The position numbers and the translations under genes were made by a program. Below the pieces are notes generated by a model that was not told the origin of the DNA, did no database searches, and saw only the letters and a list, made by a program, of their open reading frames with translations. A stretch of 64,000 nucleotides of DNA from Pseudothauera lacus (GTDB lineage Bacteria; Pseudomonadota; Gammaproteobacteria; Burkholderiales; Rhodocyclaceae), in assembly GCF_003034845.1 (NCBI RefSeq), contig NZ_PZKC01000013.1, positions 1 through 64,000 on the forward strand. Direction: 5' to 3'. This document shows, in pieces, positions 1-64,000 of this stretch; position 1 is the first letter of the stretch, and every line of letters begins with the position of its first letter.

Positions 1-86
1 AACCGCAAAACCGCTGAAAGTACCGCCCTTCGCCGCTCCGAGCCCGTTTCCGGACTTGCCGGAAAACACCGCTCGGCGCTGAAGAG
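1..86 (-). promoter_or_regulatory. 5' leader of a transcript leaving the left edge
   Basis: No open frame of note is seen here. Downstream of the promoter at 93-120 the minus strand carries a GC-rich start region and a hairpin whose arms lie at about 47-53 and 59-65. The gene served is outside the window. The GC-rich discriminator and the leader hairpin resemble a stable RNA (rRNA or tRNA) leader, but this is inference. Confidence 0.4.
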
Positions 87-92
87 GGGCGA

Positions 93-120
93 ATTATAGA
101 CACTCGATCAGGGGTGTCAA
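93..120 (-). promoter_or_regulatory. Strong sigma-70 promoter reading out of the window
   Basis: On the minus strand a perfect TTGACA (115-120) and a perfect TATAAT (93-98) are separated by 16 bp. The discriminator after the -10 box is GC-rich (TCGCCCC), a feature of stringently controlled stable RNA promoters. The promoter is back to back with the ATPase gene at 215. Confidence 0.75.
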
Positions 121-214
121 CAGGGAACGCGAAGAACTTTATCCGCCACCTTCGCGACAGGCGCGCGCGGGATCGACGATAATCCTTCCGTCATCCATCA
201 CGAACTGCCGCACC

Positions 215-1774
215 ATGAACGATCAACGCGACCTTGCCGCCCTGCTGCGCTCCCGCACGCCGATCATCGTCATTGAAACCATGGAAGAGCTGCGTGCGTT
301 GCGTCTCCTGGAGCAGCTCGGCAACAGTCTGGACATTCCCCTCTACCGCTGGTCCGCGGCAAGCGGACTGGTGCATGCGAACTTCCGCTACGGTCCGCGC
401 GACAGCGGCCGCCAGGAAGGGCGTGGCTTCGGCATTGTCGGCGACTATCCGCGCAACCAGGGCAGCGCCGGCAGCGAGCGGCGGGAGCATGCGGTGGAGG
501 ACACCCGCAAGCTCGGCCAGGCCCTCGACTTCATCGACAAGCGCGGACAGAAGGGCATCTACGTGCTGCTCGACATCCATCCCTATATGGAGGATCCGGT
601 GGTGCTGCGCCTGCTGCGCGAGATCGCCCTCGACCATGCCATCGACGGGCGGACCCTGGTACTGATCAGCGCCCGCCTCGAACTGCCCACCAAGCTCGCC
701 CGCCACGCCGCCAGCGTGCGCCTGTCCTTGCCCGACGAAGCGCGCATCCGTGCGCTGATGGAAGAGGAGTTCGCCCTCTATGCGCGCCAGGGCAAACCGG
801 CACGCCGCGATGGCGCCGTCGAGGACGCCATGGTGCGTTACGTCAGCGGCCTGTGCGAGGAGGACGTGCGTCATCTGCTGCGCCAGTCCATCCACGACGA
901 CGGCGCCCTCACCCGGGAGGACCTGGCGCGCGCCGCACGTTACAAGGAGACCGCCCTGCCCGGCCTGAGCCTGGAAAGCGTGGTCGACACCCCCGACGCC
1001 ATCGGCGGCCTGCTGCGCCTGCGGCGCTGGCTGGCGCAGCGCCGGCCGATCTTTCTCGGCGAGGTCGAGCGCCCGGGTCTGCCGCCCCCCCGCGGGGTGC
1101 TGATCATGGGTGTACAGGGCACCGGCAAGAGCCTCACCGCCAAGGCTACCGCTGCTTCATGGGGGCTGCCGTTGCTGCGTCTGGACATCGGCGCGCTGTA
1201 CGACAAGTTCCAGGGCGAGACCGAGCGCAAGTTGCGCGAAGCGCTGCAGGGCGCGGAGAACATGCAGCCGCTGGTGCTGTGGATCGACGAGATCGAGAAG
1301 GCCGTAGCCACCGACGACAACGACGGCGGGGTGTCGCGGCGTGTGCTCGGCACCCTGCTGACCTGGCTGGCGGAGCGCCGTGCGCGCATCTTCATCGTCG
1401 CCACGGCCAACGACGTGCAGGCGCTGCCGCCGGAACTGGTGCGCAAGGGGCGCTTCGACGAGCTGTTCTTTGTCGATCTGCCCGATGCGCCGGCGCGTGA
1501 CACCATCTTCCGCATCCACCTCGGCCGCCATCGCCTCAACCCGGCGAACTACGCCCTTGCCGAACTGGTTGCCGCCAGCGCGGGCTTCTCCGGTGCCGAG
1601 ATCGAGCAGGCCGTGGTGGCGGCGCTTTACGAAGCGCTGCCGGACGGGCGCGAGCCTGACAGCGCGACGCTGCTCGCCGAGATCAGGCGCACGCGTCCCC
1701 TGTCGGTGGTGATGGAGGAGAAAATCGCCGCCCTGCGCGCCTGGGCCGCCGAGCGCTGTGTGATGGCCGACTGA
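215..1774 (+). CDS. AAA family ATPase, Ycf46-like
   Basis: This 519-residue protein has an N-terminal region of about 250 residues without a recognised motif, followed by an AAA module. Walker A GVQGTGKS lies at residues 299-306 and Walker B LVLWIDEIEK at 353-362. A later segment (VATANDVQALPPELVRKGRFDE) has the second region of homology and arginine fingers typical of classical AAA proteins. The architecture matches the Ycf46 family of cyanobacteria, plastids and many proteobacteria, whose molecular role is poorly known. No protease motif or membrane segment is seen. The gene stands alone and converges on dnaB with 21 bp between the stop codons. The ATG at 215 has only a weak ribosome binding site. 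Confidence 0.85.
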   Translation: MNDQRDLAALLRSRTPIIVIETMEELRALRLLEQLGNSLDIPLYRWSAASGLVHANFRYGPRDSGRQEGRGFGIVGDYPRNQGSAGSERREHAVEDTRKLGQALDFIDKRGQKGIYVLLDIHPYMEDPVVLRLLREIALDHAIDGRTLVLISARLELPTKLARHAASVRLSLPDEARIRALMEEEFALYARQGKPARRDGAVEDAMVRYVSGLCEEDVRHLLRQSIHDDGALTREDLARAARYKETALPGLSLESVVDTPDAIGGLLRLRRWLAQRRPIFLGEVERPGLPPPRGVLIMGVQGTGKSLTAKATAASWGLPLLRLDIGALYDKFQGETERKLREALQGAENMQPLVLWIDEIEKAVATDDNDGGVSRRVLGTLLTWLAERRARIFIVATANDVQALPPELVRKGRFDELFFVDLPDAPARDTIFRIHLGRHRLNPANYALAELVAASAGFSGAEIEQAVVAALYEALPDGREPDSATLLAEIRRTRPLSVVMEEKIAALRAWAAERCVMAD

Positions 1775-1795
1775 GGGCGCGATCGCGGCTCGCCC

Positions 1796-3202
1796 TCAGT
1801 AGCCCCCGGGGGCGCCGCCGGCGTAGTTCTCGAAGCGCGTGCTTTCGCCGATGAAGGTCATCCGCACCGTGCCGGTCGGGCCGTTACGGTGCTTGCCGAT
1901 GATCAGTTCCGCGGTGCCCTTGTCGGGCGAATCGGGGTTATAGACCTCGTCGCGGTAGATGAACATGATGATGTCGGCGTCCTGTTCGATGGCGCCCGAT
2001 TCACGCAGGTCGGACATCACCGGGCGCTTGTTGGGGCGCTGCTCGAGACTGCGGTTGAGCTGCGACAGGGCGATGATCGGCACGTGCAGCTCCTTGGCGA
2101 GCGACTTCACCGAGCGCGAGATCTCCGACAGTTCGGCGGCACGGTTGTCACCGTCGCGCGTGCTGCTCATCAGCTGCAGGTAGTCGATGACGATCAGGCC
2201 GAGCTTGCCGCACTGGCGCGCCAGGCGGCGGCAGCGCGCGCGCAGGTCGATGGGATTCAGGCCTGGCGTCTCGTCGATGTAGATCGGCGCCTCGTAGAGC
2301 TTGCCCATCGCCGCGGTGAGGCGCTGCCAATCCTCATCGCCGAGGCGCCCCGAGCGGATCTTGCTCTGGTCGATGCGGCCGATCGAGGAGATGAAACGGG
2401 TGGCCAGCTGGGTGCCGGGCATTTCCATCGAGAAGATTGCCACCGGCAGACGGCACTCGACGGCGATATGCTCGGCAACGTTGAGCGCAAAGGTAGTCTT
2501 GCCCATTGCCGGACGGCCGGCAACGACGATCATGTCGGAGGGCTGCAACCCGGAGGTCATGCCGTCGAGGTCCACCAGGCCGGTCGGCACGCCGGTGACG
2601 TCGCTGGGGTTGTCGCGGTCGTACAGTTCCTGGACGCGGTCGACCACCTGCTTGAGGATGGGCTGGATGGAGACGAAGCCGCTGCTGTGGCGCGCGCCGG
2701 CCTCGGCAATCTCGAACACCTTGGCCTCGGCCTCGTCGAGCAGGATCTTGGCATCCTTGCCGGAGGGCGCGAGCGCGCTGGCGGCAATATCGTCGCCGAC
2801 GGCGACCAGCTTGCGCAGGATGCTGCGCTCGCGGACGATCTCCGCGTAGCGGCGGATGTTCGCCGCCGACGGTGTGTTGTTGGCGATCTCCGCCAGGTAG
2901 GCCAGGCCACCGGCCTGCTCCGCCTCGCCGCTCTTTTCCAGCGACTCGAACACCGTCACCACGTCGGCAGGCTTGCCGAGGTCGATGAGGCGGGCGATGT
3001 GGCGGTAGATGCGCCGGTGGTCGTCGCGGTAGAAGTCGACCTCGCCGACCAGGTCGGCAATACGTTCCCAGGCCGCGTTGTCGAGCAGGATGCCGCCGAT
3101 CAGCGACTGTTCGGCCTCCAGCGAATGGGGCGGCAGCTTGAGGGCGCTCATCTGCGGATCGGCGCCGCCATCTGGGAATCTGCTGCGTGCGGAAGTGGCC
3201 AT
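1796..3202 (-). CDS. dnaB: Replicative DNA helicase DnaB
   Basis: This is the hexameric 5'-3' helicase that unwinds DNA at the replication fork and works with primase. The N-terminal helical domain (PPHSLEAEQSLIGG) is followed by the RecA-like domain with Walker A GRPAMGKT at residues 229-236 and Walker B LIVIDYLQLM at 336-345, counted from the chosen start. The frame is open to 3277, but I chose the ATG at 3202 (468 aa, close to E. coli's 471). A TAGAAT -10 box at 3235-3240 would place the transcription start downstream of the longer alternative. A third possible start is the ATG at 3151. The gene follows rplI, the usual proteobacterial order, but a terminator-like hairpin separates them, so it probably has its own promoter as well. 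Confidence 0.95.
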   Translation of the reverse strand: MATSARSRFPDGGADPQMSALKLPPHSLEAEQSLIGGILLDNAAWERIADLVGEVDFYRDDHRRIYRHIARLIDLGKPADVVTVFESLEKSGEAEQAGGLAYLAEIANNTPSAANIRRYAEIVRERSILRKLVAVGDDIAASALAPSGKDAKILLDEAEAKVFEIAEAGARHSSGFVSIQPILKQVVDRVQELYDRDNPSDVTGVPTGLVDLDGMTSGLQPSDMIVVAGRPAMGKTTFALNVAEHIAVECRLPVAIFSMEMPGTQLATRFISSIGRIDQSKIRSGRLGDEDWQRLTAAMGKLYEAPIYIDETPGLNPIDLRARCRRLARQCGKLGLIVIDYLQLMSSTRDGDNRAAELSEISRSVKSLAKELHVPIIALSQLNRSLEQRPNKRPVMSDLRESGAIEQDADIIMFIYRDEVYNPDSPDKGTAELIIGKHRNGPTGTVRMTFIGESTRFENYAGGAPGGY

Positions 3203-3234
3203 GGGGGGTGTGCTGAAACTGCGACGAAGGTGGG

Positions 3235-3240
3235 ATTCTA
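3235..3240 (-). promoter_or_regulatory. Candidate -10 box of dnaB
   Basis: TAGAAT (5 of 6 matches to consensus) lies 32 bp upstream of the chosen dnaB start, downstream of the rplI terminator. No good -35 hexamer is found at 16-18 bp, so the call is tentative. Confidence 0.35.
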
Positions 3241-3261
3241 CCCGTGCGGAGCGACGCGCGC

Positions 3262-3297
3262 TGCGCCCCAAAGACAAGGGGCTGCCGAAGCAGCCCC
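3262..3297 (-). terminator. Terminator after rplI
   Basis: A perfect 8-bp stem (3278-3285 with 3290-3297) closes a TTCG tetraloop on the minus strand. It is followed by a T-rich tail (TTGTCTTTGG) down to 3262. It lies 26 bp past the rplI stop codon and before dnaB, so it should end or weaken transcription of the rpsF-priB-rpsR-rplI operon. Confidence 0.75.
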
Positions 3298-3323
3298 CTG
3301 GGACAGACGAAGCAGGCTTGCGC

Positions 3324-3776
3324 TTACTGCTGGTCGCCGAGCACCGAGACGGTGATGGTAGCCAGCACGTCGGCGTGCAGGGACACTTCGAGCTGCACGT
3401 CGCCGACCTGCTTGAGGGCGCCGTCGGGCATGCGGATGGCGGAGCGGTCGATGTCGTAACCGAGGGCCACCAGGCCTTCGGCGACGTCGGCGTTGTTCAC
3501 CGAGCCGAACAGGCGGCCGTCCATGCCGGCCTTGCGGGTCACCTGGACGGTGACGCCTTCGAGCTTGCCGGCCAGTTCCTGGGCGGCAGCCAGCTTCTCG
3601 GCCTGTGCGCGCTCCAGCTCGGCGCGACGGGCTTCGAACTCGGCCATGTTGGAGGCGGTGGCACGCTTGGCCTTGCCTTGCGGGATCAGGTAGTTGCGGG
3701 CGTAACCGTCCTTGACCTTGACCACGTCACCGAGGCCACCGAGGTTCACGACCTTTTCGAGAAGAATGATCTGCAT
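3324..3776 (-). CDS. rplI: 50S ribosomal protein L9 (bL9)
   Basis: The 150-residue protein binds domain V of 23S rRNA near the base of the L1 stalk and helps maintain the reading frame. The N-terminal rRNA-binding domain begins [19 protein letters not shown], with the GYARNYLIP motif at about residues 24-32. A long charged connecting helix (about 40-75) and the C-terminal domain follow. It is last in the rpsF-priB-rpsR-rplI operon, 15 bp after rpsR, and is followed by a clear terminator. Confidence 0.97.
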
Positions 3777-3791
3777 GTTTCCGTTCTCCTC

Positions 3792-4064
3792 TTACTGGTG
3801 CAGGTCGGTGTACGGCAGCAGGGCCAGGAAGCGCGCGCGCTTGACGGCCACGGAGAGCTGACGCTGATAGCCGGCCTTGGTGCCGGTGATGCGCGCCGGC
3901 ATGATCTTGGCGTTCTCGGTGATGAAGTCCTTGAGGATGTCCACATCCTTGTAGTCGACTTCTTCGATCTTCTCCGCGGTGAAGCGGCAGAACTTGCGAC
4001 GCTTGAACAGACCGCGACCGCGGTCGTCCTTCTTCTTGAACTTGGATTTGGGCTTGAAAGCCAT
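3792..4064 (-). CDS. rpsR: 30S ribosomal protein S18 (bS18)
   Basis: The 90-residue protein binds S6 and the central domain of 16S rRNA on the platform of the small subunit. The lysine/arginine-rich N-terminus is followed by the family signature RRKFCRF and the C-terminal segment [27 protein letters not shown]. It lies 2 bp downstream of priB, so translation of the two genes is probably coupled. Confidence 0.97.
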
Positions 4065-4066
4065 TT

Positions 4067-4381
4067 TCAGTTTCCTTCCAGAAATTCGATCTTGTTCAGG
4101 TGCAGCACCGGCGCCCTGCTGCGCAGACTCTTCGCTGCGAGAAAGCCGCTGGCCCGCAATTTCACGCCTGGAGCCGCCACCGCCAGCACATTGGCCAGCT
4201 CGCCGACTGCCACCGCCTGCAACTCCACCGCAACCTCACGCTTCACGGCAGCTTCGATCTGTTGCGACTGGTGCGCCAGCAGGCAATTCACCACTGGCAC
4301 CCCGGCGGGGGTTCGACGCAGCGGCTGAAGTTCGGCCAGCACGACGTCGATGCGGACTTGGTTGAGCTCCGGCTCAGACAC
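4067..4381 (-). CDS. priB: Primosomal replication protein N, PriB
   Basis: PriB is a dimeric single-stranded DNA-binding OB-fold protein that bridges PriA and DnaT when collapsed forks are restarted. The 104-residue product keeps the family landmarks P-x-R-x-TPAG-x-P near residues 20-29, a conserved His-x-Ser segment, and the C-terminal GFLAAKS-R block. The start codon is GTG and lies one base after the rpsF stop codon. The position between S6 and S18 is diagnostic: this order is typical of beta- and gammaproteobacteria. Confidence 0.92.
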
Positions 4382-4382
4382 C

Positions 4383-4772
4383 TCAGGCAGATTCGGTTTC
4401 GCTCGCCGGTGCTTCCTCGCCGGCAGCGGCGGGAGCGGTCAGCGAACGCGACTTCTCTTCCTTCATCATCGGCGACGGGGTGGTGACGGCCTTCTTCATC
4501 TTGACGACGAGGTGGCGCAGCACGGCATCGTTGAACTTGAAGGCGTGCTCCAGCTCAGCCAGGGCTTCGCCGTCGCATTCGATGTTCATGAGCACGTAGT
4601 GGGCCTTGTGCACCTTCTGGATCGGGTAGGCCATCTGGCGGCGGCCCCAGTCTTCCAGGCGGTGGATCTGGCCTTCGCGGGCGGTGACGATCGCCTTGTA
4701 GCGGTCGATCATCGCCGGCACCTGCTCGGACTGGTCCGGGTGGACGATGAAAACAACTTCGTAGTGTCGCAT
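4383..4772 (-). CDS. rpsF: 30S ribosomal protein S6 (bS6)
   Basis: S6 forms a heterodimer with S18 on the 30S platform. The product starts [18 protein letters not shown] and has 129 residues (E. coli 131 before modification). The ATG at 4772 was chosen over an upstream in-frame start because an AAGGAG ribosome binding site precedes it directly. The C-terminus is Ala/Glu rich and ends in TESA rather than the poly-Glu site that RimK modifies in E. coli. It is first in its operon, with a promoter at 4841-4869. Confidence 0.97.
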
Positions 4773-4840
4773 GTAGACTCCTTGCGGTTGATTGCAGCCC
4801 CCCGGCATGCGATGACCGGTGGGGCAAGGGAAAGCCGGGC

Positions 4841-4869
4841 AGCGTAGCAGAAACAGGCACGCCCATCAA
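4841..4869 (-). promoter_or_regulatory. Promoter of the rpsF-priB-rpsR-rplI operon
   Basis: On the minus strand TTGATG (4864-4869) and TACGCT (4841-4846) are 17 bp apart, and the -10 box is extended by an upstream TG (TGCTACGCT). The predicted start, near 4834, gives a leader of about 60 nt. A perfect TTGACA at 4876-4881 lies further upstream but has no partner -10 box at the right distance. Confidence 0.6.
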
Positions 4870-4895
4870 TGGTTTTGTCAAGCCCTGCGGCAGGG

Positions 4896-7800
4896 TCAGC
4901 GCGGGCGCGCATCCCAGATCTTCTGCAGGCGCTTCACCGATACCGGCATCGGTGTCTTCAGCTCCTGGGCGAAGAGGCCGACGCGCAACTCTTCGAGCAA
5001 CCAGCGGAATTCCTCGAGCTGCGGGTCGTCCACCCCGGCGCGGCGCTTGGCAGTGCACTCGCGCTCCCACTGCTGGGCGAGTGCGCGCCACTCGGCGAGA
5101 AGTTGCGCGTCACGCGCGGGGTTGTTGCGCAGCTTGTCGAGACGGCTCGCCGCCCCTTTCAGATAGCGGGGAAACTGTGCCAGGCGCTCCCATGGATAGG
5201 CGAGCAGGAAATCCTTCGGCATCAGGGCGCCGACCTGGACCTGGATGTCGGCCACCGCCTCCGGGAAGGTCTTCAGCCCTGCAAGGCGCTTCTGCAGCGC
5301 GCCGTGCTCGGCCACCAGCTGGCCGGCCAGACGCATGAACTCCTGCGCCACCAGGGCGATGCGCGGCTTGGCTTCGGCGCAGCGACGCGCAAAGGCTTCG
5401 GCGTCCACCGGCAGCGGCTCAAGCAGGCAGCAGCGGCGCAGCGTGGCGGCGACCAGGCGGGCCTTGAGCTCGGTCTCCGAACCGAAGCTCATCATCTGCA
5501 GCGCCAGCTCGCGGATGCCCGGCAGCTTCTCGATGGCGCGCACCTGGTCCTTCAGGTTGAGGGCGAAGAGGCGCGCCAGCCCGGCGCGGTGGACGCGTGC
5601 GGCCTCTTCCGGGGTGTCGTAGGGACGCAGCGAGACGCTCTCGCCGTCGTCGTGCAGGGCGGGGAAGCCGATCACCTCACGCCCCGCCACACGCACTTCG
5701 AGCAGTTCCGGCAGCGCCCCGAAGGTCCATGCGGTGAAGCCGCTCAGCCCGCCTTCGGCATCCGCAGGTGCAGTGACCGCGGGCGGCGCGACCTTCTTCG
5801 CCCCCGCTGCGACCGGCACCTCGGTGGCTGGCGCAGCCACACCCTCGATGCGCGCGGCGCGGAACTGGCTGGCGACCTGCTCGCGGAACTTGGCCCGCAG
5901 TTCCGCGAGGTTGCGCGACTGGCCGAGCACCCGGCCGTGCTCGTCGACCAGGCGGAAGTTCATGAAGCAGTGCGGCTTGAGGTTCTCGGCGCGGAAGCTC
6001 TCGGCCGGCAGCTTGAGCGACACGCGTTCCTCGACGAAGCGCTGCAGGGCGCGCAGCAGCGGCTCGTCGACGTCCAGCTCGCCGGCCTCGAACCGCGCCA
6101 TGAAGGCCGCTGCGCTGTCGGCGATCGGCTGCAGGCGGTGGCGGTGCTTCTGCGGCACGGTGCGCAGCAGCGCGGCGACCTTCTCTTCCAGCAGGCCGGG
6201 CACCAGCCATTCACAGCGCGCCGCGGGAATCTGGTTGAGCATGGCGAGCGGCACGGTCAGCGTGACGCCGTCGTCGGCCTCGCCTGGCGCGTGCAGGTAG
6301 GCCAGCCGGAGCGTCTGGCCGAGCACCTCGAAGTGGGCCGGGAAGCGCTCGGTGGTGATGCCCTCGGCCTCGTGGCGCATCAGCTGCTCGCGCGACAGAT
6401 GCAGGATCTTCGGCTCCGCCTTCTCGGCCTGCTTGCGCCAGCGCTCGAAGCTGGCCAGGTCGACCAGCTCGGGCGGCAGCTTGGCGTCGTAGAAGGCGTG
6501 GATCAGTTCCTCGTCCACCAGTACGTCGGGGCGGCGACTCTTGTGTTCCAGACGCTCGATCTCGGCGACCAGCTTGAGGTTGTGGCGCAGGAAGGGCATG
6601 GCGCGCGCCGCCCCCTCGGCAATTTCGCCCTGCACCAGGCCTTCGCGGATGAACAGTTCGCGGCACAGCGCCGGGTCGGTGTCGCGGTAGGACACCCCGC
6701 GCCGCGCATAGAGCACCAGGCCATGCACCGTGCCTCGCTCCCAGGCGCGCACCGCGCCGCTGCTCTTCGACCAGTGCGGCTCGAAGACGTGGCGGCGCAG
6801 CAGATGGGCGCCGACCTCCTCCACCCATTCCGGCTCGATGCGCGCCAGGCAGCGGCCAAACAGGCGCGTGGTATCGACCAGCTCGGCCGCCATGATCCAC
6901 TTGCCCGCCTTCTTCGCCAGCGCCGAACCCGGGTGCGGCCAGAAGCGGATGCCGCGCGCGCCCAGGTAGCTGCCGGCCTGCGGCCCGGAGGCGTCTTCGG
7001 CGCGACAGCCGATGTGACCGAGCAGGCCGGCGAGCAGCGCCTTGTGCAGGGGTTCGTAGGCGATCGGGCGCGGTTCGGCGCCGGCCTCGCCCGCTGCGGC
7101 CTTGGCGCCGCGCGACGGCGGTACGGCCTCGGCGGCGGTCTCCGGATGCCAGCCGTGCTCGGCGCACAGGGCATGGAGCTGGGTGTGCACATCGCGCCAT
7201 TCGCGCATGCGCAACCAGGACAGGTAGTGCTTCTTGCACCAGGCCTTCTGCTTGCTGCTGCTCTCGTGGCGCAGCACCTCGCTCCAGGCGCGCCACAGAT
7301 GGATGTACCAGAGGAATTCGGAGCGCTGGTCCTGCTCGCCGCCGCGAAAGCGCGCATGCGCCTGATCGGCCGCGCCGGGACTGTCCTGCGGGCGTTCGCG
7401 CGGGTCCTGCACCGACAACGCGGCGGCCACCACCAGCATTTCGGCCAGGCAGCCGCGCTCGCGCGCGGCGAGGATCATGCGTCCGACCTTGGGGTCGAGC
7501 GGCAGCTTGGCCAGTTCGCGCCCCACCGCGGTGAGCTCGCGCGCGTCGTCGTCGCTGACCGCGCCCAGTTCGGTGAGCAACTGGTAGCCGTCGCCGATCA
7601 TGCGCGGCGAGGGCGGATCGATGAAGGGGAAATCCTCCACCGCGCCGAGCTTCAAGGCCTTCATGCGCAGGATCACGCCGGCCAGCGAGGAGCGCAGGAT
7701 CTCCGGGTCGGTGTGTGGTGGGCGGCGCTCGAAATCTTCCTCGTCATAGAGGCGGAAGCAGATGCCGTCCATCACCCGGCCGCAGCGTCCGGCGCGCTGG

Positions 7801-9041
7801 CGCGCGGCGGACTGGGCGACCTTCTCGATCTGCAGCTGCTCGACCTTGTTGCGGTAGCTGTAGCGCTTGACCCGCGCCAGGCCGGTATCGACCACGTAGC
7901 GGATGCCGGGCACGGTGAGCGAGGTTTCCGCCACGTTGGTGGCCAGCACCACGCGCCGCCCCTTGGAGCCGGCGAACACCCGCGCCTGCTCCTGCGCCGA
8001 CTGGCGGGCGAACAGCGGCAGGATCTCGGTGCCGGCGGCGTGATGCGCATGGCGCAGGGCTTCGGCGGCCTCGCGGATCTCGCGCTCGCCGGGCAGGAAG
8101 ACCAGCACGTCGCCGGGGCCGCTCAGCTGCGCCTCGTCCACCGCGTCGACCAGGGCTTCGTAGAGGTCGCGCTTCTTCGCGTCGCGTCGCGCGGGGGAGT
8201 TGGTATTGGCGTTGGCGCTGTCGCCGTCGTCCTCGGCGACCGGGCGGTAGCGCATCTCGATCGGGTAGAGGCGGCCGGAAACCTCGATCACCGGCGCCGG
8301 CTGACCGGCGGCATCGGCGAAGTGGCGGGCGAAGCGCTCGGCATCCAGCGTGGCCGAGGTGACGATCACCTTCAGGTCCGGGCGGCGCGGCAGCAGGGTG
8401 CGCAGGTAGCCAAGCAGGAAGTCGATGTTGAGGCTGCGCTCGTGGGCCTCGTCGATGATCAGCGTGTCGTAGGCCGACAGCCAGGGATCGCCCTGGGTTT
8501 CCGCGAGCAGGATGCCGTCGGTCATCAGCTTGATGCTCGACGCCGGGCTGAGGCGGTCGGTGAAGCGGATCTTGTAGCCCACCGCCTGGCCGAGCTCGCT
8601 CTTCAGCTCCTGGGCGATGCGTGCCGCGGTGCTGCGCGCGGCGATGCGGCGCGGCTGGGTGTGGCCGATCAGGCCGTGCACGCCACGCCCCAGCGCCAGG
8701 CAGATCTTGGGCAGCTGGGTGGTCTTGCCGGAGCCGGTCTCGCCGCACACGATGATCACCTGGTGCGCGGCGATCGCCGCGGCGATTTCCTCGCGGCGCT
8801 GGTTGACCGGCAGATCGGCGGGGAAGTCGGGCACCGGCAGGGCGGCGCGGCGCGCAGCCACCGCGGCGCGCGAGCGTTCCAGCAGCGCCTCCAGGTCGGC
8901 CTGCAGCTTCGCCCGCTTGTCGCCGGTGGCACGGTGCAACGCACGCGCCAGGCCGATCAGGCGGCCGCGGTCGGCGGCCAGGCAGTCATCGGTGTTCAAC
9001 GCGGCGCGCGGCGCGGCCTGCGGGGACGAGGAAGAGGTCAT
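4896..9041 (-). CDS. hrpA: ATP-dependent RNA helicase HrpA
   Basis: This is a 1381-residue DEAH-box helicase of the RHA family. Motif I GETGSGKT lies at residues 100-107, DEAH at 197-200 and SAT at 229-231. Motif VI (QRAGRCGR) follows later, then the helicase-associated and OB-fold regions and the long C-terminal domain specific to bacterial HrpA. E. coli HrpA (about 1300 aa) acts on mRNA and has been linked to rescue of stalled ribosomes. The gene starts 24 bp after crcB, so it is probably the last gene of an mscS-crcB-hrpA transcript. The C-terminal third contains an Ala/Pro-rich linker not expected in the core fold. Confidence 0.95.
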   Translation of the reverse strand: MTSSSSPQAAPRAALNTDDCLAADRGRLIGLARALHRATGDKRAKLQADLEALLERSRAAVAARRAALPVPDFPADLPVNQRREEIAAAIAAHQVIIVCGETGSGKTTQLPKICLALGRGVHGLIGHTQPRRIAARSTAARIAQELKSELGQAVGYKIRFTDRLSPASSIKLMTDGILLAETQGDPWLSAYDTLIIDEAHERSLNIDFLLGYLRTLLPRRPDLKVIVTSATLDAERFARHFADAAGQPAPVIEVSGRLYPIEMRYRPVAEDDGDSANANTNSPARRDAKKRDLYEALVDAVDEAQLSGPGDVLVFLPGEREIREAAEALRHAHHAAGTEILPLFARQSAQEQARVFAGSKGRRVVLATNVAETSLTVPGIRYVVDTGLARVKRYSYRNKVEQLQIEKVAQSAARQRAGRCGRVMDGICFRLYDEEDFERRPPHTDPEILRSSLAGVILRMKALKLGAVEDFPFIDPPSPRMIGDGYQLLTELGAVSDDDARELTAVGRELAKLPLDPKVGRMILAARERGCLAEMLVVAAALSVQDPRERPQDSPGAADQAHARFRGGEQDQRSEFLWYIHLWRAWSEVLRHESSSKQKAWCKKHYLSWLRMREWRDVHTQLHALCAEHGWHPETAAEAVPPSRGAKAAAGEAGAEPRPIAYEPLHKALLAGLLGHIGCRAEDASGPQAGSYLGARGIRFWPHPGSALAKKAGKWIMAAELVDTTRLFGRCLARIEPEWVEEVGAHLLRRHVFEPHWSKSSGAVRAWERGTVHGLVLYARRGVSYRDTDPALCRELFIREGLVQGEIAEGAARAMPFLRHNLKLVAEIERLEHKSRRPDVLVDEELIHAFYDAKLPPELVDLASFERWRKQAEKAEPKILHLSREQLMRHEAEGITTERFPAHFEVLGQTLRLAYLHAPGEADDGVTLTVPLAMLNQIPAARCEWLVPGLLEEKVAALLRTVPQKHRHRLQPIADSAAAFMARFEAGELDVDEPLLRALQRFVEERVSLKLPAESFRAENLKPHCFMNFRLVDEHGRVLGQSRNLAELRAKFREQVASQFRAARIEGVAAPATEVPVAAGAKKVAPPAVTAPADAEGGLSGFTAWTFGALPELLEVRVAGREVIGFPALHDDGESVSLRPYDTPEEAARVHRAGLARLFALNLKDQVRAIEKLPGIRELALQMMSFGSETELKARLVAATLRRCCLLEPLPVDAEAFARRCAEAKPRIALVAQEFMRLAGQLVAEHGALQKRLAGLKTFPEAVADIQVQVGALMPKDFLLAYPWERLAQFPRYLKGAASRLDKLRNNPARDAQLLAEWRALAQQWERECTAKRRAGVDDPQLEEFRWLLEELRVGLFAQELKTPMPVSVKRLQKIWDARPR

Positions 9042-9065
9042 CGATACGGCGGAACGCGATGCGGA

Positions 9066-9461
9066 TCAGCTGCGCAAGGCATTGAACAAGGTATAGCCGG
9101 CCCAGGTCATCAGCAGCGCACCGGCCACATGGGCGAGCAGGTGGCCGGCGAACCAGCCCCACTCACCACGCTGGACGAGGTGAAAGGCCTCGGCGGAGAA
9201 GGTCGAAAAGGTGGTCAGCCCGCCCAGCACGCCGGTGGTCATCAAGAGCTTCAGTGCCGGACTCATTGCCGGCCAGGCCTGGATCACCGCCAGCACCACG
9301 CCCATCAGGAAACCGCCCAACAGGTTGGCCACCAGCGTGCCGAGAGGCAGCAGCGGGAACAGACCATTGAGCAGCAGGCCCAGCCCCCAGCGCAGCCAGG
9401 CGCCGCAGGCTGCGCCGATGCCCACCGCGGCAAAGGCGGCAAAACCCAGATGGGCACTCAT
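9066..9461 (-). CDS. crcB: Fluoride ion channel CrcB (Fluc)
   Basis: The 131-residue hydrophobic protein has four predicted membrane segments. Family motifs are present: the GAWLRW segment near residue 20, the conserved Asn in ANLLGGFLMG, and TTFSTFS near residue 83 with the fluoride-coordinating Phe and the central Na+ site. Fluc channels are dual-topology dimers that export toxic fluoride. The start codon overlaps the stop codon of the upstream mscS-type gene (ATGA), so translation is coupled. No fluoride riboswitch is seen; the gene has no leader of its own. Confidence 0.93.
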   Translation of the reverse strand: MSAHLGFAAFAAVGIGAACGAWLRWGLGLLLNGLFPLLPLGTLVANLLGGFLMGVVLAVIQAWPAMSPALKLLMTTGVLGGLTTFSTFSAEAFHLVQRGEWGWFAGHLLAHVAGALLMTWAGYTLFNALRS

Positions 9462-10612
9462 GCCGCACTCGCGGGCGCCGCAGCGGCGGCAAGCGCCGCC
9501 TCCGCGGCCGGCCCGTCGACATGCACACCTTCGGGCAGGTGCAGGGTGCGGGTCGGGAAGGCAATCTCGGCGCCATGTGCGGCAACGATGTCGGCAATCT
9601 TCAACATCACGTCCTGCTTGATCTCGTGGAACAGCACCCAGGCGGTGGTCTTGGTGAAGGTGTACACCATGATGTCGAGCGAGGACGCGCCGAACTTGTT
9701 CAAGTTCACAATCATGGTCTGGCTCTGGTCGATATCGGGGTGCTCACGCAGCATGGCCTTGATGCCGGCGGCGATAGCCTCCACCCGATCCAGATCGTCA
9801 TAGCGCACGCCCACGGTCTCGAAGATGCGCCGGTTGGTCATGCGCGAGGGGTTCTCCACGGTGATCTGGGTAAACACCGCGTTGGGCACGTAGAGCGGGC
9901 GCTTGTCGAAGGTACGGATACGAGTGAGACGCCAGCCGATCTCCTCCACCGTACCCTCGATCTCCTTGTCCGGCGAGCGCACCCAGTCGCCCACCGCGAA
10001 GGGACGATCCAGATACACCATCAGCCCGCCAAAGAAGTTGGCCAGCAGGTCCTTGGCCGCGAAACCCACCGCGATGCCGCCGATGCCTCCGAAGGCGAGC
10101 ACGCCGGAAATCGAAAAACCCAGACTCTGCAAGCCGACCAGGGTGGCGGTGATCAGCACCGACACGCGCAACAGCTTGCCGATGGCGTCCACCGTGGTGC
10201 GGTCCACCGGTTCGCCACGCGCCACGCGCTGCTGCACGATGCTGTCCTGCACGTTACGGATGAACTGGATGAGGAACCAGGTGATGCAGGCGATCACCCC
10301 GACCGTGCGCGCCGGACCAACCGCCTCGAAGATCGCCGCATCGGTCTCGGTGTGCACGATCTGCGCGGCAAAGGCAATGCCTATGATCCACGCCAGCACG
10401 GTGAGCGGCTTGCGCGCCGCCGACACCAGGGCGTTGTCCCACGGCGTGGCGGTATGCAGGGTGCGCTCTTCCAGTTTCGCCAGCGCGCGGCGCAGGAAGA
10501 AATTGGCCACCACCACCGCCAGCACCACCAGGAAGATCTGCGTGATCAGCATCAGGGTGGCATCGCCCCCGGTGATCTCGGCGATGAACTTGTCTACCGT
10601 GCTTTCGTCCAT
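9458..10612 (-). CDS. MscS-family mechanosensitive ion channel
   Basis: The protein has several N-terminal membrane helices and then the diagnostic pore helix TM3 (GGIGGIAVGFAAKDLLANFFGGLMV). The cytoplasmic beta domain (DRPFAVGDWV...GTVEEIGWRLTRIRTFD) and alpha/beta cage follow. MscS channels open on membrane tension during osmotic downshock. The length (384 aa) is nearer to YnaI/YbdG-type channels than to MscS itself. An Ala-rich tail of about 20 residues ends the protein. The ATG at 10612 was chosen; a TTG at 10630 is the alternative. It is first in the operon with crcB and hrpA. Confidence 0.92.
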   Translation of the reverse strand: MDESTVDKFIAEITGGDATLMLITQIFLVVLAVVVANFFLRRALAKLEERTLHTATPWDNALVSAARKPLTVLAWIIGIAFAAQIVHTETDAAIFEAVGPARTVGVIACITWFLIQFIRNVQDSIVQQRVARGEPVDRTTVDAIGKLLRVSVLITATLVGLQSLGFSISGVLAFGGIGGIAVGFAAKDLLANFFGGLMVYLDRPFAVGDWVRSPDKEIEGTVEEIGWRLTRIRTFDKRPLYVPNAVFTQITVENPSRMTNRRIFETVGVRYDDLDRVEAIAAGIKAMLREHPDIDQSQTMIVNLNKFGASSLDIMVYTFTKTTAWVLFHEIKQDVMLKIADIVAAHGAEIAFPTRTLHLPEGVHVDGPAAEAALAAAAAPASAA

Positions 10613-10648
10613 GTGTCTGCGAACCGTCAAACGTGCGGCAAAGTGCGC

Positions 10649-10654
10649 ATTCTA
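10649..10654 (-). promoter_or_regulatory. Candidate -10 box of mscS-crcB-hrpA
   Basis: TAGAAT on the minus strand lies 36 bp upstream of the channel gene's ATG. No convincing -35 hexamer is present at the usual distance. Confidence 0.35.
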
Positions 10655-10688
10655 CCGGACCCCCTCCGGAACCGCCGTCGCGATGGTG

Positions 10689-10694
10689 TAGCAT
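10689..10694 (+). promoter_or_regulatory. Candidate -10 box of the antiporter gene
   Basis: TAGCAT lies 45 bp upstream of the ATG at 10740. The same hexamer in the same setting (GTAGCATGG) precedes the HlyD-type gene at 13899. No -35 match is evident. Confidence 0.3.
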
Positions 10695-10739
10695 GGCCCA
10701 CCGCCTATCCGGCACGGACGCCTTCCGGACCCAGGACGC

Positions 10740-11993
10740 ATGGCCCTGACCTTCTTCTCCCTCGGACTGATCGTCTTTCTCGCCTACCTGTTCCGGGCGC
10801 TGTTCGATCGCACGCGCATACCCGACGTGCTGCTGCTGATGCTGCTCGGCATCCTCATCGGCCCGGTGCTGGGTTGGGCGGAGGGCGACGACTTCGGCAA
10901 GGCCGGGCCGGTGCTGGCCACCCTGGCGCTGATCGTGATCCTGCTGGAGAGCGGCACCTCGCTGCACCTGACCACGCTACGGCGCTCGCTGTCCAGCACG
11001 CTGGGGCTCACCCTGGCATCCTTCTTCGGCACCATGGCGGTGGTCGCCGCCATCGGCCACCTGCTCTTCGGCCTGCCGCTGCTGCTCGCGCTGGTGCTGG
11101 GCGGCACGCTGGGCGGCACCTCGTCCGCGGTGGTGATCCCCATGGTGCAGGGCCTGCGCATGAGTGAGCGCAGTTCCACCGTGCTGGTAATGGAGTCCGC
11201 GCTCACCGACGTGCTGTGCATCGTCGCGGTATATGCGCTGCTCGACGCCAAGCGCTACGGCGAGCTGGCGCTCGGGCCGATGAGCTTCGGCATCGCCCAG
11301 TCGCTGGGGCTGGCGGTGCTCGCCGGGCTGGCCGGCGGGGTGTGCTGGCTGCTCATCCTGCGCGCCGTGCGGCGCATCCCCGCGAGCCTGTTCGCCTCCA
11401 TCGCCTTTGCGATGATCCTCTACGGCGCCGCCGAACACCTGCAGATCTCCGGTGCCATCACCGTGCTGGCCTTCGGCATCACCCTCACCAACCGCTCGCG
11501 CCTCGGCCTGGCGCGGCTGGGCAAGCTGCCGGCGCTGTCCGGCGCCGATCTGGGTTACTTCCGCGAATGGGTGTTCCTGCTCAAGGTGTTCTTCTTCATC
11601 TATCTCGGCCTGGCGCTGGAGTTTACCGACTGGCGCCTGTTTGCCATCGCCGGCGCGCTGGTGCTGGGCATCTACCTGCTGCGCCTGCTGCTGATCAACT
11701 TCGTAGCCGACCGCAACACGCCGCGCAGCGAAGGGCCGGTGATGGCGGTGATGGCGCCGAAGGGGCTCGCCGCCGCGGTACTGGCGGGGGTGCCGCTGCA
11801 GTACGGCATCGAGGAAGGCATGCTGATGCAGGACTTCAGCTTCGTCGTGGTGTTCGTCAGCATCACCCTGACCGCATTGCTCATCCCGTTGCTGAGCCTG
11901 CCGGCGGTGCGACGGCCGTGGGAACTGCCGCTGCGCAGGCTGACGCCCGACAGCACACCGGCAAGCGACGGCACGCCGGGCGAGACACGCTGA
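10740..11993 (+). CDS. Cation:proton antiporter (Na_H_Exchanger family)
   Basis: The 417-residue protein is strongly hydrophobic, with about 11-12 predicted membrane helices and a short hydrophilic tail. The conserved segment GGTLGGTSSAVVIPMVQGL and the following MESALTD (near residue 149) correspond to the unwound helix and the carboxylate pair of CPA-family exchangers. It probably exchanges Na+ or K+ for H+ across the inner membrane; the ion cannot be told from sequence. No KTN/RCK nucleotide-binding domain is attached. It stands alone between the divergent mscS operon and glnS. Confidence 0.88.
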   Translation: MALTFFSLGLIVFLAYLFRALFDRTRIPDVLLLMLLGILIGPVLGWAEGDDFGKAGPVLATLALIVILLESGTSLHLTTLRRSLSSTLGLTLASFFGTMAVVAAIGHLLFGLPLLLALVLGGTLGGTSSAVVIPMVQGLRMSERSSTVLVMESALTDVLCIVAVYALLDAKRYGELALGPMSFGIAQSLGLAVLAGLAGGVCWLLILRAVRRIPASLFASIAFAMILYGAAEHLQISGAITVLAFGITLTNRSRLGLARLGKLPALSGADLGYFREWVFLLKVFFFIYLGLALEFTDWRLFAIAGALVLGIYLLRLLLINFVADRNTPRSEGPVMAVMAPKGLAAAVLAGVPLQYGIEEGMLMQDFSFVVVFVSITLTALLIPLLSLPAVRRPWELPLRRLTPDSTPASDGTPGETR

Positions 11994-12032
11994 AGCCGTA
12001 TTGAGCCCGCGGCCCGCCCGCCGGGCTTGGGC

Positions 12033-12038
12033 TACAAT
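12033..12038 (+). promoter_or_regulatory. Candidate -10 box of glnS
   Basis: TACAAT lies 50 bp upstream of the glnS ATG. A GC-rich inverted repeat (12004-12009 with 12022-12027), possibly the end of the antiporter transcript, sits just before it. No good -35 hexamer is visible. Confidence 0.4.
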
Positions 12039-12088
12039 TGCGCGCTATTCACGCCGGATGCGGCGTGGCAACCTCCTCCGAACAGCAC

Positions 12089-13813
12089 ATGAACCCCAAT
12101 ACGCCCAAGGACGCCGCCCCCGCGGCCGCCAGCAACTTCATCCGCAACATCGTCGAAGAAGACATGCGCAGCGGCAAATGGAACGGCCGCGTGGAAACGC
12201 GCTTCCCGCCCGAACCGAACGGCTACCTGCACTACGGCCACGCCAAGTCGATCTGCCTGAACTTCGGCCTCGCCGAACAGTACGGCGGCGTCTGCCACCT
12301 GCGCTTCGACGACACCAACCCGGAGAAGGAAGAGCAGGAGTACGTCGATTCCATCGTCGAGGCGGTGCAGTGGCTGGGCTACGACTGGGGCCAGCACCTG
12401 TATTTCGCCTCGGACTACTTCGAGCGCATGTACGAGTACGCCGAATACCTCATCCGCGCCGGCAAGGCCTACGTCGATTCGCTCTCCGCCGAAGAGATGC
12501 GCGCCTACCGCGGCACGCTCACCGAAGCGGGCAAGGACAGTCCCTTCCGTACCCGCAGCGTGGACGAGAACCTCGACCTCTTCCGCCGCATGCGCGACGG
12601 CGAGTTTCCCGACGGCACGCACATCCTGCGCGCCCGGATCGACATGGCCAGCCCCAACATCAACCTGCGCGATCCGGCCATCTACCGCATCCGCAAGGTG
12701 GCGCATCACCGCGCCGGCGACAAGTGGTGCGTGTACCCGATGTACACCTTCGCGCACCCGATCGAAGACGCCATCGAGAACATCACCCACTCCATCTGCA
12801 CGCTGGAGTTCGAGGACCAGCGCCCGTTCTACGACTGGCTGCTCGACGCGCTCGCCGAAGGCGGCCACTTCGCCCGCCCGCTGCCGCAGCAGATCGAGTT
12901 CGCGCGCCTTAACCTGACCTACGTGGTGCTCTCCAAGCGCAAGCTGATCCAGCTCGTCGATGAAGGCCATGTCGCCGGCTGGGACGACCCGCGCCTGCCC
13001 ACGCTGATCGGTGCACGCCGCCGCGGCTACACGCCGGAAGGCTTCCGCCGCTTCGCCGAGCGCATCGGGGTGTCGAAAGCCGATTCGTGGATCGACATCA
13101 GCGTGCTCGAAGAGTGCATGCGCGAGCACCTCAACGAAGCGGCCGAACGCCGCGTCGCCGTGCTCGACCCCTTGAAGCTGATCATCACCAACTACCCGGA
13201 AGGCGAGAGCGAGCTCTGCCAGGCGCCCAACCATCCGCTGAAGCCGGAACTCGGCAAGCGCGACATGCCCTTCACCCGCGAACTGTGGATCGAGCGCGAG
13301 GACTTCATGGAAGCGCCGGTCAAGGGCTACCACCGCCTCTACCCGGGCAACATGGCGCGCCTGCGCTACGGCTTCGTCATCCAGTGCACCGGCTGCGAGA
13401 AGGATGCCGACGGCAACATCACCGCGGTGCTCGCCGAGTACATGCCGGACTCCAGGTCCGGCACGCCGGGCGCCGACAACTACAAGGTCAAGGGCAACCT
13501 GCACTGGGTCTCGGCCGCGCACGGCTACCAGGCCGAAGTGCGGCTCTACGACCGCCTCTTCGCCCACCCCAATCCCGGCGCGCGCCGCGAGGGTGATGCG
13601 GAAGGGCTGGAGCGCAGCTTCCTCGACGACATCAACCCGGACTCGATGCGCGTCATCCAGGCCTGGCTGGAGCCCGCGCTCAAGCATGCCCGGGCGGAGG
13701 AGCGCTTCCAGTTCGAGCGCCACGGCTACTTCGTCGCCGACCGCCGCGATTCGCGCGACGGCGCACCGGTGTTCAACCGCACGGTGACCCTCAAGGACAC
13801 CTGGAAGAAGTAG
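12089..13813 (+). CDS. glnS: Glutaminyl-tRNA synthetase
   Basis: This class I synthetase charges tRNA-Gln with glutamine. The HIGH-type motif is HYGH at residues 48-51 within PPEPNGYLHYGHAKS, and the KMSKS-type motif is LSKRK at 281-285. The C-terminal beta-barrel anticodon-binding domain follows. The length (574 aa) is close to the E. coli enzyme (554). The ATG at 12089 was chosen; an in-frame TTG at 12038 falls inside the putative -10 box. Its presence implies direct charging of tRNA-Gln. It appears monocistronic. Confidence 0.96.
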   Translation: MNPNTPKDAAPAAASNFIRNIVEEDMRSGKWNGRVETRFPPEPNGYLHYGHAKSICLNFGLAEQYGGVCHLRFDDTNPEKEEQEYVDSIVEAVQWLGYDWGQHLYFASDYFERMYEYAEYLIRAGKAYVDSLSAEEMRAYRGTLTEAGKDSPFRTRSVDENLDLFRRMRDGEFPDGTHILRARIDMASPNINLRDPAIYRIRKVAHHRAGDKWCVYPMYTFAHPIEDAIENITHSICTLEFEDQRPFYDWLLDALAEGGHFARPLPQQIEFARLNLTYVVLSKRKLIQLVDEGHVAGWDDPRLPTLIGARRRGYTPEGFRRFAERIGVSKADSWIDISVLEECMREHLNEAAERRVAVLDPLKLIITNYPEGESELCQAPNHPLKPELGKRDMPFTRELWIEREDFMEAPVKGYHRLYPGNMARLRYGFVIQCTGCEKDADGNITAVLAEYMPDSRSGTPGADNYKVKGNLHWVSAAHGYQAEVRLYDRLFAHPNPGARREGDAEGLERSFLDDINPDSMRVIQAWLEPALKHARAEERFQFERHGYFVADRRDSRDGAPVFNRTVTLKDTWKK

Positions 13814-13846
13814 GTCGACAGCCCGCCTGAGGGCATCGCGAGCAGG

Positions 13847-13865
13847 CCCGGAAGCCCTTTCCGGG
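13847..13865 (+). terminator. Hairpin after glnS
   Basis: A 7-bp stem (13847-13853 with 13859-13865) lies 33 bp after the glnS stop. It has no T-tract, so termination by it alone is doubtful. Confidence 0.3.
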
Positions 13866-13898
13866 CACCCGGGCTACGCAAGGACGGTGCGATCCGGG

Positions 13899-13904
13899 TA
13901 GCAT
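13899..13904 (+). promoter_or_regulatory. Candidate -10 box of the export operon
   Basis: TAGCAT lies 27 bp upstream of the first gene of the HlyD-ABC-permease operon, in the same GTAGCATGG context as at 10689. Confidence 0.3.
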
Positions 13905-13931
13905 GGGCGTACCGCAGCACGGAAGCGCCCC

Positions 13932-15086
13932 ATGACACGCAGCTCGCGCGGCATCCTCATCGCCCTCGCCATCATCGCGGCGCTCGCCGCCGCCGCGATG
14001 TGGCTGACCCGCCCCCAGCCCCTGCCGGTGATCGCCAAGGCGGTCGACCGCGGGCGGGTGGAGGCCAGCGTCTCCAACACCCGCGCCGGCGAGGTTGAAG
14101 CCTGCCAGCGCACCCGGCTGTCCACCATCCTCGGCGGACGCATCGAATACCTCGGCGTCAAGGAAGGCGACCGGGTCGAGGCCGGCCAGGTGCTGATGCG
14201 CCTGTGGCACCAGGACATCCAGGCACGCGCCGAGGTGGCCGCGGCGCAACTGGCCACCGCACGCAGCCGCGCCAACGAGGCCTGCGCCGTCGCCGCCAAT
14301 GCGGAGCGCGAGGCCGAGCGCCAGGAGGCGCTGGCCGCGCGCGGCTTCGTCTCGCCCTCGCGCGCCGAGGGCGCACGCAGCGAGGCCGAGGCGCGGCGCG
14401 CCGGCTGCAGCAGCGCGCGCGCCGACATCGCCACCGCGCAGCGCCAACTCGACGCGGCCGGCACCGACCTGGGGCGCATCGTCATCGCCGCGCCCTTTGC
14501 CGGCACGGTGGCGCGCATCACCGGCGAACTGGGCGAATACTCCACCCCGTCGCCGCCCGGCGTGCCCACGCCGCCCGCCATCGAGCTGCTGGACGATTCC
14601 TGCCTGTACGTGAAGGCGCCGATGGACGAGGTGGACGCCCCGCGCATCCAGCCCGGCCAGGCCGCCCGGGTCAGCGTCGATGCGCTGCCGGGACGGCAGT
14701 TCGAGGCCACCGTGCGGCGCGTCGCCCCTTACGTCTCGGCGCAGGAACGCCAGGCGCGCACGGTGGACATCGATGTCGACTTCGCCTCGCAGGACGAGGC
14801 ACGCGGCCTGCTGGTGGGCTACAGCGCGGACGTGGAGATCATCCTCGCCACCCGCGAGGATGTGCTGCGCGTGCCCACCGCGGCGCTGCGCCCGGGCAAC
14901 ACGGTGCTGGTGGTGGGCGCCGACGGCATACTGGAGGAGCGCAGCCTGCAGACCGGGGTGGCGAACTGGGAGTACACCGAGGTCACCGGCGGTCTCGCCG
15001 CGGGCGAGCGCATCGTCACCTCGCTGGAGCGCGAAGGCGTGCGCCCCGGCGTGCGGGTCACAGTGGAAGGCGCGGACGGGGGCTGA
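13932..15086 (+). CDS. HlyD/RND-type periplasmic adaptor subunit
   Basis: The 384-residue protein starts with a single membrane anchor (about residues 8-26). It then has a split lipoyl domain ([25 protein letters not shown] and, after the hairpin, [13 protein letters not shown]) around an Ala/Glu-rich alpha-helical hairpin of about 90 residues. Beta-barrel and membrane-proximal domains follow. This is the MacA architecture: the adaptor links an inner-membrane ABC pump to an outer-membrane TolC-type channel, which is not in this window. It is followed after 8 bp by the ABC ATPase gene and is the first gene of a four-gene operon. Confidence 0.9.
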
Positions 15087-15094
15087 CGGCGGCG

Positions 15095-15795
<701 letters not shown>

Positions 15796-15796
<1 letters not shown>

Positions 15797-17004
15797 TGCG
15801 CGCCGCCGACACCCTGCGCTTCGCCACCCGCGCGGCCACCGGCAACCCGCTGCGCACCGCGCTGATGGTGCTGGCGATGGCCATCGGGGTGGCCGCGGTG
15901 GTGGTGCTCACCGCGCTCGGCGACGGCGCGCGGCGCTACGTGGTGGGCGAGTTCGGCGCGCTCGGCAGCAATCTCATCATCGTGCTGCCCGGGCGCTCCG
16001 AGACCGGCGGCATCAACCCGGGCAGCTTCGTCACCTCGACGCCGCGCGACCTCACCGTGGGCGACGCCGAGGCCCTGCTGCGCTCGCCCTGGGTACGCCG
16101 CGTGGCGCCGTTGTCGGTGGGCAACAGCGAGATCTCCGCCGGTGGGCGGCTGCGCGAAGTGGTGGTGCTGGGCACCAGCGCCGACTACACCGCGGTGCGC
16201 CAGACCGATGTCGCGCTCGGCCGCTTCCTGCCGCGCGAAGACCTGCGCCGCGCCACCAACGTGGCGGTGATCGGCGCCACCGTGCAGCGCGAGCTGTTCG
16301 GCAACACGCCGGCGGTGGGCCGCCTGGTGCGCATCGGCGACCGCCGCTTCCGCGTCATCGGGGTGATGGCCTCGGCCGGCCAGGGCCTGGGGATGAACAC
16401 CGACGAGCTGGTGATCGTGCCGGTGGCCGCAGCGCAGGCGATGTTCGACACCAACACCCTGTTCCGCATCCTCGTCGAAGCGCGCGAGCGCGCCGCACTC
16501 GAGGTAGCCAAGGACGACATCGCCGAAATCATCCGCAACCGCCACGCCGGCGAGGAGGACGTCACCCTGCTCACCCAGGATGCGGTGCTCGACACCTTCG
16601 ACCGCATCCTCGGCACGCTGACCCTGGCGGTGGCCGGCATCGCGGCGATCAGCCTGGCGGTGGCGGGCATCCTGGTGATGAACGTGATGCTGGTCGCGGT
16701 GACCCAGCGCACCGCCGAGATCGGCCTGCTGAAGGCCCTCGGCGCCGAGACGCACACCATCCGCAACGCCTTCCTGGTGGAAGCCAGCCTGCTCTCGCTG
16801 GCCGGCGGGCTGGCCGGGCTGGCGCTCGGCCACGGCGGCGCCGCCCTGCTGCGCCTGACCTGGCCGGTGCTGCCGGCGTGGCCGCCGGACTGGGCGGTGG
16901 CTGCCGGCCTCGGCACCGCGCTGTTCACCGGCATCCTCTTCGGCGTGCTGCCGGCGCGCCGCGCCGCCCGGCTGGACCCGGTGCAGGCGCTGGCGAAGAG
17001 GTAA
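15796..17004 (+). CDS. MacB-like ABC transporter permease (first of two)
   Basis: The 402-residue protein has one N-terminal membrane helix and a periplasmic MacB_PCD core of about 220 residues. A C-terminal FtsX domain has three helices and the usual ending LPARRAARLDPVQALAKR. Unlike MacB it carries no ATPase domain; that is encoded separately upstream. The start overlaps the stop of the ATPase gene, which indicates translational coupling. The substrate is unknown; MacB relatives export macrolides, peptides, lipids or siderophores. Confidence 0.9.
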
Positions 17005-17009
17005 GCAGC

Positions 17010-18209
17010 ATGCCCTGGCGCGACTTCGCCCTGCTCGCGCTGCGCGCGCTCACCGCCCACCGCCTGCGCAGCTTCCTCACCCTGCTCGGCATCGCCGTGG
17101 GCATCGCCGCGGTGATCCTGCTCACCTCCATCGGCGAGGGCGTGCACCGCTACATGCTCACCGAGTTCACCCAGTTCGGCACCAACATCATCGAGATCAC
17201 CCCGGGCCGCCAGGGCGCGCGCGGCGGCCCACCCGGCGTGCCCAACACCGCGCGCGAACTCACCCTGGACGATGCCGCGGCGCTGGAACGCCTGCCCAAC
17301 GTCACCGGCGTCACCCCGGTGGTGTTCGGCAACTCCGAGGTACACGGCAACGGCCGCGTGCGGCGCACCTCGATCTACGGCGTGGGCAGCGACTTCGTCC
17401 GCGTGGTCGCCCTGCAGGTGCGCGCCGGGCGCTTCCTGCCGCCCGACGACCCGGCCCATGCACGTGCCTTCGTGGTGCTCGGCGCCAAGCTGAAGCACGA
17501 ATTGTTCGGCGAGGCCAACGCGCTGGGCGAACGCGTGCGCATCGGCGGCGAGCGCTACCGGGTGATCGGCGTGATGGAGGAAAAGGGCCAGGTGCTCGGT
17601 TTCGACCTCGACGACACCGCCTACATCCCCGCCGGACGGGCCCTCGCGCTCTACCAGCGCGATGGCCTGATGGAGATCAATGTGGCCTATGCCGAGGGCG
17701 TACCGGCAGCCAGCGTGGCCGCCGACATCCGTCGCGTGCTGAGCGCGCGCCACGGACGCGAGGACTTCACCCTGACCACCCAGGAAGACATGCTGCGCAC
17801 GCTGTCCAACATCCTCGACATCCTCACCCTGGCGGTGGGTGCGCTGGGCGGCATCTCGCTGGCGGTGGGCGGGGTGGGCATCGTCACCATCATGACCATC
17901 GCCGTGGCCGAGCGCACCAACGAGATCGGCCTGCTGGTGGCGCTGGGCGCACGGCGCAGCACCGTGCTGCTGCTCTTTCTCGCCGAGGCGGTGCTCCTCT
18001 CCGCGCTGGGCGGCGCGCTGGGTCTGGCGCTCGGCATCGGCATCGCGCAGTTGATCAACGCCGCCGCCCCCGCGTTGCCGGTGAGCACCCCCTGGCACTT
18101 CGTCGTCCTCGCCGAAGCGGTGGCAGTGGTCATCGGCCTCGCCGCCGGCGTGCTGCCCGCGCGCCGCGCCGCCGGCATGGACCCGGTCGCGGCGCTGCGC
18201 GCCGAGTAA
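17010..18209 (+). CDS. MacB-like ABC transporter permease (second of two)
   Basis: The 399-residue protein has the same layout as its neighbour: N-terminal helix, periplasmic core with a GxPGVPNT insertion, and a C-terminal FtsX domain ending LPARRAAGMDPVAALRAE. It differs clearly in sequence, so the two permeases probably form a heterodimer around the shared ATPase and adaptor. The ATG lies 5 bp after the previous stop. The gene converges on the EIIC-EAL gene with 17 bp between the stops. Confidence 0.9.
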   Translation: MPWRDFALLALRALTAHRLRSFLTLLGIAVGIAAVILLTSIGEGVHRYMLTEFTQFGTNIIEITPGRQGARGGPPGVPNTARELTLDDAAALERLPNVTGVTPVVFGNSEVHGNGRVRRTSIYGVGSDFVRVVALQVRAGRFLPPDDPAHARAFVVLGAKLKHELFGEANALGERVRIGGERYRVIGVMEEKGQVLGFDLDDTAYIPAGRALALYQRDGLMEINVAYAEGVPAASVAADIRRVLSARHGREDFTLTTQEDMLRTLSNILDILTLAVGALGGISLAVGGVGIVTIMTIAVAERTNEIGLLVALGARRSTVLLLFLAEAVLLSALGGALGLALGIGIAQLINAAAPALPVSTPWHFVVLAEAVAVVIGLAAGVLPARRAAGMDPVAALRAE

Positions 18210-18226
18210 GGGCACCAACGCTGGCT

Positions 18227-20248
18227 TCAGGCCCCGGTGCGGAGGTAATCCTCCAGTGCCACCGGCGCCAGCGGTCGGCTGTAATACCAACCCTGTACGG
18301 CAACCGTGCCATGACGGCCGACAAACTCCAGTTGCGCCGCCGTTTCCACGCCCTCGACGACGACATCCAGCCCGAGCTGGCGGGCCAGTGCGAGCAGGCC
18401 GCTGAACACGCGCTGCCCCGCAGCACCGTCGAGCGCAAGGACAAAGCTGCGGTCGATCTTGATCGCGTCGACCTCGAACAGATGCAGGTAGCTGAGCGAG
18501 GAATGGCCAGTGCCGAAATCGTCGATATAGATTCGCGCACCGGCACGGCGCAGCGTCCTGAGGGCTGCCGCAACGTTCTCCGGATCCGCGCTAAGCGCCT
18601 GTTCGGTGACTTCCAGCGCGAGGGCTCCGTGATGACGGGCAACCAGTTCAGCCAGCTCGGTCACCGCGTCTTCGTCCGCAAGGGTGTCGACGGTAAGGTT
18701 GACCTCAACCTGCATGTGCAGACCCTGCTCGGCCCATGCATCAAGCTGCCGGCTGGCGGCACGGGCCACCCACAGGTCGACCTCGCGCAGCAGGCCGGCG
18801 CGCTCGAACCAGGGCAGGAAAGCAGCGGGACTCTCCAGGCCGCCGTCGGGCATGCCTACCCGCAGCAGTGCTTCACAGCACAAGGTGCGGCCACTGGCGG
18901 GGTCGACAATGGGCTGATAGTGGAGCATGAACTCACCGACACTGAGCCGCTCAAGCTCGCGGCCGACCCGGCTCTGCTCGTTCTGGACGCGCACGGCTTC
19001 ACTGATGGGGTCGTCGAGGAGGAGGCAGACCTCTTCCTGGCGGCGGTTGAAAGTGGTGTCGAGCGGCGCGAAGTAGCCCTCCTCGGCTGTCCGCCGGCGT
19101 CGCAGCGCGCGCACCGCCGGCAGGTAGAGGGCGCAGCCAAGGGCCACATTGAGCAGCTGCACGAGCACGGCGGCCGGCTCACCGCCGCTGACCAGCCAGG
19201 CATTGACAAGCACCGGGGCATTGAGCGGCAGATGAGCGCTTACTGCGGGCACCAGGCCGGCACCGGTTGCCGCCGCCGCAACCAGCAGGTTCATCAGCGG
19301 AACCGCCAGGAAGGGCAGGAAAAGGCGCGGATTGAGGATGATCGGCAGGCCGAAGAGGAGGAGTTCGTTGACGTTGAACAAGGCGGTGGGCAGGGCGACC
19401 AGGGCAATCGTGCGGTGGTGACGGTCGCCGCCAAGCAGCAGGGCGATCAGCAGCGACCAGGTCGCGCCGCTGCCGCCGATGAACACGTAGGCACCGAGGA
19501 AGGCTTCGTTGACCACCACCCCTGCGCTGGCGCCGGCCTCGTTGAGCGCGCTGAGCAGGGGCTGGAGCAGGTAATAGCCATGCACGCCGAGAAACCACGA
19601 CAGCGAGTTCAGCGCCGCATATGCGAGCCCGCCGCCCAGTGCACCGCCATCGGCTACGGCCGGGAGCAGGGTCTGCAAACCGCTCACCGGATCGGCGCGC
19701 TTCAGCAGCACGGCCAGAGCCAGCACCACCAGCGCCGCGAACAGCGCCGGCAGCACGAGATTGACGGTTTCGACGACGTTCGCACCGGCCACATCGGCAT
19801 GGGCCAGACGGGTCCAGCGCCGGCGATGAAAGAAGGCCATCAAGGGCACGCCAACGAGTGGGGTGAACAGTCCGAGGGCCAGGGCAAGGGCACTGGCTTC
19901 GTCGTGATCGTTACCAATGCCGGCACTCACCAGCCCCAGCAGGGCAACACAGACGAAGGCAACCGGCGGCCTCGGCAGATGGTGGCGGATCGCCAGCATG
20001 GCGCCTATCGAGCCCGACATGGCGTAGGGCAGCAACTCACCGAGCACATCGCCGAGACGGTGGAGGAGGCGCGCCTGCTGCGGCCAGAGATCAAGAAAAT
20101 CGAACAGCGCCGAGAAGAAGCTCAGCATCGCCGCCAGCAGCAGGAAAGGCAGCAACCACAGCAAGCCATCGCGCAACGCACGGGTGGAGCCGGCAAGCGC
20201 TGCGCTTGCAGCTTCGGCCATCCTCTTTGCCGCTTCACGCCACTGCAT
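18227..20248 (-). CDS. PTS EIIC-like membrane domain fused to an EAL phosphodiesterase domain
   Basis: The 673-residue protein has two parts. Residues 1 to about 385 form a polytopic domain of the lactose/chitobiose EIIC type: SLSWFLGVHGYY contains the sugar-site His (H223) and NVNELLLFGLPIILNP the sugar-site Glu (E295). These match the His and Glu of the B. cereus ChbC structure. After a charged linker, an EAL domain (about 435-670) keeps the catalytic set: E459 of EALLR, N517, E546/E549 of EVTE, DD 576-577 of DDFGTG, K597, E632 and Q652. It should hydrolyse c-di-GMP, possibly under control of a sugar bound in the membrane domain. No EIIA, EIIB, HPr or EI gene is nearby, so transport is unlikely. 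The ATG at 20248 was preferred to one at 20287 because the -10 candidate at 20298-20303 leaves almost no leader for the latter. Confidence 0.88.
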   Translation of the reverse strand: MQWREAAKRMAEAASAALAGSTRALRDGLLWLLPFLLLAAMLSFFSALFDFLDLWPQQARLLHRLGDVLGELLPYAMSGSIGAMLAIRHHLPRPPVAFVCVALLGLVSAGIGNDHDEASALALALGLFTPLVGVPLMAFFHRRRWTRLAHADVAGANVVETVNLVLPALFAALVVLALAVLLKRADPVSGLQTLLPAVADGGALGGGLAYAALNSLSWFLGVHGYYLLQPLLSALNEAGASAGVVVNEAFLGAYVFIGGSGATWSLLIALLLGGDRHHRTIALVALPTALFNVNELLLFGLPIILNPRLFLPFLAVPLMNLLVAAAATGAGLVPAVSAHLPLNAPVLVNAWLVSGGEPAAVLVQLLNVALGCALYLPAVRALRRRRTAEEGYFAPLDTTFNRRQEEVCLLLDDPISEAVRVQNEQSRVGRELERLSVGEFMLHYQPIVDPASGRTLCCEALLRVGMPDGGLESPAAFLPWFERAGLLREVDLWVARAASRQLDAWAEQGLHMQVEVNLTVDTLADEDAVTELAELVARHHGALALEVTEQALSADPENVAAALRTLRRAGARIYIDDFGTGHSSLSYLHLFEVDAIKIDRSFVLALDGAAGQRVFSGLLALARQLGLDVVVEGVETAAQLEFVGRHGTVAVQGWYYSRPLAPVALEDYLRTGA

Positions 20249-20297
20249 CACAATCCGCCCCCGGGCCGGCCGCGCCGGCCTACGCATAAGTCATGAA

Positions 20298-20303
20298 ACT
20301 ATA
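20298..20303 (-). promoter_or_regulatory. Candidate -10 box of the EIIC-EAL gene
   Basis: TATAGT on the minus strand lies 49 bp upstream of the chosen ATG. The best -35-like hexamer, TTGCAC at 20323-20328, has a long 19-bp spacer. Confidence 0.35.
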
Positions 20304-20379
20304 GCGTCGACGGAGAATCCCTGTGCAAACAATGGTCAAAGCATGGCGGACGGCGTCCGGCGGAACGGCGCAAGGACAC

Positions 20380-20760
20380 TCAATCCGTCCGCACTGCGCC
20401 CAGAGCGCAGGCCGCCATCGCCTCGATCACCCCGGAGTCCTCGCCGACCGCCGTCGTCAGGGTGATCCGCAGTGTGGGGTGACGCGCGCGCGCGGCCTCC
20501 ACCAGCATGGGCACATCGCGCTTCAGGTGCCCGCCCTGGGCGAGGAACATCGGCACCACGACAACCTCGCCGATGCCCTCGCCGGCGAGGGTATCGAGCA
20601 CCTCCTCCAGCGTCGGCTGCATGAACTCCATGAAGGCCAGCCTGACCTTCAGTTGTGGCGCCTGCTGCTGCAGGCTGCCTGCCGTACGCCGCATCGGCCC
20701 GGCCCACTCGGGGTCGCGCGCGCCATGTCCGAACAGCACCACCGCCTTGCCCTGCTCCAT
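20380..20760 (-). CDS. CbiX/SirB-like class II chelatase
   Basis: The 126-residue protein is one half the size of classical ferrochelatase-like enzymes and matches the short CbiX type. Metal-ligand histidines are in FGHGARDPEW (H12) and LAQGGHLKRDVP (H78), with an acidic residue in FMEF (E45). Such enzymes insert Co2+, Fe2+ or Ni2+ into sirohydrochlorin for cobalamin, siroheme or F430-type cofactors. No other tetrapyrrole gene is nearby. Its ATG shares one base with the tcdA stop codon (TGATG); a GTG one codon earlier is also possible. Confidence 0.85.
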   Translation of the reverse strand: MEQGKAVVLFGHGARDPEWAGPMRRTAGSLQQQAPQLKVRLAFMEFMQPTLEEVLDTLAGEGIGEVVVVPMFLAQGGHLKRDVPMLVEAARARHPTLRITLTTAVGEDSGVIEAMAACALGAVRTD

Positions 20761-21569
20761 CACGCCTCCCTTGCCGTCCCTGCAGTGCCAGCATTGACCG
20801 TGTCGGCGAGCAGGCGTTCAAGTACCCGTGCGGCCAGTTGCAGGCCGACCGCGGCAGTCACCATCATCGACGAACCGTAACCGGCGCAGGCCAGGCCTTG
20901 CGGCCCCTGGGCGCTGTCGCACAGTGCCTCCGGCATGCGCAGCGGCTCCTCGACGTACACCGCCTCGATGCCGAAGCGCCGCCGGGTGTCGCGTGGAAAG
21001 CCGTGCTCGGTACGCAGGCGCTTGCGCACCTTGGCGAGAAGGGGGTCCTGGTAGGTGTGGGCGAGGTCGGCGACGCGCACGTTGCGCGGATCGCGCTTGC
21101 CCCCCGCGCCACCGGCAACGATCAGTGGCACATGCGCAGCCGTGCAGGCCAGCACCATGGCGACCTTGGCGCGGACGTTGTCGATGGCGTCGATGACGCA
21201 GTCGCAGCCCTGCAGCAGGGTGGCGGCATTGTCGGCATCGACGAACTCCTCCACCGCGCGCAGCGACACCCGCGGATTGATGGCGCGGATGCGCTCGCCC
21301 ATGGCCAGCACCTTGGCCTGGCCAAGGGAGGTTTCCAGCGCATGGGCCTGGCGGTTGATGTTGGACTCTGCCACATGATCGAGATCGATCAGGGTGAGAT
21401 GGCCGACGCCGCTGCGCGCCAGCGCCTCCGCAGCCCACGAACCGACGCCACCGATGCCGACCACGCAGACGCGCGCGGCGCCCAGGCGGGCCACCGCACC
21501 CTCGCCGTAAAGACGGTCGATGCCACCGAAGCGGCGCGCGGGGTCAGTGTCGAAGTGCGAGGCGTCCAT
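20760..21569 (-). CDS. tcdA: tRNA threonylcarbamoyladenosine dehydratase TcdA
   Basis: This E1-like enzyme uses ATP to cyclise t6A37 of ANN-decoding tRNAs to ct6A. The 269-residue product has the nucleotide-binding motif GIGGVGS at 38-44, the acidic pair in LIDLDHV (62, 64), the ESNINRQ segment with R73, and the C-terminal CAGYGSSMMVTAAVGL helix. It was formerly called CsdL; the CsdE and CsdA partners of E. coli are not in the window. It forms a tight pair with the chelatase gene downstream. Confidence 0.93.
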   Translation of the reverse strand: MDASHFDTDPARRFGGIDRLYGEGAVARLGAARVCVVGIGGVGSWAAEALARSGVGHLTLIDLDHVAESNINRQAHALETSLGQAKVLAMGERIRAINPRVSLRAVEEFVDADNAATLLQGCDCVIDAIDNVRAKVAMVLACTAAHVPLIVAGGAGGKRDPRNVRVADLAHTYQDPLLAKVRKRLRTEHGFPRDTRRRFGIEAVYVEEPLRMPEALCDSAQGPQGLACAGYGSSMMVTAAVGLQLAARVLERLLADTVNAGTAGTAREA

Positions 21570-21647
21570 GGCAGCAGCAGAGCGGGCAAAGGCGGCGATA
21601 TTACCAACCCGGCGCCGCCATGGGTGGGAGCAGCCCGCCGACGGCGC

Positions 21648-22619
21648 TCAGACCGTCTCCGGCTCCGGCACCTGCAGGCTGTCGAGCCACACGCCGAGCC
21701 CCTGGGCATTGAGTTCGAGATCGTCGCGCAGGACTTCGAGGGCGGTGTCCTCGGAGACCGTCCAGCCCTGGCGGGCGGCTTCCTCGCGGACGATCTGCTC
21801 AAGCCCGGCGAGGATCTCCACATGGCGGGCGACGCCGTTGCCGCGCGCCGCGCGCGCCACCGCCACCTGGGTATCGATCAGGCGGTGGAGGTCGGCAGCG
21901 AGGCGCGGCACCTCGGTGACGCGGCTGTAATGGGTGAGGTACATGGCCTCGGGCCCGAAGGCGAGCATGCGCTCGATGGAGTTGTGCAGCGCGTCGGGAT
22001 CGAACTGGGTCGGCGTCGTGGTGGGGAAGCAGAACGCCCGCCCATCGACGTCGAGTTCGCGGTAGGACAGCCCGAAGGTGTCGCCGGTGAAGAAGGCGCG
22101 GGCCTCGTCGTCCCAGATGCAGATGTGGTGACGGGCGTGGCCCGGGGTATCGAGGATGTGGAACAGGCGGCTGCCCAGGCGCACGCGATCGCCGTCGCCG
22201 ACCGCGTGGATGCGCGCTTCGGGCACCGGCACCAGCCGCCCGTAAAGCTGGAAGGCGCGCTCGGCGCCATAGACCGCGGCGGTGCCTTCCCACAGCCGGG
22301 AGGGATCGACCATGTGGCGCACCCCGCGCGAATGCACCACCAGGCGGGCATTGGGCAGCGCGCACATGAGACTGCCGGCACCTCCGGCATGATCGAGATG
22401 AATGTGGGTGAGCATCACCCAGTCAACCGCCGCCGGGGCTACCCCGAGTGCCGCCAGTACCGCCAGCACGCGCGGCACGGAGGCATTGCTGCCGGTATCG
22501 ACGATGGCCGCACGGCCTTCGTGCACCACCACATGGATGGCTGCCAGCTGCGGGCGGCCATAGCCGGAATCGATGGCATGGATGCCATCGGGGTGAGCGA
22601 TCACGTCCTGCACTTTCAT
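21648..22619 (-). CDS. Metallo-beta-lactamase-fold hydrolase
   Basis: The 323-residue protein contains the binuclear zinc motif HIHLDH at residues 72-77, a further ligand in TPGHARHH (H161), and the bridging Asp in FFTGDTFG (D180). The C-terminal 100 residues are helical and carry another His in YLTHYSRV. It belongs to the broad glyoxalase II/MBL hydrolase group; the substrate cannot be told. The ATG at 22619 has a GAGG ribosome binding site. An upstream in-frame TTG (22650-22652) abuts the putative -10 box and was rejected. It is divergent from the aminotransferase gene. Confidence 0.88.
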   Translation of the reverse strand: MKVQDVIAHPDGIHAIDSGYGRPQLAAIHVVVHEGRAAIVDTGSNASVPRVLAVLAALGVAPAAVDWVMLTHIHLDHAGGAGSLMCALPNARLVVHSRGVRHMVDPSRLWEGTAAVYGAERAFQLYGRLVPVPEARIHAVGDGDRVRLGSRLFHILDTPGHARHHICIWDDEARAFFTGDTFGLSYRELDVDGRAFCFPTTTPTQFDPDALHNSIERMLAFGPEAMYLTHYSRVTEVPRLAADLHRLIDTQVAVARAARGNGVARHVEILAGLEQIVREEAARQGWTVSEDTALEVLRDDLELNAQGLGVWLDSLQVPEPETV

Positions 22620-22651
22620 CTCCCTCGGTCTGTGCGGGTTTGTTTTGCGCA

Positions 22652-22657
22652 ATTGTA
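22652..22657 (-). promoter_or_regulatory. Candidate -10 box of the MBL hydrolase gene
   Basis: TACAAT on the minus strand lies 32 bp upstream of the ATG. It shares the ACAATTGCGC context of the glnS -10 candidate at 12033. Confidence 0.35.
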
Positions 22658-22696
22658 TCCGCAGCCCGGAACACGCGGATCACCGCAACAGCAGGT

Positions 22697-22702
22697 TACA
22701 CT
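22697..22702 (+). promoter_or_regulatory. Candidate -10 box of the PatB-type gene
   Basis: TACACT lies 26 bp upstream of the ATG at 22729. No good -35 hexamer is seen. Confidence 0.3.
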
Positions 22703-22728
22703 GCCCGGCATCGGCACCAGGATCCAGC

Positions 22729-23871
22729 ATGAGCGACACTGCCAACTTTGACCGCATCATCGACAGGGGTTCCGTGCCCGGCGAGAAGTGGGGACGTTAC
22801 GCCGGACGCGACGTGCTGCCGCTATGGGTGGCGGACATGGACTTCGCCGCCCCGCCCGCGGTGCTGGCAGCCCTCCATGCGCGCATCGACCATGGCGTGT
22901 TCGGCTATACCGAACCGTGGCCGACGCTGGTCGAGGCGGTGGTCGACGGCCTCGCCCGCGACCATCAATGGCGCATCGAGCCGCACTGGCTGGTATGGCT
23001 GCCCGGCGTGGTCAGCGGCTTCAACCTGGCCTGCCGCGCGGTCGGCGAGCCCGGCGACGAGGTGTTCACCGCCACCCCGGTCTACCCGCCCTTTCTCAGC
23101 GCTCCCGGCAACAGTGAGCGACAGTTGCGGACCTGCGCGCTGGAGGAAATCGACGGCCAGTGGCGCTGGCCGCGCGCCGCGGTGGAGGCGACGATCGGCC
23201 CGCGCACGCGCCTGTTCATGCTGTGCAACCCGCACAACCCGGTCGGGCGGGTCTTCGATGACGACGAACTGAGGTGGATCGCCACCCTCGCCGAACGCCA
23301 CGACATGGTGATCTGCAGCGACGAGATCCACTGCGGCCTGGTCCTCGACGAGGCCACCCCGCACCGTCCCATTGCCGCCCTCGACGAGGCGGTGGCGGCG
23401 CGCACCATCACCCTCATGGCGCCCTCCAAGACCTGGAACATCCCCGCGCTGTACTGCGCCTTTGCGGTCATTCCCGACCCCGCGCTGCGCCGCCGCTTCA
23501 GCGCCGCGATGCGCGGCGTGGTGCCCCACCTCAACCTCCTCGGCATGGTCGCGGCGGAAGCTGCCTACCGCCACGGCGAGCCCTGGCGCCGGCAACTACT
23601 GGCGACCCTGCGCGCCAACCGCGCGCGGGTGCTCGACGCCGTGGCGCAGATGCCCGGGGTGCGCTGCGCCTCGCCGCAGGCCACCTATCTGGCCTGGCTG
23701 GACTGCCGCGCCTGCGCCCTGGATGACCCGGCGGCCTTCTTCGAAGCCGCCGGCGTCGGCCTCTCCGACGGAGCACCGTTCGGCGCCCCGGGGTTTCTGC
23801 GCCTCAACTTCGGCTGCCCGCCGGCGACCCTCGACGCCGCGCTGGCGCGCATGGTGGCGGCCCTGCGCTGA
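22729..23871 (+). CDS. MalY/PatB-type PLP-dependent aminotransferase or C-S lyase
   Basis: The 380-residue fold-type I enzyme begins with the family hallmark LPLWVADMDFAAPP (residues 30-43). It continues with CNPHNPVGR (166-174), SDEIHCGL with the cofactor-binding Asp, and APSKTWNIPAL with the Schiff-base lysine K234. This set is typical of MalY/PatB cystathionine beta-lyases, which cleave cystathionine or cysteine conjugates in sulphur amino acid metabolism. Some relatives act as aminotransferases, so the exact reaction is open. Its stop codon directly abuts that of the convergent GGDEF-EAL gene. Confidence 0.9.
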   Translation: MSDTANFDRIIDRGSVPGEKWGRYAGRDVLPLWVADMDFAAPPAVLAALHARIDHGVFGYTEPWPTLVEAVVDGLARDHQWRIEPHWLVWLPGVVSGFNLACRAVGEPGDEVFTATPVYPPFLSAPGNSERQLRTCALEEIDGQWRWPRAAVEATIGPRTRLFMLCNPHNPVGRVFDDDELRWIATLAERHDMVICSDEIHCGLVLDEATPHRPIAALDEAVAARTITLMAPSKTWNIPALYCAFAVIPDPALRRRFSAAMRGVVPHLNLLGMVAAEAAYRHGEPWRRQLLATLRANRARVLDAVAQMPGVRCASPQATYLAWLDCRACALDDPAAFFEAAGVGLSDGAPFGAPGFLRLNFGCPPATLDAALARMVAALR

Positions 23872-26364
23872 TCAGCGCGCGGAGAGAAAACGCGCGGCGA
23901 AGGCTGCCGCCGGCAATGGCCGGCTGCACAGGAAGCCCTGGTAGCTGCCGCAGCCGAGCTCGCGCAGCAGTTCGAGCTGGGCGGGCTGCTCGACACCCTC
24001 GGCCTGTACGGCGATCTCCAGCGCACGCGCCATCGCCACCACCGCCGCGGCAATGGCGAGATCGTTGCGGTCATCGGCGATATCCTGGATGAAGCTGCGG
24101 TCGATCTTCAGCTTGTCGATGGCGAAGCGCTTCAGGTAGGACAGCGAGGAGTAGCCAGTGCCGAAGTCGTCGATGGCCAGGCGCACCCCTGCCGCCTTCA
24201 AGTCCCGCAGCAGCTCGGTGGCCTGCCCGCCCTGCTCCATCAGGCTGCTCTCGGTGATCTCCAGTTCCACCTGCGCTGCATCCAGGCCGGTATCGGCGAG
24301 CACGCTGCGCAGGGTACACACCACGTCCTGGCGGCGGATCTGCTCGACCGAGAGATTGACCGCCATCACCCCGGGGCGGTAGCCGGCAGCCAGCCAGTCG
24401 CGCAGTTGTGCGCAAGCCTCGCGCAGCACCCACTCGCCGAGCGGCACGATGAGCCCGGTTTCCTCGGCAATCGGGATGAAGGCCCCCGGCGGCACCATCT
24501 CCTCGCCGGGCGGTTGCCAGCGCACCAGCGCCTCGGCGCCGAGCAAGGCGCCGTCGGCAACACGGAGCACGGGCTGGTAATGAACGACGAATTCGCCGTT
24601 GTCGAGCGCCCGCCGCAGGCGGGTCTCCAGCTCCAGGCGGGCGCTGGCGGAGCGCGTGAGGTCCTCGGTATAGAAGCCGTAGGTATTGCGCCCCTTGGCC
24701 TTGGCGCGATACATCGCCGCGTCGGCGTTGCGCACCAGGGCCATGTAGTCGGTGCCGTCCTCCGGGTACAGGCTGATGCCCACGCTGGCACGCATGAACA
24801 CCTCCTGGCCGTTGTCCAGCGCGAAGGCGGCGGCAAGGGCGCCGATGATGCCATCGGCGACCTGCGCGGCATGCTCGGGGGTATCGAGATCCTCGATCAG
24901 CACCATGAACTCGTCGCCGCCCAGACGCCCGAGGGTGTCTTCCTCGCGCAGGCGGGCACGCAGGCGGTCGGCCACCCCGCGCAGCAGCGCGTCGCCGACC
25001 TGATGGCCGAGGCTGTCATTGACGTTCTTGAAGCGGTCGAGGTCGAGCATCATCACCGCCAGTCGACCGCCGCGGCGCTGCGCGCGCTCGATGGCGTGCT
25101 CCAGGCGTGACATCACCAGCAGGCGGTTGGGCAGATCGGTAAGGGGATCGTGGTGGGTGAGATGGGTGAGGCGCTCCTCGGTCTTGCGCAACTTGCTGTT
25201 GTCGGTGAACACGCCGACGTAGTGGGTCACCACGCCCCCGGGGTCGCGCACGGCATTGAGGGTCAGCCACTGCGGGTACAGCTCGCCGTCGCGGCGGCGG
25301 TTCCACACCTCGCCCTGCCAGTAGCCGCACTCCTGCAGGGCGGCCCACATGGCCTGGTAGAAGGCACGGTCATGGCGGCCGGACTTGAGCAGGCGGGGGT
25401 TGCGCCCGACGACCTGCGCGGCATCGTAGCCGGTGAGCTCGGTAAAGGCGCGATTGACCGAAACGATGGTGCCGGCCAGGTCGGTGATCATCACCCCGTC
25501 GTGGGTGCTGTCGATCACCGCGGCATGCAGGCGCAACTCCTCCACCGCCGCACGCAGCGCGGCGCGCTCGCGGACCAGCTCGACCTGGCGGTGGGCGCTG
25601 GCAAGCACCACCGGCAGTTCATGCAGATAGTTGCTGTGTTTGACGAGATAGTCCGACACCCCCAGGCGCAGGGCCTGCGCGGCGGTGTCTTCGCTGCCCT
25701 GGCCGGTGACCATGACGATGGGGATGTCCAGACCGCGCTGCTGGCGCACCGCCTTGGCGAGGTCGAGAGCATTCATGTCGGGGAGCATGTAGTCGACCAG
25801 CAGCACGTCCCAGTCGCAGGCTTCGCCAACAGCCGCGGGCAGGCGGGTGAGCGCCTCCGCCGCACTGCCGACCACTTCGACACGCAGATGCGGCGCACTG
25901 TGGGCAAGGTGGCGAAGGGTGAGATCGATGTCGAAAGGGTGGTGCTCGGCGTACAGCACGCGCAGCGGGCGCGAGCGGTGGGCGTGCTCCTGACGTGCGC
26001 GCGTCAGCGCCGTCTCCAGCGCCCGCGGCAAGCGGGCCAGATAGTCACCGTCCTTGACCAGATAATCGTCGGCGCCGGCCTTCAGCGCCGCCACCGCGGC
26101 GCTCTGGTCGCCGGAGCCGGTGAGCACCACGAAGGCCGCGGGGAGCTTGAGCTCGCGCACGCGGTTGAGCAGGTCCATTCCCGAACCGTCGGGCAAGCAG
26201 AGGTCGCAGAGCACCACATCGACCTCGCCGACGCCCTCCAGGCAGGCCCGACCCTCGCCCAGGGTACCGGCGACGCGCAGCTCGGCCTCGGGCAGCACAC
26301 GGTTGAAGGCGCGCCGCAGGAGATCGGCATCGGCAGGGTTGTCTTCGACGTAAAGGACTTTCAT
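23872..26364 (-). CDS. REC-REC-PAS-GGDEF-EAL signalling protein
   Basis: The 830-residue protein has two receiver domains (phosphoacceptors D54 and D191), a PAS domain (about 275-395), a GGDEF domain and an EAL domain. GGDEF is intact at 482-486, with an inhibitory RxxD I-site (RREE-type REED, 473-476) five residues before it. The EAL domain keeps E611, N670, E702/E705, DD 732-733, K753, E789 and Q809, so both c-di-GMP synthesis and breakdown are possible. In the second REC domain the usual acidic pair is reduced (YAEHHPFD), so its phosphorylation is uncertain. It starts 8 bp after the single-domain regulator and probably receives phosphate from the kinase of the same operon. The ATG at 26364 starts the domain homology (MKVLYVEDNPAD). 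Confidence 0.92.
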   Translation of the reverse strand: MKVLYVEDNPADADLLRRAFNRVLPEAELRVAGTLGEGRACLEGVGEVDVVLCDLCLPDGSGMDLLNRVRELKLPAAFVVLTGSGDQSAAVAALKAGADDYLVKDGDYLARLPRALETALTRARQEHAHRSRPLRVLYAEHHPFDIDLTLRHLAHSAPHLRVEVVGSAAEALTRLPAAVGEACDWDVLLVDYMLPDMNALDLAKAVRQQRGLDIPIVMVTGQGSEDTAAQALRLGVSDYLVKHSNYLHELPVVLASAHRQVELVRERAALRAAVEELRLHAAVIDSTHDGVMITDLAGTIVSVNRAFTELTGYDAAQVVGRNPRLLKSGRHDRAFYQAMWAALQECGYWQGEVWNRRRDGELYPQWLTLNAVRDPGGVVTHYVGVFTDNSKLRKTEERLTHLTHHDPLTDLPNRLLVMSRLEHAIERAQRRGGRLAVMMLDLDRFKNVNDSLGHQVGDALLRGVADRLRARLREEDTLGRLGGDEFMVLIEDLDTPEHAAQVADGIIGALAAAFALDNGQEVFMRASVGISLYPEDGTDYMALVRNADAAMYRAKAKGRNTYGFYTEDLTRSASARLELETRLRRALDNGEFVVHYQPVLRVADGALLGAEALVRWQPPGEEMVPPGAFIPIAEETGLIVPLGEWVLREACAQLRDWLAAGYRPGVMAVNLSVEQIRRQDVVCTLRSVLADTGLDAAQVELEITESSLMEQGGQATELLRDLKAAGVRLAIDDFGTGYSSLSYLKRFAIDKLKIDRSFIQDIADDRNDLAIAAAVVAMARALEIAVQAEGVEQPAQLELLRELGCGSYQGFLCSRPLPAAAFAARFLSAR

Positions 26365-26372
26365 CGGCAGGA

Positions 26373-26813
26373 CTACGCGTTGCGCGGCGGGCGGTTGAGC
26401 GCACACCAGTACAGCTCGATCTGATTGGCGACGTGGATGAACTTGTCGAAGTCGACGGGCTTGAGTATGTAGGAGTTCGCGCCGAGACGGTAGGCGGCGT
26501 CGATGTCGGCATCCTCATCCGAGGTGGTCAGCACGACGACCGGCAGGGTGGCACTGACGGCGCTCGCACGGTAGGCGCGCAACACCTCCAGACCATGGAC
26601 CCTGGGCAGCTTGAGGTCGAGCAGCATCACCAGCGGCAGGGGCTCGCCATCCTCCCAGCGCGGCAGGAGGTCGAGCGCCTCCTGACCGTCACGGGCGACG
26701 AGGATGGGGTTGAGCAGGTGGCTGCGGGTAAAGGCGCGACGGGTGAGGTCGAGATCGGCGGGATTGTCCTCGACCAGCAGGATGGGGCGGGAAGACGGCG
26801 GTGCATCGCTCAT
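26373..26813 (-). CDS. Single-domain response regulator (Rcp1-like)
   Basis: The 146-residue protein is a lone receiver domain. E15 and D16 form the acidic pocket, D66 in LLDLKLPR is the phosphoacceptor, and T96/T97 and K118 complete the switch. The slightly extended receiver resembles the Rcp1 type that partners phytochrome-like kinases. Its ATG overlaps the stop of the kinase gene by four bases (ATGA). With no output domain, it may shuttle phosphate to the downstream GGDEF-EAL protein or compete for it. Confidence 0.92.
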   Translation of the reverse strand: MSDAPPSSRPILLVEDNPADLDLTRRAFTRSHLLNPILVARDGQEALDLLPRWEDGEPLPLVMLLDLKLPRVHGLEVLRAYRASAVSATLPVVVLTTSDEDADIDAAYRLGANSYILKPVDFDKFIHVANQIELYWCALNRPPRNA

Positions 26814-29044
26814 GCGGGCAGCTCCAGGTGAAAGGTGGCGCCGGCACCGGGGGCACTTTCCGCCCACACCCGCCCGCCCATGCGGGTCACCGCGCGGCGC
26901 ACGATGGCCAGGCCGACACCGGTGCCATCGTAATCCTCGGCACGCTGCAGGCGCTGGAAGATCTCGAAGATGCGGTCGTGGAACTTCATGTCGAAGCCGA
27001 TGCCGTTGTCGCGCACCCACAGATGATCGACGCCGTCGTCGTGGCGCGCGCCGATGCACACCCGCGGCGGTGCCGCATCGCGCGAGTACTTCAGCGCATT
27101 GTCGACCAGGTTGCGCAGGACCTGGGCGAGCCCGTCGGGGTCGGCGAGTACGGTCATCGCCGGCACGTCGACCTCGATCTGCGCACCGCCCTGCTCGAGT
27201 TCGGTGGCACGCTCGGCGAGAATGCGCTGCACCAGCGCCGGCAGATCGATCACGCTGCGCTGCAGGTTGCGCCGCTCGATGCGCGAATACGCCAGCAGGT
27301 CGTCGATCAGGCGTGCCATCTGGCGCACGCCGCTGCGGATGTTGCGGATGAACAGGCGGCCCTCGTCGTCGAGACGGTCGCCGTAGTCCTCCTCCAGCAG
27401 ATGGCTGTAGCCATCGATGCCGCGCAGCGGCGCCTTGAGATCGTGCGAGACCGAGTAGGCGAAGGTCTCCAGTTCCTTGTTGAGCGCAGCCAGTTCCGCG
27501 GTGCGCTGGGCAACGCGCTCCTCAAGCTCCGAATTCAGCCGTTCGAGCGCGTCCTGTGCCGCGCGGCGGGCACTGATGTCGGTGACCAGACCCTCCACCC
27601 GTACCGGCACGCCGTTGGCGTCGCGCTGCACGCTGGTCAGGTCCTCGATCCAGATGTAGCTGCCATCGGCCACCTGCAGACGGTACTCCTGCGCATAGGC
27701 GGACATCCCGGCAGCCAGGTTGGCCTCCACCTCGCCGCCCACCCGCTCGATATCGTCCGGATGGACCAGGGTGGCGAAGTGGAAGCCATGGGCCATCATT
27801 TCCGCCGCACTGTAACCCCAGCGGTTGACGTTCTCGGAGACATACAGCACCGGCCAGCCGGGCGCCATCAGCCAGCGGAAGAGCACCGTCGGACTGGCCT
27901 CGACGACCTCGGCGGCTGCGGCCAGCGCGGCGGCGGCATCCTTCTGCGCCTGCAGGTCGAAGCAGCTGCCGAGATAGCCGATGAAACGCCCCTCGGCATC
28001 GAAGATGGGTTCGCCATGGTCGCTCACCCAGTGGTAGCCGCCGTCACAGTGGCGCAGGCGGTACTCGATGACGAAGGCCCGCCGGCCGGCAAAGGCGTCC
28101 TGCCAGTGCGCCTGCCGGCGCACACGGTCGTCCGGGTGCACACCCTCGCTCCAGCCATCGCCGTACTCCTGCTGCACGCGGCGGCCGGTGAAGCTGAGCC
28201 AGGCACGGTTGAAGTAGTCGCGGCAGCCGCTGGCGTCGGCGCGCCAGATCGGATTGGGCATGCCGTCGAGCAGGTGGACATGGAAGTCGCGCGATTCGAC
28301 CAGCGCACGCACCAGCCTGGCGAGGCGGTCGCCGAGCTGGCCGATCTCGTCGCGGCCGCCGAGCGGCAGCACCTCGTCGCGCCCCTCGACCTGGGCGCGC
28401 GCATAGGCCAGCAGGTGTTCGATGCGGTCGGTGAGCAGCATCTTCAGCATCACGCCCACCCCTATGGTGAGCAGGGCGATGGGGATCAGCAGCAACAGGG
28501 TGTGGCCGAGGGTGCGGGCGACGAGGCCCTGGCGCCCGCTGTCGAGATCGAGGGCCAGCACCACCAGTCCGCTGTCGCCCCCAGCCGCCCCCGCGGCGGC
28601 AGGCAGACGCACCGGGAAGATCGCCCACAGTGTGTTGCCGGAAGCCTCCTCGAGCACCAGCCCCTCGCCACTCTGCCGCGGTGCGGCGAGAAAGGCTGCG
28701 GGAGGCGCGGGATCGAGCTCCTGCGCCGGGCGGCCGGCGCTCTGCGCGGCGGTGGTGTGCACCACCCTGTCGTCGGCCCCCAGATAGGCGGCATAGCGCA
28801 GATGCGGCAGGGTCGCCTTGCTGGCAATCAGTTGCGCAACGTGACGTTCGTCGCCGACCTGCAGCCCCGACTCGATGTTCGCCGCCAGCGTCCGTCCGGC
28901 ATGGCGCGACAAGGCGCGGATCTCGGAGAGCATCTCGGCGGAGTAGGTATGCATGACGAACGCAAACTGCCCGCCTGCGACCAGCAGACCGAACAGCACC
29001 ACCATGCCGAGCAGGAGGTGGCGCAGGGAGTAGTGTGCCTTCAT
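26810..29044 (-). CDS. Membrane PAS sensor histidine kinase
   Basis: The 744-residue protein starts with a membrane helix (about 10-31), an extracytoplasmic sensor region of about 145 residues, and a second membrane helix (about 180-200). A HAMP-like segment and two PAS domains with PAC tails (roughly 255-370 and 380-495) follow. A coiled linker leads to the HisKA domain with H534 in SVSHDLKAPLRG and an HATPase domain with N649, DNGIGF at 679-684 and GTGVGLA at 707-713. The HisKA sequence is of the phytochrome-kinase class, but no GAF or PHY domain is present. It is the first gene of the three-gene operon. The ATG at 29044 was chosen because the transmembrane region begins there. Confidence 0.92.
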   Translation of the reverse strand: MKAHYSLRHLLLGMVVLFGLLVAGGQFAFVMHTYSAEMLSEIRALSRHAGRTLAANIESGLQVGDERHVAQLIASKATLPHLRYAAYLGADDRVVHTTAAQSAGRPAQELDPAPPAAFLAAPRQSGEGLVLEEASGNTLWAIFPVRLPAAAGAAGGDSGLVVLALDLDSGRQGLVARTLGHTLLLLIPIALLTIGVGVMLKMLLTDRIEHLLAYARAQVEGRDEVLPLGGRDEIGQLGDRLARLVRALVESRDFHVHLLDGMPNPIWRADASGCRDYFNRAWLSFTGRRVQQEYGDGWSEGVHPDDRVRRQAHWQDAFAGRRAFVIEYRLRHCDGGYHWVSDHGEPIFDAEGRFIGYLGSCFDLQAQKDAAAALAAAAEVVEASPTVLFRWLMAPGWPVLYVSENVNRWGYSAAEMMAHGFHFATLVHPDDIERVGGEVEANLAAGMSAYAQEYRLQVADGSYIWIEDLTSVQRDANGVPVRVEGLVTDISARRAAQDALERLNSELEERVAQRTAELAALNKELETFAYSVSHDLKAPLRGIDGYSHLLEEDYGDRLDDEGRLFIRNIRSGVRQMARLIDDLLAYSRIERRNLQRSVIDLPALVQRILAERATELEQGGAQIEVDVPAMTVLADPDGLAQVLRNLVDNALKYSRDAAPPRVCIGARHDDGVDHLWVRDNGIGFDMKFHDRIFEIFQRLQRAEDYDGTGVGLAIVRRAVTRMGGRVWAESAPGAGATFHLELPA

Positions 29045-29152
29045 CCGACGCCCTCGCGCGAAGCCCGGCCGGGCAGCACCGGGCACGCGACAAGTTTATG
29101 TCAGATGCCCGCGGCATCGGCAGAATTGTTCGCCGCGGAGTGGTAAACGCCA

Positions 29153-29174
29153 CGGGCCGCCCGCAGGCGGCCCG
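29153..29174 (-). terminator. Terminator-like hairpin after ssb
   Basis: A perfect 9-bp GC-rich stem (29153-29161 with 29166-29174) with a 4-nt loop lies 46 bp past the ssb stop and before the kinase gene. The tail on the minus strand is only weakly T-rich (TGGCGTTTACC). Confidence 0.5.
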
Positions 29175-29220
29175 CTTGCCTCGCTGCCGGCCGCCGGAGC
29201 AGCCCGGCAGCACCCGCGCC

Positions 29221-29697
29221 CTAGAACGGGATGTCGTCGTCGAACTCGCCGAAGCCGCCGCTGCCTGCCGGTTTGCCCTGCGGCGCGGCGGCGGGTGCGC
29301 GCTCCTGGCGCGCCGGCGGCGCGTCGTAGCCGGCGTCGCGCATCGGCGCCTCGCCACCACCTTCACGGCGGCCGAGCATCTTCATCTCGTCACCACGGAT
29401 CTCGGTGGTGTAGCGGTCCTGGCCATCCTTGTCCTGCCACTTGCGGGTCTGCAGGCGGCCCTCGACGTACACCTGGCTGCCCTTGCGCAGGTATTGCGCG
29501 GCAATCTCCGCGAGGCGTCCGAAGAACACCACGCGGTGCCATTCGGTAGCCTCGCGACGCTCGCCGCTGGCCTTGTCCTTCCATGTCTCGGTGGTGGCGA
29601 TGGTGACGTTGCAGATCGCGTCGCCGCTGGGCATGTAGCGCGTTTCGGGATCCCGGCCGAGGTTGCCGATCAGGATCACTTTATTCAGGGAAGCCAT
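29221..29697 (-). CDS. ssb: Single-stranded DNA-binding protein
   Basis: The 158-residue protein has the OB-fold (residues 1 to about 110, [21 protein letters not shown]), a Gly/Pro/Ala-rich linker and the acidic C-terminal tip DDDIPF that recruits replication and repair partners. It coats single-stranded DNA as a tetramer. It lies 15 bp after the MFS gene and is probably cotranscribed with it. The nearby divergent uvrA places two DNA-repair functions around this transporter, a neighbourhood also seen in other betaproteobacteria. Confidence 0.96.
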
Positions 29698-29712
29698 CCG
29701 GAGTCTCCAGTT

Positions 29713-30939
29713 TCAAACCTGTTGGTGATGGGGTGCAGCCTCCGTGTCGCGCCGGACGGCGCGCACGGGCGGGGCTTTCATGGTCGCCGCGGCGAACAGC
29801 CAGAGCAGGGCGAGGGCGGCGCACACCAGACTCACCGCACCCGCGCCGAAGCGCTGGGCGAGCCAGCCGCCGAGCACGCCGCCGAGGAACAGCCCGGCCG
29901 ACTGCAGCGTATTGTATACGCCCAGCGCCGTCCCCTTCGCATGCGCCGGGGCGATCTTCGAAATCCATGACGGCTGGGTGGCTTCGAGCACATTAAAGGC
30001 GACGAAGAAGAGGGTCAAGCAGATCGCCAGTGCCCACAGCCCACTGCCGAAGAAGTACAGACCGAACTGCACCGCGGCGAGCAGCGCGACCGCGGCCATG
30101 AACACGCCCTTCATCCAGCCGCGGCGCTCGGCGACGATCACTGCCGGCACCATGACCAGGAAGGACAGCAGCACCGCCGGCAGGTACACCTTCCAGTGTT
30201 CGGCGAGGGCGAGCCCGCCGCTGGCCACCAGCGCCGCCGGCACCATCACCCACATGGTGGTCTGGATGAGGTGGAGCACGAAGACCCCGAAGTTCAGGCG
30301 CATCAACTGGCCATCGCCGAGCACCTCGGCAAAACGCCCGGTGGCGCGCGGCACCGGGGGTGCCGCAGGCACCACGCGCAGCACTACCCACAGCGCGGCC
30401 ACCGCCATCGCGGCGGTGAGCCAGAAGATGCCATCCATGCCGATGAAGGCGTAGAGCAGCGGCGCAGCGACCAGCGAGAGGGCAAACACCAGGCCGATGC
30501 TGGAACCGATCATCGCCATCACCTTGGTGCGGTGCTGATCGCGGGTGAGGTCGGCGGCGAGCGCGGTCACTGCGGCGGAAATCGCCCCGGCACCCTGCAG
30601 TACGCGGCCGGCGATGATCCACGTCATGCTCTCGGCGAGGGCTGCAACGACGCTGCCGATGACGAAGAGCAGCAGACCGAAGACGATCACCGGCTTGCGG
30701 CCGAAACGGTCGGAGGCCGCACCGAAGGGAATCTGCAGGAAGGCCTGGGTGAGGCCGTAGGCACCGATCGCCAGGCCCACCAGGAGGAGATTGTCACCGC
30801 CGGGCACCTGGTGTGCATGAACCGCAAACACCGGCAGGATGAGGAACAGCCCGAGCATGCGCAGGGCGAAGATCGCGGCCAGGCTGATGCCGGCACGGCG
30901 CTCCTGCGGACTCATCTTGTCGTGCTCGGCTGCGGACAT
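29713..30939 (-). CDS. MFS transporter
   Basis: The 408-residue protein has 12 predicted membrane helices. Motif A of the major facilitator superfamily is [12 protein letters not shown] at residues 73-84, and [20 protein letters not shown] resembles motif C of drug:H+ antiporters. The core resembles YajR-type efflux proteins but lacks YajR's C-terminal YAM domain. The substrate is unknown. It is divergent from uvrA across 111 bp and upstream of ssb. Confidence 0.88.
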
Positions 30940-30966
30940 CGGCTTCGGGGCGGGGCAAAGGCGAGG

Positions 30967-30972
30967 ATTCTA
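30967..30972 (-). promoter_or_regulatory. Candidate -10 box of the MFS-ssb operon
   Basis: TAGAAT on the minus strand lies 27 bp upstream of the MFS gene's ATG. No clear -35 hexamer is found. Confidence 0.35.
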
Positions 30973-30989
30973 ACACTGCGCTGCAAGCC

Positions 30990-31019
30990 TTGGCCGTGCT
31001 GCGCCTTCTCTCTTATAGT
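30990..31019 (+). promoter_or_regulatory. Promoter candidate of uvrA
   Basis: TTGGCC (30990-30995) and TATAGT (31014-31019) are 18 bp apart, with the predicted start near 31026 and the uvrA ATG at 31051. No LexA box of the CTGT-N8-ACAG type is present; only the ACAG half occurs. Confidence 0.45.
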
Positions 31020-31050
31020 GACAGGTTGTCTTTCCGGCCGGATCAGCTTC

Positions 31051-33870
<2,820 letters not shown>

Positions 33871-33880
33871 AGCGCGGGCT

Positions 33881-33886
33881 TACAAT
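33881..33886 (+). promoter_or_regulatory. Candidate -10 box of the orphan gene
   Basis: TACAAT (in CTTACAATTTGCGG) lies 78 bp upstream of the ATG at 33965. No -35 match is seen; the position just after uvrA fits a separate transcript. Confidence 0.3.
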
Positions 33887-33964
33887 TTGCGGACGGCGTT
33901 TCCCTTGCATGCCCGTGCGTGACGGGCGAGCATTACAACGTTCAGCCTAACGTGGAGCATCACC

Positions 33965-34264
33965 ATGGCAAGCCCTGCAAGCGACCCCCAGGCCAGTTTC
34001 CTCGACCGCATCGAGCGCCGCCTGCGTTTTCTCAAGACCCTGCAGGCGGGCGGACTCGGCGTCTATCTCCCCGGTGACGAGCGCCAGCGCACCCACGCCA
34101 TCGAGCAGGTGGTACGGATGACCGCGCGCACCAGCGAGTTGCCGCTGCTCACTGCCGACACCCTGAAAACCGCCACCGAAAAGGTCCGCGCCCACCTCGA
34201 AGCGATGCAGAGCGTGCTGCCGCACGATGTCCAGTACCGCAACCGCATCAAACGCAGCTGGTAG
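33965..34264 (+). CDS. Small conserved-looking protein of unknown function
   Basis: I do not recognise this 99-residue protein. It has no signal peptide, membrane segment or cysteine. It looks largely helical, with basic and acidic residues mixed throughout and a basic C-terminus (RNRIKRSW). The ATG has a GTGGAG ribosome binding site at about 9 bp. Codon use matches the neighbours. It lies 94 bp after uvrA on the same strand and converges on the DUF2237 gene. Confidence 0.65.
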   Translation: MASPASDPQASFLDRIERRLRFLKTLQAGGLGVYLPGDERQRTHAIEQVVRMTARTSELPLLTADTLKTATEKVRAHLEAMQSVLPHDVQYRNRIKRSW

Positions 34265-34332
34265 CCCGGTCCCGTCAGCGGGGTGGGAAAAACGCTGTCA
34301 GCGGCACGCACAGCACGTCTGCTCGCACCTTC

Positions 34333-34716
34333 TCAGCCATCAAGCGCGTAGGCTCGCAGCACATCGAGGCTGACCACCTCCAGCACTGCACGGTGGGTCG
34401 CCGCAAGGATCACCGGCGGCGCCTGTCCGGCCTCGCAGGCCTCCACCCAGCGCTGCGCGCACAGGCACCAGCGGTCCCCGGCCCTCAGGCCGGCGAAACG
34501 CATCTCCGGTCGCGGCGTGCTCAAATCGTTGCCACGGGCCCGCGAGAAGGCCAGAAAACCTTCCGTCACACGCACGCAAATGACGTGACGGCCGAGATCC
34601 TCGGCGCTGGTCTCGCAACATCCGGTGCGGAAGAAGCCGGTCAACGGGGCATAGCTGCAGGCCAGCAGCGGACCGCCAAGGACATTCTTCTGGGTACTGA
34701 TCAGTTGCTCGCTCAT
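34333..34716 (-). CDS. DUF2237 family protein
   Basis: The 127-residue protein shows the family signature almost throughout: NVLGGPLLACSYAPLTGFFRTGCCET, GRHVICVRVTEGFLAFSRARGNDLSTP, and GDRWCLCAQRWVEA. Several conserved cysteines and the GNDLSTP turn suggest a metal or catalytic site, but the function of the family is not known to me. The ATG at 34716 was chosen because a GGAGGG ribosome binding site precedes it; a GTG two codons earlier is less likely. Confidence 0.85.
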   Translation of the reverse strand: MSEQLISTQKNVLGGPLLACSYAPLTGFFRTGCCETSAEDLGRHVICVRVTEGFLAFSRARGNDLSTPRPEMRFAGLRAGDRWCLCAQRWVEACEAGQAPPVILAATHRAVLEVVSLDVLRAYALDG

Positions 34717-34747
34717 CGCCACGCCCTCCCTGTGGTTCTCTGACTAT

Positions 34748-34775
34748 AGCGCGGCGGGCAAGTTTCCGCCGCGCT
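34748..34775 (-). terminator. Hairpin at the end of galE
   Basis: A perfect 10-bp stem (34748-34757 with 34766-34775) with an 8-nt loop begins at the last base of the galE stop codon. The following bases (ATAGTCAG on the minus strand) are not T-rich, so it may stabilise the 3' end rather than terminate by itself. Confidence 0.4.
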
Positions 34776-35803
34776 CAGGGCGTGGCGGGCAGATAACCGT
34801 TGGGATTGGCGTGCTGCCAGCGCCAGGCGTCGGCACACATCTCCGCGAGGTCGCGGCGGGCGCGCCAGCCCAGCAGGGCAGCGGCGTGCGCGGGGTCGGC
34901 CCAGCACTCGGCAATGTCGCCCGGGCGCCGGCCGACAACGCGGAAAGGGACCTCGCGGGCGCTCGCCGCCTCGAACGCCCGCACCGCCTCGAGGACGCTG
35001 TAACCGCGCCCGGTGCCGAGATTCACGGTGTTCAGGCCCGCCAGTGCGGGCAGGCATTCGAGCGCGCGCAGGTGTCCTTCGGCGAGATCCATGACGTGGA
35101 TGTAGTCACGCACCCCGGTACCATCGGGCGTCGGATAATCGTCGCCGAAGACCTGCAGGAACGGCCGCCGGCCAATGGCGACCTGGGCGACATAGGGCAT
35201 CAGGTTGTTGGGAATGCCGGCCGGATCCTCGCCGATACGCCCGCTGGGGTGAGCCCCGACCGGGTTGAAGTAACGCAGCACCACCGCGTTCCAGCGCGGG
35301 TCGGCACACACCAGATCGCCGAGGATGTGTTCCACCATGAGCTTCGAGCGCCCATAGGGGTTGGTCGCACCGACAGGGAATTGCTCATTGATCGGCACAC
35401 TGGCGGGATCGCCATACACCGTCGCCGAGGAGCTGAAGACGATCTGGCGTACGCCATGTTCGGCCATCACCTCGGTGAGCGCGACCGAGCCGCCGACGTT
35501 GTAGTCGTAGTAGCGCAGCGGCTGCTCGACCGATTCGCCAACGGCCTTGAGGCCGGCAAAATGGATCACCGCAGCGATCGGATGGGTGGCGAAGATGCGC
35601 CGCAGCGCCTCGCGATCACGCACGTCGGCTTCGTGAAAGGCGAGCAGGGATTTGCCGGTGAGCGCCTCGACGCGCACCAGCGACTCGCGGTGGGCGTTCA
35701 CCAGGCTGTCGACCACGACCACCTCGAACCCGGCCTCGAGCAACACCACGCAGGTGTGACTGCCGATGTAACCCGCGCCACCTGTGACCAGAACGGTCGC
35801 CAT
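34775..35803 (-). CDS. galE: UDP-glucose 4-epimerase
   Basis: This NAD-dependent short-chain dehydrogenase interconverts UDP-glucose and UDP-galactose for polysaccharide and lipopolysaccharide synthesis. The 342-residue product has GGAGYIGSH (8-16) for NAD binding, the catalytic Ser in FSSSATVYG (S124) and the Y-x3-K pair Y150/K154. It also has the conserved [15 protein letters not shown] loop near the sugar site. A GGAAGGAGAG ribosome binding site precedes the ATG. It lies directly after the rplQ terminator, so it needs its own promoter or readthrough. Confidence 0.95.
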
Positions 35804-35835
35804 GCTGCCTCTCCTTCCAGTGATTGGAGACGAAA

Positions 35836-35860
35836 AAAAACCGGACCAGGTCCGGTTTTT
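35836..35860 (-). terminator. Terminator after rplQ
   Basis: An 11-bp stem (35836-35846 with 35850-35860) includes A/T tracts on both sides, giving AAAAACCGGACC...GGTCCGGTTTTTTTT on the minus strand. It is a classical Rho-independent terminator at the end of the 28-kb ribosomal block. Confidence 0.9.
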
Positions 35861-35875
35861 CGTGCTCGTCAGCGT

Positions 35876-36280
35876 TCAGGCCGCTGCAGCCTCGGCCGGT
35901 GCGGCCTCTTCCTCGACGATCTCGGGGCGGTCGAGCAGTTCGACCAGTGCCATCGGCGCATTGTCGCCATCGCGGAAGCCGAACTTGAGGATGCGCAGGT
36001 AGCCACCGTTACGGTTGGCAAAGCGCGGACCCAGCTCGTCGAACAGCTTGACGACCATGTCGCGGTCGCGCAGGCGGTTGAAAGCCAGGCGGCGATTGGC
36101 CAGCGACGGCTTCTTGCCCAGGGTGATCAGCGGTTCGACCACGCGGCGCAGTTCCTTGGCCTTGGGCAGAGTCGTCTTGATCGCTTCATGTTGCAGCAGG
36201 GCGTTGGCCATGTTGCGGAACATGGCCTGACGGTGGCTGCTGGTGCGGTTCAGCTTGCGAAGACCGTTACGGTGACGCAT
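35876..36280 (-). CDS. rplQ: 50S ribosomal protein L17 (bL17)
   Basis: The 134-residue protein starts with the invariant [24 protein letters not shown]. It surrounds part of the peptide exit tunnel region of the large subunit. The C-terminus extends into an acidic/alanine tail ([14 protein letters not shown]) longer than the E. coli protein (127 aa). It is the last gene of the alpha operon, 25 bp after rpoA. Confidence 0.97.
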
Positions 36281-36305
36281 TTTATTTCCTCACTTACCGT
36301 ACCGT

Positions 36306-37286
36306 TCAACCGAGCTTTTCAAGCCCGGCCGGCGGCCAGTTTTCCAGTTTCATGCCGAGAGTCAGCCCGCGGGAGGCCAACACTTCCTTGATCTCGTTGA
36401 GCGACTTGCGACCCAGATTCGGGGTCTTCAGCAGCTCGGTCTCGGTGCGCTGGATCAGATCACCGATGTAGTAGATGTTCTCGGCCTTCAGGCAGTTCGC
36501 CGAGCGAACCGTCAGTTCGAGATCATCCACCGGGCGCAGCAGCACCGGGTCGATGGTCACCGGCTTCGACTCGGGGACGTCGGCCGGCGTGCCTTCCAGG
36601 TCGGCGAACACGGAGAGCTGATCCATCAGCACGCGCGCGGCGTAGCGGATGGCCTCTTCCGGATCGACCGCACCGTTGGTCTCGATGTCGATGACCAGAC
36701 GGTCGAGGTCGGTGCGCTGTTCCACACGGGCACTCTCGACCAGGTAGCTGACCCGACGCACCGGGCTGAACGAGGCGTCCAGCACGATATTGCCGATGGA
36801 CTTCGACTCGGAGCCGATCGGGCGCACGTTGCCGGGCACGTAACCACGGCCTTCCTCGACCTTGATCTCCATGTCCAGCTTGCCGCCAGGGGCGAGGTGG
36901 GCGATGACGTGACCAGGGTTGATGATCTCGACGTCGTGACCAACCTCGATGTCGGCCGCAGTCACCACGCCCTCACCGGACTTGGACAGACGCAGCACGG
37001 CCTCGTTGCGGCTGTGGAGCTTGAGCACCACACCCTTGAGGTTGAGCAGCAGATCGACGATGTCTTCGCGCACGCCATCCAGCGTGGAGTACTCGTGCAG
37101 CACGCCCTCGATGGTGACCTCGGTCGGCGCATGGCCAGGCAGCGAGGACAGGAGGATGCGCCGCAGCGCATTCCCCAGGGTATGGCCAAACCCGCGCTCG
37201 AACGGCTCCATGGTGACGCGGGCCTGGACCGGCGACACACTCTGGACGTCGATAATGCGCGGTTTCAGCAGAGCATTGCTTTGCAT
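36306..37286 (-). CDS. rpoA: DNA-directed RNA polymerase subunit alpha
   Basis: The 326-residue protein has the dimerisation N-terminal domain ([15 protein letters not shown]...), a flexible linker and the alpha-CTD that contacts UP elements and activators ([18 protein letters not shown]). An AGGA ribosome binding site is 9 bp from the ATG at 37286; an ATG two codons earlier is too close to it. Its place between rpsD and rplQ is universal in proteobacteria. Confidence 0.97.
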
Positions 37287-37326
37287 CAGCATTTCCTCGA
37301 ATCTTGGGAGGCTTTATCGTCCCGTA

Positions 37327-37956
37327 TCAACGGGAGTAGAGTTCGACCACCAGACCTTCGTTGATCGTCGCGGACAGTTCGGCGCGCTGCGGGTAAGCCT
37401 TGAAGGTACCCTTGCCGGCCTTCGCGTCGACTTCGATCCATTCCGGGAAGCCACGCGATTCGGCGGCCTCGATGGCAGCCTTGACACGCAGCGAGGCACG
37501 CGAACGTTCGGTCAGTTCGATGACGTCGCCCGGCTTGACGGTGTAGGACGGAATGTTGGTGCGCTTGCCGTTGACCAGCACGCCATTGTGACGGACGACC
37601 TGGCGCGCTTCGGCGCGCGAGGCACCGAAGCCCATGCGGTAGGCGACGGAGTCCAGGCGGCCTTCGAGCAGCTGCAGGAGGTTCTCACCGGTCTGACCAC
37701 GACGGCGGTCGGCTTCGGCATACACCTTGCGGAACTGGCGCTCCAGCACGCCGTAGAGGCGGCGGATCTTCTGCTTTTCACGCAGTTGCACACCGTAGCC
37801 GGAGAGGCGCTGACCGGAACGCTGGCCATGCTGGCCGGGCGCGTAGGCGCGGCGCTCGATGGCACACTTGTCGGTAAAGCACTTTTCGCCCTTCAGGAAG
37901 AGCTTTTCGCCCTCGCGTCGGCACTGACGGCACTTGGGATCGAGATTACGAGCCAC
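37327..37956 (-). CDS. rpsD: 30S ribosomal protein S4 (uS4)
   Basis: The 209-residue primary binder of the 16S rRNA 5' domain has the S4 RNA-binding domain (about 95-160) and four N-terminal cysteines (CRQC...C...C). The start codon is GTG with an AAGGAG ribosome binding site. In E. coli S4 represses the alpha operon through a pseudoknot before rpsM; that leader has no room here. Confidence 0.97.
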
Positions 37957-37970
37957 GTTTCAACTCCTTG

Positions 37971-38360
37971 TCAGATACGGCGCTTCTTCGGCGGACGGCA
38001 GCCGTTGTGCGGGATCGGGGTGATGTCGGTAATGCTGGAGATCTTCATCCCGAGCGCATTGAGAGCACGCACTGCGGACTCACGGCCGGGGCCGGGTCCC
38101 TTGATACGCACTTCGAGGTTCTTCACGCCGCATTCCTGCGCGGCCTTGCCGGCAGCCTCGGCCGCCACCTGGGCAGCGAACGGGGTGCTCTTGCGCGAAC
38201 CCTTGAAGCCGGCACCACCGGAGGTCGCCCACGACAGGGCGTTGCCCTGGCGGTCGGTGATGGTGATGATGGTGTTGTTGAAGCTCGCGTGAACGTGCGC
38301 AATACCTTCCGCGACGTTCTTCTTGACCTTCTTACGAACCTTTGCAGCAGTCTTAGCCAT
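37971..38360 (-). CDS. rpsK: 30S ribosomal protein S11 (uS11)
   Basis: The 129-residue protein lies on the 30S platform next to the mRNA exit. Core motifs are [19 protein letters not shown] and the C-terminal [19 protein letters not shown] conserved Asn-Gly (HNG) near the C-terminus is the position that becomes isoaspartate in E. coli S11. It lies 14 bp before rpsD. Confidence 0.97.
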
Positions 38361-38372
38361 TATCAGTTCCTA

Positions 38373-38735
38373 TCACTTCTTGCCGGCGATGGCCTTGCGC
38401 GGACCCTTGCGGGTGCGGGCATTGGTACGGGTGCGCTGACCGCGCATCGGCAGGCCGCGGCGATGACGCACACCGCGGTAGCAACCCAGGTCCATCAGGC
38501 GCTTGATGTTCATCGTGACTTCACGACGCAGATCGCCTTCGACAACGAAGCGGCCGACTTCGTCGCGCAGCTTCTCCATGTCGGAATCGGTCAGATCCTT
38601 GATCTTGGTCGAACGAGCAACACCAGCGGCGTCGCAAATCTTCTGAGCACGCGTACGGCCGATCCCATAGATGCTGGTCAGCGCGATCTCGGCATGCTTG
38701 TGGTTGGGAATGTTTACCCCAGCAATACGGGCCAT
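38373..38735 (-). CDS. rpsM: 30S ribosomal protein S13 (uS13)
   Basis: The 120-residue protein of the 30S head contacts the P-site tRNA and bridges to the 50S subunit. The start [26 protein letters not shown] and the basic C-terminal tail [23 protein letters not shown] are typical. It is the first gene of the alpha operon, with a promoter overlapping the end of rpmJ. Confidence 0.97.
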
Positions 38736-38763
38736 CCGATTACCCCAAAAAGCGAAACATTAA

Positions 38764-38792
38764 ATTTTAATACCCGGGATTGACTAGATCAA
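38764..38792 (-). promoter_or_regulatory. Promoter of the alpha operon (rpsM)
   Basis: TTGATC (38787-38792) and TAAAAT (38764-38769) on the minus strand are 17 bp apart. The -35 box overlaps the rpmJ stop codon. The predicted start near 38757 leaves a leader of only about 20 nt before rpsM, too short for the E. coli S4-binding pseudoknot. Confidence 0.55.
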
Positions 38793-38902
38793 CCCTGGCG
38801 CTGCTTGTGACGCGGATCGGTGCAGATCACGCGGACCACGCCCTTGCGTCGAATGATCTTGCAGTTGCGGCACAGCCGCTTGACCGAAGCCTGGACTCTC
38901 AT
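38789..38902 (-). CDS. rpmJ: 50S ribosomal protein L36 (bL36)
   Basis: This 37-residue gene reads [20 protein letters not shown] and continues to end in HKQRQG. Cys11, Cys14, Cys27 and His32 form the zinc site, so it is the zinc-containing form, unlike the paralogue expressed under zinc starvation in many bacteria. It lies 22 bp after infA and is the last gene of the spc operon. Confidence 0.95.
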
Positions 38903-38924
38903 GTTCTTGCTCCTGTTTCTATAA

Positions 38925-39143
38925 TCACTTGGTCCGGAACACGATCCGGCCCTTGGTCAGGTCATACGGCGTCAGTTGCACGGTGACCTTGTCGCCCGGA
39001 AGGATGCGGATGTAGTGCATGCGCATCTTGCCGGAGATGTGTCCGAGGACCATGTGCCCGTTTTCGAGCCTGACGCGGAACGTCGCGTTGGGGAGGTTCT
39101 CGGTCACCTCGCCCTGCATCTCGATTACATCTTCCTTCGCCAT
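38925..39143 (-). CDS. infA: Translation initiation factor IF-1
   Basis: The 72-residue OB-fold protein ([20 protein letters not shown]) occupies the ribosomal A site during initiation. Its place between secY and rpmJ is the usual betaproteobacterial one; in E. coli infA is elsewhere. It lies 3 bp after secY. Confidence 0.97.
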
Positions 39144-39146
39144 CGC

Positions 39147-40472
39147 TTACCTGAGCGGAAGACCCGCACCCTTGAAGTTGGCTTTCTTCAGCAGGCTTTC
39201 GTACTGATGGGACATCACGTAAGACTGCACCTGCACCATGAAGTCCATGGTCACCACGACGATGATCAGCAGCGAGGTTCCACCGAAATAGAACGGCACG
39301 TTCCACTTCAGGATCAGGAACTCCGGCAGCAGACACACCAGCGTGATGTACACCGCCCCGGCCAGCGTCAGCCTGGTGAGGATGCGGTCGATGTAACGTG
39401 CAGTCTGATCACCGGGCCGGATACCCGGCACGAACGCCCCACTCTTCTTCAGGTTGTCCGCGGTATCGCGGGCGTTGAACACCAGTGCGGTGTAGAAGAA
39501 GCAGAAGAACACGATCGCTGCAGCGTACAGCATCACGTAGATCGGTTGCCCCGGCGACAGCGTCGAGGCGATGTCACGCAGCCAGTACATGCCTTCCGAA
39601 GCACCGAACCACTGCCCCAGCGTCGCCGGGAAGAGGATGATGCTCGACGCGAAGATCGGCGGGATGACGCCCGACATGTTGAGCTTCAGCGGCAGGTGCG
39701 AAGCCTGACCACCGTACACCTTGTTGCCCACCTGACGCTTGGCGTAATTGACCAGGATCTTGCGCTGACCCCGCTCGACGAACACCACGAACGCAGTCAC
39801 CAGCACCACCAGCACGCAGATGAACAGGGCCGTAAAGGGATGCATCGCACCGGTACGGACCAGCTCGAACAGACCGCCGATGGCACTCGGCAGACCCGCC
39901 ACGATACCGGCGAAGATGATCAGCGAGATGCCGTTGCCGATACCGCGCTCGGTGATCTGCTCGCCCAGCCACATCAGGAACATGGTCCCGGTGACGAGGG
40001 TGGCGACGGTCACGAAGCGGAACATCAGGCCGGGATCGAGCACCAGACCGGGCTGTCCTTCCAGCGCGATGGCCATCCCCAGCGACTGCGCAAAGGCAAG
40101 CAGGAGCGTGCCGTAGCGGGTGTACTGGGTGATCTTGCGGCGACCGGCTTCACCTTCCTTCTTCAGTTGCTCGAGCGCAGGCACCGCCACCGTCATCAGC
40201 TGCATGATGATCGATGCCGAGATGTACGGCATGATCCCCAGCGCGAAGATGGTGAAACGCGACAGCGCACCGCCCGAGAACAGGTTGAAGACCCCGAGGA
40301 TGCCGCCGGCCTGCGACTGGAACAGTTCGGCGAGGCGCTCGGGATCGATTCCGGGCACGGGAATGTGCGCGCCGATGCGGTAGACGATCAGCGCTCCCAG
40401 CAGGAACAGGATGCGCCGCTTGAGGTCACCGAAGCGACCGGCGTTTCCCACGGTGGCGGACGGATTGGCCAC
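39147..40472 (-). CDS. secY: Protein translocase subunit SecY
   Basis: The 441-residue protein is the channel of the Sec translocon, with ten predicted membrane helices. Landmarks are IPVPGIDP in the first periplasmic plug region, [14 protein letters not shown] and the cytoplasmic loop [17 protein letters not shown] that contacts SecA and ribosomes. The start codon is GTG with an AGGGGAAGG ribosome binding site. It is translated in the spc operon just after rplO. Confidence 0.97.
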
Positions 40473-40486
40473 TGCCTTCCCCTGCC

Positions 40487-40927
40487 TTACTCGGCAACCG
40501 CGACGGAACCGCCGGCGGCCTCGATGGCAGCCTTGGCACCCTTGGTCGCGCCCACGCCACGCAGGTTCACCTTGCGGGTGATCTTGCCGGAGAGGATGAC
40601 CTTGGCGGACAGCGCATCAGCGGCGACGATACCGGCCTGCATGAGGACCAGCAGATCGACGTCATCGACGGGCAGCTTGTCGAGTTCGGACAGACGCACT
40701 TCGGCGTTGCGGGCACGGGTCAGGGACACGAAGCCACGCTTCGGCAGACGGCGCTGCAGCGGCATCTGACCGCCTTCGAAACCGGTCTTGTGGAAGCCGC
40801 CGGAGCGGGACTTCTGGCCCTTGTGGCCGCGACCGCAGGTCTTGCCCAGGCCGCTGCCGATGCCACGACCGACGCGCTTGGCCGGCGACTTGGAGCCGGC
40901 ACCGGGTTTAATGTCATTCAGCCGCAT
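40487..40927 (-). CDS. rplO: 50S ribosomal protein L15 (uL15)
   Basis: The 146-residue late-assembly protein has the Gly/Lys/Arg-rich N-terminal extension ([25 protein letters not shown]) that penetrates the 23S rRNA core. The globular C-terminal domain follows. Its ATG is directly adjacent to the rpmD stop codon (no intervening base). Confidence 0.97.
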
Positions 40928-41110
40928 TTAAGCCTCGCACTTCACCAGGTAGGACACCTTGTTGATCATGCCGCGCACTTCGGGCGTGTCCTGCAGTTCG
41001 ACGGTGTGATTCAGTCGACGCAGGCCCAGGCCGCGAACCGTGGCGCGATGGGACTGTTTGGTACCGATCACGCTCTTCACCAGCGTGACCTTGAGTTTCT
41101 TGTCGGACAT
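40928..41110 (-). CDS. rpmD: 50S ribosomal protein L30 (uL30)
   Basis: The 60-residue protein ([21 protein letters not shown]) is the short bacterial L30 with the conserved GLRRLN...[11 protein letters not shown] core. Zero and three bases separate it from rplO and rpsE, so the three genes are tightly coupled. Confidence 0.96.
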
Positions 41111-41113
41111 CGC

Positions 41114-41638
41114 TTACCCCAGGATCTCTTCGACAGTCTTGCCACGCTTGGCGGCGATCACTGCCGGGGTGTTGACGGCCAGCAGGCCGTTGATGGTCGC
41201 ACGCACGACGTTGTACGGATTGGTCGAACCGATGCACTTGCAGATGATGTCGGTCACGCCCATCACCTCGAACACCGCGCGCATCGGGCCGCCGGCGATG
41301 ATGCCGGTACCGCCGGGGGCGGGCTGCATCAGCACTTCGGCCGCGCCGTGCTTGCCGATCACGGTGTGCTGCAGGGTGCCGTCGCGCAGCGGGATCTTGA
41401 CCAGCTTGCGGCGGGCCTCGTCCATCGCCTTCTGCACGGCCACCGGCACTTCACGGGACTTGCCCTTGCCCATGCCGATGCCGCCGTCGCCATCACCGAC
41501 CACGGTCAGCGCGGCAAAGCCGAGGATACGACCACCCTTCACAACCTTGGTCACGCGATTGATCGCGACCATCTTCTCGCGCAGGCCGTCGTCGCGCTCC
41601 TCGGAGGCCTGCGGGCGTTTGGTTTGCTGCTTAGCCAT
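41114..41638 (-). CDS. rpsE: 30S ribosomal protein S5 (uS5)
   Basis: The 174-residue protein helps form the mRNA entry site and decoding accuracy centre. The N-terminal dsRBD-like domain includes the [21 protein letters not shown] loop, which is the spectinomycin contact region; the conserved Lys-Gly-Gly is unaltered. The S5 C-terminal domain with [16 protein letters not shown] follows. Confidence 0.97.
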
Positions 41639-41650
41639 TCGAATCCTCGC

Positions 41651-42004
41651 TTAGAACTTCAGACCGCCTTCACGGGCAGCCTCGGCCAGCGCCTTCACGC
41701 GACCGTGATACAGGAAGCCCGAGCGGTCGAACGCGACCTGCTCGATCCCGGCAGCCTTGGCGCGTTCGGCAATCAGCTTGCCGACCACTTCCGCTGCCTG
41801 CTTGTTGCCGCCGTTCGGCACCTGGGCACGCACTTCGGCTTCCACGGTGGAAGCGGCAGCGAGCACGCGGGAGCCGCAGCCCGAGATGATCTGGGCGTAG
41901 ATGTGGCTGTTGGAACGGAACACGGCCAGGCGCACCGCCTTCAGCTCCGCAATCTTGGCGCGGGTTTTACGCGCACGGCGAAGACGAACTTGTTTTTTGT
42001 CCAT
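41651..42004 (-). CDS. rplR: 50S ribosomal protein L18 (uL18)
   Basis: The 117-residue 5S rRNA-binding protein has the basic N-terminus ([17 protein letters not shown]) and the C-terminal signature [26 protein letters not shown]. Together with L5 it anchors 5S rRNA in the central protuberance. Confidence 0.97.
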
Positions 42005-42016
42005 GACGAACCGCCC

Positions 42017-42550
42017 TTACTTCTTCTTGGTTTCCTTGAGCACCACCACTTCGTCCGAATAACGGACGCCCTTGCCCTTGTAGGGTTCGGGAGCGCGGTA
42101 GGCCCGCACCTCGGCCGCGACCTGGCCGACCTGCTGCTTGTCGACGCCCTTGATCACGATCTCGGTCTGCGAGGGGGTTTCAACGGTCACGCCGGCGGGC
42201 ATCTGGTGCGCCACGGGGTGGGAGAAACCCAGCGAGAGATTCAGCTTGTCGCCCTGAGCCTGGGCACGGTAGCCGACGCCTACCAGGGTCAGCTTGCGCT
42301 CGAAACCCTTGGACACGCCGGTAACCATGTTGGCCAGCAGGGCACGCATGGTGCCGGACATCGCGCGGGCGTTTTCCACCCCCTCACGTGCCTTGCACAC
42401 CAGCGCGTCACCTTCGCGCTCGACGCTGACAGCAGCGTGAGCCGGGCGGCTGAGCGTACCCAGCGGACCCTTGACGGTGATTTGTGCTGCGTTGATGGTG
42501 ACCTCGACGCCCTGCGGGATGGCCACCGGATTCTTAGCTACACGAGACAT
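42017..42550 (-). CDS. rplF: 50S ribosomal protein L6 (uL6)
   Basis: The 177-residue protein has two similar beta-rich domains and lies near the sarcin-ricin loop and factor-binding site. The C-terminal signature [14 protein letters not shown] is present. It lies between rpsH and rplR, as expected in the spc operon. Confidence 0.97.
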
Positions 42551-42559
42551 GGCACCCCC

Positions 42560-42955
42560 TTAAGCGACGACGCAGATCACTTCGCCACCGACGCGACTGG
42601 CGCGTGCGGCACGATCGGTCATCACACCCTTGGGCGTGGACACAATGGCCACACCCAGTCCATTCATGACGCGCGGCAGATCGTCACTACCCTTGTACAC
42701 ACGCAGGCCGGGACGGCTGACGCGTTCGATGCGTTCGATGACCGGGCGACCGGCGTAGTACTTGAGCGCGACGTCGAGCTGCGCCTTGCCGTCGCTGTCG
42801 CGCACGGAAAAGTCGTCGATGTAACCCTCGTCCTTGAGCACACGGGCAATCGCCACCTTGAGCTTGGAGGACGGCATGCTCACCGCGGGCTTCTGGGCCT
42901 GCTGGGCATTGCGGATGCGGGTCAGCATATCGGCGATGGGATCGGACATACTCAT
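42560..42955 (-). CDS. rpsH: 30S ribosomal protein S8 (uS8)
   Basis: The 131-residue protein binds helix 21 of 16S rRNA. The start [18 protein letters not shown] and the C-terminal signature [26 protein letters not shown] are typical. In E. coli S8 represses the spc operon at the rplX-rplE junction; I could not verify such a site here. Confidence 0.97.
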
Positions 42956-42969
42956 CTTTTGATCTCTCC

Positions 42970-43275
42970 TTACCAGCTCGCCTTGGTCATGCCAGGCACT
43001 TCGCCGCGGAAGGCAATTTCACGCAGCTTGTTGCGGCACAGGCCGAACTTGCGATACACACCACGCGGACGGCCGGTGAGGCTGCAGCGGTTGCGGGTAC
43101 GCGTAGGATTGGCGTTGCGGGGCAGCTGCTGCAGTTGCAGACGGGCGGCCATGCGCTCTTCCTCGGACAACTTGGAATCGTTGATCTGGGCGACCAGAGC
43201 GGCGCGCTTGGCAGCGAACTTCGCCACCAGCTTGCGGCGCTTCTCTTCGCGGTTGATCAGAGCCAGTTTTGCCAT
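42970..43275 (-). CDS. rpsN: 30S ribosomal protein S14 (uS14)
   Basis: The 101-residue form ([24 protein letters not shown]) is the longer, zinc-independent type: the CxxC pairs of the short form are absent. The C-terminal signature [24 protein letters not shown] is clear. The ATG at 43275 was chosen; the open frame upstream belongs to the rplE overlap region and is not coding. Confidence 0.96.
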
Positions 43276-43282
43276 ATCACCC

Positions 43283-43822
43283 TCAATTCTTGAACGGGAA
43301 CTTGAACGCGGCCAGCAGCGCACGCGCTTCCTGGTCGGTCTTCGCCGTCGTCGTGATGCTGATGTTCATCCCGCGCAGCGCATCGATCTTGTCGTACTCG
43401 ATTTCCGGGAAGATGATCTGTTCCTTGACGCCGAGGTTGTAGTTGCCACGACCGTCGAAACCCTTCGCGGCAATACCGCGGAAGTCACGCACGCGCGGCA
43501 GCGCCACGGTTACCAGGCGATCGAAGAACTCGTACATTTGCGGACCACGCAGGGTCACCATGCAGCCGATCGGATAGCCATCACGGATCTTGAAGCCGGC
43601 GATGGACTTGCGCGCCTTGGTGGCAACCGGCTTCTGGCCGGCGATCTTGGTCATGTCGCCAATGGCGTTTTCCAGGATCTTCTTGTCACCGACCGCCTCG
43701 CCAACACCCATGTTGAGGGTGATCTTGGTGATGCGCGGCACTTCCATGACGGACTTGTAACCGAACTGCTTGAGCAACTCAGGCACGACCGTCTCTTTGT
43801 AGAACTCTTGCAAGCGAGCCAT
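43283..43822 (-). CDS. rplE: 50S ribosomal protein L5 (uL5)
   Basis: The 179-residue protein binds 5S rRNA in the central protuberance and touches P-site tRNA. Motifs include [34 protein letters not shown] and the C-terminal [13 protein letters not shown]. It is followed after 7 bp by rpsN. Confidence 0.97.
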
Positions 43823-43831
43823 TGTTACTCC

Positions 43832-44149
43832 TTACGCGTCCACGAGCTCGCCGTTCGACTTGAAGAAGCGCGCCTTGCGGCCATCTTCAAGCACCTTGAT
43901 CCCGACGCGATCGCCCTTCTGGGCCGCGGGATTGAACAGCGCGACGTTCGAAACATGGATGGGCATCTCCTTCTCGACGATGCCACCCACCTCACCCTTC
44001 ATCGGATTCGGACGGACATGCTTCTTCACGCGATTGACGCCTTCAACGACCACACGCTCGTCATCCACGCGACGCAGCACGGTACCGCGACGACCGCGAT
44101 CCTTGCCGGCCAGCACGACCACTTCATCACCCTTGCGGATCTTGTTCAT
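43832..44149 (-). CDS. rplX: 50S ribosomal protein L24 (uL24)
   Basis: The 105-residue assembly initiator has the KOW motif ([21 protein letters not shown]) at its N-terminus and the signature [14 protein letters not shown]. It lies at the mouth of the exit tunnel. Confidence 0.97.
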
Positions 44150-44161
44150 CTCGTCGACTCC

Positions 44162-44530
44162 TCAGAGCACTTCCGGCGCCAGCGAGACGATCTTCATGAA
44201 CCGCTCGGTGCGCAGCTCGCGAGTAACCGGCCCGAAGATACGGGTGCCGATCGGCTCGAGCTTGTTGTTCAGCAGAACGGCGGCATTGCCGTCGAACTTG
44301 ATCAGGGAACCATCGGGGCGGCGCACACCCTTGGCGGTGCGGACCACCACGGCGTTATAGACGTCACCCTTCTTGACCCGCCCACGCGGAGCAGCATCCT
44401 TCACGGTGACCTTGATGATGTCGCCCACGCCGGCGTAGCGGCGCTTCGAACCACCGAGGACCTTGATGCACATCACCGAACGCGCACCGGTGTTGTCGGC
44501 GACGTCCAGCCTGGATTGCATTTGAATCAT
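44162..44530 (-). CDS. rplN: 50S ribosomal protein L14 (uL14)
   Basis: The 122-residue beta-barrel protein forms an inter-subunit bridge and is the target of the RsfS anti-association factor. The N-terminal [28 protein letters not shown] is invariant in the family. It is the first gene of the spc operon, with a promoter inside the inverted repeat upstream and a TTGGAG ribosome binding site. Confidence 0.97.
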
Positions 44531-44620
44531 GAGTTAAATCTCCAACTTATCCCGCGCTGCGGTCAGTCTTGGAACCCGTACGGGTAGAAGCCCCGGACGA
44601 GATCCGGAGCAAAGACGAAA

Positions 44621-44649
44621 AGTATAACAGCTTGGCAAGAGCTTGCCAA
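44621..44649 (-). promoter_or_regulatory. Promoter of the spc operon (rplN)
   Basis: On the minus strand TTGGCA (44644-44649, 5 of 6) and TATACT (44621-44626, 5 of 6) are 17 bp apart. The -35 box and spacer lie within a perfect 14-bp inverted repeat, so the same DNA can form a transcript hairpin at the end of the S10 operon. The predicted start near 44614 gives a leader of about 84 nt. Confidence 0.6.
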
Positions 44650-44655
44650 GCTGTT
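44626..44655 (-). terminator. Inverted repeat between rpsQ and rplN
   Basis: Fourteen bases at 44626-44639 pair perfectly with 44642-44655. On the minus strand the hairpin is followed by ATACTTTTCGTCTTT, a moderate T-rich tail. It lies 20 bp past the rpsQ stop codon, at the S10/spc operon border. Confidence 0.6.
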
Positions 44656-44674
44656 CATACCAAAACATCAAAGC

Positions 44675-44944
44675 TCAGATGACGCGCGCCTTTTCCAGAA
44701 CTCGCGTGACCTTCCAGGTCTTGGTGCGGGAGATCGGACGGCACTCCTCGATCTCCACCAGATCACCCGCCGCCGCACCACCGTCTTCGACGTGGGCGTG
44801 GTACTTGGCCGAACGGGTGATGATCTTGCCGTACAGCGGGTGCTTCACACGACGCTCCACCAGGACGGTGACCGTCTTCTGCATCTTGTCGCTCACCACA
44901 CGGCCAACGACCGCACGGCGAACCTTTGCGCTTTCTTCACTCAT
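44675..44944 (-). CDS. rpsQ: 30S ribosomal protein S17 (uS17)
   Basis: The 89-residue OB-fold protein binds helix 11 of 16S rRNA. The core [32 protein letters not shown] is canonical. Its ATG overlaps the rpmC stop codon by four bases (ATGA). It is last in the S10 operon. Confidence 0.97.
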
Positions 44945-45135
44945 TGCTGACCTGCCTTTTCACGCAGAACGGTCCGCACGCGCGCGATGTCGCGACGCAC
45001 CTTCCCGAGTTGGCTCGTATTGCTCAGCTGCTGGGTTGCCAGTTGCATGCGCAGCGAAAACTGCGCCTTCAGCAGCTCGAGCAATTCCTGATTCAATTCA
45101 CCTGCGCTCTTGGCGCGGAGATCACTCGCATTCAT
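44941..45135 (-). CDS. rpmC: 50S ribosomal protein L29 (uL29)
   Basis: The 64-residue two-helix protein ([22 protein letters not shown]) sits at the exit tunnel next to L23. It is translated three bases after rplP and overlaps rpsQ. Confidence 0.97.
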
Positions 45136-45138
45136 GCC

Positions 45139-45552
45139 TTACCCCACTTGGCGCGTAACGAACACGGTATCGATCGGAAGCTTGGCGGCGGCGAGCCGGA
45201 AAGCTTCACGGGCGAGCGCTTCGTCCACACCGTCCATTTCGTACAGCACCTTGCCGGGCTGGATCTCAGCAACCCAGTACTCGGGGTTGCCCTTGCCGTT
45301 ACCCATACGGACTTCGGCAGGCTTCCTGGAGATCGGCTTGTCCGGGAAGACGCGGATCCAGATGCGACCGCCACGCTTGATGTGACGGGTCATCGCACGA
45401 CGCGCAGATTCGATCTGGCGGGCAGTCAGGCGCCCACGGCCGGTGGCCTTCAGGCCCCATTCACCGAAGCTGACCTTCGCACCGCGAGTGGCCAGACCGG
45501 TGTTGCGACCTTTCTGCTCCTTACGATACTTCCTTCTCGTCGGCTGCAGCAT
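45139..45552 (-). CDS. rplP: 50S ribosomal protein L16 (uL16)
   Basis: The 137-residue late-assembly protein ([19 protein letters not shown]) contacts A-site tRNA. Of two adjacent ATG codons I chose the second, at 45552, since the AGGAG ribosome binding site is then 6 bp away and the N-terminus matches the family. The rpsC stop codon is interleaved between them. Confidence 0.96.
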
Positions 45553-46325
45553 CATTCACTCCTGCTTTCTTCTTGACGGCCGGCGCCATCACGACGGCCG
45601 CCACGACGCGCCGGACGGCCCTCGTCGTTGCGCGGCGCGCCACGACGACCGCGGCGGTTGTCTGCTTCCGGCTCGGCGGCCACGGGCTGCTCGTTGCGAC
45701 CGAGCTGGTCACCCTTGTAGACCCACACCTTGATGCCGATGATGCCGTAGGTGGTCTTGGCTTCGGAGACGCCGTAGTCGATGTTGGCGCGCAGGGTGTG
45801 CAGCGGCACACGGCCTTCGCGATACCACTCGGTACGGGCGATCTCGGCGCCGTTGAGGCGGCCTGCGCTCATGATCTTGATGCCCTGGGCACCGAGGCGC
45901 ATGGCGTTCTGCATCGCACGCTTCATCGCACGGCGGAACATGATGCGCTTCTCGAGCTGCTGGGCGATCGAATCGGCGATCAGCTTGGCATCGATCTCGG
46001 GCTTGCGGACTTCCTCGATGTTCACATGCACGGGCACGCCGACGATCTTCTGCAGCTCGCGCTTGAGCAGCTCGATGTCCTCGCCCTTCTTGCCGATCAC
46101 CACACCCGGGCGGGCGCTGTACAGGGTGATGCGGGCATTCTTGGCCGGACGCTCGATGACCACACGGCCAACGGAGGCGTGCGCCAGGCGCTTCTTGAGG
46201 AAATCACGGACCTTCAGGTCTTCCGCAAGCATGCGCGAGAAATCGCGCTTCGGCGCAAACCAGCGGGAACCCCAGTCACGCGTGACCGCGAGGCGGAATC
46301 CGGTCGGATGAATTTTCTGACCCAT
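45552..46325 (-). CDS. rpsC: 30S ribosomal protein S3 (uS3)
   Basis: The 257-residue protein lines the mRNA entry tunnel and has helicase activity. The KH domain (about 40-105, with [17 protein letters not shown]) and the C-terminal domain are normal. The last 40 residues form an Arg/Gly-rich tail ([15 protein letters not shown]...) absent in the 233-residue E. coli protein. Confidence 0.97.
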
Positions 46326-46334
46326 ACTTACTCC

Positions 46335-46664
46335 TTATTCCCCGACGGTCACGTAGACGTGACAAGTAGGCTTGAGGATGCGGTTGCCGCGGCCCTTGGC
46401 GCGCGCGGTGAAGCGCTTCAGCGACATGCCTTCCTCGACGTAGATGGTCTTCACCTTGAGGGTGTCGATGTCGGCACCGTCGTTGTGCTCGGCATTGGCG
46501 ATCGCGGACTCGACCACCTTGCGGATGATCTTGGCACCGCGCTTCGGCGAGAAGGCGAGAATGTTGAGCGCCTGATCAACCGGCTTGCCCCGGACGAGAT
46601 CGGCGACCAGACGGCCCTTTTGGGCCGACAGGCGAACCCCGCGGAGAATGGCTCTGGTTTCCAT
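46335..46664 (-). CDS. rplV: 50S ribosomal protein L22 (uL22)
   Basis: The 109-residue protein spans the large subunit and its beta-hairpin ([23 protein letters not shown]) narrows the exit tunnel. The loop is of normal length, with none of the known macrolide-resistance deletions apparent. Confidence 0.97.
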
Positions 46665-46673
46665 AGTGACTCC

Positions 46674-46949
46674 TTACCTCTTCGCCTTCTTGCTGGCGGC
46701 GTGACCCTTGAAGGTGCGGGTCAGCGCGAATTCGCCGAGCTTGTGGCCAACCATGTTCTCCGAGACGAAGACCGGGATGTGCAGGCGGCCGTTATGCACC
46801 GCGATCGTCAGGCCGACGAAGTCGGGCAGGATCGTGGAACGGCGCGACCAGGTCTTGATCGGGCGCTTGTCGTTGCTGTTGCGTACGGCGTCCACCTTCT
46901 TCAGCAGGTGCGCGTCGACGAACGGGCCTTTCTTGATAGAACGAGACAT
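46674..46949 (-). CDS. rpsS: 30S ribosomal protein S19 (uS19)
   Basis: The 91-residue 30S head protein begins [19 protein letters not shown] and contains the signature [17 protein letters not shown]. It forms a complex with S13 and lies 9 bp before rplV. Confidence 0.97.
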
Positions 46950-46959
46950 CTCTTACCCC

Positions 46960-47787
46960 TTAACGCTTGTGCCGACGCTGCACGATCATGGAATCGCTGC
47001 GCTTGTTGCGGCGCGTGCGATAGCCCTTGGCGGGCTGACCCCACGGGCTGCGCGGCACGCCGCCTTCGCCGGTACGGCCTTCGCCGCCACCGTGCGGGTG
47101 ATCGACCGGGTTCATCGCCACGCCGCGAACGGTCGGGCGGATGCCACGCCAGCGATTGGCGCCGGCCTTGCCGATCTTGCGCAGGCCATGCTCGCCGTTG
47201 CCGACTTCGCCGATGGTGGCGCGGCACTCGACATGCACGCGGCGGATTTCACCGGAGCGCAGACGCAGCTGGGCGTACAGGCCTTCGCGGGCCAGCAGCT
47301 GCACGGAAGTGCCGGCAGCGCGGGCGAGCTGGGCACCCTTGCCGGGCAGCATCTCGACGCAGTGAATGGTCGAACCCACCGGGATGTTGCGGATCGGCAG
47401 GGCGTTGCCGGCCTTGATCGGCGCCTCGGAACCGGAGACGACCTGCTGGCCGACTTCCAGACCCTTGGGGGCGATGATGTAGCGGCGCTCACCGTCGGCA
47501 TAGCACAGCAGGGCGATATGCGCGGAACGGTTGGGGTCGTACTCGATGCGCTCGACCTTGGCGACGATGCCGTCCTTGTTGCGACGGAAATCGACCAGGC
47601 GGTAGTGCTGCTTGTGACCACCACCCTGGTGACGCACGGTGATGCGACCGGAATTGTTACGGCCGGCATTCTTGCTCTGGCTTTCCACCAGGCCAGCGTA
47701 CGGACGACCCTTGTAGAGGGTGTCGTTCACCACCTTGACCATGGCGCGACGGCCAGCGGAGGTGGGCTTCAGTTTAACCAGTGCCAT
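46960..47787 (-). CDS. rplB: 50S ribosomal protein L2 (uL2)
   Basis: The 275-residue protein is needed for subunit association and peptidyl transfer. The signature [17 protein letters not shown] contains the functionally important His near the end. The basic tail [22 protein letters not shown] is typical. It follows rplW by 6 bp. Confidence 0.97.
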
Positions 47788-47793
47788 GACTTA

Positions 47794-48099
47794 TCACTCC
47801 CCAGCCACAAAGTTGATTTCCTGGCCGGGCTTGAGGCAGACGAAAGCCTTCTTCCAGTCCTTGCGGCGGCCCATCATCTTGCCGAAACGCTTGACCTTGC
47901 CCTTCACGTTCAGGATCTGCACCGACTTGACCTCGACCTTGAAGAGTGCCTCGACGGCAGCCTTCACTTCGGGCTTGGTTGCATCGGAGGCGACCTTGAA
48001 CACCACCTGCTCGTTCTTGTCGGCGACGAAAGTCGCCTTTTCGGAGATCTGCGGGGCGAGCAGCACCTGCAGCAGACGCTCCTGGCTGATTGCGCTCAT
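47794..48099 (-). CDS. rplW: 50S ribosomal protein L23 (uL23)
   Basis: The 101-residue exit-tunnel protein is the docking site for trigger factor and SRP; the docking Glu is kept (E20 in [10 protein letters not shown]). The ATG at 48099 overlaps the rplD stop codon (ATGA) and was preferred to a GTG two codons earlier. Confidence 0.96.
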
Positions 48100-48716
48100 T
48101 GCCACGCTTCCTCCATCTTGGCCAGCGCAGCCTTGGTGACCAGCACCTTGGCGAAACGCACCAGCGACACGGGATCGGCTTCCTGGACTTCCAGCACCAG
48201 CACGTCGTGCAGGTTGCGGGCCGACAGGAAGAGGTTCTCGTCGAGCTCGTCAGTGATGACCAGCACGGAATCCAGCCCCATGCCCTTGAGCTTCTGGGTC
48301 AGCAGCTTGGTCTTCGGCGCCTCGACGCTGAAGTTCTCGACGACCGCCAGACGGTCTTCGCGAGCCAGCTGCGAGAGGATCGACGCCACGCCGGCGCGAT
48401 ACATCTTGCGATTGACCTTCTGCGAGAAGTTCTCGTCAGGGGAGTTCGGGAAAATGCGACCACCCCCACGCCACAGCGGGCTGGAAGCCATACCGGCGCG
48501 CGCACGCCCGGTGCCTTTCTGGCGCCACGGCTTGCGGGTCGACTTGGCCACGTCGGAACGGCCCTTCTGGGCACGGTTGCCGGAACGGGCATTGGCCATG
48601 TAGGCGGTGACCACCTGGTGCACCAGCGCCTCGTTGTAGTCACGCCCGAACAGGACATCGGATGCCTGCAGCGTGGCCGAGGGCTGACCCTGGTCATTCA
48701 GTAGTTTCAGTTCCAT
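48096..48716 (-). CDS. rplD: 50S ribosomal protein L4 (uL4)
   Basis: The 206-residue protein has a globular domain and the long loop [25 protein letters not shown] that reaches the exit tunnel. In E. coli L4 also represses its own operon through the S10 leader; the 54-bp tuf-rpsJ gap here cannot hold that leader. Confidence 0.97.
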
Positions 48717-48727
48717 TACGCCCTCGC

Positions 48728-49372
48728 TCAGTTACCGGCCTTGACCGCCGGGCGGACGATCACGTCGCCACCCTTGGAGCCCGGCACCGCACCCTTGACC
48801 AGCAGCAGCTGACGCTCGGCATCGACGCGAACCACTTCGAGGTTCTGCGTGGTGCGCGTGACGTTGCCGTACTGACCCGCCATCCGCTTGCCAGGGAAAA
48901 CCCGGCCCGGATCCTGCGCCATGCCGATGGAGCCCGGCGCGTTGTGCGAGATCGAGTTACCGTGCGAAGCGCGGTTGGAGCTGAAGTTGTGACGCTTGAT
49001 GGAGCCGCTGAAGCCCTTGCCGATCGAGGTACCGGTGATATCCACCTTCTGCCCGACCGCAAAGAGGTCGACACCGATCACGTCGCCGGCCTTGAGGCTG
49101 GCAAGCTGAGCGGCTTCGACGCGGAATTCCTTGAGCACGTGACCGGCTTCGACGCCGGCCTTGGCGAGATGACCGGCGAGCGGCTTACTGACGCGGCTCG
49201 CACGGCGCTTGCCGAAAGTCACCTGAACGGCGGAATAACCATCCACCTCAGATGTCTTGATCTGGGTCACGCGATTGTTGGACACGTCCAGCACCGTCAC
49301 CGGGATGGAACGACCATCCTCGGCAAAGACGCGAGTCATGCCAACCTTGCGACCTACAAGGCCTAGACTCAT
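48728..49372 (-). CDS. rplC: 50S ribosomal protein L3 (uL3)
   Basis: The 214-residue protein reaches the peptidyl-transferase centre. The loop [32 protein letters not shown] contains Gln153, equivalent to the Gln methylated by PrmB in E. coli. The ATG at 49372 follows an AGGAG ribosome binding site; the open frame further upstream lies in the leader. Confidence 0.97.
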
Positions 49373-49436
49373 TTTCTTCTCCTGATCCCCGGTTACGATT
49401 GACCGGGCCCTAACGAACAATTGCACCAATAGGCGC

Positions 49437-49460
49437 AAAGGCCGGATTATACCGGCCTTT
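49437..49460 (-). terminator. Hairpin between rpsJ and rplC with TATAAT in its loop
   Basis: Nine bases (49437-49445) pair perfectly with 49452-49460 around a 6-nt loop that reads TATAAT on the minus strand. The T-run is inside the stem (CCGGCCTTT) and is followed by GCGCC, so termination would be partial. Confidence 0.55.
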
Positions 49461-49475
49461 TCCTTGATCCCGCAA
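49446..49475 (-). promoter_or_regulatory. Promoter candidate before rplC
   Basis: The perfect TATAAT (49446-49451) lies 18 bp after TTGCGG (49470-49475; three matches). The predicted start near 49439 gives a leader of about 67 nt before rplC. The -10 box is the loop of the hairpin at 49437-49460. Confidence 0.45.
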
Positions 49476-49484
49476 GTATGGTAC

Positions 49485-49796
49485 TTACTGGAGCTTGATT
49501 TCGACGTCCACGCCAGCCGGCAGATCCAGCTTCATCAGCGCATCCACGGTCTTGTCAGTGGGATCGATGATGTCCATCAGACGTTGATGGGTGCGGATTT
49601 CCATCTGGTCGCGCGAGGCCTTGTTGACGTGCGGCGAACGCAGCAGGTCGAAACGCTCGATGCGGGTCGGCAGCGGCACGGGACCGCGCACCACCGCGCC
49701 GGTGCGCTTGGCGGTGTCGACGATTTCGAGCGCGGACTGATCGATCAGGCGATAGTCGAAGGCCTTCAGGCGGATGCGGATTTTCTGGCTTTGCAT
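49485..49796 (-). CDS. rpsJ: 30S ribosomal protein S10 (uS10)
   Basis: The 103-residue protein ([22 protein letters not shown]) is also the transcription factor NusE that binds NusB at boxA. The loop [22 protein letters not shown] is conserved. It lies 54 bp after tuf and 112 bp before rplC, so it is set apart from the rest of the S10 operon on both sides by hairpins. Confidence 0.97.
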
Positions 49797-49817
49797 GGCT
49801 TGTTTTCCAAAGAGCGA

Positions 49818-49840
49818 GGGCGCGGCACGATGCCGCGCCC
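49818..49840 (-). terminator. Hairpin between tuf and rpsJ
   Basis: A perfect 10-bp stem (49818-49827 with 49831-49840) closes a 3-nt loop, 10 bp before the tuf stop side ends. The tail on the minus strand is TCGCTCTTTGG, so it may act as a partial terminator or a 3'-end stabiliser of tuf mRNA. Confidence 0.55.
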
Positions 49841-49850
49841 GGACAGGGAA

Positions 49851-51041
49851 TTACTCGATGATCTTGGCAACCACACCGGCGCCGACGGTACGACCGCCTT
49901 CGCGGATGGCGAAACGCAGACCTTCTTCCATGGCGATCGGGCAGATCAGCTTCACGGTGATCGACACGTTGTCACCCGGCATGACCATCTCGGTGCCTTC
50001 CGGCAGGGAGATCGAACCGGTCACGTCGGTGGTACGGAAGTAGAACTGCGGACGGTAGTTGTTGAAGAACGGGGTGTGACGACCGCCCTCTTCCTTCGAC
50101 AGCACGTAGATCTCGCCGGTGAAGTGGGTGTGCGGGGTGATGGAACCCGGCTTGCACAGCACCTGGCCACGCTCGACGTCTTCACGCTTGGTGCCGCGCA
50201 GCAGCACGCCGACGTTGTCGCCCGCCTGACCCTGGTCGAGCAGCTTGCGGAACATTTCCACGCCGGTGCAGGTGGTCTTGACCGTGGCCTTGATGCCGAC
50301 AATCTCGATTTCCTCACCAACCTTGACGATGCCGCGCTCGACACGGCCGGTCACCACGGTGCCGCGGCCGGAGATCGAGAACACGTCTTCGATCGGCAGC
50401 AGGAAGGGCTTGTCGATGGCACGTTCCGGGGTCGGGATGTAGGAGTCCAGCGCAGCGGCCAGCTCCAGGATCGCCGGTTCGCCGATCGGCGACTGGTCGC
50501 CTTCGAGCGCCTTCAGCGCGGAACCCTTGACGATGGGAATGTCGTCGCCCGGGAAGTCGTACTTGGAGAGCAGCTCGCGCACTTCCATCTCGACCAGCTC
50601 GAGCAGCTCTTCGTCGTCAACCATGTCGCACTTGTTCAGGAAGACGATGATGTAGGGCACGCCGACCTGGCGGGCCAGCAGGATGTGCTCGCGGGTCTGC
50701 GGCATCGGGCCGTCAGCGGCCGAGCACACCAGGATCGCGCCGTCCATCTGCGCCGCACCGGTAATCATGTTCTTCACGTAGTCGGCGTGACCCGGGCAGT
50801 CCACGTGGGCGTAGTGACGGGTTTCGGTCTCGTACTCGACGTGCGCGGTGTTGATGGTGATGCCGCGCGCCTTCTCTTCGGGCGCCGCGTCGATCTGGTC
50901 GTAGGCCTTCGCTTCACCGCCGAACTTCTTCGACAGAATGGTGGTGATCGCCGCGGTCAGCGTCGTCTTACCATGGTCAACGTGGCCGATCGTGCCAACG
51001 TTTACGTGCGGCTTGGTGCGCTCGAATTTACCTTTAGCCAT
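49851..51041 (-). CDS. tuf: Translation elongation factor Tu
   Basis: This GTPase delivers aminoacyl-tRNA to the ribosome. The 396-residue product has G1 GHVDHGKT (19-26), the effector region [14 protein letters not shown]3 DCPGHADY and G4 NKCD. It is the downstream copy in the str operon. A second tuf gene, usual in betaproteobacteria, may lie beyond the right edge near secE-nusG, but this is inference. Confidence 0.98.
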
Positions 51042-51068
51042 GAGTATGTTCCTTGTCGATGCAGGTGC

Positions 51069-53168
<2,100 letters not shown>

Positions 53169-53190
53169 GGTTTATTCCTGTCTATCCGGA

Positions 53191-53206
53191 TCGCGCTGCG
53201 GCGCGA
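53191..53206 (-). other. Hairpin in the fusA leader
   Basis: Six bases (53191-53196) pair with 53201-53206 around a 4-nt loop, 22 bp upstream of the fusA GTG. It leaves the ribosome binding site free. No T-tract follows. Confidence 0.4.
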
Positions 53207-53234
53207 GGGTTGAACTGATGCGTTACAAAACAAT

Positions 53235-53254
53235 CGAGCCCTTTGCAGGGCTCG
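53235..53254 (-). terminator. Hairpin between rpsG and fusA
   Basis: A perfect 8-bp stem (53235-53242 with 53247-53254) has a GCAA tetraloop on the minus strand and the T-rich tail ATTGTTTTGT. It lies 20 bp past the rpsG stop codon and probably causes partial termination or protects the rpsL-rpsG mRNA end. Confidence 0.65.
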
Positions 53255-53274
53255 AATCACTACCGGCGAAAGGA

Positions 53275-53757
<483 letters not shown>

Positions 53758-53778
53758 TTATTATCTTGAGCCGAACAA

Positions 53779-54156
53779 TCAGGCTTTCTTCGGACGCTTG
53801 GCGCCATACTTCGAGCGCGACTGCTTCCGGTCCTTGACACCCTGCAGGTCGAGGGAGCCACGCACGATGTGATAGCGCACACCCGGCAAATCCTTGACAC
53901 GACCGCCGCGGATCAGCACAACGGAGTGTTCCTGCAGGTTGTGGCCTTCGCCACCGATGTAGGAAATGACCTCGAAACCGTTGGTCAGACGCACCTTGGC
54001 AACCTTACGAAGCGCGGAGTTCGGCTTCTTCGGCGTGGTGGTGTAGACCCGGGTGCACACCCCACGCTTCTGGGGGCACGCTTCGAGCGCCGGCACCTTG
54101 CTCTTGGTGACGGCCATTTGCCGCGGCTTGCGGACGAGCTGATTGATTGTTGGCAT
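53779..54156 (-). CDS. rpsL: 30S ribosomal protein S12 (uS12)
   Basis: The 125-residue protein is part of the decoding centre. The streptomycin-resistance positions are wild type (K43 in TPKKPNS and K88 in GGRVKDLPG). The following Asp (D89) is the RimO methylthiolation site in E. coli. The ATG at 54156 was chosen over an upstream in-frame codon because homology starts with [12 protein letters not shown]. Confidence 0.97.
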
Positions 54157-54172
54157 AGCTTGAGAATTTCCC

Positions 54173-54206
54173 AAAAAACCGAGGCAGCCACATCGGGCCG
54201 CCTCGG
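54173..54206 (-). terminator. Terminator between rpoC and rpsL
   Basis: A 7-bp stem (54179-54185 with 54200-54206) is followed on the minus strand by TTTTTTGGG (54173-54178). It lies 83 bp past the rpoC stop and only 17 bp before the rpsL ATG. It could end the rif operon or act as an attenuator in the str leader. Confidence 0.75.
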
Positions 54207-54224
54207 GCGGATTATTCCGGCTGA

Positions 54225-54246
54225 GACTGACTACGATTGGTCAGTC
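54225..54246 (-). repeat. Inverted repeat in the rpoC-rpsL gap
   Basis: Seven bases GACTGAC at 54225-54231 are repeated inverted at 54240-54246 with an 8-nt loop. With the terminator at 54173-54206 it gives the str leader two hairpins in a row. Confidence 0.45.
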
Positions 54247-54262
54247 CACAAAAAGAGGCCGG

Positions 54263-54288
54263 AGTTTAATTCAAACACTGAACTTCCG

Positions 54289-54292
<4 letters not shown>
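54263..54292 (-). promoter_or_regulatory. Promoter candidate of the str operon
   Basis: TTGACG (54287-54292, 5 of 6) overlaps the rpoC stop codon and is 18 bp from TAAACT (54263-54268, 4 of 6). The predicted start near 54256 gives a leader of about 100 nt before rpsL that contains both hairpins. Confidence 0.45.
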
Positions 54293-58503
<4,211 letters not shown>

Positions 58504-58525
58504 CTAATTCTCCAGCGAGGAGTTT

Positions 58526-58569
58526 GGCCGCGGGGCAGCAGGGGGATATCCCCCGCCACCACCGCGGCC
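58526..58569 (-). repeat. Nested inverted repeat between rpoB and rpoC
   Basis: The outer arms GGCCGCGG (58526-58533) and CCGCGGCC (58562-58569) pair over 8 bp. Inside them GGGGG (58541-58545) and CCCCC (58550-58554) pair around ATAT. The structure fills most of the 72-bp gap and ends about 22 bp before the rpoC ATG. No T-tract follows, so it is not an ordinary terminator. Confidence 0.6.
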
Positions 58570-58575
58570 GGATTC

Positions 58576-62709
<4,134 letters not shown>

Positions 62710-62754
62710 GGATGCTCCGGGTAGAGGTCAGACGTCGAACAGACAAAACAGCTG

Positions 62755-62819
62755 CAGAATACGGCGCCCCGCATGTCCCTTTCGGCACCGCGTGCAGCCG
62801 GCCGGGACGCTGTATTCTG
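62755..62819 (-). other. Long stem-loop upstream of rpoB (RNase III-like site)
   Basis: The arms 62755-62766 and 62808-62819 pair over 12 bp with one G-T pair. Inside, GTCCC (62775-62779) can pair with GGGAC (62804-62808), the last base shared. The element lies in the rplL-rpoB gap, where E. coli has an RNase III processing site. The function here is inferred from position and shape. Confidence 0.5.
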
Positions 62820-62845
62820 GCTTCCTGCAAGCAGAAAGCACGAAA

Positions 62846-62874
62846 GGGCCGGCGCCCGAAACGAGCGCCAGCCC
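62846..62874 (-). terminator. Attenuator candidate after rplL
   Basis: A GC-rich stem (62846-62849 and 62851-62855 with 62865-62869 and 62871-62874, one mismatch) lies 17 bp past the rplL stop. The minus-strand tail is CCTTTCGTGCTTTC. In E. coli a partial terminator at this joint lowers rpoBC expression relative to L10/L12; the same role is likely. Confidence 0.5.
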
Positions 62875-62891
62875 CATGGCAAGGCCGGGTA

Positions 62892-63266
62892 TTACTTGAT
62901 CTCGACCTTCGCGCCGGCGTCTTCGAGCTGCTTCTTGAGCGCTTCGGCGTCGGCCTTGGCGATACCTTCCTTGACAGCCTTCGGGGCGCCGTCGACGACG
63001 TCCTTGGCTTCCTTCAGGCCCAGGCCGGTGGCGGCACGGACGACCTTGATGACTTCAACCTTCTTGTCGCCAGCGGCGGTCAGGATGACGTCGAACTCGG
63101 TCTTCTCTTCGGCGGCGGGAGCGGCAGCGCCGGCACCCGGGGCAGCCACGGCCATCGCCGCGGCGGAGACGCCGAACTTCTCTTCGAACGCCTTGACCAG
63201 GTCGTTCAGTTCCATGACGGTCATCGCGCCAACGGCTTCGAGGATGTCTTCTTTGCTGATTGCCAT
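62892..63266 (-). CDS. rplL: 50S ribosomal protein L7/L12 (bL12)
   Basis: The 124-residue stalk protein has the N-terminal dimerisation domain ([29 protein letters not shown]) and an Ala/Gly-rich hinge (about 40-52). The C-terminal factor-binding domain carries EKTEFDVIL and [18 protein letters not shown]. It recruits GTPase factors in several copies per ribosome and lies 49 bp after rplJ. Confidence 0.98.
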
Positions 63267-63315
63267 TTCAAATCACTCCAAAATCGAACTTATCTGAAAA
63301 CTGTAGTGGTGTCGC

Positions 63316-63819
63316 TCAGGCAGCGGCGCCTTCTTCCTCGCGCTTCTTGGCGAGGGCCGCGAGGGTGCACGCAAAGCCGGAAACCGGCGCCTGCATGACG
63401 CCCAGCAGCTTGGCGAGCAGCTCTTCGCGACTGAGGATCGAAGCCAGCGCCTTGACGCCATCGGCGTCGAGCACCTTGCCGGCATACGAACCGGCCTTGA
63501 CCACCAGCTTGGGATTGCCCTTGGCGAATTCGTTGAGCACCTTGGCGGCGGCAACCGGATCTTCCGACACGCTGTAGATCAGCGGACCCACGAGCTGGTC
63601 GGCGAGACCGGCAAACGGGGTGTCGGCGATTGCACGACGCACCAGGGTGTTCTTCAGCACGCGCAGATAAACGCCAGATTCGCGGGCCTTGGCACGCAGC
63701 ACGGTGAGATCGCCCACCGCAATGCCGCGATACTCGGCCACCGCGATGGTCTGGGCGTTGGCTACCTGTGCCGACACCTCTGCCACTACGGCTTTCTTGT
63801 CATCGAGATTGAGACCCAC
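63316..63819 (-). CDS. rplJ: 50S ribosomal protein L10 (uL10)
   Basis: The 167-residue stalk base protein starts with GTG ([16 protein letters not shown]), preceded by a strong AAAGGAGG ribosome binding site. The C-terminal helix ([28 protein letters not shown]) binds L12 dimers. With L12 it represses its own synthesis through the leader just upstream. rplA and rplK are expected beyond the right edge. Confidence 0.97.
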
Positions 63820-63847
63820 AGGCCTTTCCTCCTTTCAAGTCCACACA

Positions 63848-63868
63848 CGGATCGCGAAACACGATCCG
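63848..63868 (-). other. Hairpin upstream of the rplJ ribosome binding site
   Basis: Seven bases (63848-63854, CGGATCG) pair with 63862-63868 around a 7-nt loop. It lies about 10 nt upstream of the ribosome binding site, in the region where the E. coli L10 leader refolds to hide the translation start. Confidence 0.45.
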
Positions 63869-63911
63869 CACCCACGGCGACCTGGATCAGGAGCGCGGTC
63901 GCGAACGACCA

Positions 63912-63990
63912 GAATCCTGTCTGGGCACACCGTCTGCGCAGGCCACCAAGTGCTTAAGCGGGTTTCCCCACACCTGCGGTCTTTGACGAT
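63912..63990 (-). promoter_or_regulatory. L10 autoregulatory leader of rplJL
   Basis: The minus strand reads GACCGCAGG (63973-63981), a CTTAA segment, and CCTGCGCAGACGGTG (63928-63942). These match the L10-binding part of the E. coli rplJ leader (GACCGCAGG...CTTAA...CCTGCGTAGACGGTG) in sequence and order. CGCAGG and CCTGCG pair to form the recognised stem. The L10-L12 complex binds here and represses translation of rplJ and rplL. The remaining bases to 64000 show no gene. Confidence 0.8.
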
Positions 63991-64000
63991 CCGCGCGCTA

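Follow-up and report, generated by a model that had tools for sequence, protein, structure and literature searches.

A terminator-like hairpin of the S10 operon fused with the spc promoter, and an S8-site-like rplN leader downstream, in Pseudothauera lacus and its relatives

The junction between the S10 and spc operons of the betaproteobacterium Pseudothauera lacus raises the question of whether one stretch of DNA can both end an operon and begin its neighbor. The window, by which we mean the whole 64,000-nucleotide stretch analyzed, carries on its minus strand the S10 and spc operons in the order rpsJ (S10), rpmC, rpsQ, a gap, rplN, rplX, rplE and, further on, rpsH, with Pseudothauera rhizosphaerae as the first named match for rplN (98%). 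The gap extends over 144 nt, from the rpsQ stop at 44675 to the rplN ATG at 44530 (Table 1). A sequence-only reading of this gap had proposed that a single element ends or attenuates S10 transcription and starts the spc operon. Our analysis suggests that the S10 operon is likely to end within the same 40 bp that carry the spc promoter, with a separate, probable S8-type leader device downstream.

Table 1. Features of the S10-spc junction and neighboring genes, in window coordinates.
Feature	Position	Strand	Basis
rpsQ (S17), final S10-operon gene	44675..44944	-	Pfam Ribosomal_S17, E 3.5e-31
Left arm of inverted repeat/terminator-like stem, AACAGCTTGGCAAG; includes the -35 box	44655-44642	-	sequence
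-35 box TTGGCA of the spc promoter	44649-44644	-	consensus match
Right arm, CTTGCCAAGCTGTT; within the promoter spacer, last base common with the -10 box	44639-44626	-	sequence
-10 box TATACT, extended (TG upstream)	44626-44621	-	consensus match
Terminator U-tract UUAUACUUUU, overlapping the -10 box and discriminator	44618..44627	-	row conservation; d 14.8
Expected spc mRNA start	44613..44616	-	inferred from -10 position
First leader hairpin of the spc mRNA	44590..44610	-	predicted fold
S8-site-like hairpin, CCAA[GA]CUG...UAAGUUGG	44542..44572	-	alignment, pattern counts, folds, models
rplN Shine-Dalgarno UUGGAG, partly within the S8-like hairpin	44540..44545	-	sequence; 9 nt before ATG
rplN (L14), first spc-operon gene	44162..44530	-	Pfam Ribosomal_L14, E 2.3e-54
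rplE (L5); start without the 5' strand of an E. coli-type S8 core	43283..43822	-	Pfam; leader-core scan
rpsH (S8), presumed repressor	42560..42955	-	Pfam Ribosomal_S8, E 6.9e-50; translation

The sequence-only reading described an inverted repeat that holds TTGGCA and the whole 17-bp spacer of the promoter, and this is accurate; the -10 box does not merely follow the right arm, as had been stated, because its first T is the last base of that arm. The arms, AACAGCTTGGCAAG and CTTGCCAAGCTGTT, are separated by a 2-nt centre. The promoter, TTGGCA-17-TATACT, matches the sigma70 consensus at 10 of 12 positions, with a spacer inside the 16-18 bp range and a TG one base before the -10 box, and in the predicted fold the RNA stem can be extended by pairing of an upstream GUAU with AUAC of the -10 box. 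No other perfect inverted repeat of 14 bp with its arms 0-8 nt apart occurs in the 64-kb window, and of the four promoter-like sites scoring at least 10 on the matrix, the spc site has the most stable overlapping hairpin (-19.9 kcal/mol versus -9.9 kcal/mol for the next). A 49-nt stretch folds with -24.7 kcal/mol, compared with -9.3 +/- 2.6 kcal/mol for shuffled versions (z -6.0; 0 of 200 shuffles equal it), giving the stem-loop expected of an intrinsic terminator. Therefore, the coincidence of repeat and promoter is not a product of chance. Plain consensus scans across 6 kb found one promoter where 1.1 were expected and four terminators where 5.0 were expected; as these counts match expectation they carry no weight alone, and the case rests on the relatives. 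The U-tract of the window, UUAUACUUUU, is interrupted, with a terminator d score of 14.8.

Other identities for the element were also considered. A dispersed palindromic repeat was rejected, the only other match in the same genome (E at or below 0.001) being the same palindrome on the opposite strand. A sigma54 promoter, suggested by the resemblance of TTGGCA...TTGC to -24/-12 elements, was likewise rejected on inspection by eye against the consensus, with the GG-GC spacing one base short and the TTGC lost in many relatives. A search of window positions 38000-52000 against Rfam returned no family covering either the hairpin or the spc leader at E values up to 1. Separately, the bases after the -10 box are T-rich (TTTCGTCTTT, 44611-44620, minus strand), as opposed to the GC-rich stretch found at that place in E. 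coli, and a U-tract after the spc -10 box may limit stringent control at this promoter.

For comparison, gaps were drawn from 80 named loci (the best 80 of 566), 30 relatives (loci for 30 of 54 places), further family members (30 loci from at least 220 matching genomes, plus 60 stretches picked by hand), and members of the class, for which we took the best 30 of 102 matching genomes, those most like the window, together with E. coli. Taxonomic order was inferred for the named loci and known for the remaining genomes. After 22 loci were left out (19 without an rpsQ match and three with gaps shorter than 20 nt), 202 gaps were usable, of which the 176 measuring 100-320 nt entered the hairpin counts (20 were shorter and six longer). 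Totals given for 171 Burkholderiales-type gaps exclude E. coli and four other-order genomes; one locus from an other-order genome (L198) is counted among the 171. The relatives are not independent and the set is rich in Rhodocyclaceae. Terminator d scores follow the formula of d'Aubenton Carafa, here combined with ViennaRNA energies, and the wide hairpin test compared each gap with 12 shuffles that keep both promoter hexamers.

Across the 176 gaps, the best hairpin near the promoter averaged -15.8 kcal/mol versus -8.0 kcal/mol in shuffles, and 159 gaps beat their own shuffle mean. The sequence-only reading had named loss of the repeat with retention of the promoter in close relatives as one observation that would count against it. 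No such case occurs among the six genomes of the genus; farther off, 17 of the 176 gaps do not beat their shuffle mean although a promoter is called, two of them from other orders. When the gap is aligned across relatives, arms and promoter are found side by side in all six of these genomes and in 42 loci sharing the window's geometry, which a pattern demanding much of both arms selected, and the other arm positions vary in a compensatory manner. A hairpin with d>0 lies near the promoter in 82 of the 171 Burkholderiales-type gaps (at most 0.01 in shuffles), comprising 39 of 42 in the window's class (shuffles 0.00), 16 of 29 in the loop classes, 6 of 9 Chromobacteriaceae-like gaps and 21 of the remaining 91, and in two of the five formed by E. 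coli and the four other-order genomes. The placement of the hairpin falls largely into two registers, as it ends at -1 or 0 relative to the -10 box in 44 of the 82, and at +10 to +14 in 32. In an Azonexus metagenome-assembled genome (L023), for example, the hairpin GAAGCCGG-TATAAT-CCGGCUUC carries a TATAAT -10 box in its loop and has six U after it, a form common to several family members; in others the -10 box lies within the right arm. A d>0 hairpin also overlaps the called -35 box in three of four other-order genomes with a long gap, so such overlap extends beyond Burkholderiales, and not all Burkholderiales show it.

Several loci in the set deserve separate mention. Six (L047, L066, L070, L072, L077 and L081) have rpsQ-rplN gaps of 694-963 nt, and in the two inspected (L066, 556-1179; L081, 825-1361) the gap holds an ORF resembling a peroxiredoxin, as named by eye. 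The locus L198 (genome G373, contig C217) is a second rplN contig in an other-order genome and carries a Burkholderiales-type leader, which probably reflects contamination.

A detailed examination of the same-geometry loci enabled us to ask in which molecule the repeat is conserved. These 42 loci were chosen by a pattern demanding much of both arms; 40 of them were analyzed (two had one extra base), giving 31 distinct rows with that of the window included. In these rows 97.8% of 372 stem cells are paired, compared with 91.4% in shuffles, two-sided changes occupy 25 stem cells compared with 9.2, and stem covariation reaches 0.284 compared with 0.159, none of 500 shuffles attaining the observed value in any of the three measures. 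Sliding the partner by one to three columns lowers pairing to 22.8-45.4%. The TTGG of the -35 box is invariant, as the selecting pattern demands, and TTGGC is fixed in all 31 rows, with its partners in the spacer varying almost solely by G.U; the mismatches opposite the -35 box comprise one at a C-G pair and four at the pair of its sixth base. The -10 box reads T31 A31 T30 A29 N T31, the first two positions again being demanded by the pattern, and is followed by T in 30, 30 and 23 of the 31 rows at the next three positions, after which the sequence drifts.

A perfect 14-bp inverted repeat spanning the -35 box and spacer is the classic layout of an operator, and the palindrome might therefore be read as the DNA site of a dimeric regulator that covers the promoter, with no RNA hairpin involved. 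The pattern of change makes this very improbable. Departures from Watson-Crick pairing over 13 pairs amount to 38 G.U cells (nine at the outermost pair) as against three A.C cells and six other mismatches, and among 24 distinct closed loops 11 are GNRA, UNCG or CUUG tetraloops when read in the sense strand, compared with one in the antisense strand (column-permutation p = 5e-5). Such strand asymmetry is unexpected of a DNA operator and expected of a transcribed hairpin with a U-run; moreover, relatives carry unrelated sequences in other registers. By the comparative evidence, then, what is conserved and covaries is a hairpin in the sense-strand RNA of the upstream transcript.

These observations enable us to propose a model for the junction. 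Transcripts arriving from rpsQ would carry both arms and fold into a 13-14 bp hairpin followed by UUAUACUUUU, leading to termination or attenuation over the -10 region, while sigma70 polymerase would use TTGGCA-17-TATACT in the same DNA to initiate near 44614, downstream of the hairpin. Because the spc transcript would start after the hairpin or inside its right arm, it should by geometry be unable to form the terminator, and the same stretch could therefore stop S10 yet start spc without stopping spc. Polymerases crossing or halted on the element may block the spc promoter, which is the competition envisaged in the sequence-only reading. The terminator of the window's class may be weak, since its U-tract is interrupted by the -10 box. 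With stop and start signals fused, and with an S8-like hairpin just after them, the junction probably sets the amount of the spc operon that is made. The dual role put forward in the sequence-only reading is thus favored in part, by comparison, through the joint conservation of hairpin and promoter, the compensating arms and the terminator d score.

Two other accounts of the hairpin bear on this model. It could be non-terminating, acting as a 3' stabilizer or processing signal on S10-spc cotranscripts or as an elongation pause. Stable hairpins also protect RNA ends, the Chromobacteriaceae-like hairpins are without a clear U-run, and 64 of the 171 gaps are without any d>0 hairpin; on the other side, in the window's class the T-run after the -10 box is retained and the base beyond it varies, and six U follow the stem in other classes, which leaves this account unlikely. 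Alternatively, two compact signals may simply have been squeezed into a short gap, their fusion serving no other purpose. Such a view is compatible with the shared element that we favor and denies the coupling alone, and we regard it as having an even chance of being right. The -35 box starts at a median of 20 nt past the rpsQ stop (quartiles 8 and 29, n = 171), as lack of room would lead one to expect, yet gaps could lengthen, and in none of the 171 Burkholderiales-type gaps does the best d>0 hairpin stand as a separate one wholly upstream of the -35 box. When scoring covers the entire gap, the top d>0 hairpin instead overlaps the promoter in 73 and lies after the start site in 34. A stronger form of coupling is conceivable, in which the polymerase, having ended the S10 transcript, remains bound at the spc promoter, recruits sigma70 and begins again in cis, so that spc initiation would track S10 transcription, with S8 trimming output at the rplN leader, but we consider such a relay improbable.

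Set against known systems, the fused element looks like a new way of joining two familiar parts, the intrinsic terminator and the sigma70 promoter, and the comparative data support its dual reading well. In E. coli, rpsQ is followed by an intrinsic terminator (d 38.3), the spc promoter and then rplN, an arrangement to which the putative terminator and promoter of the window correspond. However, the E. coli hairpin ends 7 nt before the -35 box called by the matrix (TACCCA, a weak call), whereas in the window hairpin, U-tract, -35 and -10 have bases in common; furthermore, the E. coli rplN leader is without the S8-like motif. In the overlap of the E. coli frd terminator with the ampC promoter, too, neighboring operons share signals; there the terminator acts past the start site, attenuating ampC, whereas the window hairpin lies on or across the promoter core. 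For the relay, the pertinent precedent is polymerase recycling. Polymerase retained after termination is described as reinitiating in vitro in PMC6978380 and PMC6978322, and the latter proposes that a sense promoter near a terminator could couple operons. The retained polymerase of PMC6978322 can restart nearby, as the relay would require; however, the same account has restart usually in the reverse, antisense direction, whereas the relay needs a sense start at spc.

The second part of the junction is a hairpin that lies about 40 nt into the predicted spc mRNA and overlaps the rplN Shine-Dalgarno. Of 182 gaps measuring 100 nt or more, 177 contain its core motif (a presence count, as the pattern requires the core), the five without it being E. 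coli and the four other-order genomes. In a pattern-free alignment of 48 leaders the equivalents of A642, C643, A595, A596 and G597 are invariant and that of U644 is conserved in at least 90% (one leader, L022, ends there); the A and C of CCAAnACUG and AAGUUGG are likewise invariant, and the U of ACU is kept in at least 90%. The outer helix is formed by CCAA and UUGG, and the inner hairpin brackets 146 of 149 distinct inner segments, compared with 48.5 from shuffles. In the treatment of S8 binding given in PMC4176348, the site in helix 21 of 16S rRNA comprises A595-(A596-U644), (G597-C643)-U641 and an invariant A642, and the E. coli spc operator contains A80-(A81-U11). The window leader reads AGACUG/UAAGUU, and the E. 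coli S8 operator reads AAACUG (+7 of rplE) and CAAGUC (+79) in the same strand order. Helix 21 of the 16S rRNA reads UAAG and GACUG in all 14 readable 16S genes, from 14 genomes of the order with that of the window included (of 16 further genomes queried, two gave no 16S gene and one was masked). Residue 641 is G in these 16S genes and G, A or U in the leaders, where it does not follow the 16S of the same genome.

The leader resembles the E. coli operator at rplE, as set out in PMC4176348 and PMC10931766, in the core A[N]ACUG/nAAGU, the strand order, the operon concerned and the control of translation to be expected, and differs from it in its position before rplN, which opens the operon, where it overlies the Shine-Dalgarno. 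None of 129 Burkholderiales-type loci has at rplE the 5' strand of an E. coli-type core, which is present in E. coli itself; the AAGT string of its 3' strand occurs at rplE in 103 of the 129, and both strands in 4 of 28 other-order loci, E. coli included. It is probable that the leader hairpin represents a relocated S8 operator, and we have good reason to expect, from these correspondences, that S8 binds it. Since the 3' strand of the hairpin runs into the Shine-Dalgarno, S8 binding should hide this site; judging by sequence, strand order and position, excess S8 would bind the hairpin and block translation of the spc operon from its first gene. In 160 of the 177 leaders, 8-13 nt separate the UUGG from the start codon. 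The distance is 14-21 nt in Chromobacteriaceae-like leaders, where the start codon sits behind another purine run, and occlusion of the Shine-Dalgarno may therefore differ there. As to the presumed repressor, rpsH reads VSTPKGVMT, and thus differs at the third residue from the S107-T108-S109 that PMC4176348 describes in its account of the protein.

With rplN the first gene, the hairpin could instead be the target of a different ribosomal protein, L14 or L24 for instance, and bear a mere likeness to the S8 site. The match of AGACUG/UAAGUU to the operator AAACUG/CAAGUC in the same strand order, and the occurrence of UAAG and GACUG in helix 21 of the same organisms, render this rather improbable. 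Covariation within the leader is slight, with RNAalifold returning seven pairs and a covariation term of just -0.15, and in the MAFFT alignment a +1 slide has 13 two-sided changes versus 11 for the S8-like structure, inner-helix covariation being weak.

A leader model run on the window's own genome placed the rplN leader at E 8e-7 and the next match at 9.5 (150 of 1319 candidates scored). A covariance-model scan of 200 genomes of the phylum matched the own genome alone, and is unusable as a negative owing to its insensitivity, as it missed two genomes (G043 and G379) in which the leader adjoins rplN. The exact pattern occurs in 98 of 150 genomes of the order, compared with about 34 of 150 for a reversed-pattern control; leaders with a longer inner segment or a different spelling escape it, and some of its matches, such as that in G040, are not at rplN. 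Among 114 genomes of the class it occurs in 26, about equal to the control, and the class matches located at rplN are just two same-order genomes and one contig of G373 that is probably contamination.

Further regulatory elements lie in or near these leaders. In four loci (L007, L008, L012 and L022) a second terminator-like hairpin (d 17-29) sits downstream of the start site, in the interior of the S8-like leader, and might serve there as an attenuator. Elsewhere in the window, before the alpha operon, a match to Alpha_RBS at 38703-38773 (minus strand) falls below the gathering score (33.9 bits versus 38; E 1e-4), and a promoter-like site is present at 38769 on the same strand.

Searches of open-licence PMC papers listed no title or abstract opening that described either the junction or an S8-like rplN leader. 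If the proposed reading of the junction is true, it would provide a natural, conserved site at which to test the restart of a terminated polymerase on the neighboring promoter, a possibility that PMC6978322 raises in its account of recycling. The S8-like leader may prove the more useful result of the two. According to section 2.6 of a 2024 review (PMC10931766), how spc is regulated in B. subtilis or elsewhere is not known, and its phylogeny has not advanced. If the leader acts as we propose, it would account for spc autoregulation in this order, and would represent a ribosomal protein operator that has moved from the third gene of its operon to the first with its core kept.
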